The notes below the pieces were generated by a model, which ran no database searches, was not told the DNA's origin, and saw only the letters and a program-made list of their open reading frames with translations. This document shows positions 1 through 55,124 of a DNA stretch of 55,124 nt, one piece after another. Positions within the stretch are counted from its first letter, which is position 1, and the number at the start of each line of letters is the position of its first letter. The stretch comes from a virus, in the IMG/VR virus record IMGVR_UViG_3300021138_000034, positions 1 to 55,124 of that record, one strand, 5' to 3'. A program made the translations under genes and the position numbers.

Positions 1-1438
1 CTCCACCTCCACCGCCAGTGTCTCCACCTCCACCGCTAGTGTTAGGTGTGCACGTAAATGTAGGCGTACTTGAGCCAGAAGGATAACTTCCGCAACTTGA
101 GTATGTTCCAAGACCACCATTACAAGAAGATGTAGAGGGAGATGCTTGTGTACAAACGTTATTTACATAAGTTCCCGCGCACCCGGTTCCAGGCATTGTG
201 CAAGGTCCGGTAAGTGTTGTGGTTGTGGTTTGAGTAACTGTTGTTGTAGTGACCACCGGTGCGGTAGATGTACATGGTGGGAAAGCCGTATTGAACGCAT
301 CACTGCCGCCATATTTTCCAAAAGTACAAACTGTTTTGTACCCGGCACCTGACGCAGTTTGGTCAGTAGTAGCTACTAGAGTTGTGCAGTTTCCTACCCC
401 AACTCCGTTTTGAGAAGTAGTGCAGTAGTACTTAGGTGTAGTGTCTGCGCAGTTACAGTTAGAGTCATACGCGTAAGGGTAGCCTGATCCGCAAGGATTT
501 CCAGGAACGCAAATTCTGTAGGCAGCTGTGCCTGGAGATGGAGCTGTTGAATAGCATGCTGGGCAGTGCGCCTGGTCACCATCGTATTCGACAACGGAAC
601 AGGCGGTATTTAGGATAGAAGTTCCGACTCCAGTTGAGCCACAAGGAGCAATAGTTGAAATGCAAGGGTCGTCTGGCTGTGAAAAATACTGATAACTACA
701 CTGACCAACTCCGGCGCCTTGATAGCTTGTAGTGCACCCCCAAAAAGTCTGTGCGTTAATGCAAGTCCAACCAACGTTAGGTGCTGCTGGGTACGGAGAG
801 CATCCGTTGTAGTAGACCACGTTTCTGATAGCTACTAGGCAGTCTGGTTGCTGTGTGTAGAGGGCGGCCTCAGCAGCGGACGAGGTTACCTCTGGAACGG
901 TTGCGATCTCCATGCAAGGTACGCATCCATTTTTACAAATCCACGAAAAGCCTGATGGACATTTAGAGTTAGCAACTTGTGCTTCGTTGCAATTTGATGC
1001 AGCGTTACCTGGAGTTAGCGAAACGTCGTACTCGTCACCCTCAATGTTGTTGTGAGAGTCGTATCCAACTAACCTAAACTCATAGGTTGTGTTTGAAATT
1101 AAATTAGCAAATGTATAGTTATTACTGTCTGAGTAAACTGTTGTCTGAAGCGCGCCGTTTAAGTACATTCTTACGCTGTCGCTGTTGATTCCAAGCTGCC
1201 ACAAGAATGTTGCAGAGGTATTTCCCGTGCTGTAATTAAGAACATACGGAGAAGACGGGCGAGTTGGTGGAGCAGCAAAATCTACAGGAGCAGGGGAAGA
1301 GCCGCCAGAAGACCAGGTTTTCCATGAGCCATTGACTTTTGAATAGCCCGAAGACACGGACTTCCAACTGCCGTTGACTTTTACATAGATGGCGTTAGCT
1401 GTTTTCCAGCTGCCATTAACCTTGACCTGCTCTGACAC
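1..1438 (-). CDS. Cysteine-rich tail-fibre-like protein with FN3 domain, C-terminus cut off
   Basis: An open frame of at least 479 codons starts at GTG 1438 (AGGAG six bases upstream) and runs off the left edge without a stop. Residues about 4-40 hold three copies of a (K)VNGSWK motif, typical of short phage virion repeats. A fibronectin-III-like segment follows (about 50-135, with NTTYEFRLVGYD). The remainder is a Cys/Thr/Ser-rich extracellular-type region with many spaced cysteines, ending at the edge in a Gly-rich linker. A host-contacting virion protein is inferred from composition and from neighbouring virion-type genes; the cysteine-rich part matches no family I recognise. Confidence 0.75.
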   Translation of the reverse strand, partial: MSEQVKVNGSWKTANAIYVKVNGSWKSVSSGYSKVNGSWKTWSSGGSSPAPVDFAAPPTRPSSPYVLNYSTGNTSATFLWQLGINSDSVRMYLNGALQTTVYSDSNNYTFANLISNTTYEFRLVGYDSHNNIEGDEYDVSLTPGNAASNCNEAQVANSKCPSGFSWICKNGCVPCMEIATVPEVTSSAAEAALYTQQPDCLVAIRNVVYYNGCSPYPAAPNVGWTCINAQTFWGCTTSYQGAGVGQCSYQYFSQPDDPCISTIAPCGSTGVGTSILNTACSVVEYDGDQAHCPACYSTAPSPGTAAYRICVPGNPCGSGYPYAYDSNCNCADTTPKYYCTTSQNGVGVGNCTTLVATTDQTASGAGYKTVCTFGKYGGSDAFNTAFPPCTSTAPVVTTTTVTQTTTTTLTGPCTMPGTGCAGTYVNNVCTQASPSTSSCNGGLGTYSSCGSYPSGSSTPTFTCTPNTSGGGGDTGGGGG

Positions 1439-1450
1439 TTAAAGCTCCTA

Positions 1451-1585
1451 TCAAGGGGTATAGACGAGCCAGATATCTCCTTCTTGACCCTGCGAGCTTG
1501 TTGGGGTCGAGGTAGAGACATAGATATTGCGCTGTCCGCTAGTGTTGATGGCCTGAATTGTTGGACCATAAACTTTCTGTGCCAT
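1451..1585 (-). CDS. Small virion-associated protein (44 aa)
   Basis: Reads MAQKVYGPTIQAINTSGQ... and ends ...GQEGDIWLVYTP. The GDIW-hydrophobic ending is seen in short phage tail and fibre proteins. The start overlaps the stop of the upstream gene (TAATG), so the two are translationally coupled, and the next gene begins 13 bases after this stop. The role is inferred from context only. Confidence 0.7.
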   Translation of the reverse strand: MAQKVYGPTIQAINTSGQRNIYVSTSTPTSSQGQEGDIWLVYTP

Positions 1586-1923
1586 TATGCTGCCTCGAAT
1601 CCACTTGCCATAATATTGATAGATGCGCCTGAGCTAGCTGAGGCGTAAATCTGGTCATTTGTATTAAGCACTTGGTTAAGATCGAATGTAAGAGTAGAGT
1701 TTGATGAAACCGCAATGTTAGGGAACATCAAGTTTGAGTTTGTAGCTGTTCCGCCAGAAGGAACTAGGTAGATGCTTACTCCAACGGTCTGACCGGAGGT
1801 GTTAGATATAACCAACTGCTTTAGGGCGGTTGTTGTGCTCGAAGGCACACTGTAATAAAGAGTAGACGTAGTTGTAAGCGTCTGTGGCGCGATTAGGCGC
1901 TTTAGATTGTAGGAAACTGACAT
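1585..1923 (-). CDS. Small beta-rich virion protein (112 aa)
   Basis: Ser/Thr/Asn-rich sequence of alternating hydrophobic beta strands (for example TSTLYYSVPSSTTTALKQLV and SGQTVGVSIYLVPSGG), like small phage head- or tail-decorating proteins. GAGAGG lies upstream of ATG 1923. It sits between fibre-like genes and is coupled by TAATG to the next gene. No specific family is recognised. Confidence 0.65.
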   Translation of the reverse strand: MSVSYNLKRLIAPQTLTTTSTLYYSVPSSTTTALKQLVISNTSGQTVGVSIYLVPSGGTATNSNLMFPNIAVSSNSTLTFDLNQVLNTNDQIYASASSGASINIMASGFEAA

Positions 1924-1934
1924 GTGGTGCCTCT

Positions 1935-2066
1935 CTAGTTAAGGTGTTCTCCGCGGACACCTTTGCCTGGTTTATCATAAACAAAAATGCTTGGCTTTTC
2001 TTTAGAAGCGGCTTTTCTGACCGGCTTCTTTGCCACTTTCTTTACTTTCTTCTTCACACGTTCCAT
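1935..2066 (-). CDS. Lysine-rich small protein (43 aa)
   Basis: Starts at ATG 2066 with a strong AAGGAG eight bases upstream. The first half is extremely basic (MERVKKKVKKVAKKPVRK) and the second half is neutral (IFVYDKPGKGVRGEHLN). It resembles the histone-tail-like Lys/Ala segments elsewhere in this window, so nucleic-acid binding is plausible but not shown. Confidence 0.6.
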   Translation of the reverse strand: MERVKKKVKKVAKKPVRKAASKEKPSIFVYDKPGKGVRGEHLN

Positions 2067-2141
2067 CGATTTGACTCCTTAGCGTGTGTATCTGCGCCTT
2101 TTATTACTCCGTTAGCTCTGGTGAGAGCGTCTCTAAAATCT

Positions 2142-2969
2142 CTATCCCTGGTTGAACTGGGGGTCTGTGATTCTGCTTGGCTGGACACTTTGCACCTCCG
2201 GACTATTCAAGAAAGCGGCTTTAGCTGCTGGGTTATTTGACATAACTGTGCTTGGACGATTTTTATTACTTGTAGCCGTTGTTGGATTCAAATCTTTTTC
2301 TGCGCCTAGCGCCTTCATACTTGAGCGAGTATTGGTAGTTCCAGCAAAACGTCCAGACTTCATATCTGACCAAGAAACCTTGTTTCCAGCAATACTAGCT
2401 GAGCTCTTTCCAGGCTTTGAAGGTCCTGAGAAAAATACTTGACGATTTGCCGTTTCAAGTGCTGGGTTTGGTCCTGAGTTAATTTGACCAAATTGCTTTG
2501 ACTTAGGGGCCTCAATAGCTTTAGGTGGAGCTGCAATAGCTCTACGACCTCCGCCAGAGATTGAATTAGGAATTACTTCAGCATCAATAATTTCTGGTTC
2601 TGGAGCTGGCAACCCTTTAGGGCTAGATTCAACAATCTCTCCCTCTTCAACGTTACTGCCAGTAACTTTGTCTTCAGAAGATCGGCCACGCTCTTTATAA
2701 GGAGGTTCCCACTTTGAGGATTTACCTTTGACTTCTTTCCAGACTCTTTCTTTCTGAAGGCCAATTTTGCCCCCAGTAGGGATTCCAGAAAACCCCATAA
2801 CACTTGAAGAGCTTCCTGGATTGTAAGTAAGTCCAGTAATCCTCTTCTTGCCTTCAAAGACTTTGCTAACTTCTACTTTCTTTTTTTGGTACGGGACATT
2901 AACCTTGCGGGTTTCTGTCTTGTACTTAGTCCCACTTGAGGGACTATTCGGAAAAGAGAAGGTTGCCAT
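2142..2969 (-). CDS. Low-complexity hypothetical protein (275 aa)
   Basis: Lys/Ser/Pro-rich, largely disordered composition. The N-terminus is MATFSFPNSPSSGTKYKTET and a Pro/Ala segment lies near residues 110-160. No membrane segment, signal peptide or catalytic motif was seen. It is the last gene before the tRNA cluster and is co-directional with the virion-type genes. Function unknown; a virion or scaffolding role is only possible. Confidence 0.55.
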   Translation of the reverse strand: MATFSFPNSPSSGTKYKTETRKVNVPYQKKKVEVSKVFEGKKRITGLTYNPGSSSSVMGFSGIPTGGKIGLQKERVWKEVKGKSSKWEPPYKERGRSSEDKVTGSNVEEGEIVESSPKGLPAPEPEIIDAEVIPNSISGGGRRAIAAPPKAIEAPKSKQFGQINSGPNPALETANRQVFFSGPSKPGKSSASIAGNKVSWSDMKSGRFAGTTNTRSSMKALGAEKDLNPTTATSNKNRPSTVMSNNPAAKAAFLNSPEVQSVQPSRITDPQFNQG

Positions 2970-3012
2970 ACTGTAATTATGAAGTAAGGCTCCCGGATAA
3001 AACTGCTAAAAG

Positions 3013-3083
3013 CTCCCAGACATGGATTCGAACCACAACTAACTGCTCCAGAGGCAGCTGTCCTACCGTTAGACGATCTGGGA
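3013..3083 (-). tRNA. tRNA-Gln (CUG)
   Basis: 71-nt cloverleaf: acceptor TCCCAGA/TCTGGGA, anticodon arm GCTGC-CTCTGGA-GCAGT giving anticodon CUG, and T-loop TTCGAAT. Discriminator G. CCA is not encoded. Confidence 0.9.
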
Positions 3084-3087
3084 ATGG

Positions 3088-3160
3088 AGCGGTTGGCGAG
3101 GCTCGAACTCGTGACCTGTACCTTGGCAAGGTACCGCTCTACCAACTGAGCTACAACCGC
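3088..3160 (-). tRNA. tRNA-Gly (GCC)
   Basis: 73-nt cloverleaf: acceptor GCGGTTG/CAACCGC, anticodon arm GTACC-TTGCCAA-GGTAC (anticodon GCC), T-loop TTCGAGC. One A-C mismatch sits at the outer pair of the T stem. Confidence 0.9.
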
Positions 3161-3164
3161 TTGG

Positions 3165-3237
3165 CTGGCCCGCCTGGGCTCGAACCAGGGACATTTCGAT
3201 TAACAGTCGAATGCTCTGCCAACTGAGCTACGGGCCA
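3165..3237 (-). tRNA. tRNA-Asn (GUU)
   Basis: 73-nt cloverleaf: acceptor TGGCCCG/CGGGCCA, anticodon arm TTCGA-CTGTTAA-TCGAA (anticodon GUU), T stem CCTGG/CCAGG with loop TTCGAGC. Confidence 0.92.
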
Positions 3238-3242
3238 TTAGG

Positions 3243-3482
3243 TTACGCCTCTAAAGCGTCCCTTTCGTTAATGAGTCGGTTTAATGTTTGCTCATTAATC
3301 GCCATCTCATTTTCTAAAAACTTGACTTCACTCTCAGACAATGTCTCACGGTTTTCGTCAAGCGCTTTTGTCATTTCGGCAAGCATTCGGGTAGCAATCT
3401 CAACTTGAGTAATCCGACGCTTAAGCATAAAGTCTTTATGCTCTTGTAGACGAGCTGCCTTCTTTTCTTGTGTCTTTGACAT
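3243..3482 (-). CDS. Coiled-coil hypothetical protein (79 aa)
   Basis: Highly charged, helical sequence (MSKTQEKKAARLQEHKDF...) with heptad-like spacing throughout, embedded in the tRNA cluster. No known motif. The next small coiled-coil gene lies 4 bases upstream, so the two look like a pair. Confidence 0.6.
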   Translation of the reverse strand: MSKTQEKKAARLQEHKDFMLKRRITQVEIATRMLAEMTKALDENRETLSESEVKFLENEMAINEQTLNRLINERDALEA

Positions 3483-3486
3483 GTCG

Positions 3487-3747
3487 TTATGATCCCATCA
3501 AATAACCGATTAATTGTTGCTTAAAGTGCTCTCTACCACGACTAAATGCGGCTTCGGTATCTGCTTTTACTTCTGGAGTAAGTTGCAACAATTCATACTT
3601 TTTTCTATATTCTCGGGCTTGGGTTTCCCAATGCTCACGAGCTTGTCTAGATACTTCAAGCGCGCTTTCTAGATCAGCAATCATCTCTAGATTTTTGCGA
3701 TAACGTTTGCGGAGTACAAGGGGTAGATTCATACGAGAACTATACAC
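3487..3747 (-). CDS. Coiled-coil hypothetical protein (86 or 81 aa)
   Basis: Charged helical protein with a basic N-terminus (MNLPLVLRKRYRKNLEM) followed by heptads. The start is uncertain: GTG 3747 has a weak GGGG upstream, and ATG 3732 is in frame without a clear ribosome site. It lies between tRNA genes. Function unknown. Confidence 0.55.
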   Translation of the reverse strand: MYSSRMNLPLVLRKRYRKNLEMIADLESALEVSRQAREHWETQAREYRKKYELLQLTPEVKADTEAAFSRGREHFKQQLIGYLMGS

Positions 3748-3767
3748 ACCCCGGTATTTTAAACAAG

Positions 3768-3840
3768 TGCTCCTCGTAGGATTTGAACCTACACTGGCCA
3801 GTTCCTAAAACTGGTGCCTCTACCGTTGGGCTAGAGAAGC
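3768..3840 (-). tRNA. tRNA-Leu-like (UAG) with short variable loop
   Basis: 73-nt cloverleaf: acceptor GCTTCTC/GAGGAGC, anticodon arm CCAGT-TTTAGGA-ACTGG (anticodon UAG, reads CUA), variable loop CCAGT of five bases, T stem GTAGG/CCTAC, discriminator A. Bacterial leucine tRNAs normally carry a long variable arm, so charging identity is uncertain. Confidence 0.8.
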
Positions 3841-3917
3841 TGGTTGCGGGAGTGGGATTTGAACCCACGACCTAGAGCTTATGAGGCTCCCGAGCTTCCG
3901 AGCTGCTCTATCCCGCA
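3841..3917 (-). tRNA. tRNA-Met (CAU) with encoded CCA
   Basis: 74-nt cloverleaf plus encoded CCA (3841-3843): acceptor TGCGGGA/TCCCGCA, anticodon arm GGAGC-CTCATAA-GCTCT. Positions 1-72 are paired and the three G-C pairs of initiator tRNA are missing, so an elongator is likely. A lysidine-modified Ile tRNA cannot be excluded. The next tRNA begins right after the CCA. Confidence 0.88.
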
Positions 3918-3979
3918 ATAAGTGACCTCCCTGGTGCGCTTTGAGTAGAGGCGTGGGAGGTGCTGTAAGATAAGGATAG

Positions 3980-4050
3980 CACCGTCTCTAGGAGTCGAAC
4001 CCAGGCTAGTGAGGTTGGAGCTCACTGTGCTACCGTAACACTTAGACGAT
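3980..4050 (-). tRNA. tRNA-Trp (CCA)
   Basis: 71-nt cloverleaf: acceptor ATCGTCT/AGACGGT with one wobble, anticodon arm GTGAG-CTCCAAC-CTCAC (anticodon CCA), T stem CTGGG/CCTAG, discriminator G as usual for Trp. Confidence 0.88.
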
Positions 4051-4055
4051 AAGTA

Positions 4056-4154
4056 TCAACCGCGCCATCCGTTTTTACGGCGAATATGACCGTTGACTCT
4101 GTTCCCTAGATGATCGCTAGTAGGGCGTTTTCGACGACGCTTATCTACCACCAC
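4056..4154 (-). CDS. Possible small arginine-rich protein (32 aa)
   Basis: An open frame in the gap between tRNA-Trp and tRNA-Thr encodes a very basic peptide (VDKRRRKRPTSDHLGNRVNG...). Candidate GTG starts are at 4154 and 4151 behind AAGGG. The frame stays open further upstream without an ATG, GTG or TTG. The codons read like a real protein, but the start is weak. Confidence 0.4.
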   Translation of the reverse strand: MVVDKRRRKRPTSDHLGNRVNGHIRRKNGWRG

Positions 4155-4217
4155 GCCACCCTTGTTGGATTCGGGACAGTTGTACTCAACGAGAGGTCGA
4201 AGTCTAGTTGAGCCCTG

Positions 4218-4289
4218 AGCCCCCTATCTGATTTGAACAGATGACCGCCCGCTTACAAGGCGGGTGCTCTACCACTGAGCTAAGGAGGC
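4218..4289 (-). tRNA. tRNA-Thr (UGU)
   Basis: 72-nt cloverleaf: acceptor GCCTCCT/AGGGGGC with one wobble, anticodon arm CCCGC-CTTGTAA-GCGGG (anticodon UGU), T stem ATCTG/CAGAT. Confidence 0.92.
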
Positions 4290-4392
4290 GTTGAGCCGTT
4301 TTACTTCATGCTCAGGAAGGCGTTGTTACGCACCAGACCTAGCTGGCTGGGCGTCGAAGCCCTTGGTAACCAGTAGGAACTTTTGTATTAGT

Positions 4393-4914
4393 TTACTTGA
4401 TTTTGATTACCTTTGGCTTAAGTTCCTCAGGAAGTTCGCGCTTAACCTTGATGGTCAAAAGACCGTCTTTAAGATCAGCTGATTTTACTTCCATGAACTC
4501 TCCGAGCACGAACTGCTGGGACCAGGAGCGTTCGGCAATTCCTTGATGGATTACCACGTCCTTAGTCTTTTCGGCTTCGGTAATTGACTTGACCGTAAGC
4601 ATGTCCTTCTCTACCGTGATTTCGATATCTTCACGTGTGTAACCGGCCACAGCCAACTCTACAGTGTAGTTATTTTCATCTACGCGGATTAGGTTGTAAG
4701 GTGGGAACGATGTTGGCTTACGATTGATAGTTGCCCACTGACTCCAGCGCTCTACTTGGTCGTTAAACCCAATAAAGAATTGGTCACTAAAAAGCGACGG
4801 AAGGGTAATAACCGTTGAAGTTGGTGTGGTTTTTGGGCGTTCTTTTGGCCAAGGGTCGCGAATGCCCCATTGGTCTTTGCCGTGTGGATTTGGAATTGGA
4901 TAGCCTGATGCCAT
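4393..4914 (-). CDS. Hsp20/alpha-crystallin small heat-shock protein (IbpA type)
   Basis: 173 residues. An alpha-crystallin domain spans about 70-160, with the IbpA-like stretch PPYNLIRVDENNYTVELAVAG and QGIAERSWSQQF. The variable N-terminal arm is Pro-rich. A clear AAGGAG precedes ATG 4914. Small heat-shock proteins hold unfolded client proteins; in phages they are thought to help virion assembly or protect infected cells. It is separated by a hairpin from the endolysin gene upstream. Confidence 0.93.
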   Translation of the reverse strand: MASGYPIPNPHGKDQWGIRDPWPKERPKTTPTSTVITLPSLFSDQFFIGFNDQVERWSQWATINRKPTSFPPYNLIRVDENNYTVELAVAGYTREDIEITVEKDMLTVKSITEAEKTKDVVIHQGIAERSWSQQFVLGEFMEVKSADLKDGLLTIKVKRELPEELKPKVIKIK

Positions 4915-4941
4915 TTTATATCTCCTTAGACGATATAAGTA

Positions 4942-4976
4942 AATTAGACGGCCCCCGATTGGCGAGCCGTCTAATT
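4942..4976 (-). terminator. Hairpin downstream of endolysin
   Basis: An 11-bp perfect stem (AATTAGACGGC / GCCGTCTAATT) with a 13-nt loop lies between the endolysin stop and the Hsp20 start. The T-run that follows on the minus strand is short, so termination efficiency is uncertain. Confidence 0.6.
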
Positions 4977-5006
4977 AGACTATCAAGTGCAATTACTCAA
5001 ATGTTC

Positions 5007-5807
5007 CTAAGCGTGATTAAAAATTTCCTGCCAAGTCTTAGGTCCGATGATGCCATTAGGGTCTAACTCGTGGTTAGCTGTTTGAACTGCAATAACAGCC
5101 TTCTTTGTAGCCGGGCCATATTGACCGTCTGCGTCTAAACCAAGAACCATCTGGATCAGCTTAACGTTGTCGTTTGTATCACCAGGATTGATTGTTCCAG
5201 GGAAACCTGGAGCTGGCTTTGGAGCAGGCGGGGTAGCAGGATGGGAGTTAGCTGCAGCGCCAGCATAGGCTGGACGACCAAAGCCAACTACTGTTGACCA
5301 AAGATGTCGTTTGTTATCTGGTCGAAATCCTCGAACGTTAGAGGCAACTTCTCCGCCGTTGTTAGGACTTCCTGCAGGGCGCTTGTCAGGGCTGGTGTTG
5401 CCCTCAACTGTGGTGATTGTTCCATCGCCATTGTCCTTAAGTACTACGCCTACGTGCTGGATTGGACTTGAAGGAAGCGCATTAGGGATAAATGAGAAGT
5501 AGATCAAGTCACCTGGTTGTGGATGCGCGGTAGCTGCATCCGCCCAAGTTCCAGCCTTCTTAAATGCAGCAGCGCCATTAGGTGTGTAAACAGTATCTGG
5601 AATTGTTACTCCAGCCTGCTTAGCGCACCACATCATGAAGCTTCCGCACCATGCTTGGAAGTTATGACCTGTAAAAGCGCCGTAATCTGTCTCGTTATCT
5701 TTTGGTCCTTCGATAACACCGACCTGTGACAAAGCTACTTCTAGGAAACGTGCTGCTGTTCCTTGAGCGTTAGCTCCTACTGGTGGTACTGGTTTTGCTG
5801 ATGCCAT
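5007..5807 (-). CDS. Endolysin: CHAP amidase/peptidase with peptidoglycan-binding domain
   Basis: 266 residues. The CHAP domain covers about 20-160, with the catalytic Cys in QAWCGSF (C54), His in IQHVGVVL (H118) and the acidic partner in TVEGNTS (E135). After an Ala/Pro linker (about 175-195), a PG-binding-1 domain covers about 200-262 (GDTNDNVKLIQMVLGLDADG, YGPATKKAV, GIIGPKTW). It cleaves host peptidoglycan for release. There is no signal peptide, so export would depend on the holin-like genes just upstream. AGGAG precedes ATG 5807. Confidence 0.93.
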   Translation of the reverse strand: MASAKPVPPVGANAQGTAARFLEVALSQVGVIEGPKDNETDYGAFTGHNFQAWCGSFMMWCAKQAGVTIPDTVYTPNGAAAFKKAGTWADAATAHPQPGDLIYFSFIPNALPSSPIQHVGVVLKDNGDGTITTVEGNTSPDKRPAGSPNNGGEVASNVRGFRPDNKRHLWSTVVGFGRPAYAGAAANSHPATPPAPKPAPGFPGTINPGDTNDNVKLIQMVLGLDADGQYGPATKKAVIAVQTANHELDPNGIIGPKTWQEIFNHA

Positions 5808-5815
5808 TGTTACTC

Positions 5816-6274
5816 CTAGTTATAGTTTGGGTCTACTGCTGCTGGAGCAGCTGGAGTAGCATCTACAGCAGGAGCTGCAGCTGCTGGAGTAGAGTCTACA
5901 GCAGGAGCTGCAGTTGTTTGTGTTGGGATAGCTGAAGCTACAGTTTTGCTTCCATCTGCGTTGATAACAATTGCTTCGCCATTTTGACGAGCTTCTACAG
6001 CAAGGTCAGCTGCTGTTGTAGCCTTAGTGTCAATTGAAGCAAACGCTGCATTAATTTCGTCCATGCTGAGCTTGCCGTCATCCATAAAGCCGCGAGCAAG
6101 TTTTTCAACCACAGCTGCTACAGCTGTGATGCCGGCAACGCTCATTGCCTTAACTGTTGAGATGCCTGCTACAGCACCGGCACCAATAACGCCAAGAGCG
6201 CTTGCGGTAAAAGCTGCGACAATGCGCATAAGCACATTGAAGAAAAGCTTGTACGTGTTAATTAGTTTTATCAT
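5816..6274 (-). CDS. Membrane protein, holin candidate, with Ala/Pro repeat tail (152 aa)
   Basis: The N-terminal half holds hydrophobic segments (about 5-30 and 32-58, rich in Ala/Gly/Val). A soluble region follows, then a C-terminal tail of APAVD.TPAA-type repeats (about 115-150). It stands directly before the endolysin, as expected of a holin or antiholin. It overlaps the previous small membrane gene by 17 bases. Confidence 0.6.
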   Translation of the reverse strand: MIKLINTYKLFFNVLMRIVAAFTASALGVIGAGAVAGISTVKAMSVAGITAVAAVVEKLARGFMDDGKLSMDEINAAFASIDTKATTAADLAVEARQNGEAIVINADGSKTVASAIPTQTTAAPAVDSTPAAAAPAVDATPAAPAAVDPNYN

Positions 6275-6446
6275 CCTGTGTTTCCTTTGGGTTTCTTAGT
6301 CGATATGTGGTTAACCACATAAAGATTGCGATTAATGTTGCGTCACCTACGACAGTTTTTGCGGAACCTGTTAGAACTAGCCATGCTGAGAAAAGACCAA
6401 CAAAGGTCCAAGTCTGGTTAGCTAAGTCTCTTAGAAGACCTTTCAT
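6258..6446 (-). CDS. Small membrane protein, holin candidate (62 aa)
   Basis: Two hydrophobic segments (about 12-30 and 33-50) separated by a short turn, with a charged C-terminus. This is the size and shape of small phage holins. A strong AGGAGGAGGA ribosome site lies inside the end of the upstream gene. Together with 5816-6274 and the endolysin it forms a lysis cassette. Confidence 0.6.
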   Translation of the reverse strand: MKGLLRDLANQTWTFVGLFSAWLVLTGSAKTVVGDATLIAIFMWLTTYRLRNPKETQDDKTN

Positions 6447-9400
6447 CCGTTCCTCCTCCTGAAACGTGCAATCTGGCCAGCCACAAATGTGATGACCAAA
6501 ATCTTTTTAGCTTTTTTACGAGTAATGGGAGACATATCGTTTCCGATGTTGGCCATCGCAACAAAAGCTTGATTCACAGCTTGTACGCCAGGCACAGACG
6601 CTAAAGCTCCAGTAACCGGTGTGAGTGCTACTGGTACAGCGATGTCGGGTGCGTTAAAGGTTGTTCCGCCGGGTTGTCCAATAAAAGTGGCTGAAGTGGT
6701 GATAGCGTCGGGCGGAATAGGTAGACCAGAACCAGGTGGCGGAGCTGGAGGCGTTAATTTGCCGTCTTCTCCTACAACCTGAGGTGCAGATTTAGTACCA
6801 AAGAATTGTATGCCACCATTCTCTACTCCCGCTTGGTCAACCTGTACGTGAGGTACAAGGACGCTAGCTGGCGCTTCTTTTGGTGTAGTATCCGATAAAG
6901 AATTTGGGCTATCTTGAATTAGCCCAGGAGCAGGAGCTTCTGATGGTATTGATGGTGATGGGGCTGGGTCTGGCTGTGGCTGGACTGGCGGCGTGGAAGG
7001 AGGCACGGGTGCAGGACTTGGAGTCACTTGCGTGGTTGATCCTTGGTCTGACGGTGCCGATGGCGTTGTTGGTGTTTGTTGTTGGTCTGATTGGGAAGGG
7101 GAAGTAGATGGATCAGGAGCGCCTTGAGCATTTGAAGAAGTTGAGGGATCAGGCGAAGGAACAGCTGGATCTGGCGTTGGCGCAGGGGCCGGCTGCGGAT
7201 CCGAAGGTTGAGGTTGAGGCTGAGGCTGCGCTTCGTCAGTTCCTGAAGGAGATGCTGCAGGAGCCTGAGGTTCGCTCGGACTTGCAGGAGAAGGTAAAGC
7301 AGATGTCTGAGAATCAGAAGGCGACGGAGTAGATGCGGAAGAAGATTGCGATTGCTGTGCTTGGGCTTGCTGCGCTGCTAGGGCTGCTGCAGCTTGTGCA
7401 GCGGCTGCAGCATCGGCAGCGGCTTTAGCAGCAGCATCTTGCTGAGCCTTTAAGTCAATAGCAGCTACAACAGCATCTGTACTGGTCTGTATTGTTTGAA
7501 CCGCCGTTGCAGCAGTGGCTGTAGCGGTGTCCACCAAAGCCGAAGCTACGCTGATTTGCGAAACTAGCGTTGTTTGAATTGAATTAACTGTAGATGTGGC
7601 TTGAGAAGCCGCATCTCTAGCAGATTGTAGGTCTGCTTTAGCAGAATCCAAATCAGATTGAGCTTGTGCTTGAGTTGCTTGTGCAGACTGAACAGCGGCA
7701 TTGGCTGCATCTGAAGCCGCCTGAAGTTGAGTCAAAGTAGCTTGGTCTGTTGTCAAGTTTGTTTGAGCATCCGCTAATGCTTGAGCCGCGTCCGCAGCAG
7801 CTTGTTGAGCGGTTGTTAGGTTTTGCGTATCTGTTGTTAGGTTTTGCTGCAGGACTGTTAGGTTTTGAGTCTGGGTTGTTAGGTTTTGGGTATCAGAACT
7901 TAATACTTGTGTGAGGTTTTGAACTTGAGCTGCGTTTGACCCAACAGTGTTAAATGCAGAAGTTGGGACAGGAACCCAACCATTACCCACGTTCCATTGA
8001 AGCTGTGAAACAGCCCCTCCGCCGTTTTCGTAATACCACGCCAAGATATCCTGAGTTTGCTGTTGAGTGAAGTTCACAGACCCAGCGCCAGAGTAAGTTG
8101 GCCCCTGGTCTCTCCATTGGTTGATGACAAGAATATTATTAATGTAAAGCTTAAAGCCATCATCAGAATATGAACGGAAGTATACGACCTGTGGAGTTGG
8201 CGCAGTGACTGTTCCTGTGTATTGAACAACAACGTGATCAGCGTTTGCCCCCATTACTGACCCGCTACCCCAGTTAGCGTTAATTTGAGAAACGGTTCCC
8301 TGAGTAGCAGGGGTCATAGATGAAGTAGGAAGTGCCGGAGACGACCCGTTACCGGTGTTATAGGCCTTATAAGTAAGCCCTTGTGTAGCGGAATTGTTTG
8401 CTTGAGCTGTTGCCAAAGCGGTTTGGTCAGCGGCTACTGTTGATTGAGCATCGGAGACTACTGGAGTCTGAGCGTCTACAGCCGCTTGGTCAGAAGTAAC
8501 AGTTGCTTGACTAGAGGACACTACAGCGTTTGCTGAATCTGAAGACGATTGAGCAGAAGCTACATTAGTAACGTCCTGCGTTACTACTACGGTTTGGTTA
8601 GTAACGGCCTGAGCTGCTGCATCTGCTGAGGTTTGAGCCGTGACTGTAGCTGCTTGAGCTACGTCTAGAGCTACGGTTTTATCTGCTGCCGCAACCGTGG
8701 CTGAGTCCACAGAGGATTGAGCAACAGACTGAGCGTCTAAAGCAGGCTGTAGGGAATTGGCGGTAGAGGAAGCCGCTGCTATGGCAGCGGTAGCGTCTTG
8801 ATTTGCTTGGTCAGAAGCTTGGACCGCTTGATTAACATAAGTAACAGCATCCTGAACACCGGGAAGGGCTACCACAGCAGCCACAGCCTCTGGATCGTTT
8901 GACCCTATCTTTCCAAAAAGAGTAGTATTTGCGCTATCTATGGCAGACGTTACGGTAGAACCGTCAACAGTAACTTGGCTTGAAAGGGCGTTTAATTGTG
9001 AAACAGCTGATTGGCTATCTATTGGTGGTTGCTGTGGGTCTTGTGTCTGCACGACAGGCGCGACAGGCGGTTGGTTTGATTCTAAAGAGGAAGTCGAAGT
9101 AGATGGAGAAGTGGTCGATTCTGTGGTTCCTGATACCTGTGATGGCGTTGGTTCTACCACTGACGGTACTGGTGTGGGTGTGAATGATGGTGAAAGTTGT
9201 GACCCACTTGTCCCGTCAGTTGTTGAAGATACTGAAGGGCTACTAACAGATGCTTCAAGCGGTTGAGCTACTTGCAGTGTTGACGGGTCTGTTGTCTGTT
9301 GCTGGGTATTTAGCGTATCTTGAGATACGGGCGCAGAAGATTCATCTGCGTGAGCAGGAGACATCGAGAGCAAAGCGCCAGCAGCGCCCGCCCCAAGAAT

Positions 9401-9457
9401 AAGTGTGATTCGTTTTGAGTATCCAGATAGTGCTGCGAATGTGCGCAGATTACTAAT
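6443..9457 (-). CDS. Secreted giant stalk protein with PA14 domain (1004 aa, probable ATT start)
   Basis: The frame is open from 9457. No ATG, GTG or TTG precedes TTG 9373, yet codons 1-39 encode a textbook Sec signal peptide (SNLRTFAALSGYSKRITLIL, then an Ala/Gly core ending SPAHA before DESS). GGGGGAG lies six bases before ATT 9457, so I choose ATT. The order after the signal is: Ser/Thr/Pro-rich linker, Ala/Gln-rich coiled coil (about 150-350), PA14 domain (about 358-503, with YFRSYSDDGFKLYINN), NLT-heptad coiled coil, Pro/Ser linker (about 710-890), and a short hydrophobic stretch then RFRRRNG at the end. PA14 domains often bind sugars. It sits beside the lysis cassette. Confidence 0.75.
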   Translation of the reverse strand: MSNLRTFAALSGYSKRITLILGAGAAGALLSMSPAHADESSAPVSQDTLNTQQQTTDPSTLQVAQPLEASVSSPSVSSTTDGTSGSQLSPSFTPTPVPSVVEPTPSQVSGTTESTTSPSTSTSSLESNQPPVAPVVQTQDPQQPPIDSQSAVSQLNALSSQVTVDGSTVTSAIDSANTTLFGKIGSNDPEAVAAVVALPGVQDAVTYVNQAVQASDQANQDATAAIAAASSTANSLQPALDAQSVAQSSVDSATVAAADKTVALDVAQAATVTAQTSADAAAQAVTNQTVVVTQDVTNVASAQSSSDSANAVVSSSQATVTSDQAAVDAQTPVVSDAQSTVAADQTALATAQANNSATQGLTYKAYNTGNGSSPALPTSSMTPATQGTVSQINANWGSGSVMGANADHVVVQYTGTVTAPTPQVVYFRSYSDDGFKLYINNILVINQWRDQGPTYSGAGSVNFTQQQTQDILAWYYENGGGAVSQLQWNVGNGWVPVPTSAFNTVGSNAAQVQNLTQVLSSDTQNLTTQTQNLTVLQQNLTTDTQNLTTAQQAAADAAQALADAQTNLTTDQATLTQLQAASDAANAAVQSAQATQAQAQSDLDSAKADLQSARDAASQATSTVNSIQTTLVSQISVASALVDTATATAATAVQTIQTSTDAVVAAIDLKAQQDAAAKAAADAAAAAQAAAALAAQQAQAQQSQSSSASTPSPSDSQTSALPSPASPSEPQAPAASPSGTDEAQPQPQPQPSDPQPAPAPTPDPAVPSPDPSTSSNAQGAPDPSTSPSQSDQQQTPTTPSAPSDQGSTTQVTPSPAPVPPSTPPVQPQPDPAPSPSIPSEAPAPGLIQDSPNSLSDTTPKEAPASVLVPHVQVDQAGVENGGIQFFGTKSAPQVVGEDGKLTPPAPPPGSGLPIPPDAITTSATFIGQPGGTTFNAPDIAVPVALTPVTGALASVPGVQAVNQAFVAMANIGNDMSPITRKKAKKILVITFVAGQIARFRRRNG
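7815..7888 (-). repeat. 21-bp tandem repeat encoding NLT heptads
   Basis: GTTAGGTTTTG recurs on the plus strand at 7815, 7836, 7857 and 7878, exactly 21 bp apart. On the coding strand this gives heptads NLTTDTQ, NLTTQTQ and the like. The repeat builds the coiled-coil stalk after the PA14 domain and could vary in copy number. Confidence 0.85.
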
Positions 9458-9508
9458 CTTTGTCTCCCCCTAAGAGCAATTACTCTTTATTTTACGGGAG
9501 TACTTCAA

Positions 9509-9706
9509 TTATGGCTGGATAAAGCCATTCGGATCATAGATGGTTACAGCTTTAACTTGAAACTGTGACGATTTCTCTTTTGCATGATGTCCGCAAAACA
9601 TAAGTTCACCTGTAAGAAAGGTAACAATAACCTGAGCAGCTGCGCTGCAAGAGTCGCAACGATCAGTTGCTAGTAGTTCCCTGCTTTCAAGCGTTGTTGC
9701 GGTCAT
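9509..9706 (-). CDS. DUF7455-like zinc-ribbon protein (65 aa)
   Basis: The pattern LLATDRCDSCSAAAQV then GELMFCGHHAKE matches the short actinobacterial DUF7455 proteins as I remember them. The Cys-x2-Cys and Cys-x-His-His residues could bind one metal. The start overlaps the stop of the upstream gene (TAATG). Cellular role unknown. Confidence 0.7.
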   Translation of the reverse strand: MTATTLESRELLATDRCDSCSAAAQVIVTFLTGELMFCGHHAKEKSSQFQVKAVTIYDPNGFIQP

Positions 9707-9954
9707 TACATGCTCCCACCACTCGTCGCGCCGCTACCTGCGGCTGCGCCTCCATCAGATGACCCAGCAGTTGATGCACCTTCTGCAGCTTCTGCTGTTG
9801 CGGTTTCCTGAGATTCTTGCGAAGAATTTACCTCATTAGGACCATTATTACCTAATCCATACGCCGGAGTCGTAGTTAAACCAACTCCACCGACCATTAA
9901 ATAATTCCCGCCGTACATACCATAGCCAAGCTGTGGGTGCTTTTTTCTTTTCAT
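9706..9954 (-). CDS. Gly/Ser-rich hypothetical protein (82 aa)
   Basis: Basic N-terminus (MKRKKHPQLGYGMYGGNYLM) followed by a Glu/Ala and then Gly/Ser low-complexity tail ending GSGATSGGSM. It overlaps the HAD phosphatase gene by four bases. No recognised family. Confidence 0.5.
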   Translation of the reverse strand: MKRKKHPQLGYGMYGGNYLMVGGVGLTTTPAYGLGNNGPNEVNSSQESQETATAEAAEGASTAGSSDGGAAAGSGATSGGSM

Positions 9955-10379
9955 GCTTTTTCCGCCTTTACGCCTTCGTGTCTAAACATCTTACGATTTT
10001 TATTTTTATCGTCGTATGCTTTTTTTACGTTGTACTTAGGCGCAATTTCTTTTTCAAACTCGCGCTTTTTAACATTTTTATCTTTTTCTTTAACATCTCC
10101 GCGTGGACGCATGTGAACAGACGCAGCGTGGACATGATGTTTCTTTAGCCAATCATCTGTCTCTTTGCGGTATGAGGCTGACCGGGCAGTCATGATTACT
10201 ACATCTTCGCCCTTTTTCTCAGCTTTCTTAAGCTTCTTCATGTTCTTGTGAATTACTGGGGCTTCTTCTGCCTCTTTAGCAAATCCTTCATGGCGATGCT
10301 TGTGGTGCTTTTTGTACTTTTTGACATTAGCAAGGGTGCCATCAAGGTCAAAAACAACAGCTTTATGCTTCTTGCTCAA
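9951..10379 (-). CDS. HAD-family phosphatase resembling the polynucleotide 3'-phosphatase domain
   Basis: TTG 10379 is chosen because GAGGAG lies seven bases upstream; the longer GTG 10394 has no ribosome site. The 142-residue protein has HAD motif I VVFDLDGTL (D11, D13), motif II VVIMTARSASYR, MRPRGD.KEKD, and motif IV KKAYDDKNKNRKMFR. This order resembles the phosphatase half of T4 polynucleotide kinase. The kinase half is absent. The sequence is unusually Lys/His-rich. It may trim 3' phosphates during DNA or RNA repair. Confidence 0.75.
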   Translation of the reverse strand: MSKKHKAVVFDLDGTLANVKKYKKHHKHRHEGFAKEAEEAPVIHKNMKKLKKAEKKGEDVVIMTARSASYRKETDDWLKKHHVHAASVHMRPRGDVKEKDKNVKKREFEKEIAPKYNVKKAYDDKNKNRKMFRHEGVKAEKA

Positions 10380-10521
10380 GATGCTTCTCCTCACATGATC
10401 TAGCTAAACTGGTAACAACATACGACTTGCCGCACAGCTCACAAGTCCAAGGGTCTTTTCTACTTTTCGTTTTCTTTCTTCCCTGCTCGGCGCTTATTTT
10501 CCTTGGCAGTATTCTTGCCAT
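10363..10521 (-). CDS. C2H2-type zinc-finger small protein (up to 52 aa)
   Basis: The frame encodes ...KDPWTCELCGKSYVVTSLA then RSCEEKH, a zinc-finger-like Cys-x2-Cys...Cys-x3-His pattern. It lies between the HNH and HAD genes and overlaps both ends. ATG 10521 is the only start but has no ribosome site, so the true N-terminus is unsure and coupling to the HNH gene is possible. Confidence 0.5.
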   Translation of the reverse strand: MARILPRKISAEQGRKKTKSRKDPWTCELCGKSYVVTSLARSCEEKHLEQEA

Positions 10522-10750
10522 GTTTTAAAGCTCGCAGGTTGCCTTTAGAGTCATTGCTGTGATTGTTGTCTTTATGGTCTACATCTGTGCCACGAGGAAG
10601 TTTGCCGTTTTTTGATTCATAATCAGCACGAGCTTTGTTCTTGGAAGTGGTTACCCACTTACCTCCAACCTTCTTCTTGTAAACATAAATAGGGCGTCCG
10701 CCATTAGCGTCAGAGCCCTTGTATGGGCCAAACTTCTTAGTCTCTGACAT
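10460..10750 (-). CDS. HNH endonuclease-like protein (96 aa)
   Basis: The C-terminal half has LPRGTDVDHKDNNHSNDSK then GNLRAL, an HNH motif with the DxDHKD and N..NL elements. The N-terminus is a basic AP2-like strand region (GGRPIYVYKKKVGGKW). Such free-standing HNH proteins in phages may be homing nucleases or packaging-associated nickases. TAATG-coupled to the preceding gene. Confidence 0.8.
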   Translation of the reverse strand: MSETKKFGPYKGSDANGGRPIYVYKKKVGGKWVTTSKNKARADYESKNGKLPRGTDVDHKDNNHSNDSKGNLRALKHGKNTAKENKRRAGKKENEK

Positions 10751-10851
10751 TATTTTTTAGCCTTCTTCTCTGGAACACAGTTGGGAACTTGCTTGCCATC
10801 TTTTTCTTTCATACCGAACTGTCGGTAGTTTGCCCAACATGGGGAAGCCAT
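10750..10851 (-). CDS. Micro-protein with CW/NC motif (33 aa)
   Basis: Encodes MASPCWANYRQFGMKEKDGK then QVPNCVPEKKAKK. The PCW..Y...GMK....VPNCVP pattern recurs in tiny phage proteins. TAATG overlaps exist at both ends, showing it is a real member of the gene chain. Function unknown. Confidence 0.65.
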   Translation of the reverse strand: MASPCWANYRQFGMKEKDGKQVPNCVPEKKAKK

Positions 10852-11108
10852 TAGCAATCCCACTTTCTTAATGATAGAGCCTTACGGGTTGGTTTACCGT
10901 TCTTTTCCATAGGACCAGGCATGCCACCCATACGCGCACAGAACGACTTACGACGAGCTGCAGCTTTAGGGGACTTCTTTGCCTGCTTTGAAGATACCGG
11001 TGGCTTTAGGTTGTGACCTTCTGCTTTAGCAGACGCACGGCCCTTGGCGTTTAGTCCGCCTTCAGGGTTCTTACCTTCTTTACGTTGCCAGGCTGGTGAT
11101 TTAGCCAT
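10851..11108 (-). CDS. DUF6321-like small basic protein (85 aa)
   Basis: SPAWQRKEGKNPEGGLNAKG at the N-terminus and KSFCARMGGM...LSLRKWDC at the C-terminus recall the phage DUF6321 family, named from memory. Two conserved cysteines and many basic residues suggest metal or nucleic-acid binding. TAATG-coupled to the 33-residue gene downstream. Confidence 0.65.
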   Translation of the reverse strand: MAKSPAWQRKEGKNPEGGLNAKGRASAKAEGHNLKPPVSSKQAKKSPKAAARRKSFCARMGGMPGPMEKNGKPTRKALSLRKWDC

Positions 11109-11217
11109 TTCTTTCCAACTCTCTGATTACGCACACACAAGGACATGTGTCTTGATCGCAAACTCCGTGGTCTAGCTTATGGTTGCACTTTGGGCAAATC
11201 TTTTCCCATTCGCTCAT
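11101..11217 (-). CDS. Zinc-ribbon micro-protein (38 aa)
   Basis: Reads MSEWEKICPKCNHKLDHGVC followed by DQDTCPCVCVIRELERNG. Two cysteine pairs are spaced to bind zinc. It overlaps the gene on each side (ATGA at the start). Unknown function. Confidence 0.65.
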   Translation of the reverse strand: MSEWEKICPKCNHKLDHGVCDQDTCPCVCVIRELERNG

Positions 11218-11381
11218 ATTGACCACCATTCACCGCTTTTGGCGTTAGGGTTGGCTAATTTCCACTCCCTATACAGCCTATTTTCTGTATCCCAGTCTAT
11301 CCAATGAGTGGGTTTACCACAGTCGGGACAGGTTCCAGGACCAACATTTTCTGTAACATGCCGGCAAAGACTATTATCCAT
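11214..11381 (-). CDS. Zinc-finger micro-protein (55 aa)
   Basis: Pattern C6..H8, then TCPDCGKPTHWIDWDTEN and an ending GEWWSI, which recurs in phage zinc-finger proteins. Overlaps its neighbours by 4 and 8 bases. Possible metal-binding adaptor; function unknown. Confidence 0.65.
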   Translation of the reverse strand: MDNSLCRHVTENVGPGTCPDCGKPTHWIDWDTENRLYREWKLANPNAKSGEWWSI

Positions 11382-11550
11382 TTTCCTTATGCCAGTCTTT
11401 TACGGCGTCTTCTGCTGCTTTTAAGCTGTGTACATTTGGCAAAGTGTAAGTGCCATCACCATTTGGGTGGTGAACTTTAAACTTACCGTCGTGCTCGTCG
11501 ACAACGTGAGTTTCGCCATCTACTTTGAACTGAAGTTTGTTAGGTTTCAT
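11374..11550 (-). CDS. Hypothetical protein (58 aa)
   Basis: Reads MKPNKLQFKVDGETHVVDEH... with GTYTLPNVHSLKAAEDAV. It looks like a small beta-beta-alpha unit, with strands up to HHPNGDGTYTL and a C-terminal helix. Overlaps both neighbours by 4-8 bases. No known family. Confidence 0.6.
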   Translation of the reverse strand: MKPNKLQFKVDGETHVVDEHDGKFKVHHPNGDGTYTLPNVHSLKAAEDAVKDWHKENG

Positions 11551-11777
11551 CCGTTGTAATCCCTCTGCGCTCTCAAGAATTGATTTGACCCACGTGTGCG
11601 GATAATTCCTTCATCACTAATTTTAGCGCGCTTAGGTTCTTCTGAATAAGCGCAACCCATAGCATCTGGATGAAAAGTCATGGCTTTTCCTGTAGTAGTG
11701 CGAACTGTGTGAGCCGGGCCTTTAATTGGCTTTCCGCAGCTTCCGCACAGATTTAGTTGAGAACCTTTAGCCTTCAT
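11547..11777 (-). CDS. Zinc-ribbon hypothetical protein (76 aa)
   Basis: N-terminal LNLCGSCGKPIKGPAHTV and later FHPDAMGCAY give a Cys-x2-Cys...His...Cys metal site. The C-terminus is basic. ATGA overlap with the neighbours on both sides. Confidence 0.6.
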   Translation of the reverse strand: MKAKGSQLNLCGSCGKPIKGPAHTVRTTTGKAMTFHPDAMGCAYSEEPKRAKISDEGIIRTRGSNQFLRAQRDYNG

Positions 11778-11860
11778 AGTGGAAGTTCCAAAGCGGCATC
11801 CACGGCATCATCAATATTGTAAGTGGGTTCATGATCACACCTACCGCACTGCAAGCACAT
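11774..11860 (-). CDS. Micro-protein with CxxC/CxxC (28 aa)
   Basis: MCLQCGRCDHEPTYNIDDAV plus eight residues. Start coupled by TAATG, stop by ATGA, so it is embedded in the translational chain despite its size. Confidence 0.55.
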   Translation of the reverse strand: MCLQCGRCDHEPTYNIDDAVDAALELPL

Positions 11861-12108
11861 TACTTTTCCCTTCTTGGGGCTTTCTTAATTACGTCTGAAG
11901 CTGCTGGTGAGGCAGAGTAGCGTCCATATGCTCCTCTACGACCATTAAAGATTCCAGGAGTGTTCATGCGAAGAGATGAAGCAACTTGTGCAGTCTTCTT
12001 CTTTTTAACTGGTTTTCCTTTTGGCAAGTCTTGAGAGACTGCCTCTTTGCCTAAAGCGCGTTCAGCTTTAGTTCTGCCAGTAGCCGGGTTGTATGCTGGC
12101 TTCTTCAT
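11860..12108 (-). CDS. Basic hypothetical protein (82 aa)
   Basis: Lys/Arg/Ala-rich, probably disordered: MKKPAYNPATGRTKAERALG, a KKKK run, and an ending KKAPRREK. Overlaps the neighbouring genes by one base on each side. Nucleic-acid binding is plausible from composition only. Confidence 0.5.
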   Translation of the reverse strand: MKKPAYNPATGRTKAERALGKEAVSQDLPKGKPVKKKKTAQVASSLRMNTPGIFNGRRGAYGRYSASPAASDVIKKAPRREK

Positions 12109-12314
12109 TAGCGCTTTTTCTTTTTGCTGTAGTACTCGCGCAAAGACTTACCTGGAAGCCTAACAATCTTCTCTTTATTGTAATTAGGCATATTTGGAAC
12201 GTAATTCATAGCCTGATGTTTCATAGGCTCGTCGCCAGGTGTGCGATACTCAGAGTACTCTGGACGATCATCATCTGTGGATTCAGTAAAGAACTGGCCT
12301 GATGTGGGTTTCAT
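12108..12314 (-). CDS. Hypothetical protein (68 aa)
   Basis: Polar sequence with MKHQAMNYVPNMPNYNKEKI and a KKKKR C-terminus. One of several consecutive short genes with Tyr/Pro/Asn-rich content. No motif recognised. Confidence 0.5.
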   Translation of the reverse strand: MKPTSGQFFTESTDDDRPEYSEYRTPGDEPMKHQAMNYVPNMPNYNKEKIVRLPGKSLREYYSKKKKR

Positions 12315-12508
12315 AGGTACTCCGGATTAGGAAATGGGTTGCCTGGTTCGTATTCTGTATTGCCTTTAGCAATACTATCAGTCTCTTTATCAAGAATGGT
12401 GTTTGGATTAGCCTGCATATAAGGCTTGAGTTTTTTATAAGCTCTGTGCTTATTGATGTCAGTTACAGACTGCTCACCAGGTTTTAATTGGTTTTTCTTA
12501 GGAAGCAT
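12311..12508 (-). CDS. Hypothetical protein (65 aa)
   Basis: MLPKKNQLKPGEQSVTDINK..., ending EYEPGNPFPNPEYL. Overlaps the downstream gene by four bases. No motif recognised. Confidence 0.5.
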   Translation of the reverse strand: MLPKKNQLKPGEQSVTDINKHRAYKKLKPYMQANPNTILDKETDSIAKGNTEYEPGNPFPNPEYL

Positions 12509-12516
12509 AGCAAGGC

Positions 12517-13122
12517 CTACTCTTCCTTAGCTTTTCCTTTAAACTGCTGACCTTCAGATTGAGACTTATCTCCGTGAGCTGGTTTACCCTGACTACGGTT
12601 TAAGCTCTCTTGTTTAAATCCTGGTTTTCTAATTCCCCAGCTTACGTAGTCGGCGCGAGCACTTCCGCGCTTAGGGCGCTCTGACTGCCATTTACGAACA
12701 TCAGTAGCTGGTTGCCAATCAGTTTCACGTTCTAGCTTAGAAACTCCACGATAAGAGCGGGCAGCTTGGCGCTCGCGATTAACGTTGCTCTCAGACCACT
12801 GACCCATAGTTCTAGTGTTCTTCTCACCGCGTCCTGGCATACGAGACTTGTGAACATTGCTGGTCATCTGTTCTGCAATGTGCATTTGTGATTCTGGGGT
12901 GTTGGCGGTATTGCCCAAGCGATCAGGGGTTGAGACGCGCTTAGAGAAGCTCTCCGCGCTTACTCCACCTTTAGCAGCGTGAGAAGATGCGGACTCGTGC
13001 ACCTTGAAAGGTTTTGCCTTACCGGAAGCTTTCTTAGGCTTCTGGGCAGCTACAGCTTTCTTGGTGGCTCTTTTAGCAGCGGACTCCGCGCTAGTGACCT
13101 TGGGTTTAGATGACTTTGCCAT
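12517..13122 (-). CDS. Basic low-complexity protein (201 aa)
   Basis: The N-terminus is Lys/Ala/Ser-rich, histone-tail-like (ESAAKRATKKAVAAQKPKKA), then many Arg/Ser/Gln, Trp in W(Q/S) contexts and a polar tail. No catalytic motif. A virion-internal or DNA-coating protein is possible, inferred from composition alone. Confidence 0.5.
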   Translation of the reverse strand: MAKSSKPKVTSAESAAKRATKKAVAAQKPKKASGKAKPFKVHESASSHAAKGGVSAESFSKRVSTPDRLGNTANTPESQMHIAEQMTSNVHKSRMPGRGEKNTRTMGQWSESNVNRERQAARSYRGVSKLERETDWQPATDVRKWQSERPKRGSARADYVSWGIRKPGFKQESLNRSQGKPAHGDKSQSEGQQFKGKAKEE

Positions 13123-13139
13123 AGTGTTAGTTTCTCAGA

Positions 13140-13367
13140 CTATTGGCTTTGGCGAATGTTAAATTCCAAATGAGCCTCATTTAAGAGGGGGGAAATCAGC
13201 TTACGGCTGGCGCTCAGATGCTTTTGGAGGAAGTGGTCGACGATTATCTGCTCGTCATGCAGAGCAGGAAGGCAGCCGTTGTTGTAGTCAAGCTTTATGA
13301 CACGGCAAAGTCGACCTATGTGGTCTTCGCGTTCGCCCTGTTCCAGGAGCCACACCATGAATAGCAT
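13140..13367 (-). CDS. YozE-like small protein (75 aa)
   Basis: The N-terminal WLLEQGEREDHIGRLCRVIK resembles the YozE SAM-like fold motif (W....R.D.IG.L...). The rest is helical. The family match is from memory; function unknown. Confidence 0.5.
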   Translation of the reverse strand: MLFMVWLLEQGEREDHIGRLCRVIKLDYNNGCLPALHDEQIIVDHFLQKHLSASRKLISPLLNEAHLEFNIRQSQ

Positions 13368-13382
13368 GGCATAAAGTATGGA

Positions 13383-13787
13383 CTACTCGTCTTCCTCAGG
13401 TGGTACAAACTCGCTTAGAGGGGTGCGTTCTACATCAATACCTGTGATGCCCTCGATTGGAGTCGAGTGAACCACAAGGGTTAGCTGAACCCTGTCTTCT
13501 TGGGCATATTTCTCTAGGTGGTCTTCCATGTTAATGATCTCGGGGTCGTCTATGGACTCATATTTGTAGTAGCCCTCTTCGGCACGTTCCCAGCGATAAC
13601 CGCAGCAATCGCAGTCAACGTCCACCAATTCGCCGGTTTCTTCATCCAAGTCTTTGCCATCGAAGTAGATGTCCTGCAGAGCAAGCTCATTAGCCTGCTC
13701 TGCGGAATCTGCCTCTACGATGTAAATAATGGCGGGGCCAGTGAAGGTGCCTCCGGTGTTATTTTGACGGTAGAGATAAAAACTCAC
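13383..13787 (-). CDS. Acidic hypothetical protein with CDCC motif (134 aa)
   Basis: An N-terminal beta segment (MSFYLYRQNNTGG...IIYIVEADSAEQANELAL), a central VDCDCCGYRWERAEEGYYKY cluster that could bind a metal, and a beta-rich C-terminus ending PPEEDE. Overlaps the histone-tail-like gene upstream by four bases. Confidence 0.55.
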   Translation of the reverse strand: MSFYLYRQNNTGGTFTGPAIIYIVEADSAEQANELALQDIYFDGKDLDEETGELVDVDCDCCGYRWERAEEGYYKYESIDDPEIINMEDHLEKYAQEDRVQLTLVVHSTPIEGITGIDVERTPLSEFVPPEEDE

Positions 13788-14161
13788 TTCTTTTTAGCCT
13801 TCTTCTTATCAGTCTTCCATTTAGCTACAACAGGCTTCTTCTTTGCAGGAGCCTTCTTAGCAACCTTCTTGACGACCTTCTTAGCTGCTTTTTTAGCAGC
13901 AGACTTCTTAGCAGCCTTCTTGACCTTCTTTTTTTCCTTTGGAGCATGCTCACAGAAAGTCATGTGGTTAAGAACCTGAATCTTCCAGCTCATGCTGGTG
14001 AAAGAACCAGTATATGGAGAATGGATCTCTACACCGAAGTCGCAGCCATCATGTGGGCACTCCAACATCGCGTAGTCTTTGCGGTCCCAAAACTTCCAAG
14101 AAGGGGACTTTCGGTACCAACCCTTTTCTTCGCGCTTACTCGGATACTTCTTCTGTTCCAT
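13784..14161 (-). CDS. Zinc-finger protein with histone H1-like Lys/Ala tail (125 aa)
   Basis: ATG 14161 is preferred because GAAGGG lies seven bases upstream; an in-frame ATG at 14176 has none. The N-terminal half has CPHDGCDFGVEIHSP...HMTFCEH, a C2H2-like metal site. The last 50 residues are almost pure Lys/Ala/Pro/Val (KKAAKKSAAKKAAKKVVKK), like eukaryotic H1 or mycobacterial HupB tails. A DNA-condensing or nucleoid-targeting protein is inferred. Confidence 0.65.
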   Translation of the reverse strand: MEQKKYPSKREEKGWYRKSPSWKFWDRKDYAMLECPHDGCDFGVEIHSPYTGSFTSMSWKIQVLNHMTFCEHAPKEKKKVKKAAKKSAAKKAAKKVVKKVAKKAPAKKKPVVAKWKTDKKKAKKK

Positions 14162-14384
14162 TGTCATGCCCTTCATCTAAGTGTTCGGTGTCGTAAGTAA
14201 TCCTAAAGATATCTGAGTAAGAACTACGATAATGGGGAGGAGAAAAGTCTATATGACCAAATCCTCTATTAGGCTCTACTGGTGGAAGATTTGAAAGATA
14301 TTTTTGATACGCATTCCAAGCTCGCCAAGCAATAAAGAGAATTAAAAGCAGAAACAGCTGAAAACCTAATCCCATTAGCAGCAC
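14136..14384 (-). CDS. Single-pass membrane protein (82 aa)
   Basis: A strongly hydrophobic N-terminus (about 3-22, LLMGLGFQLFLLLILFIAWR) followed by a soluble, acidic C-terminal part. Overlaps the genes on both sides. No recognised family. Confidence 0.6.
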   Translation of the reverse strand: MLLMGLGFQLFLLLILFIAWRAWNAYQKYLSNLPPVEPNRGFGHIDFSPPHYRSSYSDIFRITYDTEHLDEGHDNGTEEVSE

Positions 14385-14746
14385 CTATCCACGTGTTTAG
14401 CCGACCAGTCATGTAACCACTCCCAAAACTTCTCATTAATTCGCTTCCGCCGGGGGGTTAGCTTTACACCATTGATCTCGCCACCAAAGATTGAGTACCC
14501 GCCCATTGCCGTTTCACGACCGAAATCGAGCGGTACACCCAGAGTAATAACATGAGGCTCTTCGGTAGGCAGCTGAGGGTCTGGCGCTCCGTGACTTAGG
14601 ATTCGGTTCATCCTGGAACCGCACTCTCCGCAGTAGCCGTGGACCATCCTTCGACCGGTATCGCTGGTCTTAGTCCAGGCGCTAAGCATATCCCTGCGGA
14701 CTTTGCATTTAATACAGTAGGCATCCATCGCACCTTCGTGTGTCAC
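14375..14746 (-). CDS. DUF5679-like zinc-ribbon protein (123 aa)
   Basis: Start GTG 14746 is chosen because AAGGGG lies five bases upstream and GTGA overlaps the previous stop. MDAYCIKCKVRRDM followed by GYCGECGSRMNRI is the DUF5679 four-cysteine ribbon. The C-terminal 60 residues contain TPRRKRINEKFWEWLHDW and a terminal CC. Small adaptor-like protein; role unknown. Confidence 0.7.
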   Translation of the reverse strand: MTHEGAMDAYCIKCKVRRDMLSAWTKTSDTGRRMVHGYCGECGSRMNRILSHGAPDPQLPTEEPHVITLGVPLDFGRETAMGGYSIFGGEINGVKLTPRRKRINEKFWEWLHDWSAKHVDRCC

Positions 14747-14940
14747 TTTAGCCCCTTCTTTATAGCTTTGATAGTGGGGCAAGGATATTTGGTAGGGCAC
14801 TCTACGCAGCAGGTTCCAGTTTTTGTTTTGTAAGGCTTATGTAATTCCACTACTGCACGGAGGGCAGCGACTGTTACTCCTACAACGCTGCAACTTTGGT
14901 CAAGTTCATCTAAATTTGCCAGCAGCTCTTCGTGTTTCAC
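14743..14940 (-). CDS. Small cysteine-rich actinophage-type protein (65 aa)
   Basis: GTG 14940 is chosen: GGAGGA six bases upstream and GTGA overlap with the preceding gene. The pattern ALRAVVELHKP...GTCCVECPTKYPCPTI is recurrent in actinobacterial and actinophage small proteins. It probably binds one zinc. Function unknown. Confidence 0.65.
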   Translation of the reverse strand: MKHEELLANLDELDQSCSVVGVTVAALRAVVELHKPYKTKTGTCCVECPTKYPCPTIKAIKKGLK

Positions 14941-15104
14941 TCGCACTCCTCCTTTAGCCATTGGTGCAGGTATACACCGAATTCGCCAAGTTCCATTCTT
15001 GTCTCTATGGAGTTCTCTTCGAGAAATTCAAAGAAGTCATCATCCATGACGACGACCGGTAGGCCGAAGAAAGTTACATCCGAGATGTGCTCAAGTTGTT
15101 CCAT
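14937..15104 (-). CDS. Acidic hypothetical protein (55 aa)
   Basis: MEQLEHISDVTFFGLPVVVM then DDDFFEFLEEN, ending LHQWLKEECE. Lies nine bases after the methylase gene and is coupled by GTGA to the next gene. No motif. Confidence 0.6.
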   Translation of the reverse strand: MEQLEHISDVTFFGLPVVVMDDDFFEFLEENSIETRMELGEFGVYLHQWLKEECE

Positions 15105-15113
15105 GAAAGCACC

Positions 15114-15578
15114 TTATAACTTTGTCCGAAGGATTACAACGGCTGATGGGAACGGCGCTGCATTCTTCTGATCTCCAAATTTCAATCGACCGCGGATGAA
15201 GCGAATATCGTGATGGATGCAGGATTCATGCCACCACCTGGTATCAGTCCTAGCAGGTACCAAAGCGACTACTGTAGAGCCTCTAGAGGCCTCCAAATCA
15301 GCTTTGGCCATCCAATCCTTGATTGTCTTGCCATAGGGCGGATTTAGCCAGATAGTGCCTCCAGCGGCATCCTCGGTCCAATTTCGTGTAAATGCGTCTC
15401 GCATAGTGGGATCAGGATGGTCAGGTCCATACCAGTTCTGGCAGAGAGCTGATGAAGCTAGAGCAGCTGCATCGAGGACAAAATCGAACTCATCATCTAG
15501 CTTGGCGAAGAATGCCTTCGGCGTGGTCCAGGTGTCATCCTCGGAGGACTTGAAAGCTTCTTCTGAATAAAATCCCAT
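15114..15578 (-). CDS. Phage-type DNA N6-adenine methyltransferase (Dam family)
   Basis: 154 residues. DTWTTPKAFFAKLDDEFDF-LDAAA is the N-terminal family signature and LNPPYGKTIKDW carries the catalytic NPPY (79-82). IRGRLKFGD...PFPSAVVIL completes the pattern of the phage N-6-adenine-methyltransferase family. It modifies adenines in phage DNA, likely against host restriction, and so pairs in purpose with the ArdC gene across the divergent region. First gene of the leftward unit; an inverted repeat lies 20 bases before its start. Confidence 0.9.
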   Translation of the reverse strand: MGFYSEEAFKSSEDDTWTTPKAFFAKLDDEFDFVLDAAALASSALCQNWYGPDHPDPTMRDAFTRNWTEDAAGGTIWLNPPYGKTIKDWMAKADLEASRGSTVVALVPARTDTRWWHESCIHHDIRFIRGRLKFGDQKNAAPFPSAVVILRTKL

Positions 15579-15597
15579 GCCGGTAGCCTATCACCAT

Positions 15598-15631
15598 GAC
15601 ACTTCTATACTCATTTGCGTATAGAAGTGTC
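15598..15631 (-). promoter_or_regulatory. 13-bp inverted repeat before methylase start
   Basis: GACACTTCTATAC / GTATAGAAGTGTC is a perfect 13-bp inverted repeat with an 8-nt spacer, in the leader of the adenine methylase. It could be an operator or an RNA hairpin. A further TGTATAGAA copy sits at 15634. Confidence 0.7.
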
Positions 15632-15644
15632 AATGTATAGAAAA

Positions 15645-15675
15645 GGTAACCTTTGGGTACCTTTGGGTACCTTTA
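15645..15675. repeat. Three direct repeats GGTACCTTTG
   Basis: GGTAACCTTTG, GGTACCTTTG and GGTACCTTTA follow head-to-tail at 15645, 15656 and 15666, in the divergent intergenic region. They look like tandem protein-binding sites. Confidence 0.75.
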
Positions 15676-15688
15676 GCTAATTCCAGCG

Positions 15689-15698
15689 CGACACGCCG
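15689..15698 (-). promoter_or_regulatory. CGGCGTGTCG element, leftward copy
   Basis: CGACACGCCG on the plus strand is the reverse complement of the element found in the rightward cassettes. Here it faces the leftward methylase unit, which suggests both arms use the same signal. No clear GTTATAAA lies behind it. Confidence 0.55.
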
Positions 15699-15757
15699 TC
15701 TGACCTGGGGTTATGCCTGCAAACAATGTGCGCTTACTTTGGTGTACTATTTCTGCC

Positions 15758-15925
15758 ATGCCTACATATGACTTCACCTGCATCGGTTGTGATCTGACTG
15801 TCGAACGCTACTTTACGTTCCATGAAGAGCGCCGAGTTGAGTGCGATCAATGTGGGAATCAAATGCTCAAGTCGCTTACCGCTACACCTGCACATTTCAA
15901 AGGTGGCGGATGGGGTGGCCAGTAG
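15758..15925 (+). CDS. FmdB-family zinc-ribbon protein (55 aa)
   Basis: MPTYDFTCIGCDLTVERYF...VECDQCGNQM...FKGGGW is the FmdB/CxxC zinc-ribbon family pattern with two Cys pairs. ATG 15758 matches the family start, and the in-frame upstream ATG at 15713 is rejected. First gene of the rightward region. The family is thought to be regulatory but is poorly defined. Confidence 0.8.
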   Translation: MPTYDFTCIGCDLTVERYFTFHEERRVECDQCGNQMLKSLTATPAHFKGGGWGGQ

Positions 15926-16062
15926 GCTACTGCTTAGCGCCGTATACCTTCAAAAAATTTTGATGCCCCCCGGCTGGGCTACTGTATAAGCCGTTATAGT
16001 CAAATCTTGCGCCGATTACCTGGAGGCCTTTGTAGATTTGTCGACATTTAACCGTGGGGGCT

Positions 16063-16078
16063 TCGAACATCTGTTCGA
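16063..16078. promoter_or_regulatory. SOS (LexA-type) box upstream of ArdC
   Basis: TCGAACATCTGTTCGA is an exact match to the actinobacterial SOS box TCGAAC-N4-GTTCGA. It lies 125 bases before the ArdC start and just upstream of the GTTATAAA element. Confidence 0.75.
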
Positions 16079-16094
16079 GAGTGAGGGCGCTGGA

Positions 16095-16115
16095 TTGTTA
16101 TCTAATCGTTATAAA
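16095..16115 (+). promoter_or_regulatory. GTTATAAA operator/-10 element of ArdC
   Basis: GTTATC-N5-GTTATAAA, the same element as in the cassettes at 17.1-23.1 kb, with its left half in direct rather than inverted orientation. The CGGCGTGTCG element is not present downstream here. Confidence 0.6.
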
Positions 16116-16202
16116 TCTACGCTCGCGCCTATTCGACACGGTGGGGGCGCTCGTGTACCTTGGACTTATAAGCGCAAAGGTTGCGCAAAGTTAGGGGTAA
16201 CT

Positions 16203-17075
16203 ATGAACCGCAGTGAAATCGAATCTCTAGTGACCAGCATGGTCACGGCACAATTACGCGAGGGGCGCGTCCCATGGCGTAAGACTTGGGCAAGCAAGGT
16301 CGGTCGACCAACCAACCTAGCCACCCGCCACCAGTACACGGGCGTTAATTGGCTCGTACTCTCTATGCAGGATGTCCCATCCCAACTATGGGTCACCTAT
16401 AAGCAAGCCCAAGCCCTAGGCGGTCAAGTCCGCAAGGGTAGCAAGGGTATCCACTGCATCAAGTACGGCACGATTGACACGGGCAAGGTCGACGCAAAGG
16501 GCAAGCCTATCCTCCGCCCATTCTTGAAGGCGTTCACCGTATTTAATGTCTCGCAGTGCGACGGGTTGACCATTCCCGCCGACTTGGTACCAGTCAAGCG
16601 CGAGACTGAGATATTGCCAGCGGTTGAGACTATGCTCGCCAACTATGCCAACCGCCCAACCGTTTACCATGGCGACTACGCAACCCCTCACTATAAGCCA
16701 ACCGAGGACACTATCCATATGCCCGAGGCTGGTCTATTCGATAGCGTCGAGGAGTACGCGACCGCGCTCGCTCATGAGATGACCCACTCGACTGGTCACC
16801 AGTCACGCGAGAATCGCGACATCATGAACCGATTCGGTTGCGAGGGATACGCCAAGGAGGAGCTAGTAGCCGAGATGGGTGCAGCCATGATGATGGTCGA
16901 GTATGGAATCGACATCGACCTCCCTAACACTGCCAGCTATCTCGCCAGCTGGTTGAAGGCTTTGAATGATGACCCAAGCCTCCTAGTTACCGCAAGTGCC
17001 AAGGCTCAGAAGGCAGTCGACCGAATGACTGGTAAGAAGGCAGTCGTCGAGGTCGAGGAGGAGGTGAGCGCCTAA
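16203..17075 (+). CDS. ardC: ArdC-like anti-restriction protein with zinc metallopeptidase domain
   Basis: ATG 16203 (TTAGGGG upstream) gives 290 residues. The ArdC N-terminal domain covers about 1-125 (SLVTSMVTAQLREGRVPW, AQALGGQVRKGSKG), which in plasmid ArdC binds single-stranded DNA. A zincin-like domain follows with HEMTH at 191-195 and EELVAEMGAAMM near 219-230. A longer TTG frame back to 16038 is rejected because it would read through the SOS box and operator. It likely blocks host restriction early in infection. Controlled by an SOS box and a GTTATAAA element. Confidence 0.9.
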   Translation: MNRSEIESLVTSMVTAQLREGRVPWRKTWASKVGRPTNLATRHQYTGVNWLVLSMQDVPSQLWVTYKQAQALGGQVRKGSKGIHCIKYGTIDTGKVDAKGKPILRPFLKAFTVFNVSQCDGLTIPADLVPVKRETEILPAVETMLANYANRPTVYHGDYATPHYKPTEDTIHMPEAGLFDSVEEYATALAHEMTHSTGHQSRENRDIMNRFGCEGYAKEELVAEMGAAMMMVEYGIDIDLPNTASYLASWLKALNDDPSLLVTASAKAQKAVDRMTGKKAVVEVEEEVSA

Positions 17076-17115
17076 GAGGTAAGGCGTCGAGCGGGGGAGC
17101 GATCCCCCGCGAGAT

Positions 17116-17201
17116 GTTTGTGTTGGTGCCCACCCTCCCAGCATTAAAGGAATGGAATGGAGAGATTATAACGAAATCGTTATAAAACTCTCGGCGTGTC
17201 G
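17116..17201 (+). promoter_or_regulatory. Early regulatory cassette, copy 1
   Basis: GTTTGTGTTG at 17116-17125; hairpin TTGGTGC-[CCACCCTCCCA]-GCATTAA with two G-T pairs; purine stretch GGAGAGA; perfect inverted repeat TTATAAC-GAAATC-GTTATAA at 17166-17185; CGGCGTGTCG at 17192-17201 (5-nt spacing instead of 7). A GCGGGGGA/TCCCCCGC hairpin precedes it. Drives the gene at 17275 after a 73-nt leader. Confidence 0.8.
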
Positions 17202-17274
17202 CTATTGGTGCTGTCGTAGGTAGGCGGTATTGTTCTCGGTGTTGGCAGATAGCCAGCAGATTAGGGGTAATCAA

Positions 17275-17448
17275 ATGAGCGTTAAAAAAGCGCGTAGGTC
17301 GTTAGTAGCAGGTATCTTTATGGGCGCACTAGTTGCGCTAGGTATAAATGCGGGAGTTGGTTTCTTGACTACTCATCATCAGGTCGAGTACAACTGCCAC
17401 CAAGCAGATGTCGGTTGGGAGTGCGATACTAAGTGGGTGCATAACTAA
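17275..17448 (+). CDS. Single-pass membrane protein (57 aa)
   Basis: MSVKKARRSLVAGIFMGALV with one transmembrane helix (about 10-33), then a short region with two Cys (NCHQADVGWECDTKWVHN). Positively charged N-terminus suggests N-in topology. Coupled by TAATG to the zinc-ribbon gene. Confidence 0.7.
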   Translation: MSVKKARRSLVAGIFMGALVALGINAGVGFLTTHHQVEYNCHQADVGWECDTKWVHN

Positions 17449-17558
17449 TGGAGTGTCGTTTCTGCCAGTCCGACGGTGGTTCAGATTACTATGACGGTTT
17501 CTGCCACCTGTGTTACAAAATCATCCATCCGAGGAAAGGTAAAACAAATGTCAGTTGA
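17448..17558 (+). CDS. Zinc-ribbon micro-protein (36 aa)
   Basis: MECRFCQSDGGSDYYDGFCH then LCYKIIHPRKGK: CxxC...CxxC metal site. Starts on the A of the preceding stop (TAATG) and overlaps the next gene by 11 bases. Confidence 0.65.
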   Translation: MECRFCQSDGGSDYYDGFCHLCYKIIHPRKGKTNVS

Positions 17559-17763
17559 TACAACAAGCCCAGTCTATCCAGATGTCCATGTCCAGCTCGT
17601 TGGTCAGGACGGTAATGCGTTTGCGATCATGGGACGCGTCCAGTCAGCCCTAGAAGATGCGGGCGCAACTAAAGAAGAAATCGAGCAATATCTAAACGAA
17701 TCCATGTCAGGCGATTACGATAATCTTCTTCGTACCGCTGTGAAATGGGTGAGCGTTTCCTAA
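17548..17763 (+). CDS. Conserved actinophage hypothetical protein (71 aa)
   Basis: YPDVHVQLVGQDGNAFAIMG, VQSALEDAGATKEEIEQY and SGDYDNLLRTAVKWVSV form a well-conserved pattern I know from actinobacteria and their phages. AGGAAAGG precedes ATG 17548. Function not established. Confidence 0.75.
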   Translation: MSVDTTSPVYPDVHVQLVGQDGNAFAIMGRVQSALEDAGATKEEIEQYLNESMSGDYDNLLRTAVKWVSVS

Positions 17764-17786
17764 AGCTTAGTTACCCCTAAGACGGC

Positions 17787-17820
17787 AGCCCGGCGGGGCT
17801 TCTCTCCTGCCGGGCTTTGC
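17787..17820 (+). terminator. Intrinsic terminator
   Basis: AGCCCGGC / GCCGGGCT stem with a 14-nt loop, followed by TTGCTGTG. Closes the 17275-17763 unit just before the next cassette. Confidence 0.75.
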
Positions 17821-17839
17821 TGTGTCCGCGCGAGAAAAT

Positions 17840-17928
17840 GTTTGTGTTGGAAGCCCGCCCACCCAGCTTCAGGAATATCTAGGAGAGAGATTGTTATCAG
17901 ATTGTTATAAATGTTCCTCGGCGTGTCG
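17840..17928 (+). promoter_or_regulatory. Early regulatory cassette, copy 2
   Basis: GTTTGTGTTG at 17840; hairpin GAAGC-[CCGCCCACCCA]-GCTTC at 17850-17870; AGGAGAGAGA; GTTATC-AGATT-GTTATAAA at 17893-17911 (left half in direct orientation); 7-nt gap; CGGCGTGTCG at 17919-17928. A 74-nt leader leads to the gene at 18003. Confidence 0.82.
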
Positions 17929-18002
17929 GTTTGCCTAGTCGGTGGCATGGCATACCATTGAGGCAGATAGCAGACGGCTATCAGTTCGAGAAAGGAACGA
18001 TT

Positions 18003-18569
18003 ATGGGTCTAGATATGTATCTAGAGGCTCGTAAGTTCGTTTCGGGATACGATTTTGCTCCCGAAGCGGATAAGCATTTGTTTAATCAGTTGAGCGAGAT
18101 TAGCCCCGCTGCTCCAAGCGTGGACTCTCCCTCTTTCCAATTAACCGTAAATATCGGTTATTGGCGCAAGGCGAACGCTATTCACGGTTGGTTTGTCCGT
18201 GAAATTGGCGACGGCGTTGATGAGTGCCAAGAAATGTATGTTCGCCGTGAGAAGTTGGCTGAACTGAAGTCTGCTCTCTTATTGGCTCTTGGTGAAAAGC
18301 CAAGCGTTGTTGCTCCTGCCTCTCAGGGTTATTCCATTAACGGCAACCCTGCCGAGGTTATCGCTGAGACTATGGTTCTAGAGGCTCACCGTGCTGAACT
18401 CAATGATGAGAGTGATACCGACCCTCTCCGTCCCGTCGGTGGTTTCTTTTTCGGTGGTACTGAGAAAGATGAGTGGTACTACCGTCAATTAGCGAACACT
18501 CTCGACATTATCGAGAAGGCGCTCGCTCTCCCAAGTACTTGGGACATTTACTATCAGGCGAGTTGGTAA
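18003..18569 (+). CDS. Conserved MGLDMYL-type hypothetical protein (188 aa)
   Basis: Starts MGLDMYLEARKF and has TVNIGYWRKANAIHGWFV and a later FFFGGTEKDEWYYRQLANT. These motifs belong to a widespread phage/bacterial family without an agreed function. CGAGAAAGGA precedes ATG 18003. TAATG-coupled to the next gene. Confidence 0.75.
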   Translation: MGLDMYLEARKFVSGYDFAPEADKHLFNQLSEISPAAPSVDSPSFQLTVNIGYWRKANAIHGWFVREIGDGVDECQEMYVRREKLAELKSALLLALGEKPSVVAPASQGYSINGNPAEVIAETMVLEAHRAELNDESDTDPLRPVGGFFFGGTEKDEWYYRQLANTLDIIEKALALPSTWDIYYQASW

Positions 18570-18853
18570 TGGCTAACTCTCAGGCTCGTGCGCTCGTCGA
18601 AAGGCGAGCGCAGGAGTGGCACAAGCGCTATTACTCTCAGTTGAACGGTGCGACCCTTGCCTTTGTTTGTATGACCGAGGATGAGTGGGGCAACCCTGAT
18701 TTCCCTACCTTCTTAGCGAAGTTCCCTGACGGTAGGACTATCCAGCTCGAAGTCTCTCGTGACCCTGAAGGAAATGGTGGCGGATTTATTTTCGGCATGG
18801 ATTTCCCTGACATGGCTGACTTTGATAAGGAAAGCGGGTTCGATAAGTTGTAA
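18569..18853 (+). CDS. Hypothetical protein (94 aa)
   Basis: Helical N-terminus (ARALVERRAQEWHKRYYSQL) then a beta-rich part (FLAKFPDGRTIQLEVSRDPE) and a Gly/Asp/Phe-rich end. The start overlaps the preceding stop (TAATG); upstream in-frame starts lie inside the previous gene and are rejected. No known family. Confidence 0.65.
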   Translation: MANSQARALVERRAQEWHKRYYSQLNGATLAFVCMTEDEWGNPDFPTFLAKFPDGRTIQLEVSRDPEGNGGGFIFGMDFPDMADFDKESGFDKL

Positions 18854-18922
18854 GCGATTGGGGTTGGGAGTGATAACCAGTAACGGCGCGAGTAGCCTCG
18901 CGCGACCCCTCGCTCGCAAAAT

Positions 18923-19008
18923 GTTTGTGTTGAGCCCACCCACCCAGCTCAAATAGGAATGGATCGAGAGAGATAACGAAATTGTTATAGAAGTCGCTCG
19001 GCGTGTCG
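18923..19008 (+). promoter_or_regulatory. Early regulatory cassette, copy 3
   Basis: GTTTGTGTTG at 18923; hairpin TTGAGC-[CCACCCACCCA]-GCTCAA; GAGAGAG; GATAAC-GAAATT-GTTATA at 18972-18989; 7-nt gap; CGGCGTGTCG at 18999-19008. A GCGCGAG-TAGC-CTCGCGC hairpin lies upstream. 86-nt leader to 19095. Confidence 0.82.
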
Positions 19009-19094
19009 GCTGGAGATGTCGGTGCTGTCGAGTATTGTGTGGCTGTTGGTCAAACGACCAGCCCTGCTGACGGCAGGTTCAGAAAGGAAGTCCT

Positions 19095-19508
19095 ATGGGC
19101 ATAGCCCTTAAAGTTCCCAGAGCCAAAGTTTTGGTGGCTCTCAAAGACAGGCTCGTTCAGATTGAGTCTGACTACAAGCACCAAGCCAAGTATGAGGCTG
19201 ATTTCATCAAGGCTCATAAGAAGTGGCAACAAGATGTAATCAAGTTGGCTACAACCGAAGGCAAAATCCTTCCTACCGAGTGTTCGGTCTATGTCCGAGC
19301 ATACGGCACTAGCAACCAAATCAGCCTTCAGTATGAAGTGAAGAAGGAAGATTTGCCTGAAGAACCGACCCGTGATTGGGAGTCGATTAGCGACTACAAG
19401 TATCGCGAGATGCGTGATGAAATAAGCAACGCTATCCGCGTGATCGAGATGTGCGAAGATGAGGTAATCCCAGCCTCCACTCTCAAACCTTATAGCCACT
19501 ATCTATAA
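19095..19508 (+). CDS. Coiled-coil hypothetical protein (137 aa)
   Basis: Helical N-terminal half (KVLVALKDRLVQIESDYKHQ...HKKWQQDVIKLA), a beta segment (CSVYVRAYGTSNQISLQYEV) and a helical C-terminus. AGAAAGGA precedes ATG 19095. Single-gene unit with its own cassette and terminator. No recognised family. Confidence 0.65.
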   Translation: MGIALKVPRAKVLVALKDRLVQIESDYKHQAKYEADFIKAHKKWQQDVIKLATTEGKILPTECSVYVRAYGTSNQISLQYEVKKEDLPEEPTRDWESISDYKYREMRDEISNAIRVIEMCEDEVIPASTLKPYSHYL

Positions 19509-19519
19509 GAGATAGGAGA

Positions 19520-19553
19520 AGCCCTCGCCCTTAGGAAAGGCGGGGGCTTTTTC
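19520..19553 (+). terminator. Intrinsic terminator
   Basis: Ten-bp GC-rich stem AGCCCTCGCC / GGCGGGGGCT (one wobble), 9-nt loop, then TTTTTC. Confidence 0.9.
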
Positions 19554-19578
19554 GCGCCCGCGCGGAACGCGCGGAATT

Positions 19579-19676
19579 GTTTGTGTTGGAAAGCCCACCC
19601 ACCCTGCTTTCTGGAATACATAGGAGAGAGATAGGGATTTATAACAAAATCGTTATAAAAGACTTACGGCGTGTCG
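19579..19676 (+). promoter_or_regulatory. Early regulatory cassette, copy 4
   Basis: GTTTGTGTTG at 19579; hairpin GAAAGC-[CCACCCACCCT]-GCTTTC at 19589-19611; AGGAGAGAGA; TTTATAAC-AAAATC-GTTATAAA at 19638-19659; 7-nt gap; CGGCGTGTCG at 19667-19676. CCGCGC/GCGCGG hairpin upstream. 78-nt leader to 19755. Confidence 0.82.
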
Positions 19677-19754
19677 CTATTGCCTGTCGGTCTGGACGTG
19701 TAATGTCTGCTCTGTCGGGGAAACTCTTCGACTGTTCGAGAAAGGAACAAGCGG

Positions 19755-20249
19755 ATGTCTAAAAAAGACACGCTGAAAATAAAAGAGGCTTGCCTTCTTT
19801 TATTGAGCCTTGCCGATAAGTGGCAAGACGGAAAACCACTAGACCACGAGGAGATTGACCTTCTCGCGTGGGCTATCGCTGAAAATCTACAAGTGCGCGA
19901 TTACGCTATGAGCGCGCTACTTATGGACAAATTCGAGTCCGTAACTCTGACGATTGACTTCTATGACGAACTCGTTTCGCTCGTATCTGACGAATACAAG
20001 CACTCAATTCTCTCTATCCTTGCCATTCTTTGGTATGGCGCTGAGGATGACGAACTATCTGCCCGTAACCTGTCTATGGCTCTAGCCCTAAAGCCTGATT
20101 ATAAACTCGCGTTACTGGTTCAGAGAATCCACTCTGCTAACTGGCCTCACGAGGTTGTGCAAAATATGTTTAACGAACTCCACCCTACGGTGCGCGCCAG
20201 CGTGACCGAGGGCGGAGAGTATGCGGAAATGCTGGTTTCACAGGGCTAA
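19755..20249 (+). CDS. DUF4192-like protein (164 aa)
   Basis: The C-terminal half (ILSILAILWYGAEDDELSAR, LSMALALKPDYKLALLVQRI) resembles the helical repeat of actinobacterial DUF4192. The full-length family is longer, so this may be a short phage version. CGAGAAAGGA precedes ATG 19755. Function of the family is unknown. Confidence 0.6.
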   Translation: MSKKDTLKIKEACLLLLSLADKWQDGKPLDHEEIDLLAWAIAENLQVRDYAMSALLMDKFESVTLTIDFYDELVSLVSDEYKHSILSILAILWYGAEDDELSARNLSMALALKPDYKLALLVQRIHSANWPHEVVQNMFNELHPTVRASVTEGGEYAEMLVSQG

Positions 20250-20266
20250 GTAGCCAGCGTTAGAGA

Positions 20267-20297
20267 AGCCCCCCAGCTCGTCACTGGGGGGTTTTTC
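20267..20297 (+). terminator. Intrinsic terminator
   Basis: CCCCCCAG / CTGGGGGG stem with 7-nt loop followed by TTTTTC; a strong canonical terminator. Confidence 0.92.
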
Positions 20298-20336
20298 ATT
20301 TGCCCTTGATCGCGCGAACGTGGGTCGCGCGAGATT

Positions 20337-20423
20337 GTTTGTGTTGGTTGCCCGCCCACCCAGCAACTAGGAATTGAATGGAGAGACATAACGAAATTGT
20401 TATAAATGGGTACCGGCGTGTCG
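20337..20423 (+). promoter_or_regulatory. Early regulatory cassette, copy 5
   Basis: GTTTGTGTTG at 20337; hairpin GTTGC-[CCGCCCACCCA]-GCAAC at 20347-20367; GGAGAGA; ATAAC-GAAATT-GTTAT at 20388-20403; 7-nt gap; CGGCGTGTCG at 20414-20423. TCGCGCGA repeats upstream form a hairpin. 55-nt leader to GTG 20479. Confidence 0.82.
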
Positions 20424-20478
20424 TGACCGGTCGCGGGCCGGATGTGGCAAGATGTGTTTACTCGAGAAAGGAGTTACC

Positions 20479-20784
20479 GTGACTGGTACAGAAGGCATTC
20501 AGATAGTCGATGCGCAGCATCACTATGCAGTTCTTGAAGTTAAGAAGGAACTGAAGTTTAAATTCGATGGTCATGACTATGAGTGGACGGCATTCATTGG
20601 AGAACGTGGCTATGTCGAATATTGGAAGAGAGATGGCATATCAATTGAAGGTGGCGACACTGACGTTGAGTACCAGGTCCTGGACATGGACATGGGAGCG
20701 CTTTGGGAGGAAATCACTAATCGCAATTGCCAGCATAACCGGGCATGCGAATGTATGACATGTGGTGAGGTTCTCTATCACTGA
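20479..20784 (+). CDS. Hypothetical protein with C-terminal Cys/His cluster (101 aa)
   Basis: GTG 20479 is chosen for CGAGAAAGGAG upstream; an in-frame ATG at 20452 lies before that site. A beta-rich core (EVKKELKFKFDGHDYEWTAF) is followed by CQHNRACECMTCGEVLYH, a likely zinc site. No known family. Confidence 0.65.
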   Translation: MTGTEGIQIVDAQHHYAVLEVKKELKFKFDGHDYEWTAFIGERGYVEYWKRDGISIEGGDTDVEYQVLDMDMGALWEEITNRNCQHNRACECMTCGEVLYH

Positions 20785-20810
20785 TGGGTCCGTCAGCCCT
20801 ATCATCGAGG

Positions 20811-20842
20811 CCCCCGGGAAACCGGGGGTCTTTCGATTTTCG
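20811..20842 (+). terminator. Intrinsic terminator
   Basis: CCCCCGG-GAAA-CCGGGGG tetraloop hairpin followed by TCTTTCGATTTT. Confidence 0.88.
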
Positions 20843-20847
20843 GAATT

Positions 20848-20944
20848 GTTTGTGTTGGCCCTCCCACCCAGCATTTAAGGAATAGGAATAGAGAGAGATA
20901 CCGGCTTTATAACGAAATTGTTATAAACCATGGCCGGCGTGTCG
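20848..20944 (+). promoter_or_regulatory. Early regulatory cassette, copy 6
   Basis: GTTTGTGTTG at 20848; loop CCTCCCACCCA conserved but flanked by only a 2-bp GC stem, the weakest hairpin of the set; GAGAGAGA; TTTATAAC-GAAATT-GTTATAAA at 20906-20927 (perfect 8-bp arms); 7-nt gap; CGGCGTGTCG at 20935-20944. 68-nt leader to 21013. Confidence 0.8.
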
Positions 20945-21012
20945 CGATTGATTGTCCGTGGCCTCGTGTAAGTTGTGCCTTGCCGGAAAGGTTCCGCGCA
21001 AGAAAGGTAAAC

Positions 21013-21228
21013 ATGTCTAAAGACGAAGACATAAAGACGGAAGAGGTGACGTACCGGTTCATTACCGGCACGTGGTATTCCATCACCATTCCTAAAGAGA
21101 GAGAGGGGCAACCCGGCTACTCTCCTGAAGAGATATACAGCGCTTACTTTAATGAGGGCGCGCCTGATGACGTTAAGGTCTCAGAGGATGAAGTGGACCA
21201 TGTCTGGGAGGATGATTTAAATGCCTAG
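21013..21228 (+). CDS. Hypothetical protein (71 aa)
   Basis: Charged small protein with a TYRFITGTWYSITIPKERE beta segment and an acidic end (SEDEVDHVWEDDLNA). AAGAAAGGT precedes ATG 21013. Overlaps the next gene by 8 bases. Confidence 0.65.
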   Translation: MSKDEDIKTEEVTYRFITGTWYSITIPKEREGQPGYSPEEIYSAYFNEGAPDDVKVSEDEVDHVWEDDLNA

Positions 21229-21430
21229 ATTCGACGTTAAGATGGTCATCGAATTCTCCGGTGAGCTCGAAGCTGATACAGCTGCCGAAGCTGAAGAAAA
21301 GGCCTGGACCTCCTGGGGTGACACGGCTGCTGCTGATATTACTTACGACGGTGTCTATTCAATTGAGGTAGACGAGATTGAAGAAGACGAAGAGGAAGAA
21401 GAGGACGATGAAGATTCAGACAAAAGCTAG
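21221..21430 (+). CDS. Small protein with poly-acidic tail (69 aa)
   Basis: MPRFDVKMVIEFSGELEADT then AAEAEEKAW..WG form a beta-alpha unit known in actinophage small proteins. The last 20 residues are almost all Glu/Asp. The DNA-mimic-like tail could bind basic proteins; that is inference. Confidence 0.65.
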   Translation: MPRFDVKMVIEFSGELEADTAAEAEEKAWTSWGDTAAADITYDGVYSIEVDEIEEDEEEEEDDEDSDKS

Positions 21431-21515
21431 ATGCGTCGAATGCTCCCGCGTTTTTGACCTCCTTGATGAGACAGATGCTGCAGAATGGGCATACGGTCAT
21501 GACTGTGAAAGCTAA
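21408..21515 (+). CDS. Small Cys-pair protein (35 aa)
   Basis: MKIQTKARCVECSRVFDLLD then ETDAAEWAYGHDCES, a conserved actinophage micro-protein pattern with C..C and a distal HDC. Overlaps the genes on both sides. Confidence 0.65.
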   Translation: MKIQTKARCVECSRVFDLLDETDAAEWAYGHDCES

Positions 21516-21678
21516 GACAGTGAGTGAGGCTCCCGGCAAGGGGGCCTCACGCCATGAGCACTATTGGATCTGTCAAGACATTCCCGGTTACTACAGCTGC
21601 AAATGCGGATTACAGAGATACTGGGATCGAAACAGGAGGCAGTACGTACTGTTCCTTGAAGACAATAGCGCCTCGTAA
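21499..21678 (+). CDS. Zinc-ribbon-like small protein (59 aa)
   Basis: HEHYWICQDIPGYYSCKCGL followed by QRYWDRNRRQYVLF. Three Cys and His residues may bind one metal. ATG 21499 overlaps the previous gene by 17 bases; GTG 21520 is an alternative. The end of the gene forms the left arm of the terminator. Confidence 0.6.
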   Translation: MTVKAKTVSEAPGKGASRHEHYWICQDIPGYYSCKCGLQRYWDRNRRQYVLFLEDNSAS

Positions 21679-21695
21679 GGGGCGCTATTTTTTTA
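21664..21695 (+). terminator. Intrinsic terminator overlapping a stop codon
   Basis: AATAGCGCC / GGCGCTATT nine-bp stem, 8-nt loop, followed by seven T; the left arm lies inside the last codons of the gene. Confidence 0.92.
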
Positions 21696-21721
21696 TTGGA
21701 GTTTGCCTACACCCACCAAAA

Positions 21722-21821
21722 GTTTGTGTTGAAGCCCTCCCACCCAGCTTCTTATGGAATATATATAAGAGAGACGATATCGAACACGTGTTCGCCGAAC
21801 GTTTGTTCGAGAGACACGCCG
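21722..21821 (+). promoter_or_regulatory. Early regulatory cassette, copy 7, SOS variant
   Basis: GTTTGTGTTG at 21722 and hairpin GAAGC-[CCTCCCACCCA]-GCTTC at 21731-21751 are kept, but the GTTATAAA operator is replaced by two SOS-type boxes: CGAAC-ACGT-GTTCG at 21781-21794 and CGAAC-GTTT-GTTCG at 21796-21809. The CGGCGTGTCG element appears inverted with one mismatch at 21812-21821. Confidence 0.75.
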
Positions 21822-21887
21822 GTGGCCCGGGTAGTTGACTCTGCAGCTGCCGGTGGTAAGTTACTTCTTGGCGGGACGGCCGCCACG

Positions 21888-21903
21888 TCGAACGTTTGTT
21901 CGA
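21888..21903. promoter_or_regulatory. Third SOS-type box, next to the start codon
   Basis: TCGAACGTTTGTTCGA, exact match to TCGAAC-N4-GTTCGA, 19 bases before ATG 21923. A repressor bound here could also block elongation. Confidence 0.75.
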
Positions 21904-21922
21904 TGAGAGAGAAAGAGAAACA

Positions 21923-22456
21923 ATGACTACACAATTGAGAGAGATGAGAGAGATAGAGGTAGGCAATAGCTGCAGCTGCACCTACTGCCCTAACTGTTCT
22001 CTAGGTTCATCCGGCAATGAAGTATGCGATGAATGCCAACAACCGGTTCAGTACTCCAATGAATGCTTCGACTGCCAACCGTTTGACTGGGCCGAGGAAG
22101 AATTCGATGCTTGGGTCGATCGAGTCGGAGCTAAGCGCCTGCGTATTGATGGCCGTGCCATGGGTTGGCAGCGCCGATCCGGATACGCATACTGCGATCC
22201 AACCTGGAAGAGTTTCCTGGACCGGGTTACCTTCAATGGTGACTGGACCCTTAAGCTCAAGTTCGATGGCGATAGCTTCACCTTCAACCGGTATGGCCAC
22301 GATGAGCCCACTGGAGCTCACTTCGAAGTCTCTGTACACTTCTTCCTCCGGGACACTATGACCTTGGATCAAGCTGTCGAACACGAGATAGTCGACGAGT
22401 ATGGATGCCATATCAGCTGTGGCGAGTACTTCTATGATTGCGAGTGCAGCTCATGA
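21923..22456 (+). CDS. Cysteine-rich hypothetical protein under SOS-type boxes (177 aa)
   Basis: The N-terminus has repeated Cys pairs (SCSCTYCPNC, VCDECQQPV, CFDCQPFDW: a double zinc ribbon). The middle has a beta-rich domain (DWTLKLKFDGDSFTFNRYG) and the end has CHISCGEYFYDCECSS. No known family. GAGAGAAAGAGA precedes the ATG. Three upstream LexA-type boxes imply induction by host DNA damage; the function may relate to that. Confidence 0.7.
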   Translation: MTTQLREMREIEVGNSCSCTYCPNCSLGSSGNEVCDECQQPVQYSNECFDCQPFDWAEEEFDAWVDRVGAKRLRIDGRAMGWQRRSGYAYCDPTWKSFLDRVTFNGDWTLKLKFDGDSFTFNRYGHDEPTGAHFEVSVHFFLRDTMTLDQAVEHEIVDEYGCHISCGEYFYDCECSS

Positions 22457-22575
22457 GCGCTGGAGAGGCCTTACTCAGAGATCCCATCAATACCCGGCTT
22501 GAATGTAAGCTTTGCGGGCGCCTAGTAACCGGCGCTCGGGAAGCTATCGAGCATGAAGAGACTCATACTGCTTGA
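22453..22575 (+). CDS. C2H2-like zinc-finger micro-protein (40 aa)
   Basis: RLECKLCGRLVTGAREAIEH then EETHTA: C-x2-C...H-x3-H zinc finger. ATGA overlap with the previous gene. Confidence 0.65.
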   Translation: MSAGEALLRDPINTRLECKLCGRLVTGAREAIEHEETHTA

Positions 22576-22604
22576 CAAGCATCCTGATTAGTATTAATGT
22601 CTGT

Positions 22605-22642
22605 ACCGCTGGAGCGTCTTAACCTTTCTCAGCTCCAGCGGT
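22605..22642 (+). terminator. Long stem-loop after zinc-finger gene
   Basis: ACCGCTGGAGC / GCTCCAGCGGT perfect 11-bp stem with a 16-nt loop. It has no T-run, so it may be a structural RNA or a factor-dependent terminator. A second nested hairpin (GAGGC-A-GTAA...TTAC-C-GCCTC) follows at once. Confidence 0.6.
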
Positions 22643-22707
22643 CAGAGGCAGTAACCGTCATTACCGCCTCCGGTCTGGCAGCGAGACACCTTGCTCGCTG
22701 CAAGATT

Positions 22708-22783
22708 GTTTGTGTTGACCCTCCCACCCCTTATCCCTTCGGGATAGGGTGATGGAGAGAGAGAAAGTCAAGGCGACACGCCG
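22708..22783 (+). promoter_or_regulatory. Regulatory cassette, copy 8 (divergent form)
   Basis: GCAGCGAG/CTCGCTGC hairpin, then GTTTGTGTTG at 22708 and CCCTCCCACCCC, but the usual stem is replaced by a separate 9-bp hairpin CCTTATCCC-TTC-GGGATAGGG at 22729-22749. GGAGAGAGAGA follows. The CGGCGTGTCG element is exact but on the minus strand (22774-22783). Confidence 0.65.
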
Positions 22784-23009
22784 GAAGAGGAGGCAGCAGG
22801 TTCACGATCACTAAGTGATAGCAGTCACAGAGTGACTGGCAGGCTCTAAGAGCCAGTCAGTTAGGCTACTGCTCAGATAGTGAGACGGTGAGTCGGCTGT
22901 ACCCCCAGATTTACAGGACCTCCGGTCCAACTCCTATCTGATAACTCCGTGGAGAGAGATAGGAGAGAGAGAGACACTCTCAGCTATCCTCCTGGAATTG
23001 TCGACATTT
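22784..23009. other. Gene-free region rich in short inverted repeats
   Basis: No credible gene in 22576-23140. Short palindromes include ATCACT-A-AGTGAT (22807-22819), AGTCAC-AGA-GTGACT (22823-22837), GGCTCT-A-AGAGCC (22842-22854) and GGACC-TCC-GGTCC. GGAGAGAGATAGGAGAGAGA occurs just before 22975. TTGTCGACATTT at 22998-23009 repeats the sequence at 16038-16049 upstream of ArdC. Possible ncRNA, replication origin or partition site. Confidence 0.5.
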
Positions 23010-23025
23010 TGTTCCACGTGAAACA
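23010..23025. promoter_or_regulatory. parS-like site
   Basis: TGTTCCACGTGAAACA matches the B. subtilis-type parS consensus TGTTNCACGTGAAACA at every fixed position. It directly abuts the operator at 23026. No ParA or ParB gene is recognised in the window, so host ParB is the likely reader. Confidence 0.7.
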
Positions 23026-23064
23026 TTTATAACGAAATTGTTATCAAACCCCACCGGCGTGTCG
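23026..23064 (+). promoter_or_regulatory. Operator/-10 and CGGCGTGTCG of the 23141 unit
   Basis: TTTATAAC-GAAATT-GTTATCAA at 23026-23047, 7-nt gap, CGGCGTGTCG at 23055-23064, then a 76-nt leader ending in GAGAAAGG before ATG 23141. The upstream half of this cassette (copy 8) lies 280-350 bases away. Confidence 0.78.
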
Positions 23065-23140
23065 TGAATAAATGTCGGTGCCTACTGGTTAAATGCTCTC
23101 ATGGCAACTAGGCCATAACACAGACGAGAAAGGTCTGGCG

Positions 23141-23467
23141 ATGAGCACAATTAACTATCACAAGGAAAAGTCCGAAGCTGCTGAAGCTAAGGTGAATGCT
23201 GCATGGATCAAGCTCCAAGAGTACTTCCGGGACAAGGGTGGCCTCACTGAGGAGCTAATCAAGATTTGGGTGGAAGGCACCATGGAGTCCCAGTGGCAGG
23301 GATGGCATGACTATGGCCTGATTCAGGCTAAGGAGTCTGCTGGCTGGTCCCGTCGTGACTGCCTAATCTGTGACGAGACTACTGAGCATGACTCTAATAA
23401 CCTATGCACTGTATGTCATTCATGCTCAAATTGTAAGGCGCCGGTTGGTAAGGGGGCATCGGCATGA
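23141..23467 (+). CDS. Zinc-ribbon hypothetical protein (108 aa)
   Basis: Helical N-terminus (KSEAAEAKVNAAWIKLQEYF) and a C-terminal ribbon CLICDETTEHDSNNLCTVCH plus CSNC. ATG 23141 follows CGAGAAAGG; the frame extends upstream to 23093 but without a ribosome site. First of a chain of eleven small genes. Confidence 0.68.
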   Translation: MSTINYHKEKSEAAEAKVNAAWIKLQEYFRDKGGLTEELIKIWVEGTMESQWQGWHDYGLIQAKESAGWSRRDCLICDETTEHDSNNLCTVCHSCSNCKAPVGKGASA

Positions 23468-23658
23468 GCGTCTCACTCTATATACGGTCATGGAACCAAC
23501 AGAGCCATCTACACGCCACCGGTTGTGGGTGCAAGATTACTGACCGCTATGAGCATGTACAGGATTTCCCTACCTATGACGATTCCGTCAAGGTTTGGGA
23601 GGTAAATAACGAGCTAGGAACTATCCATCACGTATGCCTAGAGGAGGCAAAGCGATGA
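23464..23658 (+). CDS. Hypothetical protein (64 aa)
   Basis: MSVSLYIRSWNQQSHLHATG then CGCKITDRYEHVQDFPTYDD. Contains CGC, H and a C near the end, a possible metal site. ATGA overlap at both ends. Confidence 0.62.
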   Translation: MSVSLYIRSWNQQSHLHATGCGCKITDRYEHVQDFPTYDDSVKVWEVNNELGTIHHVCLEEAKR

Positions 23659-23840
23659 ACGAAGAGGAGATTATCTTGGATTGGGAATATGACTATGAAG
23701 GCACCGGGATTCCGGCACCTGAAGACCGTGTTGGATTCGACTGGCATGTGAAGGTCCCTGAAGAGAATGTAGGTAATGATTGGGGACCGATCATGGCAGG
23801 AGTAGTAAAGCGCCGTTCGGCTGAGGGAGGCTCCAAGTGA
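23655..23840 (+). CDS. Acidic hypothetical protein (61 aa)
   Basis: MNEEEIILDWEYDYEGTGIP, ending KRRSAEGGSK. ATG 23655 overlaps the preceding stop; an in-frame ATG at 23634 has no ribosome site. No motif. Confidence 0.6.
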   Translation: MNEEEIILDWEYDYEGTGIPAPEDRVGFDWHVKVPEENVGNDWGPIMAGVVKRRSAEGGSK

Positions 23841-23968
23841 AAGACCCTGAGTGGATGAGTGGCGACACGCCGTACTTCTGTGATGATTGCGGAATGCGCC
23901 ATGATGAAGAAGAATGTGCACCGGAAGAGGACCCTGACCGTCTACATGACGAGATGATGGAGGAATGA
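23837..23968 (+). CDS. CxxC micro-protein (43 aa)
   Basis: GTG start overlapping the previous stop (GTGA). YFCDDCGMRHDEEECAPEED gives C-x2-C...H...C. The codons GGC-GAC-ACG-CCG contain an exact minus-strand copy of CGGCGTGTCG (23863-23872). Confidence 0.58.
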   Translation: MKDPEWMSGDTPYFCDDCGMRHDEEECAPEEDPDRLHDEMMEE

Positions 23969-24195
23969 TGAAACTGAGTACCAAAGCAGGAGATATATAT
24001 GCTGAGTACGGCACCGATGATGAGGGACAGCCGTATGTCACTCTTTCGCTGGTGCCTGCCGGTCAAGAGAAGTATCGAGTCGACATGGACCTATTCGAGA
24101 AACAAGAGCTCGACGAGTTGATCCTGATTCTTCAAGATATCTCTGACCGAGTGCGTAAACAGCAGAATGCGTTGAAGGCGATTCCAAATGAGTGA
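23968..24195 (+). CDS. Hypothetical protein (75 aa)
   Basis: MKLSTKAGDIYAEYGTDDEG: beta-rich N-terminus, helical C-terminus (LDELILILQDISDRVRKQQN). ATG 23968 (TGATG, GGAGG four bases upstream) is preferred to ATG 23965. Confidence 0.62.
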   Translation: MKLSTKAGDIYAEYGTDDEGQPYVTLSLVPAGQEKYRVDMDLFEKQELDELILILQDISDRVRKQQNALKAIPNE

Positions 24196-24394
24196 CTCAC
24201 GTCGACTATCCCCTAATCGCGACCTTCGCAACCTTATAGAGTTGGCGCAAGCTCAAGGCTGGGTTGTTGAGCGCCGTAACAACAACCATCTCAAATGGAC
24301 TTCGCCTACCGGTTATGTAGTTTGGTCTGCATCCACGCCTAGCGACCGCAGAGCTCTACGCAACATTGCAAGGTATCTCAAGATAAAGGTGTAA
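24188..24394 (+). CDS. HicA-like mRNA interferase-fold protein (68 aa)
   Basis: LRNLIELAQAQGWVVERRNN then NHLKWTSPTGYVV..STPSD..A..N..RYLKI follows the HicA layout: helix, GW, strands with the catalytic-type His, then STP-D and a final helix. HicA cleaves mRNA and is normally blocked by HicB. No HicB partner is apparent beside it. Overlaps the previous gene by 8 bases. Confidence 0.65.
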   Translation: MSDSRRLSPNRDLRNLIELAQAQGWVVERRNNNHLKWTSPTGYVVWSASTPSDRRALRNIARYLKIKV

Positions 24395-24447
24395 TACCCA
24401 TATGGGCGCGTAATGCTAAGATTGCATCCCCTACCAAAGGAGAAGAA

Positions 24448-24723
24448 ATGGAAGTCGCATTTAATCCTGAAATCCAGGACGATAACAAAGTTCGCAAGTG
24501 GCAAGTTGTGATCCACAAAGAAGATGGCAAAGGCACCGCATATGAAGCTGTCTACATGGTTCACTCCGAGTCCGGCGTTCTAACCGCTCTAGGCTGTCGT
24601 GCATTTACTTCTGTGATTCCAGCAAAGCGCTGGTTGTCATCCGTGATTGGTCACGATGTCAAGTACACAGCAAGTGCTGACCGCAAGAAGCTAATGGGGA
24701 TGACTGAGACCAAGGAAGCATAA
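24448..24723 (+). CDS. Hypothetical protein (91 aa)
   Basis: MEVAFNPEIQDDNKVRKWQV with a mixed alpha/beta pattern (YEAVYMVHSESGVLTALGCR). Strong AAAGGAG before ATG 24448. It follows a 53-base gap that may hold a promoter but lacks the cassette. Confidence 0.6.
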   Translation: MEVAFNPEIQDDNKVRKWQVVIHKEDGKGTAYEAVYMVHSESGVLTALGCRAFTSVIPAKRWLSSVIGHDVKYTASADRKKLMGMTETKEA

Positions 24724-24848
24724 TGGGATTCACAGACCCTATCGTTCCCTCACCTAATTGGGAGCCAACAGATAATCGTCCGGGGCGCTCGCCTTATGAG
24801 GATGAAGAAGATGAAGAGTTCATCGAAACGGAAGAAGAGGAGGAATAA
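24723..24848 (+). CDS. Acidic micro-protein (41 aa)
   Basis: MGFTDPIVPSPNWEPTDNRP followed by a nearly pure Glu/Asp tail. TAATG-coupled to the previous gene. Confidence 0.58.
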   Translation: MGFTDPIVPSPNWEPTDNRPGRSPYEDEEDEEFIETEEEEE

Positions 24849-24850
24849 TA

Positions 24851-25033
24851 ATGGGCCAAGACATTGACCAGCCCGACCAACATATCTACGAACAAGATGG
24901 TGTTTACTATCTAGTTGATATTTGGCCTAACGGTGCAGTGCAGCTCAAGATCAAAGAAGGCGGACTGCAAGGCATATGGACAGCTGCATTGCAGGAGCTA
25001 ACTACAGAGCAGTATTACGCAGGTCTCAAGTGA
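24851..25033 (+). CDS. Hypothetical protein (60 aa)
   Basis: MGQDIDQPDQHIYEQDGVYY with strands and a C-terminal helix (WTAALQELTTEQYYAGLK). GAGGAGG upstream. Overlaps the next start (GTGA). Confidence 0.6.
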   Translation: MGQDIDQPDQHIYEQDGVYYLVDIWPNGAVQLKIKEGGLQGIWTAALQELTTEQYYAGLK

Positions 25034-25245
25034 GCGAAGCAGATTACGACGCATACGCTAACAACGATGACTTTACTATTGTGCAGTCTCCTATGGACTA
25101 TAAGAAAATGCACATTGAAACCTTGGACCGACTGGTTGACCTTGCCGTTGCTCAGTACTCGAAGGACATTGAACTACTAAACCTAATCCGTACAGCTCGT
25201 GACTACGCCCTTTATCTTGAAGATAACCGGCGCATGATCGTATAA
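25030..25245 (+). CDS. Helical hypothetical protein (71 aa)
   Basis: GTG 25030 overlapping the previous stop. Predominantly helical: LDRLVDLAVAQYSKDIELLN...DYALYLEDN. No known family. Confidence 0.58.
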   Translation: MSEADYDAYANNDDFTIVQSPMDYKKMHIETLDRLVDLAVAQYSKDIELLNLIRTARDYALYLEDNRRMIV

Positions 25246-25256
25246 GAAAGGAAATC

Positions 25257-25496
25257 ATGTCAGATCAAAACATTGAGGATGCAAACGTAGTCTCAGCACC
25301 TGAAGTCAAGCACACCACCATGGTGTACATGATTGATGGCAAGAGCTTCGAAACTAGCATTCCTGCTCAAAGCTTGGTACAACACATTGCGTATAACAAC
25401 CCACGTGTTGTATCGCTCAACCGCCCAACCGGTGGCGATGTTCATCTTGTAGCTGAAAACATTAACTACATTGAGGATGTCATCGAAGAGCAGTAA
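25257..25496 (+). CDS. Hypothetical protein (79 aa)
   Basis: MSDQNIEDANVVSAPEVKHT, a beta-rich small protein (VYMIDGKSFETSIPA, GGDVHLVAENINYIEDV). AAGAAAGGA precedes the ATG. Last rightward gene before the convergent terminator. Confidence 0.62.
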   Translation: MSDQNIEDANVVSAPEVKHTTMVYMIDGKSFETSIPAQSLVQHIAYNNPRVVSLNRPTGGDVHLVAENINYIEDVIEEQ

Positions 25497-25518
25497 CTGT
25501 CCTTGGTAGGGCAAGAAA

Positions 25519-25557
25519 AATCCCCCCAGCTGTTTTGGTTGTTCAGCTGGGGGGATT
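25519..25557. terminator. Bidirectional terminator between convergent units
   Basis: AATCCCCCCAGCTG / CAGCTGGGGGGATT, a perfect 14-bp stem with an 11-nt loop, with A-run on the left and CTTTCT on the right. It serves the rightward early unit and the leftward reductase unit. Confidence 0.93.
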
Positions 25558-25561
25558 CTTT

Positions 25562-25693
25562 CTATCCTAGAGTCGTGTTATCACTTACTGTAGGTAAGTC
25601 ATCGTGACCTAGATCCCTGCAGGTGTAGCAGGTATAGAGCGTAGATTCTGATTCCAACATTTCAAAATCATTAAAGCAAGTCAAACATTTCAT
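25562..25693 (-). CDS. Zinc-ribbon micro-protein after RNR (43 aa)
   Basis: MKCLTCFNDFEMLESESTLY then TCYTCRDLG: two CxxC pairs. ATGA overlap with the reductase stop. Confidence 0.65.
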   Translation of the reverse strand: MKCLTCFNDFEMLESESTLYTCYTCRDLGHDDLPTVSDNTTLG

Positions 25694-27732
25694 TTAACGT
25701 CCCTAATCATTTTTACTTCGCAAGCATCTGTGGTGCAGTAAGCCTCACCGATGGCGTCCATCGCTAGACCTTCGTACACTCCACTTAGATCAATTGGAAA
25801 TAGCTTCATTGTGTAATCTTCATACTGTTTTGCTGTGATCTCTGAGTATGGCATTTGCGGGTAGGTCCCGTTATCCATCGGCAAGAAGGACACGGTCTTG
25901 AGCTGCCCGTCGAACATATGCAAAACTTTACCAATATCTGTTTTCTCTGTTTCTGGATTAAATGATACGGTCACAGATACCGAGTTGTCAGACCAATAGC
26001 GTTGAGCTGTGGCAGCTAGCGCTACCTTTTCGTAGATGGATACTTCCTTCTCCGAACGACGGCCACCTCCCTTGATTGGGAAGAACACGACTGAGGTTGT
26101 CTCAGGCGATTCAGCTGCCGGCTCGACTGTATATCCTGCCATCTTGAATAAAGGCAATACTGGGTCGCTGTTACCAAATCGAACAGCGCGTAGGAAGTAC
26201 TGTCCACCTGGCATCCAGTGAACTCCTGGCGATTCGCCAGCGAGGATACTTACAGTTCCGGATGGTTTGATGGTTGTTGTCTTGATTGATTCGCGGATGC
26301 CAAGCCATTCAGAATACGATTTATCATACGACTGAATGATGGAGTATCCCTTATCCATCCACTCACGTAAGGTTGGTAGTCCATGAATGTCAGCAAAGTT
26401 GGCAACGCCCGACATAGAGGTTCCGATGCGTCGATTACGCTGCATGATGGCGTTAGTCTCTTCCCAGTGAGTGGGGAGGAGTGTGACAGTCTTCGCATAT
26501 AGGTAGGCGAACTTAAGAGTACGGAGGTAATCCTCAAGATTGTCGTGGCGATTCAAATAGGTTTCTACTAACGTACAGCACTCGTACGATTCGAGTGATT
26601 GCTCTGCACATGGGTTATATCCTACAGCTCGCCAGTCTTTGTTATTGATTGGATCAGCAAGGCGACCATACTGCCGAGTGACGTCCATCCAGATAACGCC
26701 CGGCTCACCGTTGTCAGCGATTCGTTCGATGATTGGAGTTAGGTTAGAGCCTACGTTTACCTCTACTGAGTTGTTAGACATCCAACCCCAGCCAGAGTCT
26801 TTACCGGTTGGGTCATACTTGTTACGCTTTGGATTCTTCTTGAAGTCCTTGAGGTTGAGGAATTCCTCATCGTCTAACCGGCCCATGAGTAGCTCAGCTG
26901 AGCGACGCACGTTTCCGCTCACAACACAAACTCCGATGAGGTTGCCGATGTCAGCGATATCTGTACGGGTTAGCTGTCCGCTTTCTCGTCCTTTGAAGAT
27001 TCGGGTGATGTGCTTGTGTAATTTGATAAGTGGTTCAGGGCCTGCAGCAGTTCCTCCGAAAGTCCGAATAGGTTCTCCTGCTTTTCGAATTTCAGAGTAG
27101 TCGAACGTTGGTAGCGCTTGGTCAGGCTTGAGGTAAGCGTTAAGAAGCTGTGCAGTGGATTCGACCCAGCCCTCTCGGGTGTCGGGAATGATTGTGGCAT
27201 CGGTACTCTCTTTCGGCTTATAAATTGTAAAGCCTTTATCAGCACCTTTATCATCGAACCCAACGCCTACTCCCAGCATGGAAGCTTCCATGAGGAATGC
27301 AAAAGGCTTTGCTGGGTCGTTCTTGTTCATACTTCCGGTGGATACGAAAGCGCAATTCTGCAAGGCAGCGGAGTTGCGCTGCTCATTAACTAGTGGGGTA
27401 CCCATAACCCATAGCCCACGTCCCGGTGGAGTCCACTTTAGATTGAACAGGCGATCGTAAGCTTCCTTGGCAGAAGCTTGAGCTTTGGCGTCTGACCATG
27501 GGAGGCGGTTAGACTTGGCGTGGTCCTTCTGTAGGGAGTACATGCCGTTGATTACTCGCTCGCAGACTTCGGCCCAAGTTTCCTTGGTGCCGTCTGGCTT
27601 CAGCCGACTGTACGTTCGGAGGAAAATAATCTCTCCCATACTGTTGCCAGCTGCATCACGGTTTCCGAAAGGCGCCTTCTTGGTCTTGTAGCCAGATACG
27701 AACTCATCGGCCAAACGGAATGTGATTGCCAT
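25690..27732 (-). CDS. nrdJ: Adenosylcobalamin-dependent ribonucleoside-triphosphate reductase (class II, monomeric)
   Basis: 680 residues, similar in plan to the Lactobacillus leichmannii enzyme. C127 (QNCAF) and C386 have the spacing of the disulfide-forming pair; C375 in NPCAEQ is the thiyl-radical site, eleven residues before C386 as in the known enzyme. The C-terminal C-TTDA-C (666/671) is the reductant-relay pair. It makes dNTPs from NTPs using host-supplied B12. GGAGAG precedes ATG 27732. No thioredoxin or glutaredoxin gene was seen nearby. Confidence 0.95.
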   Translation of the reverse strand: MAITFRLADEFVSGYKTKKAPFGNRDAAGNSMGEIIFLRTYSRLKPDGTKETWAEVCERVINGMYSLQKDHAKSNRLPWSDAKAQASAKEAYDRLFNLKWTPPGRGLWVMGTPLVNEQRNSAALQNCAFVSTGSMNKNDPAKPFAFLMEASMLGVGVGFDDKGADKGFTIYKPKESTDATIIPDTREGWVESTAQLLNAYLKPDQALPTFDYSEIRKAGEPIRTFGGTAAGPEPLIKLHKHITRIFKGRESGQLTRTDIADIGNLIGVCVVSGNVRRSAELLMGRLDDEEFLNLKDFKKNPKRNKYDPTGKDSGWGWMSNNSVEVNVGSNLTPIIERIADNGEPGVIWMDVTRQYGRLADPINNKDWRAVGYNPCAEQSLESYECCTLVETYLNRHDNLEDYLRTLKFAYLYAKTVTLLPTHWEETNAIMQRNRRIGTSMSGVANFADIHGLPTLREWMDKGYSIIQSYDKSYSEWLGIRESIKTTTIKPSGTVSILAGESPGVHWMPGGQYFLRAVRFGNSDPVLPLFKMAGYTVEPAAESPETTSVVFFPIKGGGRRSEKEVSIYEKVALAATAQRYWSDNSVSVTVSFNPETEKTDIGKVLHMFDGQLKTVSFLPMDNGTYPQMPYSEITAKQYEDYTMKLFPIDLSGVYEGLAMDAIGEAYCTTDACEVKMIRDVK

Positions 27733-27749
27733 TTATCTCTCCTTTAAAT

Positions 27750-27775
27750 TGAAAATCCCGCAACGGGGGCGGGGG
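27750..27775 (-). terminator. Weak hairpin upstream of RNR
   Basis: On the minus strand CCCGC / GCGGG with a 7-nt loop followed by ATTTTC. It would end the transcript of the 27860-30700 block before the reductase. Confidence 0.55.
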
Positions 27776-27859
27776 TATTTAGTGTAGTGGGGTAATACAG
27801 TCACGTACAACAGGAACATGTACCGTTTCACATAGTGAACACGTGAACTTATATGATAA

Positions 27860-29308
27860 CTAGTCTTCGGTCAAATCTTTCAAAATGCGAGTAGTCTCAA
27901 CCTCATCTATAGGTTTTGGAAGCTCATTTAATACCTGAGCACGGTCTCCAAACATCCTCGTCATCCATCCAGCTCCGGCATTTTTAGCCTCAACAGTCAT
28001 CTTAATGCTGCTGCTTCCGGACAACATATCGTTGATTTTTTGCGTCAGATCAATAAGGCGATCGAGCTCTTTTGATACGTTTGGATCAGGGTATCCACCA
28101 TTGACTTGTTCGGTAAAAGCAGCGAAAGCAACTCGGTTTGACTGCAATTCTAATATCGCAGTCATGTATGCCTGAAGCTGTTCACGGGTCTTTAATTCAA
28201 TTGGAAAACTGTAAGCACAGGAGTTGTTTGCCTTAAAAGCTGGGCAATTGGCGGCGATAAAACAGGTGTTGCATTGACGGACGCTGGCGCCAGAGCTCTC
28301 GACGACAGGCACGTCTTTGATGGTGCCATCTGGGTCAAAAACCTTCTGAGTGGACATGTTAAAAACCGGCAAAACCGTCATTTCTGACGGGTCTCGGTCC
28401 ATTAATTTTCCTACCTCTAATGGCTTGTTATCAGGTACGACGAGGTCTTTTTCCGCGTAATCATCACTCGCTGGGTCTTCGAAGTTATCATATAAGTTCG
28501 CCATTTTGCTCAATTTCTCCTCAAGTCGTTGGAATGACCAGATGGCCAACTTGCAATTTTCTTTTTCGTCGTCTCCTACAATCTTATCGAAATCTAAGCC
28601 GATAGATTCGTAGATGGCCTTGTAGCGAGGACGAGCTTGAGCCTTCATAGACTTTGGATAACGAGCCAGCTTTACCCCATCCCATACGATGGTCTCACCG
28701 TGGGTCATAGGGGATATCCAAGCAAGGCTGTGTGCGGTCTCTACAGGCACCTGTCGCAGGTTATCTGGACGAGCGCAGGCGATGGCATGAAACCTTGTGC
28801 CTGACTGCGTTGTCAGGCTTCTGGTTACCCCAGCCAGCCAGGTGAATTCTTCGATACTTTCACCGGTCAACCCGATGTCTAGATAAGTATCGGCTAGGCG
28901 CCTAAGCTCGCCTTGACCTAAGTTTGGATTCCAGATCGGAAGGAACTTACCGGGTGGGCATTGAGCCCAACAGGTCTTCCTCTGTTCTTCGATGAAATCC
29001 GGGCTAAGTAGTGGGTGAGTCATTTCCGAAAACATAGCGATTCGGTCTATGTTGTCAGCTATAAACTCTTCATACTCAGCAGCTAGGCTTTCAAACTCCA
29101 GCCTATCTAGCGCTATGTTACGGGGAACGCCGGCATGGACATACAACAAAGTGTCTTCTGGAAAGTAATTTTTAAGTAAATACTTTTTGGTTTTGGGCAG
29201 CCCACGCTGCTTCAATCGCCAGTAGCTGATGCTCATATGCTTGGCATTCATAGATTCCAAAATTAGGCGATTTGATGGAACTTCTGAGCCCATAAATACT
29301 ATGTTCAA
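27860..29308 (-). CDS. Unrecognised 482-residue protein, possible TIM-barrel transglycosylase-like
   Basis: TTG 29308 overlaps the previous stop (TTGA) with GGAAG upstream. The first 240 residues have a barrel-like series ending in AHSLAWISPMTHGETIVWDG, faintly reminiscent of tRNA-guanine/DpdA-type transglycosylases; this is low-confidence recollection. A cysteine cluster RQCNTCFIAANCPAFKANNS lies near residue 355 and could bind a metal or Fe-S cluster. No preQ0 synthesis genes are in the window. The frame continues past TAG into a zinc-finger-like 20-codon stretch. Confidence 0.5.
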   Translation of the reverse strand: MNIVFMGSEVPSNRLILESMNAKHMSISYWRLKQRGLPKTKKYLLKNYFPEDTLLYVHAGVPRNIALDRLEFESLAAEYEEFIADNIDRIAMFSEMTHPLLSPDFIEEQRKTCWAQCPPGKFLPIWNPNLGQGELRRLADTYLDIGLTGESIEEFTWLAGVTRSLTTQSGTRFHAIACARPDNLRQVPVETAHSLAWISPMTHGETIVWDGVKLARYPKSMKAQARPRYKAIYESIGLDFDKIVGDDEKENCKLAIWSFQRLEEKLSKMANLYDNFEDPASDDYAEKDLVVPDNKPLEVGKLMDRDPSEMTVLPVFNMSTQKVFDPDGTIKDVPVVESSGASVRQCNTCFIAANCPAFKANNSCAYSFPIELKTREQLQAYMTAILELQSNRVAFAAFTEQVNGGYPDPNVSKELDRLIDLTQKINDMLSGSSSIKMTVEAKNAGAGWMTRMFGDRAQVLNELPKPIDEVETTRILKDLTED

Positions 29309-29760
29309 ATACGTGGGTCTTCCAGTAGTAGCTCTTGTTGGCGATCAATCTCAGCCTCAAGCTCTGCCCAGACTTTAATACCTTGTCGACTATCTGGTCG
29401 GGCTACATGGTCTAAGTAAATTGGGTCTAAAAACAAAAGCGTACGAAAGCCGTGCTCAATTAGTTTTTTGGCTAAATCTGGCTTGGGTGTCACAACGTAA
29501 TCAATCTGGCCTTTAGCTCGTTGGGCCATTGCGATTCTAAACTCGATATCGTCTCCGGGCGTAACAGTTGTGTAATCAACAATTTCGTCGACAACCCCAA
29601 ACTTGTTCTGTCTACAGAAATGGTCTACCAACGAAAACTTTTCACCGATCAATACGGTGCGAGTAAATTGCTTAAAGGATTTGTAAAGGAGCATGCCATC
29701 TTTATTCAAGGCATTCTTTCGTCCTTGAAGTACTCCATCTACATACACGAGTATTGACAC
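29305..29760 (-). CDS. Hypothetical protein (151 aa), HAD/Rossmann-like
   Basis: MSILVYVDGVLQGRKN at the N-terminus and later QIDYVVTPKPDLAKKLIEHG plus FRTLLFLDP give alternating strand/helix units like a small Rossmann or HAD-type domain. Ends overlapping the 27860 gene start by four bases; these two and the next gene look like one block. Confidence 0.5.
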   Translation of the reverse strand: MSILVYVDGVLQGRKNALNKDGMLLYKSFKQFTRTVLIGEKFSLVDHFCRQNKFGVVDEIVDYTTVTPGDDIEFRIAMAQRAKGQIDYVVTPKPDLAKKLIEHGFRTLLFLDPIYLDHVARPDSRQGIKVWAELEAEIDRQQELLLEDPRI

Positions 29761-29767
29761 GATGTTC

Positions 29768-30700
29768 CTAAATCTGTGTAGAAGCGGCCCTTCGGATAAG
29801 GGTTGATGTATCCGGTAACTTTACCCCATAAGTAGCCTGCTCGAATGACTGAGCTGCATTTTCTGATATATCTTTTAGCTTCTGAAGTGCTTGAATTACT
29901 CCGTTAGATTTGTTAGCCTGCCAACGGTAGTTGGTCCAGTCTAAGTAGCCTTCACCAGATTCGCTAAACGCCACCTTACGTCCCTGATGAATAAGGTCAA
30001 ATAAAGCAACGCCTTGTCCAATAGCTAATCGTAATGTAGCTTCAGCATTGACTCGAGCTGCTGGGTTAGTAGCTGAATGGATCTCAGTTAATGCTTTTGA
30101 ATACCTATCCAAAATCTCACTGGTTCTTGCTAGGTCAGCTTCTACACGGCGGTCCCAATCGGGGCGGTGTTCAGCAACGTTGACCTGAGGCTCTACTAGC
30201 CAATCGTTTTTGATTAAGTCGTAAGCTGCATAGGGTTTAATTTTTGAAATGTTGCCTTCGACGTTGGCATAAAAGGTTAGCTCATACTGTCCCATAAAGT
30301 CGGCAGTCTCTGGCCATAGTTCTGTGCGCATTTGGTCGTTGAGCATCTGGGAAATGTCGCGATCGCTAAAAGTTTTATAGGTTGGATTTGCTCTGCGGAA
30401 CCCGGTGTAATCGATTCCAATTAAGCAGTCTAAGTCTCCTGGAGTTCTATCGGCTGCCCACTGGTGGGATACTCCAGAACCAGCTAACCAAGCGTTGGTC
30501 CAATCGCGAGCGCTGACGTACCTCTGGTCTAAGAAATCAAACAGGTGGGTCAAAACTGCTGAACGAACAGCTGGCATAAGTCGGGAGCTTTTAAATAGCC
30601 TAGGGTCAAGTCCAACTTGAGACTCGGAAAAATAAGATGTGGAGCTAGGCGTCATCTCTATGGGAGCTGCCATAGATGCAAGAATATTCGCGTAATCCAT
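29768..30700 (-). CDS. Nucleotidyltransferase-fold protein (310 aa)
   Basis: WLAGSGVSHQWAADRTPGDL then DCLIGIDY matches the nucleotidyltransferase signature G[GS]-x(9-13)-D-h-D (GSG 74-76, D89, D91). The C-terminal 150 residues are helical. It could transfer a nucleotide to a small molecule, RNA or protein; the substrate cannot be told. Adjacent to 29305 and 27860 genes in the same direction. Confidence 0.65.
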   Translation of the reverse strand: MDYANILASMAAPIEMTPSSTSYFSESQVGLDPRLFKSSRLMPAVRSAVLTHLFDFLDQRYVSARDWTNAWLAGSGVSHQWAADRTPGDLDCLIGIDYTGFRRANPTYKTFSDRDISQMLNDQMRTELWPETADFMGQYELTFYANVEGNISKIKPYAAYDLIKNDWLVEPQVNVAEHRPDWDRRVEADLARTSEILDRYSKALTEIHSATNPAARVNAEATLRLAIGQGVALFDLIHQGRKVAFSESGEGYLDWTNYRWQANKSNGVIQALQKLKDISENAAQSFEQATYGVKLPDTSTLIRRAASTQI

Positions 30701-30718
30701 TAGATAATGGTAACGGGT

Positions 30719-30940
30719 TTATTCCTTTTCCTTACGGTGATGTGTGTGCTCAATTGAATAAAGCTTTACAGTTTCGGGTTTATCTATCTTCAAGGGGGCT
30801 ACAAAACCACAACCAATATGAGCTTCGTTAAAACGAGCGCCCTCTAGTTGAATGTAAGTGAATACTTCTGGGGTATCAATCATCCCAGTATCCATTTCGA
30901 TCGAAGCGCCACAGCCTCCGCAAGTTTTCTGAACGTACAT
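30719..30940 (-). CDS. Zinc-ribbon hypothetical protein (73 aa)
   Basis: TCGGCGASIEMDTGM, then HIGCGF, ending YSIEHTHHRKEKE with a His cluster. Plausible single zinc site. Independent small gene ahead of the nucleotidyltransferase block. Confidence 0.6.
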   Translation of the reverse strand: MYVQKTCGGCGASIEMDTGMIDTPEVFTYIQLEGARFNEAHIGCGFVAPLKIDKPETVKLYSIEHTHHRKEKE

Positions 30941-30976
30941 ACAGACCCCCTTAGTATGTCTCTATTCTCCTATAGC

Positions 30977-31222
30977 CTAGCTCATAAGGTTGGTTAAGTC
31001 TAACGGCTGCTGGGGTGTAATACGGGCAACTATGGCCTGAACAAGGAGCTCTCGGTCGATAAATTCGGACAATTCGCGCACTCCGGTCCCTATATCCTGG
31101 ATTGAGGCTTTGCGGACAATAAGGTTAATCTCGGACATCTCGGGCGTGGCATGCCAATTGCCCTCCATGTCCTTATAGACCACGAATGCGGTCTCGGCGT
31201 TGGGAGTTCTAATCTCGTCCAT
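30977..31222 (-). CDS. Hypothetical protein (81 aa)
   Basis: ATG 31222 is chosen because it overlaps the preceding stop (TAATG); upstream codons lie inside that gene. MDEIRTPNAETAFVVYKDME is beta-like, the end helical (ELLVQAIVARITP). No family. Confidence 0.6.
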   Translation of the reverse strand: MDEIRTPNAETAFVVYKDMEGNWHATPEMSEINLIVRKASIQDIGTGVRELSEFIDRELLVQAIVARITPQQPLDLTNLMS

Positions 31223-31779
31223 TATTTGTACAACCCGCGTTCTTGGTTCAAACGAGTTTGGTTGTAAACCGCAACTGGGCAATAATGGCAAAGATAAGTC
31301 TTACTGTTGAACTTACCTAGTCCGGCAGCTTTGCGATCACCTGAAGTCTTTGGCATAAGTTTACGGCTGTCTGTCATCCAGTCATCGCATTGACCTTTAG
31401 GGCGATTATGAAGTGTAAAACAAGTCTGCGCATCATCTTGAAATGTCGACTTAATGTTGTAAATATCGTCTTGAATAGCAGCAAGGCCTTCGGCTCCGCC
31501 ACCATCTAGAAGCTGCTTTTTGATTCCATCTACTGATGACTGGCGACCTTTTGGGGACATCCAAAAAAACTTATCAACGTCAGCCAACATTCCGAGGCAA
31601 CCCTTTTGGTCATGTGGGTAAGTGGCTTCTTGTAACCATGGATTATTTCGTTGGTCAAACTTAGTAACCCCATCTTGAATGTATGGGGCAGAAGTATCAA
31701 AAGGGAGTTCTTCGATAGTCTTGCAGGATTTACAGACCAAAAGCAGAATGCGCTCTTCGCCCTGTTTAGGGGTTGACAT
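31222..31779 (-). CDS. Conserved cysteine-containing phage protein (185 aa)
   Basis: N-terminal LLLVCKSCKTIEELPFD ribbon half, central helices, and C-terminal KTYLCHYCPVAVYNQTRLNQ. Two CxxC pairs at opposite ends could form one zinc site. I recognise similar proteins in actinophages but no function. Confidence 0.6.
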   Translation of the reverse strand: MSTPKQGEERILLLVCKSCKTIEELPFDTSAPYIQDGVTKFDQRNNPWLQEATYPHDQKGCLGMLADVDKFFWMSPKGRQSSVDGIKKQLLDGGGAEGLAAIQDDIYNIKSTFQDDAQTCFTLHNRPKGQCDDWMTDSRKLMPKTSGDRKAAGLGKFNSKTYLCHYCPVAVYNQTRLNQERGLYK

Positions 31780-31796
31780 ATTAGTGCTCCTATTAG

Positions 31797-31991
31797 TTAA
31801 GCGGCTTGTTTTAGTTTACGATGTCCTTGGTCATGTCCCGCACGATCTGTGCGCTTGACTGAATAACCACAGCAAGAATTACCAGACTTTTTATTAGTCT
31901 TTGGGTGCTGCTTAGTTGATTTACCGTTTGGTCGGTTATCTCCAGTACGAGCTTTAACCGGTGCTACGACTTTTGCGCCCTTTTTTGCCAT
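31797..31991 (-). CDS. Basic hypothetical protein (64 aa)
   Basis: MAKKGAKVVAPVKARTGDNR, Lys/Asn/Gly-rich with NSCCGYSVKRTDRAGHDQGH. ATG 31991 lies just after the previous stop. Likely disordered; role unknown. Confidence 0.55.
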   Translation of the reverse strand: MAKKGAKVVAPVKARTGDNRPNGKSTKQHPKTNKKSGNSCCGYSVKRTDRAGHDQGHRKLKQAA

Positions 31992-31992
31992 G

Positions 31993-32199
31993 TTATTTAG
32001 CACTTCTCCTGTGTTCGATTAATGCTTCTGGCCCACCCATTTCAGCAATGAATTCTTCATTCGTGTGCTCTGCAGGTTCGGCTGTCAGCTCCGCACGTAG
32101 TGTATCAACATGTCCACGTCCTGCGCTAGCATTTGGAGCATAACCGAGGGCTTTGCCCATCTTGCCAAGGTCCCCAAATTGAAGCTTATTTGGCTTCAT
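31993..32199 (-). CDS. Hypothetical protein (68 aa)
   Basis: MKPNKLQFGDLGKMGKALGY, acidic/helical second half (EEFIAEMGGPEALIEH). TAATG-like overlap with the preceding gene. No motif. Confidence 0.55.
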   Translation of the reverse strand: MKPNKLQFGDLGKMGKALGYAPNASAGRGHVDTLRAELTAEPAEHTNEEFIAEMGGPEALIEHRRSAK

Positions 32200-32408
32200 T
32201 AGTTACCTGCAGGATTAACCTTGGAACCGTCTTCGCTATTGATGAAGCCGTAGTTCCAGTATGGGTGCAAACCATCGCGGTTCTCTTTAACAATCTGATC
32301 GCCCATACCTGGGGCTGTATTGGTATTGGGGCGGCGCTTGCGGTATTTACCGTCTGTGGCACCCTCTAGTAGCTCTGCGTTGTTAGAACGCGCTTTACGA
32401 ACGGTCAT
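32199..32408 (-). CDS. Hypothetical protein (69 aa)
   Basis: Polar, Asn/Gly-rich sequence with HPYWNYGFINSEDGSKVNPA at the C-terminus. Overlaps both neighbours. No motif. Confidence 0.52.
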   Translation of the reverse strand: MTVRKARSNNAELLEGATDGKYRKRRPNTNTAPGMGDQIVKENRDGLHPYWNYGFINSEDGSKVNPAGN

Positions 32409-32635
32409 GCCATTCCGCCTTTCACTCTCTTTTGTTGAGCTCTACGTGTGCAAGTAGTGCACTTGCCATCGCTGTGCATTGCTTCGACTGGTGTCATTAA
32501 GTAGCCACAGGCTTTGCAGCCTTTGGAACCGTTATACACAGTATGCTTTAAATATTGCTGTGTTTCAAGGCTAACGTCTTCTGCGCCAGCCATGCCATCA
32601 CCCGTTGAGTCAGTAAGCAAACCTGGGTCTTTCAT
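32405..32635 (-). CDS. Zinc-ribbon hypothetical protein (76 aa)
   Basis: KGCKACGYLMTPVEAMHSDG then KCTTCTRRAQQKR: four-cysteine ribbon in the C-terminal half. Four-base overlaps at both ends. Confidence 0.6.
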   Translation of the reverse strand: MKDPGLLTDSTGDGMAGAEDVSLETQQYLKHTVYNGSKGCKACGYLMTPVEAMHSDGKCTTCTRRAQQKRVKGGMA

Positions 32636-32988
32636 ACTGAGTCTCCTAACGCGTTTCGACTGCTGGATTCCTGGGTATTTGGGGTCTGGCTATAGTCAGA
32701 CTCATTACGCTGAGGCTTTGGTGAGCCCGGATTCCTTAGCTCAATGATATCTCGTATGCCGTACTCCTCCGTGCTGTACCCGTATCTATCCGGAAATAAC
32801 TGGATTTGAGGAAGGTTAGGGCGTACATATTCTTGCAATTCTGGGCCAGTCATCAGGATGCTAGCGGTCGCTTGACCGATCAACTTTTGCTGATTGGTTG
32901 AATAAGGGCCAACATACTCCTGAGGAGGAATTGGCTGAGTAGTCCAAGGACGATGGTTGTAAACGCCATCTGCAAATTGACCGGCCAC
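32632..32988 (-). CDS. Hypothetical protein (118 aa)
   Basis: Pro/Gln/Tyr-rich, with MAGQFADGVYNHRPWTTQPI and a Ser/Asn-rich C-terminus. No catalytic motif or membrane segment. Confidence 0.52.
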   Translation of the reverse strand: MAGQFADGVYNHRPWTTQPIPPQEYVGPYSTNQQKLIGQATASILMTGPELQEYVRPNLPQIQLFPDRYGYSTEEYGIRDIIELRNPGSPKPQRNESDYSQTPNTQESSSRNALGDSV

Positions 32989-32989
32989 T

Positions 32990-33523
32990 TTATCTCCAAC
33001 TTGGTTTCATGTTGTCGAATTGCTTTGAACGAATTTTGTTAAATTCAGCAACTCCGTTGGCGGTTATGTTTGCTTTACCATCATTTACTAGGTGAGGAGC
33101 TGGAACCAGCTCAGTCATTGGTCGGTTGCGCTTAACGGTCATAACGTTTCCGTTGCGAACTGCTCGAGCTTGACGCTCTAAGCCACGTTCTGGGCTCAAG
33201 CCGGATGGGTAATAATAACTAGAAGCGTCAATGCGCTCGCCTTTGTGGACACCGCGCTGATAAGGGCGTTGAGCTGTACGCTGCTTTAAGGAATCCAGTA
33301 CGCGATCAGATGTGCTTGACCGACGACCTTTATCGTCACGACGTGACCGGATAGTGCCCAGGTAACCATCAGGGTACTCAGCTTGAGGCTGACGACCTAC
33401 GCCAATGCGTAGTGAATCGAGCTCCGAGCGCGCGACTGGCGTACCACCTCCACCGTAATTGGTGTTGGTGCCATACATACCACCTGCGCCCAGGTTCTGT
33501 ATATTTTGGTGTGGTCCTGGCAT
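32990..33523 (-). CDS. Basic Gly/Arg-rich hypothetical protein (177 aa)
   Basis: MPGPHQNIQNLGAGGMYGTN, then Arg-rich segments (IRSRRDDKGRRSSTSDRVLD). Possibly disordered and nucleic-acid binding. AGAGG before the ATG. It groups with the small genes downstream rather than the phosphoesterase. Confidence 0.52.
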   Translation of the reverse strand: MPGPHQNIQNLGAGGMYGTNTNYGGGGTPVARSELDSLRIGVGRQPQAEYPDGYLGTIRSRRDDKGRRSSTSDRVLDSLKQRTAQRPYQRGVHKGERIDASSYYYPSGLSPERGLERQARAVRNGNVMTVKRNRPMTELVPAPHLVNDGKANITANGVAEFNKIRSKQFDNMKPSWR

Positions 33524-33527
33524 ACCT

Positions 33528-34721
33528 CTATGGTAGGCGGTTTTCTCCCGCTAGAACGCACAAATCACGACGAGGATCATAATCTTTACCGATAACTAAC
33601 GAAACTACGCCAGTTGGTGACTCTAAACCTTGTCGGTCGCGGAACCAAGCGCTTCCGCCATCCATAGTTGGAACTTGAATCCATAGGCGTGGACCGACCT
33701 GCTTTGCATGGAAATGGTGGTAATGCCCAGTAAGCAGAATGTCAGCTGAACCAACTGGTGTTTGACCTAATGCTTGTCCTTGCCACCACTTAGCTGCGTC
33801 CCTTGATTGGTGTCCGTGTGCGAGTCCAAGTACCACTCCGTCAATATCAATAGCAAGAGTGCTGTGGTCGCTAGAAGGATATCGAAATACAACATGCTTT
33901 AATTCCTCGCTTTCAGCACAGGCGTCCTGTACAGCCGACACTACCTCAATTTGCCAAGAATCGATAGGGTCAGTCATAACAATGCGATGCGGTTCATCGT
34001 GGTTGCCCGGCACTACCGGAACAATTAGCTCATCGCACAAAGGCGAAAAAGCTTTAATCCAAGCCATCAGTACTCGACGCCCAACGCGTACTTGTTGGGT
34101 AACTCCAAGATCACTGCGACCAATTACTCGTCCGCCTTGACTAGATGTTCCTTCAATACAATCGCCTAACTGAGGTAGTACAACAGTACCGATCTTGCGA
34201 CCCATCTTTAATAATTCTTTATGACGAGCTACTGACTCATCTAATCCTCGTAGCACCCGACGAATAATTTCCTCAGTGCCACCGCCTGCATCTTTACCGT
34301 ATTGAGTATCAGCTACCGCATAAATAGCGGTCAAAGGTCCTGTAGTAGTTTGGGCTTTAGAAGGCTTCCATTTATTAATCTCTTTAATTAATTCATAGTA
34401 ATCGGCATCGTTATGGCCGTTAATTAAATCAGCTGGTTTTATTGATACGCGAGCTGCTTCTAGCCATTCACCATCATAACGTTGCCAACGGCTTTTGCGA
34501 ACACTTACAACTTGCCATTGACTGGGGTCTAAACCAAAATCTTTAAATAGTTCTGAAGCGTCTTCTATATCACCGGCATTACGGGGCGTGGATACAAAAA
34601 ATCCACCTTGCTCATCAACCTCTAGTCGAGCGCGCCACTCTTGGGGCGTATTGGCTTTTTTAATATCTGATCCAGAATTAGATAGCTCTGCATCAATAAT
34701 TTTGCCTACTGTGGTCGACAT
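33528..34721 (-). CDS. Calcineurin-like metallophosphoesterase (397 aa)
   Basis: ATG 34721 (AGG five bases upstream) is preferred to GTG 34727. The N-terminal ~130 residues are a separate domain. The catalytic domain shows AVADTQYGKDAG, PQLGDCIEGTSS, VVPGNHDEPHR, LAHGHQSRDAA and ILLTGHYHHFH, the five metal-binding blocks of the superfamily. Similar actinophage enzymes are annotated as phosphatases or MRE11-like nucleases; lying beside recombination genes, a nuclease role in DNA processing is plausible. Confidence 0.85.
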   Translation of the reverse strand: MSTTVGKIIDAELSNSGSDIKKANTPQEWRARLEVDEQGGFFVSTPRNAGDIEDASELFKDFGLDPSQWQVVSVRKSRWQRYDGEWLEAARVSIKPADLINGHNDADYYELIKEINKWKPSKAQTTTGPLTAIYAVADTQYGKDAGGGTEEIIRRVLRGLDESVARHKELLKMGRKIGTVVLPQLGDCIEGTSSQGGRVIGRSDLGVTQQVRVGRRVLMAWIKAFSPLCDELIVPVVPGNHDEPHRIVMTDPIDSWQIEVVSAVQDACAESEELKHVVFRYPSSDHSTLAIDIDGVVLGLAHGHQSRDAAKWWQGQALGQTPVGSADILLTGHYHHFHAKQVGPRLWIQVPTMDGGSAWFRDRQGLESPTGVVSLVIGKDYDPRRDLCVLAGENRLP

Positions 34722-34957
34722 GTGCACCTGTCTCTAAAGTGTTGCCTAAAGGAAGTTAATTTGAAAGTAATCTCAACCTCGTCCCGGAGTCGGGTAAATA
34801 ACTTCGCAAGGTCAACTGATTGTGGAACATCGCGTTCCATTTGATGGATTTTTGCTACTTTGCTTTGTTCCTCGGAATTAAGTGTTTTTAGCCATTTTTG
34901 AACAACACACTCGAAGCCTTTGTTCGTCAAAACTTCGTCAAAGATATCATCGAGCAT
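34706..34957 (-). CDS. Small putative DNA-binding protein (83 aa)
   Basis: Helical throughout; the C-terminal LKTLNSEEQ...VDLAKLFTRLRDEVEITFKL then TSFRQHFRDRCTC looks like a helix-turn-helix with a basic end. Overlaps the metallophosphoesterase start by 16 bases. DNA binding is inferred. Confidence 0.5.
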   Translation of the reverse strand: MLDDIFDEVLTNKGFECVVQKWLKTLNSEEQSKVAKIHQMERDVPQSVDLAKLFTRLRDEVEITFKLTSFRQHFRDRCTCRPQ

Positions 34958-35005
34958 AAGTCAATCGTAGCACGGTACCTGTGGAAAAAGTAAGCATCAA
35001 CACGA

Positions 35006-35045
35006 CAAAAGAACAGCCCCCCGATTGCTAGGCAACCGAGGGGCT
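35006..35045 (-). terminator. Intrinsic terminator
   Basis: On the minus strand a 14-bp stem AGCCCCTCGGTTGC / GCAATCGGGGGGCT with loop CTA, followed by GTTCTTTTG. Ends the unit carrying the 35061-35384 gene. Confidence 0.85.
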
Positions 35046-35060
35046 CTGAGCGCGGGTTTG

Positions 35061-35384
35061 TTAGCGCGCTGTTTCGCTGTGGCCTGCACCGAAAGATGCG
35101 GCTTCAGCGTTCTTAGCACCGTGGATAATGCGGCCGTTAGCTTGTGTGTGGCCTGCTTCAGGTGCTGTCTGCTTCTGGAAGGTTGTCTTAATTCCGTAGC
35201 TAGGGCGATTAGACGCCTTAACTCCACCACGATGTTCTGTGCCACCTGTGGCTCCGCCTGAGGCAGTGTTCTTGCGCTTGACTGCTGTACCAGCTTCTGG
35301 CTTAGCTACACGCGCTTTTGGAGCACTACCAGCAGCTGTTGAAGTAGGAGCTAGTGGTGATGGGTTCTTAAATTCGTTCTTCAT
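35061..35384 (-). CDS. Basic Ala/Gly/Thr-rich protein (107 aa)
   Basis: MKNEFKNPSPLAPTSTAAGS with scattered Lys/Arg and a His-containing end (GRIIHGAKNAEAASFGAGHS). Probably disordered. No family recognised. Confidence 0.52.
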   Translation of the reverse strand: MKNEFKNPSPLAPTSTAAGSAPKARVAKPEAGTAVKRKNTASGGATGGTEHRGGVKASNRPSYGIKTTFQKQTAPEAGHTQANGRIIHGAKNAEAASFGAGHSETAR

Positions 35385-35436
35385 ATGGATCCTTTGGCCT
35401 AAGGGTATTTATAAGGTTATAGTCTATTTACTATAT

Positions 35437-35709
35437 TTACAGGACAAACACGTGAAGGACAATGGCGGAAATGTCCCCGTCATGGCTCTCTACGCTGGCA
35501 AATCCGGGGATAACAGCAATTCTAAGACCTCGTGGGGCCACATAGCCTGAGGCAATAGCCACGGCCTTGATTGCCTGGTTAACCGCTCCGGCTCCAATGG
35601 CTCTTAGGTCTACCTCACGGGACTCATAAATAGCATGAGCAATAGCGGAGGCTACAGACTGAGGGTTTGAGCTAGCAGATACGCGTAACGGTTCATTCTT
35701 TTCTGACAT
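35437..35709 (-). CDS. spoVS: SpoVS-like protein (90 aa)
   Basis: ATG 35709 gives a protein matching Stage V sporulation protein S over its whole length: LRVSASSNPQSVASAIAHAI, LRAIGAGAVNQAIKAVAIAS and RGLRIAVIPGFASVESHDGD. SpoVS is an Alba-fold putative nucleic-acid-binding protein affecting septation and sporulation in Bacillus. Its presence in a phage of a probably non-sporulating host points to a nucleoid or RNA role. Surrounded by small zinc-ribbon genes. Confidence 0.88.
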   Translation of the reverse strand: MSEKNEPLRVSASSNPQSVASAIAHAIYESREVDLRAIGAGAVNQAIKAVAIASGYVAPRGLRIAVIPGFASVESHDGDISAIVLHVFVL

Positions 35710-35782
35710 TTGGTGTTCCTTTGGTTTACGAGTAGTGGTTCTCCCTCGTAAAAGTATGCAGGCAAACGCCAAATAAAGGGGG

Positions 35783-35998
35783 CTAAACGGGCTTATCTAG
35801 GGGAGTTGGGGCGGTTGCGTACGACCCGCAAATTGCGCACTCCATTTGAAGCATATATTGGGATATTTCGTAGTCATCAAAACTTACTTTTAATAGCCAA
35901 AGGTTGCTTTCACACTTAGGGCACTCATGGCATATTTGATCGGCATAGTCCATAGTGCCCGTGTAGTCCGGCTTTAATTCCCGGATGCTTTTAGCCAT
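35783..35998 (-). CDS. Zinc-ribbon protein (71 aa)
   Basis: MAKSIRELKPDYTGTMDYAD, then CHECPKCESNLWLLKV and MECAICGSYA: a four- to five-cysteine ribbon. ATG 35998 follows the previous stop directly; an upstream frame start lies inside that gene. Confidence 0.65.
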   Translation of the reverse strand: MAKSIRELKPDYTGTMDYADQICHECPKCESNLWLLKVSFDDYEISQYMLQMECAICGSYATAPTPLDKPV

Positions 35999-35999
35999 G

Positions 36000-36251
36000 C
36001 TAAAAGTGTACTTGAATCCTAGCGGCGATTTCCGCAAAATTCCAAGTTTGAATAAACAAATCTTCTGGGTGGTGAAGCGCGTCTTCTTGAGGAAAAGCGC
36101 TGCGCAGGTGGTCCAAAAGCGTTAACGAAAACCTATCAACAAACTCTTCAGTGGTCATGTACCCACGGCTAAGCAGCTCTTCTTCAGAAACGCTCCACGT
36201 TGTCTGTTCGATTTGCTTTTGGTTCTTCTTGAAACCTTTTTTCTTGCTCAT
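36000..36251 (-). CDS. Hypothetical protein (83 aa)
   Basis: Basic N-terminus (MSKKKGFKKNQKQIE), then a helical acidic body (EEELLSRGYMTTEEFVDRFS). Overlaps the zinc-ribbon gene before it by 68 bases. No motif. Confidence 0.52.
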   Translation of the reverse strand: MSKKKGFKKNQKQIEQTTWSVSEEELLSRGYMTTEEFVDRFSLTLLDHLRSAFPQEDALHHPEDLFIQTWNFAEIAARIQVHF

Positions 36252-36396
36252 TCTTTCGCTCCAATACTTTGACGGGATCGGCAGGGACTAGGGTTGTGGT
36301 GCATTTAAAACAATCAAACTCGCTGTTCTCAGGAATATTGTTTAGTAAAATAGTTACTACGTTTCCGCAATTAGGGCATTCAAATAAATTACTCAT
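36184..36396 (-). CDS. Zinc-ribbon protein (70 aa)
   Basis: MSNLFECPNCGNVVTILLNN then EFDCFKCTTTLVPAD: classic four-cysteine ribbon at the N-terminus, charged helix at the C-terminus. ATG 36396 is the family-like start. Confidence 0.65.
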   Translation of the reverse strand: MSNLFECPNCGNVVTILLNNIPENSEFDCFKCTTTLVPADPVKVLERKNEQEKRFQEEPKANRTDNVERF

Positions 36397-36742
36397 TTTT
36401 AGGTTCTCCGTATCCAGCTTCTCTAAGCAGGTTAACAAAGTCCTCTAAACGAAGCAGGGTAACCCACTCTGTAATTGACTGTTCCCCTTGCCCGTTTAAT
36501 CTAAGTACAGCTACAGGCAAGTCTTTACCGTTATGGCGCTCTTTTAACTGTTTAATAACAGCACCGGGACTAAAATCTTTACGCGCTTTTACTTCCCAAT
36601 CAATACCGACAGTGCCGGTAACATCTGTCCCGGAACGCCCAGCACCGGTGCTTTCAGCATAAGGAAAACCATTTTTAGCTAAGTACTCAGCGACCACTTT
36701 TTGCGATCGGTACCCTCTATGTTTGCGGGATTGACTAGGCAT
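36389..36742 (-). CDS. Hjc/RusA-like PD-(D/E)XK nuclease (117 aa)
   Basis: RSQKVVAEYLAKNGFPYAES, GAGRSGTDVTGTVGIDWEVK and AVLRLNGQG match small Holliday-junction-resolvase-type nucleases: conserved GTD (metal-binding Asp) and E-x-K (EVKAR). It would resolve branched DNA made during recombination. Overlaps the zinc-ribbon gene by 8 bases and starts on the stop of the next upstream gene. Confidence 0.72.
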   Translation of the reverse strand: MPSQSRKHRGYRSQKVVAEYLAKNGFPYAESTGAGRSGTDVTGTVGIDWEVKARKDFSPGAVIKQLKERHNGKDLPVAVLRLNGQGEQSITEWVTLLRLEDFVNLLREAGYGEPKNE

Positions 36743-37242
36743 TAAGGCATGAACCTTCTACTTCTAGAGTCCAGAGTATGTGTGCTCTGACGACGGCTCA
36801 GCTCTCGGCTAGTAAAGCTAGCCAGGCTGGAAGCGTTGTCCCGCATCTGCTTAATCAAAGTTAAGTAACTCTCTTTAACAAGTACTTCATCCTCTGCATG
36901 AGCAAGGTCCTCATCTTGAGCCATGTATGCCTTTACAAGGGTCGAAGTTGCCTTTGGAAGGGTCTCTGAATAGTGAACATATAAAGCTGACTCTTTTCGC
37001 TTAAAAGCGGTCTCAAGGTGCTTTAAATCAATTTCAGCACAGGCTACCTGTGAAGCTAAAAAGGTACCGTAAGCGGTCAACTTTCCAAAAATTTCCATAA
37101 GCTCAGTGTCATCTACCAAAGTAATATCTGATGGGATTGACGGAGCTTCGTACTCGATGTTGGTCACTACAGGGAACCCTTGACCGCGAAGGGTGTCTAG
37201 TTGCGTCTTGCTGACGCCCGCATTAATTGATAAAGATGCCAT
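36742..37242 (-). CDS. Helical hypothetical protein (166 aa)
   Basis: MASLSINAGVSKTQLDTLRG followed by a long helical region (FGKLTAYGTFLASQVACAEI...YLTLIKQMRDNASSLASF). Lies between two nuclease genes and overlaps the RecB-like one by 20 bases, so a recombination accessory role is possible. No family recognised. Confidence 0.55.
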   Translation of the reverse strand: MASLSINAGVSKTQLDTLRGQGFPVVTNIEYEAPSIPSDITLVDDTELMEIFGKLTAYGTFLASQVACAEIDLKHLETAFKRKESALYVHYSETLPKATSTLVKAYMAQDEDLAHAEDEVLVKESYLTLIKQMRDNASSLASFTSRELSRRQSTHTLDSRSRRFMP

Positions 37243-38104
37243 CAGTTGACTCCTCGTATTGAATGCACTTATTGCACTTTAACTCACCGGCAATGTTACA
37301 CAAAGGCGGCTCGTTGTCGTCCAATGCTTTGACAATCATAGCAGCAGCTTCAAACACTGGGTTGACCTTGAAGTCGCTTTTACGAACTACAAATTCCTTA
37401 ACCTCATGCAAAGCTTTGGCTTCATACAGGAATAAGATTTCTTTTGGAAAATCTTTTAATCCCATAAGTTCGCCAAGCTTTAAGTAAATCTGAGCCTGAG
37501 TAACATGCTCTTCGAACGGTTGTTCTAGGGCTTTCCAAGCTTTAGCAAAATCTTGATCGTTTTCTCGCAGTAGCTGAGGGGCGTACCATCGGAAGCTGCC
37601 TTCACCAATCGACTTAATTTCTAAAAGTAAAGGTTCCTCAAACTCAACTAACCAACCGTCGGCATTTCCACTGATCATCAATGGGTCCCACTTTAAAGGA
37701 ACCTCGTTGTATTCAAGATTGCAGTAGCTAGCAATGATGTGGTCTTCTGGTAAACCAAACCACTCTTCTTGACAAGCGTGGCAAAACCACACGCCCTTCA
37801 AAACATTCATCTCTTTAAACCAAGTTTGCCAGGTGCTATGAATAGCGTGGCCCATAGAAAAAGTAAGTTGGGTCTTTAAGGTGTAGCCTTCATCTTTAGG
37901 TTTTTTACCTTTCATTAACCAATACTGTTCGCGGTGGCACCAATCTTTGGATGACATGGCCGACGGGTGCATAACCTGCATGTTGCGATGATTAGGCTTA
38001 TTAAGCAAATACTTTTCTACATGCTTAATTACTCGAGTATTGGATTTATTTGCGGCCAGCAGCTTTTTCAGCGCTCCGCTCGGCTTTACTGTTTGCTTCT
38101 TCAA
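37223..38104 (-). CDS. Cas4/RecB-like PD-(D/E)XK exonuclease (293 aa)
   Basis: HPSAMSSKDWCHREQYW (N-terminal Cys), GHAIHSTWQTWF, GNADGWLVEFEEPLLLEIKS with the catalytic D and E-x-K, then QAQIYLKLGEL and a C-terminal CNIAGELKCNKCIQYEE. The three C-terminal Cys plus the N-terminal Cys are arranged as in Cas4/AddB-type Fe-S nucleases. Likely processes DNA ends for RecA-dependent recombination. Confidence 0.78.
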   Translation of the reverse strand: MKKQTVKPSGALKKLLAANKSNTRVIKHVEKYLLNKPNHRNMQVMHPSAMSSKDWCHREQYWLMKGKKPKDEGYTLKTQLTFSMGHAIHSTWQTWFKEMNVLKGVWFCHACQEEWFGLPEDHIIASYCNLEYNEVPLKWDPLMISGNADGWLVEFEEPLLLEIKSIGEGSFRWYAPQLLRENDQDFAKAWKALEQPFEEHVTQAQIYLKLGELMGLKDFPKEILFLYEAKALHEVKEFVVRKSDFKVNPVFEAAAMIVKALDDNEPPLCNIAGELKCNKCIQYEESTDGIFIN

Positions 38105-38408
38105 TTACCCAATCCTCCAGAGTCTTGCCATTCTTAGCCGCTTTGCGTTTCAAGGCATTTCTTTCTCGGTGGCTCAATCCACCCCAGATACCATGCTCTT
38201 CGCTGCGCTCTTCCGCGTATAGGAGGCACTGTACACGAACTGAACACTCAGGTAAACCATCTCGGCCAAAACATACGGCTTTAGCCTGAGCTGCTATTAG
38301 TCTGTACTTGGACTTGTCTCTTGGGGGAAACCAAAGCTCGGTATCTTGCCCACGGCATTTGGACTGGTAACGCCACTTTTCTGGTCCTTCGTCTTCGAAC
38401 ACGTACAC
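38046..38408 (-). CDS. whiB: WhiB-family Fe-S transcription factor (120 aa)
   Basis: Four cysteines: C18 (KCRGQDTELWFPP), C46, C55 and C61. The usual CxxC is widened to C-x8-C (CFGRDGLPEC), then SVRVQC. HGIWGGLSHRERNALKRK is the WhiB turn and basic region. WhiB proteins bind a 4Fe-4S cluster and the host sigma factor and occur only in Actinobacteria and their phages, so this is the strongest host marker. The gene overlaps the next one by 112 bases and the RecB-like gene by 59 bases. Confidence 0.9.
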   Translation of the reverse strand: MYVFEDEGPEKWRYQSKCRGQDTELWFPPRDKSKYRLIAAQAKAVCFGRDGLPECSVRVQCLLYAEERSEEHGIWGGLSHRERNALKRKAAKNGKTLEDWVIEEANSKAERSAEKAAGRK

Positions 38409-38722
38409 TCCTGGAGGTAGTGGCGCATTTCCAAAAAGTCGTCTTCTTGCAACATCACATAGTCCGCACCGTTGAGGTGGAACCCTAGGACGGGCATGCG
38501 GGAAACCGTTATGGCTTCTTTAACGATCTTCTCTAGAACTGCTGCCTTGATGGTCACGGTAGCTTTGCCGGTCCACTTATGCTCGATTAGCAAATCGTCT
38601 GACCTAACATCGCCTTTTGCGCTCCAGAAAGCCCCACTTGCGACCTGACGTCGCCCTCCAACTTTCTTTGCGAGCCGATCTTCATGTTTCCTCGACTCTA
38701 TTTGTCCTTTACTCCTCGTCAT
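38297..38722 (-). CDS. Second small PD-(D/E)XK (Holliday-junction-type) nuclease (141 aa)
   Basis: KHEDRLAKKVGGRRQVASGA, SAKGDVRSDDLLIEHKWTGK with GD...E-x-K metal site, and MPVLGFHLNGADYVML. The C-terminal 37 residues overlap the WhiB gene in another frame and look nonconserved. Directly follows RecA with a 14-base overlap. Confidence 0.7.
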   Translation of the reverse strand: MTRSKGQIESRKHEDRLAKKVGGRRQVASGAFWSAKGDVRSDDLLIEHKWTGKATVTIKAAVLEKIVKEAITVSRMPVLGFHLNGADYVMLQEDDFLEMRHYLQECTCSKTKDQKSGVTSPNAVGKIPSFGFPQETSPSTD

Positions 38723-39773
38723 CTGTTACCGAAACTCCGATACCAGCCCTAACGACGTCTAGAACATCCCTCTCCAAAGTTTCACGCAAGTCAATTTCCT
38801 CTTTAATGGAAACGACCATGGCATCCGCACCCAACCACTTACGCTCTCGGTAGTTGTAGTATGCCCCTCCACGACGAATAATGCCGTTAAGGATACCTAG
38901 GGCAACAATCTCTTTAGCGAAATCAAATTCGCCTTTAGCAATGGAACCGCCATCACGAAAGTAAAAGTCAACATATGCCACCATTGAAGGTGGGGCTGAC
39001 TTGTTCTTTAAAACTCGAGCTTTAATTGTTTGGCCTACACGAGTTGGATCGCTCTTTGTGCCAACCTCAATCCAACCATCGCGCTTAATCTCTAAGCGAG
39101 TGAAATACCCATAATCTTTACCTTGGCCACCGGGTGTTGTGCGTGGGTCTCCATACATAACACCAATCTTTGAACGCCATTGATTAATAATAATTCCGAC
39201 AAAAGGGCGCTCTGTTTCAGTCAACGAACGTTTTGACGCTAATCCGACCTTACGGAAAAACGTATTAGTAAGTAGCGCGCCACGTCCAACAGTGAACTCG
39301 CCCATTTCCTTTTCGTCTTCTGCCCCTGGAACTAAAGCAGGAAGCGAATCAAGAACAATGCAGTCCACTTCTTTAGTTGCAGTAAGTCGAATAACAGCTT
39401 CGTAAGCTTCTTCCATAATGTTGGTGTCAATTACATAAACGCGGGAAGCGTCTACGCCACACATCTCTGCATATTCAGGTACCCATTGCTCGGCAGCTAC
39501 CCAGACAGTTGTAAAATCAGGATCAAGCTTTTGATTAGCTGCAATAGTTTTTAGTGCAACAGCGGTCTTACCGTTGCTGGCTTCACCAATAATTTCATTC
39601 CATTGGTTAGTTGGCCATCCGCCACCTAAAACAACATCTAAAGCCAGTGAACCAGTAGTAATACGGCCCATCAAATCTTTTCGAATGTCACTACCAAGAA
39701 CGATGCTGCCTTCGCCCATCTTCTTGTTAAGGTCGCTAATAGTCTTGTCAAACCCAAATGATTTTTTCGCCAT
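38709..39773 (-). CDS. recA: RecA/UvsX-type recombinase
   Basis: 354 residues. Walker A GEASNGKT (63-70), Walker B VDCIVLDSLPALVPGA, and the L2-region FVGIIINQWRSKIG with GDPRTTPGGQGKDY. The N-terminus (ISDLNKKMGEGSIVLGS) matches bacterial RecA. Acidic C-terminus. Catalyses strand exchange for phage recombination and repair, here clustered with three nucleases and DNA polymerase. In an SOS-inducible host it could also stimulate LexA cleavage; that is inference. Confidence 0.93.
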   Translation of the reverse strand: MAKKSFGFDKTISDLNKKMGEGSIVLGSDIRKDLMGRITTGSLALDVVLGGGWPTNQWNEIIGEASNGKTAVALKTIAANQKLDPDFTTVWVAAEQWVPEYAEMCGVDASRVYVIDTNIMEEAYEAVIRLTATKEVDCIVLDSLPALVPGAEDEKEMGEFTVGRGALLTNTFFRKVGLASKRSLTETERPFVGIIINQWRSKIGVMYGDPRTTPGGQGKDYGYFTRLEIKRDGWIEVGTKSDPTRVGQTIKARVLKNKSAPPSMVAYVDFYFRDGGSIAKGEFDFAKEIVALGILNGIIRRGGAYYNYRERKWLGADAMVVSIKEEIDLRETLERDVLDVVRAGIGVSVTDDEE

Positions 39774-39789
39774 AGCAGGATACTAGCAC

Positions 39790-40221
39790 CTAAATATGGC
39801 CGATGATAACTCCCGGATTCCATCCGCCTGTAGGCACCTGAACAGCTGCTTTTGTAGGCCCTTGGGAAGAACCAGCGCCTCTAATTCCCGACATTCCGCT
39901 GCCGGCTTGAACTAGGGGGTATCCGCAATCGTAACAACGCTTTGCTTCTACTGATCCGTTTTGAGTCGCAATGCTTCCAACAGTGGCGTAATTATTTCCT
40001 CTACACCCTGGGCAACTTGTGTCAGTTCTTGAACTCTGAGGAATAAGTCTTCCGTCTAACTGATTTGGCACAGCCTGCGTCATAGGTTGCATAGCTGCAG
40101 GGTTGTTAAGCGGAGGATAAGGCGATTGATATTGCTGGGGTGGGGTTGGTTGTTGGAACTGTGGGGTCGCTGGAGCAGCTTGACCACCAAGTTTCTGAGC
40201 CCACCAATTATTGCTGCTCAA
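39790..40221 (-). CDS. Pro/Gln-rich zinc-ribbon protein (143 aa)
   Basis: A disordered Pro/Gln N-terminal half (QFQQPTPPQQYQSPYPP), then SCPGCRGNNYATVG...RCYDCGYPLVQAGSG, a four-cysteine ribbon, and a Gly-rich tail. Similar proteins occur in other actinophages near replication genes, but the function is unknown. Overlaps the next gene by 14 bases. Confidence 0.6.
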   Translation of the reverse strand: MSSNNWWAQKLGGQAAPATPQFQQPTPPQQYQSPYPPLNNPAAMQPMTQAVPNQLDGRLIPQSSRTDTSCPGCRGNNYATVGSIATQNGSVEAKRCYDCGYPLVQAGSGMSGIRGAGSSQGPTKAAVQVPTGGWNPGVIIGHI

Positions 40222-40660
40222 CTAGGTATCCTTCCAGTGCGTCTGTGGTTAACAGGCCTAACTCTACACCTGATGACAAGGCGGAAAGGATGGCAGAAAA
40301 CCCGATGTTTGAATACATCTCTTCGACCCGTTCGGTCTCAGACTCGATCTGCTCGTCAGGGATAATCCCAAGCCCTCTAATCTCTTCCATCTGAAGGCTG
40401 GCTACGGCTTTGGCGTTTATATTCGCAACCACAGTGGCAAAAGCAAACAATGGAGCAACTTTAGTTACGCGACGAGCGCTGTCCAAAGACTCTTGGGCCT
40501 TTCCCTCTTCACTTACTGGAAGTAGGTTTAAAACCTTAGCAACCGCATTTGGGTCGTTTAGGGCAGCATCATAGGAATACCAACGAGCCAAGGTGTTTAG
40601 ATGAACCTCAGTCTTAATGGTTTCAATAGTTTGCGGTTTCCGTTTACGGAACCAACTCAT
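40208..40660 (-). CDS. Conserved phage hypothetical protein (150 aa)
   Basis: MSWFRKRKPQTIETIKTEVH, then a long helical body (FATVVANINAKAVASLQMEE) and VELGLLTTDALEGYLVEQQ. Coupled by four-base overlap to DNA polymerase. No catalytic motif. Confidence 0.55.
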   Translation of the reverse strand: MSWFRKRKPQTIETIKTEVHLNTLARWYSYDAALNDPNAVAKVLNLLPVSEEGKAQESLDSARRVTKVAPLFAFATVVANINAKAVASLQMEEIRGLGIIPDEQIESETERVEEMYSNIGFSAILSALSSGVELGLLTTDALEGYLVEQQ

Positions 40661-42621
40661 TTTGCATCCCCCCAGCGTTGGGCAGTAGTGATCTCTGCAA
40701 TCAGCGGAACCGTAATCTGTGGAAGGTCAATCTCCTCCATAGCCTTTCGGATAGCCGCTGCGGTCTCTTCGGCCAGATGGTCCGGTGTTAAGGTCACCAG
40801 CTCATCGTGAACCGTTAGGATCAATTTTGCTCCTTCTGGAATCAATTTGTGGGCTCTAATCATCGCAATCTTCATAATATCTGCAGCAGAGCCCTGAATC
40901 TTGGTGTTAAACACCTGGCGTTCCGCAGCTGCTTTAAACCCCCGGTCAGATGAAGTTAAATCCGGAAAATACCGACGTCGACCAAGCACAGTTGTGACAA
41001 AAGGTGTTTCGGTTTCAGGCTCGTTTTCCTTTAAGTTTTTAGCGATCGCAATCAAGCGCTTCTTATATGCGTAAACCGTTGGAAACTTGTCGGCAAAGGA
41101 ATCAAGAACCTCTTTTGCTTTGTCTATATCTACGCCCAAGCTTCGTGAAATCTTATCCGGCCCAACCCCGTAAGACATAGCCAAAACTAATACCTTTCCA
41201 GCCGATCGGTCTAATCCGACCGTGGAACCTAGCGTTGTGTAAATGTCTTCCTTATTCTCATAAGCTGAAATCATGGTTGGGTCTTTGGTCAATGAAGCAA
41301 TAATGCGAGGCTCAATCTGCGAGTAGTCCGCCACCACTAGTTTGTAACCTTCAGGTGCGCAGAACAAATTACGAATCTTCATCCCCCAGTCACTCTTAGA
41401 ATTAGGAACATTTTGAAGATTAGGGTTTCGACTTGAAAAACGCCCAGTCTCCGCACCGTGTTGTACAAAGTCTCCGTGAATGCGTCCATTGATAAGCAAA
41501 CTGTCTCGTTCCTCTACCTTGGTCTTTCCGTTAGTGGTGCGCTCAACGTTTCCGCCCAAGTACGGGGTTACATAAGTAGTCATAAGCTTGTTAAATTCTG
41601 CGTACTCCAGTAAAGCGTCTACCAACTCGTCGCCCTTGTACTCTTCCAAAGACTCTGAACTAACGGAGGCATTACCTGAAGCAGTCTTGGTCTTGGCTTT
41701 AAGTCCTCGACCGCCTTTAGAAACAGGACCAAACAGAAGCGCCTGTTTTTCTGCATTTGAGTTAATGTTGAACGGACGGCCAGTAATGGAAAAAATCTTA
41801 GCCTTGCACTGTTCAATCTTTGTCTCTAGTTCGATGCTTAATTCTGTCAAAGCTTCGATATCAATTGGCGCACCGGTAAGCTTCATGTCACACAAAACCT
41901 CTAGAACAGCCATTTCAAGATCCATAATGTTCCGTACCTTGTGGAACATAGGGTTGTTAATCAGCTTTTGATAAAGAAGCCAGGTGTACTTGGCGTCCAG
42001 ATAGCTGTACTTGTACACGTCATTAAACGAGTATTTCTCAACTTCTGCCCCAACGCCTTTAGCCATCTCGTAGCCAAATTCTCGCTTAAGGCAATCCTTT
42101 AAACCGCACTTGTTTTTATTTCGATTATCGTAAATAAAGGAAGCAATCATTGTGTCAAAATACGGTGCTGGTGGAACCTTGCCTCCGTAATACTTTGCTA
42201 AAGAAGTTAAATCAAAAATTAAATTATGGCCAACCGTTAAAATGTTGGTGTTAAAAAACAAAGGCTCAAGCTTCTTAAATACAAGACCGGGCAAAAGCTG
42301 TGCAGGTGGTCGTTCCCAAACAGGGGTGGCTTTGGAATCGTCTCTAGAATAATCAAGTGGACGGGCAGGAAGTCCTGCAGCTACGCGCTTCTCTCCCTGA
42401 CCTGTTAAGGGCCGGTCTAAGCGGATCAAGTCACCGTTTGGATGACCTAGTGGAATAACGTCAGTTCGGCCCTCAGTAGCCAAAGAAACCCAAAGAACCT
42501 CATTTACAGGAGTATCGCCTCGGCGGTCACCAACAGTCTCTAAGTCGTAGCAAAAAGCATCTTGCTTAAGGTAATAAGCCACCAACTCATCAAGCTGTTC
42601 TTCAGTCAATATCGCTGTCAT
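40657..42621 (-). CDS. polA: DNA polymerase I (family A) with 3'-5' exonuclease domain
   Basis: 654 residues. An N-terminal 3'-5' exonuclease domain has YDLETVG (ExoI, D-x-E), VGHNLIFDLTSL (ExoII) and YSYLDAKYTW (ExoIII). The polymerase domain has GRFSSRNPNLQNVP, motif A VVADYSQIEPRIIA, motif B with AGKVLVLAMSYGVG, and motif C LTVHDELV. There is no 5'-3' exonuclease domain, as usual in phage replicative polymerases. Motif A has Pro where E. coli has Leu (IELR). Main replicative polymerase of the phage. Confidence 0.95.
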   Translation of the reverse strand: MTAILTEEQLDELVAYYLKQDAFCYDLETVGDRRGDTPVNEVLWVSLATEGRTDVIPLGHPNGDLIRLDRPLTGQGEKRVAAGLPARPLDYSRDDSKATPVWERPPAQLLPGLVFKKLEPLFFNTNILTVGHNLIFDLTSLAKYYGGKVPPAPYFDTMIASFIYDNRNKNKCGLKDCLKREFGYEMAKGVGAEVEKYSFNDVYKYSYLDAKYTWLLYQKLINNPMFHKVRNIMDLEMAVLEVLCDMKLTGAPIDIEALTELSIELETKIEQCKAKIFSITGRPFNINSNAEKQALLFGPVSKGGRGLKAKTKTASGNASVSSESLEEYKGDELVDALLEYAEFNKLMTTYVTPYLGGNVERTTNGKTKVEERDSLLINGRIHGDFVQHGAETGRFSSRNPNLQNVPNSKSDWGMKIRNLFCAPEGYKLVVADYSQIEPRIIASLTKDPTMISAYENKEDIYTTLGSTVGLDRSAGKVLVLAMSYGVGPDKISRSLGVDIDKAKEVLDSFADKFPTVYAYKKRLIAIAKNLKENEPETETPFVTTVLGRRRYFPDLTSSDRGFKAAAERQVFNTKIQGSAADIMKIAMIRAHKLIPEGAKLILTVHDELVTLTPDHLAEETAAAIRKAMEEIDLPQITVPLIAEITTAQRWGDAK

Positions 42622-42636
42622 GTTTCTCCAAATGCC

Positions 42637-42671
42637 AAAGGCGCCAGTATGGAATACATACTAACGCCTTT
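42637..42671 (-). terminator. Hairpin between SSB-like gene and polymerase
   Basis: A 15-bp stem with two G-T pairs (AAAGGCG-TT-AGTATG / CATACT-GG-CGCCTTT) around TATTC. No strong T-run, so it may attenuate rather than terminate. Confidence 0.55.
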
Positions 42672-42689
42672 GACTGACAATGCAAAGTA

Positions 42690-43430
42690 TTATGAAATCT
42701 CTTTCACAATCTGCTGCAATGTTTCGAAGCTTGCAATACGGATAGCGGTCGTGTCATAAGGAGCAAACGCTTTAAGTTCGTTCTCTACTACCGCTGGATC
42801 AAGCTGCCATTCCTCTTGAAGGTCTGCTGGCTTTACGGACTGCATGAAGTAATTAGTGCTCTGCTTAGACCCTGTACGGGTAATAGACCAGTAATTCTTC
42901 TTAAGTGGACCTTGCTTGCCAGATTCAGCAGCAGCAATAATGTCAAAGAATCGGTTGCTAGCAACAATAATCTGTCGCTGGAATGGCACAGCACTCAAGT
43001 TAACAACTGTGAATGCGCGCTTCAATTCGGCCTTATCTGCCAATTCACGGCATAGTGGGCAGCGAGCGCCTAGACAAGTAAAGGAACGTTGACCTTCCTT
43101 GTTAAGCCAATGCTGACGATAAGTAGCGAATGGAATGGATTCATCGTTATCGATGAACTTAACGAGCTGAGCTTCTTCTGAAGCCTTAAACTCGACTGGG
43201 TAATCGCCCTTTACGGCGCTACCGGCTTTGGCTGCAGCCCAACCAGAGGAAATAATTCCTTCTGGGACTGCCATAGTTGTTACTGGACGAGCATCTACAT
43301 CAAAAGCTTCCGATCCGGCTGCTTCTGGTGTTGCTGATGCGAACTGACTTGCTGACGGTGCTGAATTTAGAGGAGTTACTTGAACTGCCTCATCGCGCTG
43401 AACGGCCATGTTTTCATTCTCCATTGTCAT
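42690..43430 (-). CDS. Single-stranded DNA-binding protein-like (246 aa)
   Basis: Residues about 80-200 have FKASEEAQLVKFIDNDESIP, SFTCLGARCPLCRELADKAE (zinc-type Cys pair) and an acidic, hydrophobic end, as in gp32/actinophage SSB-like proteins. The N-terminal 60 residues are low complexity. It lies between DNA polymerase and a DNA-binding regulator. OB-fold is inferred, not shown. Confidence 0.7.
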   Translation of the reverse strand: MTMENENMAVQRDEAVQVTPLNSAPSASQFASATPEAAGSEAFDVDARPVTTMAVPEGIISSGWAAAKAGSAVKGDYPVEFKASEEAQLVKFIDNDESIPFATYRQHWLNKEGQRSFTCLGARCPLCRELADKAELKRAFTVVNLSAVPFQRQIIVASNRFFDIIAAAESGKQGPLKKNYWSITRTGSKQSTNYFMQSVKPADLQEEWQLDPAVVENELKAFAPYDTTAIRIASFETLQQIVKEIS

Positions 43431-43888
43431 TTCATTTCTTCTTGTTTAATACGCACCCACTCTTTAGTGATTGCGTCTGTTACATACTCGTTGACTGACC
43501 AATCTACCCGCTTAACGTGTAGAAGCTTAGCCTCCGAGAATATCCGCACAGCAGCCTCAATCATGGGGCGCGTGTACAGGCGTCTACCTTCTCGCTTTTT
43601 CCCATGCTTGTCAACTGTTGCGGGCATTCGGTATGGCGAAAGGGGCATGTTGCCCTCTTTCATCCAGTGTCGAATAGTAATTATTGGGCGATGCAAAGCT
43701 TTTGCTAACGCTCCGATTGTAAAAAACTCAAATTCTTTATTGCCGATTGGCTTTTTGTATGAAATAGAATCCCAACGCACTTCATCATCTTGGGCAGGGG
43801 TAACTTCCGCCTTTACTTCCCGGCGTTTCTTTTTGCTACCGGGATAGTAAAGATCGGCAAAAGTTTTGTCGATGAAGTCGTCGCTCAT
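43427..43888 (-). CDS. MerR/excisionase-like helix-turn-helix protein (153 aa)
   Basis: EFFTIGALAKALHRPIITIR then HWMKEGNMPLSPYRMPAT and RRLYTRPMIEAAVRIF give a winged-helix MerR-type DNA-binding domain in the middle. The N-terminus is charged. Likely regulator or accessory DNA-binding protein. Overlaps both neighbours by four bases. Confidence 0.7.
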   Translation of the reverse strand: MSDDFIDKTFADLYYPGSKKKRREVKAEVTPAQDDEVRWDSISYKKPIGNKEFEFFTIGALAKALHRPIITIRHWMKEGNMPLSPYRMPATVDKHGKKREGRRLYTRPMIEAAVRIFSEAKLLHVKRVDWSVNEYVTDAITKEWVRIKQEEMK

Positions 43889-44274
43889 ACGATTAGTGCG
43901 TATGTGACTTTCTTAGGGAACATAGAATCAAGATCAGCTTCGCTTAAGTCTCCACGATAATATGAAGCGCGAACGGCGTCTTGATCCAAGGTGGGCACCA
44001 TAACGATGCACTTGTCTTTTATACCGCGAGCTTCAAGAAGTGGCAAAGCAACTTCTTCGTCAAAGGCTTCGCTTTCGCGGCGTTGGTGTTTAATTTCAAT
44101 GTCCCCAAGATCGAGGATTAGGTGACCTGAAGCGTCAGGCTCTCCGTTGTCTTTAAGAGCCTGTACAAGAACCTTCTTAAGCTGTTCTTGACGCTCTTTA
44201 AGCATCTTTTCTTGCTCTTTAAGAGCTTTAAATTGTTTGGCTGTGTCTGCTAATTGGCTGAGGTCTGCTGTCAT
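43885..44274 (-). CDS. Coiled-coil hypothetical protein (129 aa)
   Basis: Coiled coil over about 1-45 (FKALKEQEKMLKERQEQLKK), then a beta/alpha domain (HLILDLGDIEIKHQR, KCIVMVPTLDQDAVRAS). Widespread in phages as an unannotated gene near replication. No function assigned. Confidence 0.58.
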   Translation of the reverse strand: MTADLSQLADTAKQFKALKEQEKMLKERQEQLKKVLVQALKDNGEPDASGHLILDLGDIEIKHQRRESEAFDEEVALPLLEARGIKDKCIVMVPTLDQDAVRASYYRGDLSEADLDSMFPKKVTYALIV

Positions 44275-44294
44275 AAGAACAGACTACTACATGA

Positions 44295-44444
44295 CTACTC
44301 GGCTTTGTCAAGATAGGCTTCAAGAGCCTGAATTATGACGCTAGTAACTGTCACTTTTTGCTTTGCAGCCTTTTTTTGAACAGCCAGCCACAGGTCATCA
44401 GCTACGCGGATAGTACGCGTAGGGGTCTTAGGTGCGTTAGGCAT
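44295..44444 (-). CDS. Ribbon-helix-helix DNA-binding protein (49 aa)
   Basis: RTIRVADDLWLAVQKKAAKQ then VTVTSVIIQALEAYL: an RHH strand plus two helices. A small dimeric DNA-binding regulator; a candidate reader of the palindromic operators in the early region, though nothing links it to them. Confidence 0.75.
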   Translation of the reverse strand: MPNAPKTPTRTIRVADDLWLAVQKKAAKQKVTVTSVIIQALEAYLDKAE

Positions 44445-44486
44445 CCCTCAAGTCTAGGTTAGATATGCGCTTTTGGGTCCGTAAAA

Positions 44487-46076
44487 TCACACATATTTGG
44501 CCTCTAAGAACTTTTTTAGGCTTTCCAAGGTCAAAAGTAGCTCGCCCTCTTTATCAATGCCTTGCCCATCAATAACGGCAGCAGCGACTGAGTTTTTCTG
44601 CTGAAGCATGTCATTTTGGCGCATTTCAATGGAGTTGTAGACCAGGATGTCTTGAATGACAATAGAAGGCCATTTGGACGAAGCTCGCTTGATCCGGCCA
44701 TTGCGTTGAACAGCGCCTCCGGAAGTCCAAGGCAAATCGTAATTAACCAGCATGTTGGCTGCGGGTAGGTCTACCCCATACCCACCAGCATCAGAGCTCA
44801 CAAGTACTCGAATAGCTGGGTCAGTGTTAAGCGCTACTTTGTTCTCTTCTTTAGTTTTGGCGTCCAATTGCCCAGTATAAATTTTAGCCCCGTATTCATC
44901 TAAGGCTTCTCGCAGCTTGTCAACCATGCCAACGTAAGTAGAAAAAATAACAACTTTGTTTTCTTCAGCTTGGTCTAGAAAATCTTTAACGTAACGAATA
45001 GTTGCGTGGAACTTAGGAGCGTCTGTGACGTTGTCTAAGTACCCGTTGTCTACTAAGTGAGCAACGTACTCAGACCCCTCATCTTTAGTTTCATGGTGCT
45101 TTTTAGCGCTTAACTTAAGCAAGTCAGGGTGGGAACAAAGCATCTTTAAAGCGGTTACTTTAGACATGATTTTGCCACGATACTCGTCGGCTTCATCTCT
45201 AGACTTACCCTCGTGACCGTAGTGATTAAAAATGTTGAAGTTCGAGCCAAACTTAGTCATAGCGACCTCAAGCTCATCAAGAAGGTCTTTAACGATTTTC
45301 ATATACAAGTTGGCAGACTTACGATCGAGGACAATCTCCAGCGGTTCACGGTGAATGGTCGCAGGAAGATGCGGAGCTACATCGGGGTCTGTTTGAGCTT
45401 TTCGGACGAAATGGTCCTTCATAGTCTCGTGAAATGTGGGCAGGTTCTTGTAGCGCAACACGGAACCCCAGTTGTTTCTCACAATAAAGGTTTTATCAAA
45501 GATATCAAACCTACCAAGCACTCGTTCATTAACAAACTGCATAATCGAATACAGCTCTTCAGGCTTGCCATTTTCAATAGGTGTTCCAGTAAGGGCAAAT
45601 TTAAATGGGGAATCCGAAAGGCGTTTGACAGCACGAGCTCGTTTAGACCTAAAGGATTTGATCGCTGTGGCTTCGTCAAGGACAACAAATCCCCTAGGTA
45701 ACTTACTGACAAAGTTCCAGTCGTTGACGACCTGTTCGTAATTCATGATTACGTAATCCACACCAGAAGTCCACCAGTTCATAGCTTCTTCATACTGTTT
45801 AGCTCGTTTGGTGGGGGTTCCATCAATGACTAAAGCTTTTGAAGTACCGCTAGTAAATTTCTCAATGGCGCTCGCCCACTGGTATTTAAGGCTAGATAGG
45901 CAAATGATTAAGCCCGGCTCCATAATTTGACGCTGGTCCATTAACCGCTCAATGGCAGCAATAGTCAAAACCGTCTTGCCTAACCCAAGGTCGTAGGCAA
46001 CCAAAATGCGTCGGTCATCGCACATTTTGTCTACAGCCTCAGGCTGATAAGGAAGGAGGGTGCCGGTAAAAGTCAT
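44487..46076 (-). CDS. SNF2-family DNA helicase/translocase (529 aa)
   Basis: Walker A DLGLGKT (29-35), LDEATAIKSFRSK (DEAT box), ALTGTPIENGKPEELYSIM (motif III), and C-terminal helicase motifs VVIFSTYVG, VLVSSDAGGYGVDLPAANML and QRNGRIKRASS. Probably unwinds or remodels branched DNA, like T4 UvsW. Part of the replication cluster with dNMP kinase and primase. Confidence 0.9.
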   Translation of the reverse strand: MTFTGTLLPYQPEAVDKMCDDRRILVAYDLGLGKTVLTIAAIERLMDQRQIMEPGLIICLSSLKYQWASAIEKFTSGTSKALVIDGTPTKRAKQYEEAMNWWTSGVDYVIMNYEQVVNDWNFVSKLPRGFVVLDEATAIKSFRSKRARAVKRLSDSPFKFALTGTPIENGKPEELYSIMQFVNERVLGRFDIFDKTFIVRNNWGSVLRYKNLPTFHETMKDHFVRKAQTDPDVAPHLPATIHREPLEIVLDRKSANLYMKIVKDLLDELEVAMTKFGSNFNIFNHYGHEGKSRDEADEYRGKIMSKVTALKMLCSHPDLLKLSAKKHHETKDEGSEYVAHLVDNGYLDNVTDAPKFHATIRYVKDFLDQAEENKVVIFSTYVGMVDKLREALDEYGAKIYTGQLDAKTKEENKVALNTDPAIRVLVSSDAGGYGVDLPAANMLVNYDLPWTSGGAVQRNGRIKRASSKWPSIVIQDILVYNSIEMRQNDMLQQKNSVAAAVIDGQGIDKEGELLLTLESLKKFLEAKYV

Positions 46077-46079
46077 AGA

Positions 46080-46622
46080 TTAAACGTACATCATCATCCG
46101 GGCTTGTACCAAAGCCTGAAGGTCTTTTACGGACCCACTGTTGTAGAACACTTGGTCAAAATCCCAATTATCCATAGCGCTCTCTGATCCGTGAGCATTG
46201 ACTGGCACAAAGTCAGGTCGACGGACTCGCCAAACTACCCCGTTGTTTGCCTTAATCATCTGAGCTTCATTTGGGTAGCGAACATCAGCAATAACAATTC
46301 GGTCTGCGGAAGAGTGCTTAATACGATGTTCCATCTGGCGAATCCAAAATGTTGGGCCAAACATTTCTCGACCAACCTCTGCTCCCAAACGCTGAAGCAA
46401 ATGACGCGCTTCTGGGAATTCGTCTTTTGTCTCTTCCCATCCGTATTCGGCCACTAATTCCTTTAAACGAATTCCGCCTTGAATAATTGGATTAAGCTTT
46501 AATAAAGCTTCTTTTATGGGGTCAGCAAATGACATTTTCTTAAAATCGTGTTTAGCTACAAGCTGGTTAGCAATTGTGTCTTTACCTGAACGTGCGTAAC
46601 CTGATAGCCCAACGATTAGCAT
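46080..46622 (-). CDS. Deoxynucleoside monophosphate kinase (180 aa)
   Basis: P-loop GYARSGKDT (8-16), LRLGAEVG-type loop (LLQRLGAEVGREMF), IADVRYPNEAQMI and HGSESAMDNW: the T4 gp1-type dNMP kinase pattern. Phosphorylates dNMPs to dNDPs for replication, complementing the class II reductase. Overlaps primase by 7 bases. Confidence 0.88.
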   Translation of the reverse strand: MLIVGLSGYARSGKDTIANQLVAKHDFKKMSFADPIKEALLKLNPIIQGGIRLKELVAEYGWEETKDEFPEARHLLQRLGAEVGREMFGPTFWIRQMEHRIKHSSADRIVIADVRYPNEAQMIKANNGVVWRVRRPDFVPVNAHGSESAMDNWDFDQVFYNSGSVKDLQALVQARMMMYV

Positions 46623-47548
46623 TTAGCTGCCTCCATGTATTTTAGTTTGTTTATAGAGTTGTTAATACCGTATTCAATTTCAGCTTTACTCATACCGCCA
46701 ACATCCTTTTGATCGGTTTGGCTGTAATCAAAAAACCAACAGTTGAACCCTAGACGGTTTGATGCAAAATACAAAGATTTTGAGGAAGACTTTCCAGCGC
46801 TGTCGTTATCCATAGCAATAACAAGCTTGTCAGCGCCCCTGAGGATTTCAATCTGAGATTCGGATACGGAAGCACCAAAGGTAGCAACACCGCCCTCGAT
46901 GCCCACAGAAGCCAACCTGACCGCATCTAAAGGGGATTCAACAGCAATCATTTGACCGCCTTTGTACTGCTGGTATCCGAACAGGTGTACGGATTTCTTC
47001 ATGCCGGTTGGGTAGTTGTTAAAGAATCGATCGTAATATCCTTTTTCCTGCCACCCTTTTAGCTCATTAGTAATCGGGTCCCTGATAGGAATAATCCAAC
47101 GATTGTTAATTCGGTCCCAAAGAATTTGATACTTAACAACAGCGTCCAGAGTCAACCCTCGGGACTTTAAAGCTTCAAATGGAGGAATAACATAGGCAGC
47201 CAAACTTGCCTCTGTAATATTTAAAACATCTTTAAAAACTTGCTCTGGTCGTTTTTCAACATAACGACGCAATTGTTCTGCAAGTTCTTCGTTGGTGTCT
47301 CCTACCCATTCTTTTGACTTGTCATAGTCAAATCCGGTCACTTCCGAAATGAGCTTGTAGATACCTCCCTTAAAACCGCATGAGAAACAAATGTGTTGTC
47401 CAGTTTCCGTGTTGATCCACCACGACGGACTGTTATCTGGATGACCGGTACGGGCCTCGTGCCCAGGACACAGCGCCAGAACTTCGTCCTCTCGATCGCG
47501 GATAACTGTAATATTAAGTCGGTCGAGAACTCGTCGAACATCAATCAC
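46616..47548 (-). CDS. DNA primase (CHC2 zinc finger plus Toprim)
   Basis: 310 residues. Zinc finger C27/H30/C54/C57 (LALCPGHEAR...HICFSCGF). Toprim region: MIAVESPLDAVRLASVGIEG and LVIAMDNDSAGKSSS. Makes RNA primers. Adjacent to the DnaB-like helicase, overlapping by four bases. Confidence 0.9.
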   Translation of the reverse strand: MIDVRRVLDRLNITVIRDREDEVLALCPGHEARTGHPDNSPSWWINTETGQHICFSCGFKGGIYKLISEVTGFDYDKSKEWVGDTNEELAEQLRRYVEKRPEQVFKDVLNITEASLAAYVIPPFEALKSRGLTLDAVVKYQILWDRINNRWIIPIRDPITNELKGWQEKGYYDRFFNNYPTGMKKSVHLFGYQQYKGGQMIAVESPLDAVRLASVGIEGGVATFGASVSESQIEILRGADKLVIAMDNDSAGKSSSKSLYFASNRLGFNCWFFDYSQTDQKDVGGMSKAEIEYGINNSINKLKYMEAAKC

Positions 47549-48777
47549 AAATCCTCGCCTTCAGTGGTTTCTTTAAACAAGCCTTCATTCCAAAGCCAGG
47601 TCAGGCTAGCCTCTGTAGCACCGCTGTTACGAGCGCCAAGAACGCGAAGGGTACGAGTCGTATCATCCTCTTCATCATCCTTTTCAAGACCAAACACAAT
47701 GTCAGCATCTTGGAAGAACGATGAGGAGTAACCAATTGAATTAGCGGTCAGCTTTCCATTCTTCTTTTTCCAATCAAGCGCCTGAGTCGTAATAATTACT
47801 GGAATATCAAATTTCTGAGCCATACGCTTTAACCCACGAGTCAATCCAGTCAAAGCTTGAGGAGTGTTTGCTTCTCCCGTCTGCTCATCTACCATTAAGT
47901 ACATACCGTCAATAAATAGGATTTCAGGCTTATGCACTTGAACCTTGGCGATTACCTGAGAAAGGGTTACTCCAGAAGCGGAATCTGTAAACCAAAACTT
48001 AGGCTCGTTGTCCTTCATTCGATTTAAAATACCTCGGTACCGTCCCTCTTCTTCTTGAGTCAAAGTACCTGTCATCAAACGCTGATGGGAAACATGAGCG
48101 CGCATAGCATCGTAACGAAGCTGCTGCTCTTTATTACTCATCTCAAAAGAATAAAACATTGGGGTTACGCCCTCTGAACGGTGGATGTTCAGAGCCATCT
48201 GTAATGCTAGAGTCGATTTACCAGTTTTTGGCGTTGCGACAATAACAACCAGCTGTCCGTTTTGTAGTCCCATTGTTGAACGGTCGATTGTGTAAAAGCC
48301 AGTTGGGTATCCCAAGATTCCTGTCCCCTTTTCTTTACGCGATAAATAGTCGTTGTAACGTTGGTCCGGGTTATCGGTGATTTCAACATCGTTTGATTCA
48401 TTTAAGTGGTCCTCTTCAATTCGAACTAAGCTCTTTTGAATTACTTCCAAGGCAAGTTCGTGATCGTCCAACCCAATCGCTGATACCGAACCTTGTAACA
48501 TGACTTGTACATGCTCTTTGCGGCGTAAATCCCTAACAGCATCAATTAAATAATCGATAACATCTTCAGAAGGTGTTTCCTTGTATGTAGGAAAACTTTC
48601 TAACAAGATTTCGATGCTAGGAGATTCTGCGTATTTTGAATAGTGAGTTTGTAGGAAACTAAAAATTCGCTTGTCGTCTTCGGCTTTAAACCACTCGCCA
48701 TTAACTCCGCGCTCAAGAAGCAGACCAATATTTCGCTCAGCGATTGCTTTGCTGAGGAGCTGCTTCTCTTTGTTCAT
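47545..48777 (-). CDS. dnaB: DnaB-type replicative helicase (410 aa)
   Basis: Walker A VATPKTGKSTLALQ, EMSNKEQQLRYDAM, ILFIDGMYLMVDEQ (Walker B), and VPVIITTQ. The N-terminal domain is short (about 1-130). Hexameric helicase opening the replication fork; the DnaC-like gene upstream would load it. Confidence 0.92.
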   Translation of the reverse strand: MNKEKQLLSKAIAERNIGLLLERGVNGEWFKAEDDKRIFSFLQTHYSKYAESPSIEILLESFPTYKETPSEDVIDYLIDAVRDLRRKEHVQVMLQGSVSAIGLDDHELALEVIQKSLVRIEEDHLNESNDVEITDNPDQRYNDYLSRKEKGTGILGYPTGFYTIDRSTMGLQNGQLVVIVATPKTGKSTLALQMALNIHRSEGVTPMFYSFEMSNKEQQLRYDAMRAHVSHQRLMTGTLTQEEEGRYRGILNRMKDNEPKFWFTDSASGVTLSQVIAKVQVHKPEILFIDGMYLMVDEQTGEANTPQALTGLTRGLKRMAQKFDIPVIITTQALDWKKKNGKLTANSIGYSSSFFQDADIVFGLEKDDEEDDTTRTLRVLGARNSGATEASLTWLWNEGLFKETTEGEDL

Positions 48778-49178
48778 AATTCGTTGAGGTTCCTTCCCCA
48801 GTGTCCGTATCGCAGTAGTCTAGTTGGATCATCAATAACCGCAAGTACTTCAGGTCTATACGGTAAGTCATGAACCAAGTGGTCGATTGAATCATAAGAT
48901 GTAAAGAAGTTAAAGGGGTTAGTTCCGGCTTTGTCTAAAGTCTCACCTAACTTTAGTAACTCTTCATCGTCCAAATTGAACGCCACTAATTCAAGGTTAT
49001 ACGGAACCTTCTGCGCAAGCAAATAGACACGCGACAACAATCCGCGATTAATCTCCATGTGCTTGTTCTCTTTAGTACGGAGTCGCTTCCTGTAGCTTGT
49101 TGTTGTAACTTTAATAAATAAATCTGTTGTAACTAAGATTCTTGGAGGAACCTCGTTACTGAGGTCTCCGTTTTTCAT
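48774..49178 (-). CDS. Hypothetical protein (134 aa)
   Basis: ILVTTDLFIKVTTTSYRKRL, then LELVAFNLDDEELLKLGETL, PEVLAVIDDPTRLLRYGHWG. An alpha/beta fold, maybe HAD-like, with LAVIDDPTR as the acidic block. Encoded between helicase and a SWIM-type protein, suggesting a replication accessory. Not recognised. Confidence 0.52.
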   Translation of the reverse strand: MKNGDLSNEVPPRILVTTDLFIKVTTTSYRKRLRTKENKHMEINRGLLSRVYLLAQKVPYNLELVAFNLDDEELLKLGETLDKAGTNPFNFFTSYDSIDHLVHDLPYRPEVLAVIDDPTRLLRYGHWGRNLNEL

Positions 49179-49486
49179 TAGTACTCGATAATCTCGCCGA
49201 AGCGACTTACAAAAGTACGAAATGCTTCCGGAGAACTTTCAGCATGTTCTTTATCCGCTTCAGTAGCGTCAGACAAAACTCGCATTGGATAAGTTCCGCC
49301 GTTTTCTTCCATGCGGTTTTTTACCAATTTCACATGTTTACAAATACCACGCCCGCCAAAACCTGGGCAAGTGCAAAAGAGATTTCCGGTGTCCATGTCA
49401 GAGCTCACCTCATAAACCCCAGGGTTGCCACTATTGGACCCAAGGAAGAACTGTAGAACCCTTAAGTTCACTGCTGCTCCGCTCAT
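49178..49486 (-). CDS. SWIM zinc-finger-like protein (102 aa)
   Basis: LFCTCPGFGGRGICKHVKLV is a CxC...CxH SWIM-type zinc motif. The rest is acidic. SWIM domains often aid DNA or protein binding. TAATG coupling with the neighbouring gene. Confidence 0.72.
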   Translation of the reverse strand: MSGAAVNLRVLQFFLGSNSGNPGVYEVSSDMDTGNLFCTCPGFGGRGICKHVKLVKNRMEENGGTYPMRVLSDATEADKEHAESSPEAFRTFVSRFGEIIEY

Positions 49487-50181
49487 CGACGTAAATCTCC
49501 CTTCTCCGATTTTAGCGTGATGTTGAGGAATGCTTCTTGGGCAAAGCTAGCAGAAGCCTCACCATATAAAGAACTCCAGTTAGAAGTAGCCACATTAGTG
49601 GTAATAATGGTTGGAAGACCCTTGTTGAAGCGATTTCGGATTAAATGATGAAATTCAGCTGCGTTAAACCCTGATCCGGAGTTATGCTCTTTGCCCATGT
49701 CATCGAGGACCAAAAGCCGAACATTCTGGGAATCAGAATCGGGCGGCAAATCGCCCATGATGCCGTGATAAAGGGTGTCCTGTATAGAACTGCTTTCGTT
49801 GCCAATCATCTCTCCACGGAGGCGTAGAAGCCCGCTGTAGCTGATGAAATAACAAGGGCGCACAATAGTCGAGTTCTCTTTAACGTCCCATTCAGCTAAC
49901 GAAAAAGTTTTCATGGCCTCTTGGAGAATGGCAACAGCAAATGTGGTCTTACCTTGTCCAGGAGCTCCGTCTAACGCCAAACCTAATCCGCAGTTAATGC
50001 TGCCCTCTTTGCGAATAACCTCTCCGCTCTTAACGAGGTCCAGCCAATCCTTAACCTGCTTTAAAGTCTTTTGAGGAACAGCAGTGCAATCGTCTAACTC
50101 CCAACCAAGTCGATTAGTTGGAATATTGGCTTTGCGAATCCACGCCTGACGACCTGTCTTCAAATCATCAAGCTTGAACAT
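49483..50181 (-). CDS. DnaC/IstB-like helicase loader ATPase (232 aa)
   Basis: Walker A GAPGQGKT (72-79), Walker B RLLVLDDMGKEH, sensor LPTIITTNVA. Arrangement as in DnaC/IstB AAA+ proteins. Loads the DnaB-type helicase encoded two genes downstream. Confidence 0.87.
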   Translation of the reverse strand: MFKLDDLKTGRQAWIRKANIPTNRLGWELDDCTAVPQKTLKQVKDWLDLVKSGEVIRKEGSINCGLGLALDGAPGQGKTTFAVAILQEAMKTFSLAEWDVKENSTIVRPCYFISYSGLLRLRGEMIGNESSSIQDTLYHGIMGDLPPDSDSQNVRLLVLDDMGKEHNSGSGFNAAEFHHLIRNRFNKGLPTIITTNVATSNWSSLYGEASASFAQEAFLNITLKSEKGDLRR

Positions 50182-51052
50182 TTTTTAAAGCCTCCCTGAC
50201 CCTAGCCATCTTCTTATCCAAAAGCTCTTCGGCTTCTTCCTCTTGCACGGGCGATGCTACAGACAATCGCACAGTCTCCACAAGTACCGGAAAATTCTTG
50301 ACAAAAGTCAAACAAACGTGATCTGCCGTAGTAAATTCTTTAAGATTTACGCGACTTAAAAACAGCTCCATGGCTTTCACGGCAATCTCTCCGTCACTTT
50401 TGCCAATGTCATTAGCTCGAAAAGCGTTAGTCAACGCGCTAACAAAAACTTTTCGATTAACGGAATACCGCGGGAAACGCATACTGCTAACTAGGCGCTC
50501 TTCAAATTCGTAAGCCAAATCTGATCCACGCCATTCACGCTGCTCTTTGCTCCAACGACCGCCAAGTCGCTTTTTGTTGTTAGCTTCGCGCTCTTGCTTC
50601 CATTCGTTATCGCGAACCTCGGCAGCGCGTAACCGCGAGTCATCGGGCGTACCTTCCGAAAAGAATTCGTAACCCACGTAACTCTCCTTTTCCTCGGGAA
50701 AATTTTTTCCCGATTCTTTTTCTGCTATATAAGTTGTTAGTAAGTTGTTACTTACGTTCTTGCTATATAGCTCATACTGTGGAATAGAAGCCCCTAATGT
50801 CGGGGCCACGATATCCGGGGCCATGAAAAACCGCATGCCTTCAGGTGTGACGGCTTGACTCCTAAAAATCTTACCGTTTCCTTGAGACATGGTTTCTAGG
50901 CGAATGAATCCCTCAGTCCGCAGTTCCTTTAAAGCTGACTCGCACTTATTGCGTCCAGCACCCAGCCCAGCCTTAGACATGGCTTCGCCGCTTAACGAAA
51001 CCCCTTGAGTAAGGTGGGCATGGAGAATCCCACGGGCCAAGAAAGAAATCAC
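50168..51052 (-). CDS. Winged-helix replication initiation-like protein (294 aa)
   Basis: GTG 51052 overlaps the preceding stop. Residues about 5-60 form a winged helix (LARGILHAHLTQGVSLSGEA, KCESALKELRTEGFIRLETM). The C-terminal half has Lys/Arg-rich and helical segments (GGRWSKEQREW, RYSVNRKVFVSALTNAF). Resembles DnaD-like/initiator proteins that load helicase. Overlaps the loader gene by 14 bases. Confidence 0.65.
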   Translation of the reverse strand: MISFLARGILHAHLTQGVSLSGEAMSKAGLGAGRNKCESALKELRTEGFIRLETMSQGNGKIFRSQAVTPEGMRFFMAPDIVAPTLGASIPQYELYSKNVSNNLLTTYIAEKESGKNFPEEKESYVGYEFFSEGTPDDSRLRAAEVRDNEWKQEREANNKKRLGGRWSKEQREWRGSDLAYEFEERLVSSMRFPRYSVNRKVFVSALTNAFRANDIGKSDGEIAVKAMELFLSRVNLKEFTTADHVCLTFVKNFPVLVETVRLSVASPVQEEEAEELLDKKMARVREALKNVQA

Positions 51053-51747
51053 TTCTTCTTGGAATCCTTGATCTCTAGGACTACCTCTTCGGCAATCAGG
51101 ACTACCTCTTCGGCAATCTTTCGAGCAATCTTGTAGATGACTGAGAATAGCTCTTCCATGAGCTCCTCGTCCTCGTCGTCCATGAAGTCGCCCTCGTCGT
51201 CATCCTCGTCTTCGTACTCCTCATCGTCCTCTTCAGACCCCTCTAAAACGGGCTGTGAGGCTTCTGGAGCCATTTTCTCGGCTTCAGGGATGGCGGGACT
51301 AGGGACTGGGGTAATGACAGCCACAGGGTCAATTGGGAACAGACCTTGGCATAGGTCAAAGGCAGCCACCCCGTTAGCTTGGGCAATCTGGAGCCAAATG
51401 TTGCACAGGGGGTCTTCATCGTCGTAGAGCATGAAAACCTTTGAAGGCGTCTTGGTCATCATCTCGCCAGCCAACTGGGTAGCGGGTCCATCGATGTAAC
51501 TAACGCTTGCTGAGGCAAACTGGCCTACGTCGCTCTCTCGGTCTGTTACCACGATCGAGTCCACTTGGTTCTTGTTCCCATACTGGTGGGCAATTACCTG
51601 TCCCGGGGACGGCTTGGTGTTAAAAGGGAGTACAAGGCTAAGCGTTTTCTTGTGACGCTTCGAGCTTGCAAAGTAGTCTTCTAGAACAGCTTGAATGTTT
51701 AGGGATGTAGAAACGCCGTTACCGACGATAAAGATTAATTCATCCAT
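51049..51747 (-). CDS. Actinophage hypothetical protein with acidic stretch (232 aa)
   Basis: MDELIFIVGNGVSTSLNIQA, then TDRESDVGQFASASVSYIDG and VFMLYDDEDPLCNIWL form an alpha/beta domain. Residues about 170-205 are a poly-acidic stretch (EEDDEEYEDEDDDEGDFMDD), then a helical tail. Known from other actinophages without function. Confidence 0.58.
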   Translation of the reverse strand: MDELIFIVGNGVSTSLNIQAVLEDYFASSKRHKKTLSLVLPFNTKPSPGQVIAHQYGNKNQVDSIVVTDRESDVGQFASASVSYIDGPATQLAGEMMTKTPSKVFMLYDDEDPLCNIWLQIAQANGVAAFDLCQGLFPIDPVAVITPVPSPAIPEAEKMAPEASQPVLEGSEEDDEEYEDEDDDEGDFMDDEDEELMEELFSVIYKIARKIAEEVVLIAEEVVLEIKDSKKK

Positions 51748-51781
51748 GATGCCTCCGATTCTGGTGGCATCCTACTGCAGA

Positions 51782-52039
51782 TTAGGAATCTCGCCTAATG
51801 GTTTGAACTATAGCGGCGCGGTAATTAGAAAACTTGTCCGCAAACTCAGTCATGAGCAGCCCTACAAACGCAGCAGCGGGAACTATGACAAGCAGGTCAA
51901 TCCAGTCAAAGTATCGCATTAGCGATAAACCGGACAATAACAGGGATATAGGCGCCTTCATTAGACGCAGATTGACGAACTGCAGGACTATAGCCATGAA
52001 GAACGCAATAAAACAACAGGCTACAAAAAAGTGAAACAT
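51782..52039 (-). CDS. Membrane protein with two helices (85 aa)
   Basis: Hydrophobic segments at about 3-22 (FFVACCFIAFFMAIVLQFV) and 45-64 (WIDLLVIVPAAAFVGLL), with charged ends. No known family; holin-like topology, but far from the endolysin. Confidence 0.62.
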   Translation of the reverse strand: MFHFFVACCFIAFFMAIVLQFVNLRLMKAPISLLLSGLSLMRYFDWIDLLVIVPAAAFVGLLMTEFADKFSNYRAAIVQTIRRDS

Positions 52040-52048
52040 GCGGAAATA

Positions 52049-54583
52049 CTACAACGTTCCTGGCTGAGCCACCAAGATCTGGAAAGAAGAACCGTTAGGC
52101 AAGTAATAAGGAAGCTCTTTGATTAGTCGTTGTTCAACAGCTTTTAAGTTTCTGTAGTAATGGCTTCGACTGTTACTTGCAGTTCCTTCCCAAAGTAAGT
52201 CTGTTGCCACACTAAAGCCTTCTCCACCGTCAAAGTAATTGTTGACCGCAGATGAGCGCTCAAACATAAAGTTATCTACCCATACTTTTTGCCCGGCTTC
52301 TGCATTTACCCAAGCAAAACGGCTTTTTGCATAAGCAGCTGTTGAAGGTGAGATGTATGAATTGTACCATTGTTCAAAGTTAGATACGAGCTCTTGGACA
52401 ATTACAGCGTTTACCGTAGGAAGTTGAGTGACCGGTGTTGTAGGAGCCGACACCAAGATTTCAATTACATAATCATCTGCATAAGTTACAGCGTAGGTCC
52501 CTGATACGTCAGAACCAGCCACCGATAATCCAGAAAGAACGATGTTATCCCCGACATCGATATCAAAAGTGTCAGTTCTTGCAAACAAAGACATACGACC
52601 GGCTGTAACCGAAAACGAACCGATGTCGTAATAGTCAGTTAAGTGCCGCGGATAGTTAAGGTCTGTATAGATAATGTTATGGTTTGAGTCGTACCAATCG
52701 ACTTCAAAACGACCAAACCAGTCACCTAAAACAGATCCTGTGTAACCCGTTCTTACATATCCGCTCATGGTGTACCAGTACCCAGGAAGCACTGGCATAA
52801 ACCCAGCTGTTGTTACAGTTACTGGGTATGAAGTAAAGGTTAAAGAAGCATTTATATTTGATGTAAGTGCTTTATCTAAAGTAACGACTCCAGTGTCGTA
52901 ATCAATTGAAAGCACTTCGGTTTCAGATTGAAGCCCTGTGCCAGATACGTCCATACCAATACAAAGAACTTGAAGAGCAACTACGTCAGTAACAGTTATT
53001 GTGTACCCATCTTTTGTTCCCACAGAAGCTGCGGTGTATGTTGAAAGAGTAGTTTCTGTGGCAGTAATAGCCAAAGATTCAGTTCCTCCAGTGGACGCAA
53101 TGTGGGTGTTATCTTGAGTAAATGTTCCATTAGTCACAACATAAGTTGCAGCAGTATTTACAAATGAAGGGTCTAGAATTTCGTTAATACGTTGAGCTAC
53201 CATAGTAATGTTAATCATTCTAGAATCTTCAAAAGTTGTAACTTGGCTGCCTTGTTCAAACTGTAAGGCGTCAAAATAATGATAATCCTGAGTGCTTCCG
53301 CCTGTAATTTCAATATAAGGGACCGCAAATACCGCGTTAGCTGGGGCAGTTACTGTGTTGTACACACGTGTTGGCCAAGGGTTTTGAGAACTCCAAACAG
53401 CGTTTGTTTGGCTAGATGATGAGGATCGGCTTATATATTTTCCGTACAAGGTGTACCAAATTACATACAGCTTGATTGTTCTGGATGTTGTTGCTGCAGC
53501 AGTCCAAGCAGAGAACGTATAAGCATCTCCGCCAATTACAGGAATTCCCTTTAATGTTGGAGTATCTGCTCCGCAAGCAAAAGCGGTTGTTCCAGTACCC
53601 GTAGTCTGAACTTCTAAAAATCCAGCAATTCGGTTTGGGTAGAGGGTAGGGGCGTTAGAAATTACATACGCGTTTTTAGTTGGCACTCTGGTGTTTAAGT
53701 ATGCGTCTAGGTATCCTGTAGTTGGGGACCATACGCCGGTGGTGGCGTTAAAGGTTCCCGCAGACCAATTTCCAATAGACTCTTCAAAAGAAGAATCGTT
53801 GTAGTCAAGGAATAGATTTTTACCCATTTTTATACTTTGGTCGTATTGAGAGTAAGACTTTAAAAAGTCAATAAGTCCGGCTACTGAGCCTTTGTCGCGC
53901 CCAATACGAGCAGCGTTTTTAATGTAAACGCGACCGGATTGAACCCCAAGTTCAGGTTCATACTTTGATCCGTATTGTTCCAAAATAGACGGAATCATTG
54001 GTGTAAATGCTTCAGAGCTACTTGTGGAGTTAGTTATAATTTGAGTGTAAGTTTTTACTCGGTCTAATTCAAAAGAAAGAACATCAAAAAAAGATTCAAG
54101 GTCTGAGTTTTGGTCTTGACGAGAAAGCGTGTTTAATGTGCTGCTCTTGTACACGCTTGGCACAAGGTTGTACATAAATTCAGAAGTTTTATAATCTTGT
54201 ACACAAAGCGAATATGCAGTGCCTGCTCGTTGCCAAGTTCCGTTTCCTAATTGAAGAAACACCGCATAATGGTAAAACAAAGAATTAGATAAACCAGAAT
54301 TATTTTGAGAGTCTTGTCCATAATCAATAAATGAATAAGACGATGCAGCGTATGGGGCTTGGTAAACAGCTACTCCGTCGTCGTAATTGACCGGAAAACC
54401 AAATGGGTTTCTAACTAGGGCTAATTGAGTCCACGAACCGGTAGGTTGGTTCCAAGTAATTTGAATTGTTCGGTATCCAAAGGGCACGGCAACAACAGGG
54501 CTGGCATCAAGATCGATGAATGTAATATTGGACGAGCCGTATAACGACCCGTCCCCATAAACGTTAGTACCGTATTTGGCCAT
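52049..54583 (-). CDS. Large tail/baseplate protein with carbohydrate-binding-like modules (844 aa)
   Basis: N-terminal domain (GYRTIQITWNQPTGSWTQLA is an FN3-like strand) followed by LESFFDVLSFELDRVKTYTQ and LIDFLKSYSQYD, which resemble tail-protein-I-type baseplate components. Later come two CBM-like beta domains, for example GDAYTFSAWTAAATTSRTIK with W-containing strands and SGYVRTGYTGSVLG. A virion protein that may contact the host surface. Overlaps no gene; 4 bases from the next upstream. Confidence 0.75.
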   Translation of the reverse strand: MAKYGTNVYGDGSLYGSSNITFIDLDASPVVAVPFGYRTIQITWNQPTGSWTQLALVRNPFGFPVNYDDGVAVYQAPYAASSYSFIDYGQDSQNNSGLSNSLFYHYAVFLQLGNGTWQRAGTAYSLCVQDYKTSEFMYNLVPSVYKSSTLNTLSRQDQNSDLESFFDVLSFELDRVKTYTQIITNSTSSSEAFTPMIPSILEQYGSKYEPELGVQSGRVYIKNAARIGRDKGSVAGLIDFLKSYSQYDQSIKMGKNLFLDYNDSSFEESIGNWSAGTFNATTGVWSPTTGYLDAYLNTRVPTKNAYVISNAPTLYPNRIAGFLEVQTTGTGTTAFACGADTPTLKGIPVIGGDAYTFSAWTAAATTSRTIKLYVIWYTLYGKYISRSSSSSQTNAVWSSQNPWPTRVYNTVTAPANAVFAVPYIEITGGSTQDYHYFDALQFEQGSQVTTFEDSRMINITMVAQRINEILDPSFVNTAATYVVTNGTFTQDNTHIASTGGTESLAITATETTLSTYTAASVGTKDGYTITVTDVVALQVLCIGMDVSGTGLQSETEVLSIDYDTGVVTLDKALTSNINASLTFTSYPVTVTTAGFMPVLPGYWYTMSGYVRTGYTGSVLGDWFGRFEVDWYDSNHNIIYTDLNYPRHLTDYYDIGSFSVTAGRMSLFARTDTFDIDVGDNIVLSGLSVAGSDVSGTYAVTYADDYVIEILVSAPTTPVTQLPTVNAVIVQELVSNFEQWYNSYISPSTAAYAKSRFAWVNAEAGQKVWVDNFMFERSSAVNNYFDGGEGFSVATDLLWEGTASNSRSHYYRNLKAVEQRLIKELPYYLPNGSSFQILVAQPGTL

Positions 54584-54586
54584 TTA

Positions 54587-55063
54587 TTAGCTCGCAAAAA
54601 TTCCAAGAACTTGGGCGTTGTTAATTTCTGGTGAAGAAAAGGCGCTGATGGTTAAGGCACCTGCTGGAGATATTGCTCCTACGGTATTGCCCAAAGCATC
54701 TTGAAAAGCCAAAAGCGACGCTGTTTGACCGGTTTGAGCTTTGATAGTAAAAGTCACCTTGGTCGGATCCGTATTAATAATAGTTTCGTTACCGTAACGC
54801 TTTAAATACTGAATATGGGTATCAGCCACAATTCCTTGCTCAATATTTGCAAGTCGCAAAGCTACGGTGTTAAAGGTGGATGCCGATGCTTGGAACACGC
54901 CCGATGGAGAGTTGTAGGTCGAAACATTTGGGGTTAGCCCAAGAATGCTCTCAATTGCTATCACTTCTTCTTGAAGTGAGTTGGGGTCAGCAGCGACTAC
55001 TGGGGTGACAAAGTCAACCTTTGTACTGAAAGACCTAACCGATGTTGGATAACTGGCTGCCAT
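54587..55063 (-). CDS. Tail-associated protein (158 aa)
   Basis: FSTKVDFVTPVVAADPNSLQ EEVIAIESILGL is the N-terminal pattern of actinophage tail-fibre/adaptor proteins (...VNLLQAEIVAIE.ALG). The rest is beta-rich with a terminal NNAQVLGIFAS. Likely a fibre or tail adaptor next to the 844-residue protein. Confidence 0.7.
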   Translation of the reverse strand: MAASYPTSVRSFSTKVDFVTPVVAADPNSLQEEVIAIESILGLTPNVSTYNSPSGVFQASASTFNTVALRLANIEQGIVADTHIQYLKRYGNETIINTDPTKVTFTIKAQTGQTASLLAFQDALGNTVGAISPAGALTISAFSSPEINNAQVLGIFAS

Positions 55064-55072
55064 TTATTTCTC

Positions 55073-55124
55073 CTATCCTGCAATTCCAGTAGTGGTATCT
55101 ACTGTGACATTTATGGTGCCCGCT
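55073..55124 (-). CDS. 3' end of an upstream tail gene (partial)
   Basis: The last 16 codons (GTINVTVDTTTGIAG) end at TAG 55073-55075 and AGGAG follows for the next gene. The start lies beyond the right edge; the composition fits a beta-rich virion protein. Confidence 0.6.
   Translation of the reverse strand, partial: AGTINVTVDTTTGIAG

Follow-up and report, generated by a model that had tools for sequence, protein, structure and literature searches.

The Stalk Gene and Its Start Codon

The window analyzed here covers positions 1 to 55,124 of virus record IMGVR_UViG_3300021138_000034, a stretch of 55,124 nucleotides. On its minus strand, a frame of 1008 codons (9469..6443) is open from stop to stop and begins GGG GAG ACA AAG ATT AGT AAT CTG..., with no ATG, GTG, or TTG ahead of the core of a signal peptide and the earliest such codon, TTG 9373, at codon index 32. 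When read from the ATT at 9455..9457 (minus strand), the sole start-like codon behind a Shine-Dalgarno (SD) sequence before the signal core, the frame encodes an exported stalk, or adhesin, of 1004 aa plus the stop codon (6443..9457, minus strand). The SD sequence, GGGGGAG (9464..9470, minus strand), pairs with the 16S 3′ end with a duplex energy of about -9.3 kcal/mol and is separated from the ATT by a six-base gap. At both the DNA and protein level, this ATT aligns with the TTG start of four relatives (L007, L089, L004, and L080), which read TTG AAA CCA CTG CGT ACA TTC GCA GCA where the window reads ATT AGT AAT CTG CGC ACA TTC GCA GCA, and because of this alignment the putative ATT start is more than chance. 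Across relatives, the homologous position is occupied by TTG, ATA, ATT, GTG, or ATG. A first-pass annotation of this DNA had proposed an in-frame Sec signal ending in AHA before any ATG, GTG, or TTG, and an ATT start six bases past GGGGGAG; the reading of the frame and the TTG starts of the homologues bear out both.

Directly upstream of the SD sequence lies a small leader hairpin (AAGAGT-AATT-GCTCTT; 9472..9487, minus strand) with a fold z of -2.28. Hairpins before the SD sequence are commoner in the stalk family (mean z -1.28) than in 150 control genes (-0.17, p=7e-7), as is an in-frame stop immediately before the start (17/46 family members vs 21/218 controls), but since the controls are unmatched for having their own promoter, we treat these excesses as a lead. 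The hairpins of relatives differ in sequence while keeping the same position before the SD sequence, possibly with compensatory changes (L069/L076/L092). No consensus promoter was found ahead of the window stalk gene; TATAAT-like boxes can be picked out by eye in several relatives. In L084/L202, near 3290, the 5′ end of the stalk gene is apparently frameshifted or rearranged.

Architecture of the Exported Protein

The domain order is a Sec-type signal peptide, an Ala/Thr/Gln-rich stalk, a PA14 domain, a Pro-rich spacer, and a conserved C-terminal module. The predicted signal peptide (9347..9457, minus strand) spans 37 aa with an AHA/D cleavage site. By eye and in a Kyte-Doolittle plot, the n-region of ISNLRTFAALSGYSKRITLILGAGAAGALLSMSPAHA, followed by D, is basic and its core is hydrophobic, with AxA at the cleavage site. 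On sequence grounds, essentially all full-length homologues carry a signal peptide. The PA14 domain (8093..8365, minus strand; residues 365-455) matches Pfam PF07691 with E=1e-7 and 32.3 bits against a cut-off of 24, and its AlphaFold model, in which the fold covers about 7932-8386, has a mean pLDDT of 83 and a core above 90. A Foldseek search of the PDB with this model returned PA14 structures at E about 1e-7, the best matches being the PA14-like domain of clostridial anti-sigma proteins, the sugar-bound PA14 of the Marinomonas RTX adhesin, and the yeast Flo/Epa adhesins. A DDG motif, a candidate for the conserved metal/sugar-site Asp-Asp of sugar-binding PA14 adhesins, is invariant in 16 aligned members. 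Signal peptide, Pfam match, and model together agree with the earlier reading of the gene as an exported PA14 stalk of about 1000 residues.

Beyond the head, a Pro/Ser/Gln-rich spacer of the wall-spanning type (6953..7387, minus strand; 27% Pro by composition) leads into the C-terminal module (MANIGNDMSPxTRKKAKK...RRR; 6446..6925, minus strand), which was defined from alignments A1 and A3 and carries two predicted C-terminal helices. AlphaFold predicts the module with low confidence (pLDDT 68), no solved structure matching it was found, and hydropathy gives a clear transmembrane helix, at or above 1.6, in only 7/58 members. LPXTG anchoring was rejected because the motif is not conserved in the module alignments, and neither is the TPVTG of the window. 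In L019 and L025, an insert of ~28 residues (LMTYVCETITKDGKEIHLDVNG...C) interrupts the otherwise conserved module.

The Membrane Protein F4 and the Lysis Neighborhood

The stalk gene is followed by F4 (6258..6446, minus strand), which encodes a 62-aa membrane protein and whose ATG overlaps the TGA of the stalk as ATGA. F4 proteins are ~60 residues long, with two hydrophobic segments and an invariant core, WLVLTGSAK. The stalk stop overlaps the F4 start in 63/66 distinct loci, and the pairing is obligate, with F4 never present without a stalk: a stalk end lies directly upstream in 71 readable loci and in one incomplete locus (72). F4 starts with ATG in 52/56 cases, its SD energy averages -9.3 kcal/mol, and its SD sequence, AGAAGGAGG, encodes the terminal Arg residues of the stalk, such that the C-terminus of the stalk in the window, AGGAGGAGG, doubles as the F4 SD sequence. 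The basic C-terminus singled out by the first-pass annotation is thus present, but because the F4 SD sequence sits in the terminal Arg codons, this feature results, at least in part, from dual coding with the overlapping gene.

Further downstream come F0, encoding a holin-like membrane protein (5816..6274, minus strand), and often F1, an endolysin with CHAP and peptidoglycan-binding domains by Pfam and PHROG (5007..5807, minus strand). F0 was assigned from PHROG matches and synteny: it matches PHROG 26427 (labelled nuclease) with E=4e-23 and the holin family PHROG 443 with E=1.2e-4 for a family member and, weakly, 0.21 for the window copy. There are no tail genes among the immediate neighbors of the stalk.

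Distribution and Host

A first scan found the family at 31 viral-contig loci, most sharing only the last ~160 residues with 61-84% identity, while a search with the A1 alignment of the C-terminal module found at least 124 viral-contig loci, 80 of which were kept for analysis. The same module search found no member among 84,980 prokaryotic species genomes and none among 50,697 named phages; F4 was likewise not found in named phages, and the window stalk protein matched no PHROG. The first-pass annotation regarded such a protein as unusual for a phage; instead, it belongs to a recurrent cassette. Between members, the middle of the stalk is variable, with PA14 in 34/58, fn3 in 4, a SUEL lectin in 1, and GLEYA in 1.

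The host is probably an actinobacterium, because a helicase comparison places Streptomyces phages (112-116 kb) nearest among named phages, the gene upstream of the window stalk carries a DUF7455, and a holin-like match leads to the Actinomycetia phage DSL-LC01. From the contig set and from DSL-LC01, which comes from lake water, we infer a freshwater (lake) origin for the family. Elsewhere on the minus strand, the window carries a queuine tRNA-ribosyltransferase-like gene (27860-29308) and a class II ribonucleotide reductase (25690-27732). It also carries an initiator-looking tRNA-Met(CAT) (3841-3917, minus strand) that is conserved in two phages (L117, 146-222) and has A11-U24, a weak or mismatched 1-72 pair, a TTCAAAT loop, and ACCA, with A-U/G-C/C-G replacing the three G-C anticodon-stem pairs.

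Start Codons across the Family

Across 58 distinct 5′ regions, the stalk starts are TTG in 34, ATA in 12, and ATT, GTG, and ATG in 4 each. These comprise 46 regions for which the best SD-supported start was taken (TTG 27, ATA 8, ATT 4, GTG 4, ATG 3) and twelve further loci (ATA 4, TTG 7, ATG 1); in L022, L027, L055, L093, and L102 the start was set by eye. ATA and ATT starts thus account for 16/58, about a quarter of the family, and nearly all of these members have no NTG ahead of the signal core, the exception being L024, with one TTG that lacks an SD sequence. In 44 other gene families from the same loci, by comparison, aligned starts are ATG in 324 cases, GTG in 27, and TTG in 10, and nearly every cell outside these three codons is a misalignment next to an ATG. 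A uniform rule, requiring AT[AT] with a strong SD sequence and no usable NTG nearby, flags 13/44 family ORFs (L052, L069, L076, and L083 among them) against at most 6/750 others, only one of which is convincing. That case is a terminase-like gene of ~600 aa, named by eye, in L036 (1209 onwards, plus strand), with an apparent ATA start (aaaggtgccaaaATA) and no NTG for 35 codons; its relatives start with TTG or ATG.

Other exported proteins of these phages start mostly with ATG (9/9 in family F12, 5/7 in F23, and 5/6 in F30). These three families (e.g., L034 16176, L013 414, L075 17402) include a secreted protein rich in Ala/Thr/Val and another that looks subtilase-like by eye. A tree built from the module and F4 requires the start to have moved between ATA/ATT and NTG 10 times or more, and well-supported branches force 5 of these moves. 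Because control families start mostly with ATG and switches recur on the tree, the weak start is specific to the stalk gene and has repeatedly arisen or been exchanged. No phage example of an ATT, AUU, or AUA start was found in the literature searched, with most subscription journals outside its reach; the PA14 fold and the near-cognate starts of infC and sigR are already known, while the combination seen here, in which one family of phage genes repeatedly starts at AUA or AUU and is obligately paired with a membrane protein, appears to be undescribed.

A Proposed Role at the Surface of the Infected Cell

The reading we favor, at a probability of roughly 55%, is that the stalk is a low-copy surface adhesin of the infected cell, weakly initiated, held at the envelope through its C-terminal module and F4, and bearing a variable, probably sugar-binding head. 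The succession of signal peptide, head, Pro-rich spacer, and C-terminal module suits a protein on display at the surface of an infected cell. Initiation at a near-cognate codon (AUU in the window) behind a good SD sequence would keep translation of the stalk deliberately low. The protein would be exported by the Sec pathway, and the conserved module together with F4 would retain it at the cell envelope. The Pro-rich spacer and the Ala/Gln/Thr-rich stalk would then carry the head outward through the wall. This head, PA14 in the window and fn3 or lectin-like in relatives, is variable and probably sugar-binding, and its display would most likely alter what infected cells, or the debris from them, can bind. 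Coating of the surface, a superinfection block, or aggregation, as proposed in the first-pass annotation, would be conceivable effects of such an architecture.

The phage seems to keep the amount of stalk deliberately low, because relatives recurrently use weak starts while F4 has a strong ATG; the weak start would hold stalk levels below those of F4, which starts at an ATG after a strong SD sequence in the last codons of the stalk. Because TTG is a fairly good start codon, the "low" expression may be modest in members that use it. The ATT is read as a throttle because of its likeness to sigR-rsrA and because of start-codon yields measured in vitro, where a survey reports that weak pairs at the third base give far less product than Watson-Crick or G/U pairs do (PMC10158994). 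As for retention, most members are without a convincing transmembrane helix in the module, which makes F4 the obvious candidate anchor; with so few such helices and a module model at pLDDT 68, the case for anchoring by F4 is a genetic one.

If correct, stalk and F4 would make up a new envelope unit of two genes, with which phages that infect abundant lake bacteria probably remodel the infected cell surface. The family is also a natural, replicated test of why genes keep near-cognate initiation. Gene finders usually take only ATG, GTG, and TTG, so that in ATA/ATT members they would truncate the signal peptide or overlook it.

Alternative Explanations

The gene order itself suggests a second explanation, in which the stalk, F4, and holin-like F0 act together as a complex in the envelope, setting the time of lysis or detecting what is outside the cell (e.g., a superinfecting phage), with the weak start setting the dose. 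Holin and endolysin adjoin as in a lysis cassette, with the stalk directly before F4, F0, and usually the CHAP endolysin; the pairing with F4 is absolute; and dose-sensitive starts occur in lysis genes. However, the cassette persists in loci where no F1-family endolysin follows (L034, L054, L069, and L092), and a variable, adhesin-like ectodomain of 500-1200 residues is not known from antiholins or spanins. A lysis role is thus plausible in outline but, on balance, unlikely.

It is less probable still that the stalk is a virion component, such as a tail fiber or adsorption protein whose gene precedes those for lysis, a placement seen in many phages that infect Gram-positive bacteria. Receptor-binding proteins commonly have sugar-binding domains and lie near lysis genes, and the stalk shares this position and has a probable sugar-binding domain. 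A tail fiber, however, would have no secretory signal and a conserved N-terminal tail-attachment region, whereas essentially all full-length stalks carry a signal peptide, with the variable part between this signal and a conserved C-terminus, the reverse of the usual arrangement, and the immediate neighbors are not tail genes. These same features support the suggestion in the first-pass annotation that the protein is not part of the virion, in the sense that it is not a typical virion protein.

We give a similarly low probability to the ATA/ATT starts acting as a switch, where translation rises only once initiation fidelity relaxes late in infection through low IF3 or an altered initiator tRNA pool. 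Such control has precedent, as the AUU, AUC, and GTC starts of infC and sigR are governed by IF3 (PMC5472188), and the window encodes the initiator-like tRNA described above (A11-U24, ending ACCA, and lacking the customary three G-C pairs of the anticodon stem). In contrast, no IF3 gene was found in 20 phage records, and apart from the window, the initiator-like tRNA was found in a single phage, which has a TTG start, while the ATA/ATT-start records, which may be incomplete, carry no tRNA or only Asn/Gln/Arg tRNAs. Since ATA/ATT phages lack this tRNA, it was discarded as a general explanation for the ATT start. A true switch may exist, but its two simplest effectors, IF3 and an initiator-like tRNA, are unsupported. 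A combined version, in which AUA/AUU/UUG starts with strong SD sequences and leader hairpins form an initiation-fidelity switch, open only in the phase of infection with relaxed discrimination at initiation, for a two-part stalk and F4 envelope adhesin assembled just before lysis, seems to us just as doubtful.

Finally, that the gene begins elsewhere, by frameshift from upstream or at TTG 9373 (the start that the first-pass annotation had named as refuting its reading), leaving the ATT unused, draws on the rarity of ATT starts but is very improbable: TTG 9373 lies 28 codons inside the homologous region and would delete the signal peptide, relatives have TTG, GTG, or ATG at the position aligned with the ATT, and the homologues rule it out as a shortened start.

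Comparison with Known Systems

Several known systems resemble the stalk in part. A close parallel to the stalk-F4 arrangement is sigR-rsrA of Streptomyces, a translationally coupled pair in which the first gene has a non-canonical start and the second a normal one; sigR starts at GTC and is repressed by IF3, and its weak start leaves the product of the second gene, RsrA, in excess (PMC5472188). The two differ in that sigR and rsrA encode sigma and anti-sigma regulators that are not exported, and IF3 control has been shown for sigR but would be conjectural for the stalk. The gene for IF3 itself, infC (ATT in E. coli, ATC in Streptomyces), likewise has an AUU start in a natural gene, and in the window ATT, as in the ATA/ATT members generally, a non-NTG codon stands behind an SD sequence as it does in infC and sigR. 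However, infC serves autoregulation of an initiation factor, while the stalk is exported and phage-encoded, and its several weak starts can replace one another.

Among exported proteins, a 945-aa protein of DSL-LC01 (OQ999401) resembles the family in its signal peptide, an fn3-like domain that shares 45% identity with L022, a Pro/Thr/acidic spacer, and a C-terminal hydrophobic hairpin, but it starts with ATG and has no conserved module; a fusion of F4 into its C-terminus was considered as a link and set aside, the similarity not being significant (probability 12%). The PA14 of the Marinomonas primoryensis RTX adhesin and of yeast Flo/Epa, matched by Foldseek, forms the sugar-binding head of a long stalk at the surface, although these proteins use other anchoring and secretion and share 8-18% identity with the stalk, for which sugar binding is putative. 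The overall plan is that of LPXTG adhesins of the MSCRAMM type, which have an N-terminal signal peptide, variable binding domains, a Pro-rich wall-spanning spacer, and a C-terminal anchor region ending in Arg. The stalk shares the signal peptide and the Pro-rich spacer, but in place of a conserved LPXTG it has helices and an overlapping membrane protein, and its Arg codons double as the SD sequence of that partner.

Follow-up and report, generated by a model that had tools for sequence, protein, structure and literature searches.

A strand-oriented 10-mer with a covarying hairpin at cassette borders in uncultured freshwater actinophages

Eight short elements recur on the + strand of a 55-kb IMG/VR virus record (IMGVR_UViG_3300021138_000034; the whole stretch of 55,124 nucleotides is referred to as the window), each lying between small genes and following the layout GTTTGTGTTG-[stem]-CCCnCCCnCCC-n-[stem']. 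The site is conserved across relatives and enriched genome-wide, it is biased in strand and regularly spaced, its stem covaries and cassette borders fall at it. From these comparisons we tentatively propose that it may be a strand-specific DNA-processing site, most likely one for nicking or single-strand initiation, that occurs in folded form at the borders of exchangeable cassettes.

Results

The elements, defined as GTTTGTGTTG followed within 0–8 nt by CCCnCCCnCCC, start at positions 17116, 17840, 18923, 19579, 20337, 20848, 21722 and 22708 and account for eight of the 10 window copies of TTTGTGTTG (0.7 expected), all of which lie on the + strand. In copy 1 (17116..17145) the 10-mer (17116-17125) is followed by the stem GGTGC (17125-17129), the loop CCACCCTCCCA (17130-17140) and GCATT (17141-17145), the stem forming three Watson-Crick and two G-T pairs. 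The same arrangement is seen in copy 2 (17840..17870; 10-mer 17840-17849, GAAGC 17850-17854, loop 17855-17865, GCTTC 17866-17870), copy 3 (18923..18950; 10-mer 18923-18932, GAGC 18932-18935, loop 18936-18946, GCTC 18947-18950), copy 4 (19579..19611; 10-mer 19579-19588, GAAAGC 19589-19594, loop 19595-19605, GCTTTC 19606-19611), copy 5 (20337..20367; 10-mer 20337-20346, GTTGC 20347-20351, loop 20352-20362, GCAAC 20363-20367) and copy 7 (21722..21751; 10-mer 21722-21731, GAAGC 21731-21735, loop 21736-21746, GCTTC 21747-21751), the last being followed by LexA-like CGAACN4GTTCG boxes. The six differing but paired stems quoted in the initial annotation (copies 1–5 and 7) are thus all present in the sequence, as is copy 6 (20848..20872; 10-mer 20848-20857) with its C-rich loop and a stem of only 2 bp. 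The separate hairpin ascribed to copy 8 is found as well (TATCCC-TTC-GGGATA, 22727-22749, after the 10-mer and CCCTCCCACCC), but this copy, the last of the array, sits at 22708..22749 and hence beyond the range of 17125-21751 assigned to the set. The loop, described there as always 11 nt long, has this length in the window but measures about 10–13 nt in relatives. Across relatives the constant parts are CCCnCCCnCCC and GTTTGTGTTG ahead of it. Whereas the initial annotation stressed the C-rich loop, conservation is highest in the 10-mer GTTTGTGTTG, which is also found as an inverted repeat or alone, with no C-rich loop beside it.

Compensatory change in the stem beside a fixed loop had been taken as the sign of a functional structure, and both shuffling and slid-register controls reject chance as its source. 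An arm of 3 nt or more is present in 54 instances, and 43 of these form a helix of at least four Watson-Crick pairs, compared with a mean of 8.4 (maximum 18 in 2000 trials) when the 3' sides were dealt out among the instances; in a helix alignment of the 19 distinct instances of equal length, 24 cells were changed on both sides versus 8.4 after shuffling, and the covariation score was 0.681 versus 0.262 for shuffled alignments (0 of 500 reached 0.681), the instances being related sequences and the shuffle figures therefore not probabilities. Slid registers, which preserve relatedness, scored at most 0.19, and because these controls clearly fail, chance pairing is rejected despite the kinship of the instances. 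Folding as DNA gave minimum free energies of -1.5 to -4.1 kcal/mol for six of the seven stem-type copies and of -4.8 kcal/mol for copy 4 (z-scores from -1.5 to +1.6); single copies fold about like shuffled sequence and are not unusually stable, so that the evidence is covariation and not stability. Tolerance of stem loss, suggested earlier from copies 6 and 8, is borne out by an arm of just 1 nt in 70 of 130 instances. The covarying-stem pattern is real and family-wide.

A pattern scan of IMG/VR returned 70 stretches, reduced to 137 distinct contexts and, after stricter removal of duplicates, to 121 distinct instances, most of them from the same kind of phage (L006, L052, L058 and L059 look like chance). 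The carriers are one clade of uncultured freshwater phages infecting actinobacteria; their contigs are fragments, and the G-numbers used below are labels without taxonomy. Cultured phages (INPHARED) yielded neither similar DNA nor a pattern match, and bacterial genomes were discounted as carriers after a single match, taken as chance. Streptomyces phage BRock, among the closest cultured phages by DNA polymerase (38% identity), was likewise set aside as a cultured carrier, its early region holding four copies of a different word, ATGTTTGTACC. Because the exact 10-mer served as search key, part of its invariance follows from the search itself, although under a relaxed search hardly anything other than GTTTGTGTCG variants turned up.

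The word takes three forms in this clade: with the C-rich hairpin (the window type), as an inverted repeat closing a palindrome, and alone. Sister phages have the inverted-repeat type, with 43 distinct one-sided palindromes of 59–142 nt whose ends are formed by GTTTGTGT[T/C]G paired with C[A/G]ACACAAAC; many of them have stems up to 20–27 bp. In gene orientation the 5' side holds most of the unpaired bases in 29 of the 43 and the 3' side in three. In a word-alone subclade, reached via ribonucleotide reductase, CCAACACAAACA is the only form present; a stretch of about 12 kb carries it on one strand at intervals of about 1 kb, in gaps as well as in ORF interiors, and ends with one inverted copy directly after a terminator. 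Two more contigs bear a related word, TTGTTGAGTTGG.

Spacing is regular in nine arrays (coefficient of variation 0.19–0.34, P from 5e-5 to 0.011), and in the G030–G033 subclade sites lie within ORFs as well as in gaps, so that the spacing there is not simply gene length. Motif-less relatives, inspected for other repeated words, showed no comparable regular array. When 210 words of equal composition were counted outside the arrays, CAACACAAAC ranked first with 66 copies (mean 5.4, sd 6.2). In window-type genomes the word keeps to one genome strand despite changing gene direction (48:1 in arrays, 25:8 elsewhere, 73:9 in total). Inverted-repeat arrays carry it on both strands and G030-type arrays on the strand opposite to the rest of the genome, and a strict one-strand rule was given up on account of these two types. 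We also abandoned the idea that the word is a sense mRNA signal, as window-type arrays carry it antisense.

Most of the genomes examined have a single array whose elements all point the same way, with a convergently oriented ribonucleotide reductase gene close by (G012 is atypical and G003 gave no reductase match), ORFs being predicted crudely and gene orientation taken from the longest ORFs; the array in the window comes after an ArdC-type antirestriction gene. Cassette gene families recur in a different order between genomes, the homology between related arrays often ends within tens of bases of an element, and in most arrays the last element is distinct. Cassette reordering of this kind could stem from ordinary homologous recombination. 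Each element lies 3' of the terminator-like hairpin of the preceding gene and 5' of operator-like boxes. Downstream of copy 1 there is an operator-like TTATAACGAAATCGTTATAA box (17168..17187, + strand), repeated after copies 2–6, then CGGCGTGTCG (17192..17201, + strand) and, about 3 nt on, a promoter-like TTGnnT-N16-18-TAnnGT that was picked out visually in the alignment; a sigma-70 consensus scan did not flag the promoters (TTGnnT-N17-TAnnGT) proposed in this way. A TGTGAN6TCACA palindrome follows within 150 nt downstream in 26 of 102 C-type elements and a perfect DnaA box within the same distance in 15 of 38 inverted-repeat elements, neither being present in upstream controls.

The proximity to terminators bears on an alternative that we rank second and regard as rather unlikely, namely that a bound protein, or the T-rich word itself, halts RNA polymerase reading GTTTGTGTTG in sense and so insulates the cassettes as a polar roadblock or terminator helper, antisense copies suppressing antisense transcription. 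A GC hairpin stands directly before copy 4 (19558..19574, + strand), the 10-mer reading as its T-rich tail, and similar GC hairpins were found by the intrinsic-terminator scan at 20310-20332, 20822-20843 and 22678-22701 (+ strand), so that the word reads as the T tract of hairpins ahead of four of the eight window copies, with the covarying hairpin itself downstream of that tail. Strong hairpins precede the sense-oriented array word (median -18.4 kcal/mol, versus -6.5 at random positions and -6.8 at antisense array copies), and G030-type operons have antisense copies in their interior and a sense copy at the end, right after the operon terminator. A roadblock would account for orientation about as well as nicking. 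However, a T tract needs no exactly conserved 10-mer, any feature of a cassette border is expected to adjoin terminators, sense copies exist inside ORFs, and neither the spacing of about 1 kb nor the strand-symmetric downstream palindromes would be explained.

The initial annotation had left open whether the structure acts as RNA or as DNA, and here the terminators adjoining the elements provided a built-in control for RNA hairpins. In these, G-T pairs made up 12.8% on the sense strand versus 7.2% on the other strand, and by a stricter method 34 G-T pairs were counted versus 0 A-C mismatches, whereas the long palindromes (helices of at least 6 bp) had 2.7% G-T on both strands. Internal G-T pairs numbered 1 of 242 pairs in stem 1 versus 34 of 790 in terminators, with a few further G-T pairs at the outer end of stem 1. 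Folded single-stranded DNA also tolerates G-T better than A-C, and the test therefore carries much weight for the long palindromes but only moderate weight for the window hairpins. An apparent RNA-like G-T asymmetry of the second hairpin (8 to 0) was dismissed, most counts coming from spurious helices. That the element is instead a structured sense-strand RNA, for example a 3' UTR or read-through RNA whose C-rich loop is bound by Rho or another protein, would agree with the stem covariation, with some stems carrying G-T at their outer end, with second hairpins that often have C-TTCG-G or C-TACG-G loops, and with window-type elements always being codirectional with their cassettes. We nonetheless judge it improbable, as internal G-T is nearly absent, the long palindromes lack the strand asymmetry of the adjoining terminators, and the element lies 3' of a terminator and 5' of the operators of the next gene. 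Rfam at the gathering score gave no match at the elements, only tRNAs being detected in the window, which speaks against this explanation and led us to reject a known RNA family. The symmetry of the palindromes and the position between terminator and next operators favour a role at the DNA level, and the element resembles a site for DNA handling more than it does an RNA switch.

Discussion

Under the DNA-processing interpretation that we favour, one actinophage clade would possess, in GTTTGTGTTG/CAACACAAAC, a strand-specific site recognised by a DNA-processing phage protein, the most likely activity being programmed nicking or single-strand initiation. Window-type genomes have the site at each border of the small gene cassettes, which are controlled independently of one another, and the adjoining module, a C-rich loop with variable stem, would fold once the strand is single-stranded; in the sister phages the site is doubled, forming an inverted repeat that closes a long one-sided hairpin, and this palindrome would fold likewise. 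We infer that the DNA is cut or opened at the site, that the protein recognises the folded strand, and that processing helps cassettes to be gained, lost and reordered. If the CAACACAAAC strand were cut, copies inside operons would be on the non-template strand and transcription would not be stopped, while template-strand copies would fall mostly between units, after a terminator; this fits the orientations observed, but the reasoning is post hoc. Several observations run against nicking: the one-strand rule fails in two types, single C-loop hairpins are weak and the outer end of the stem contains G-T.

Programmed nick motifs have been mapped in phages T5, phiKMV and tf, that of the Pseudomonas phage tf being TACTRTGMC with 14 sites (PMC3517423, PMC11780129). 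Like these, the word described here is short and asymmetric, has many copies in and between genes at positions common to relatives and, in the window type, keeps to one strand; its regular spacing and, in one subclade, its disregard of gene borders also match the mapped motifs of tf and relatives. Unlike them, it is a different word, two of its three types break the one-strand rule, and it is known from sequence alone; moreover, no covarying hairpin or palindrome is reported for tf-type motifs in the open-access full text.

A candidate nickase, by co-occurrence only, is a 96-aa HNH_3 protein encoded at 10460..10750 on the - strand of the window, which has no recognised DNA-binding domain. It was found in 23 of 36 records. 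Of the tested records that bear the motif and measure 54 kb or more, only the 74-kb fragment G030 did not yield it; five long records with no motif or almost none (G041, G043, G044, G046 and G047) lack it too, and the motif-less G045 has it. The copy in G039 (56% identical) accompanies an unchanged motif and that in G037 (67%) a changed one. The link between HNH_3 and motif is a correlation only, confounded by phylogeny. BRock has an HNH protein of its own, with no clear relation to the 96-aa one. Two further proteins without assigned function, of 150 and 107 aa, are, like HNH_3, common to motif-bearing phages and mostly missing from motif-less relatives.

The repeated asymmetric word with transcription-linked orientation also recalls the stoperators of cluster A mycobacteriophages, in which orientation is tied to transcription; unlike these, the elements described here add covarying hairpins, regular spacing and sites inside ORFs.

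The terminal boxes of integron attC sites read RYYYAAC ... GTTRRRY, and the inverted-repeat ends of the sister phages (GTTTGTG ... CACAAAC) do not match them. In other respects attC sites are similar, lying between cassettes and combining conserved ends with a variable palindromic interior and one-sided unpaired bases (PMC2727003). A folded, integron-like recombination site, at which a recombinase acts on the folded strand and swaps whole cassettes, would explain the row of single-gene cassettes in varying order, the breaks in homology at the element, the fixed ends with variable one-sided palindromes and the distinct last element of most arrays. It is less likely still than an RNA element: besides the misfit to the GTTRRRY box, no tyrosine recombinase (PF00589) was detected in any of 30 records (14 of 14 controls were positive), neither a serine resolvase nor a Y1 transposase was detected in 18 records, and the same word lies inside ORFs of sister phages. 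The strand-selecting imperfect palindrome of the inverted-repeat type is absent from the window type, which lacks the right-hand arm and is half a palindrome, and each cassette has, unlike those of integrons, its own promoter region and terminator. An integron proper was rejected on the same lack of integrase, resolvase and Y1 transposase, and an N4-type ssDNA-hairpin promoter was set aside, the window showing no large RNA polymerase gene.

To our knowledge, apart from integrons, replication origins and ssDNA promoters there are few documented cases of covarying structure that evolves as DNA rather than RNA; here a covarying, DNA-like structure marks the borders of fast-changing cassettes in uncultured freshwater phages. 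The site may serve cassette exchange, insulation, replication or packaging. If it is nicked, the fifty-year-old puzzle of programmed phage nicks would gain a testable function, in cassette exchange or in transcription insulation, and if it recombines, it would represent a cassette system without integrase. An integrase-free exchange, in which a new kind of enzyme nicks out and reshuffles single-gene cassettes flanked by the strand-specific site and its folded single-strand module, seems to us a doubtful prospect; were it true, these phages would possess a changeable row of early genes.

Array ends and contig ends

The final element of an array is usually of a distinct type, either a TATCCCTTCGGGATA hairpin or a C-rich loop plus an inverted repeat (for example at 22708 in the window and at 4234, 2867 and 3688 in the related IMG/VR loci L013, L020 and L044, respectively), and is followed by a long noncoding region. 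Close to array ends, and ahead of promoter-like sequences, the GGCTACTGC motif is recurrent: it lies at approximately 22865-22873 and 15927-15935 in the window, occurs in L012, L013, L020, L023 and L057, and is present as CGGCTACTGC near position 178 of the cultured Streptomyces phage BRock (L140). The early region of BRock also carries four copies of ATGTTTGTACC (+ strand, 2541, 12574 and 12758; - strand, 5015), which resembles the first half of the 10-mer word of the clade.

Six of the 27 contig ends located at most 1.3 kb from a 10-mer site fall within 50 nt of it (contigs L014, L016, L025, L036, L057 and L149), more than even spacing would give. This excess could arise from assembly hindered by palindromes or from physical breaks, both being possible. 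The 96-aa HNH_3 protein (window 10460-10750) ranks with the best-conserved proteins in the clade, most members sharing 72-94% identity.

Putative regulatory sequences

The CGGCGTGTCG motif or its complement occurs in the window at 17192, 17919, 18999, 19667, 20414, 20935 and 23055 on the + strand, where putative -35 elements lie directly 3' of the copies, and at 15689, 22774 and 23863 on the - strand; both orientations were found across many related phages. The operator kinds 3' of elements comprise CRP/GlxR-like TGTGAN6TCACA sequences, perfect DnaA boxes, TTATAAC boxes and LexA-like boxes. Within each phage, most cassettes seem to share a single operator kind downstream of their elements (window 17168-23060; related loci such as L034, L055, L010 and L061), which suggests that the cassettes are wired to host regulators.
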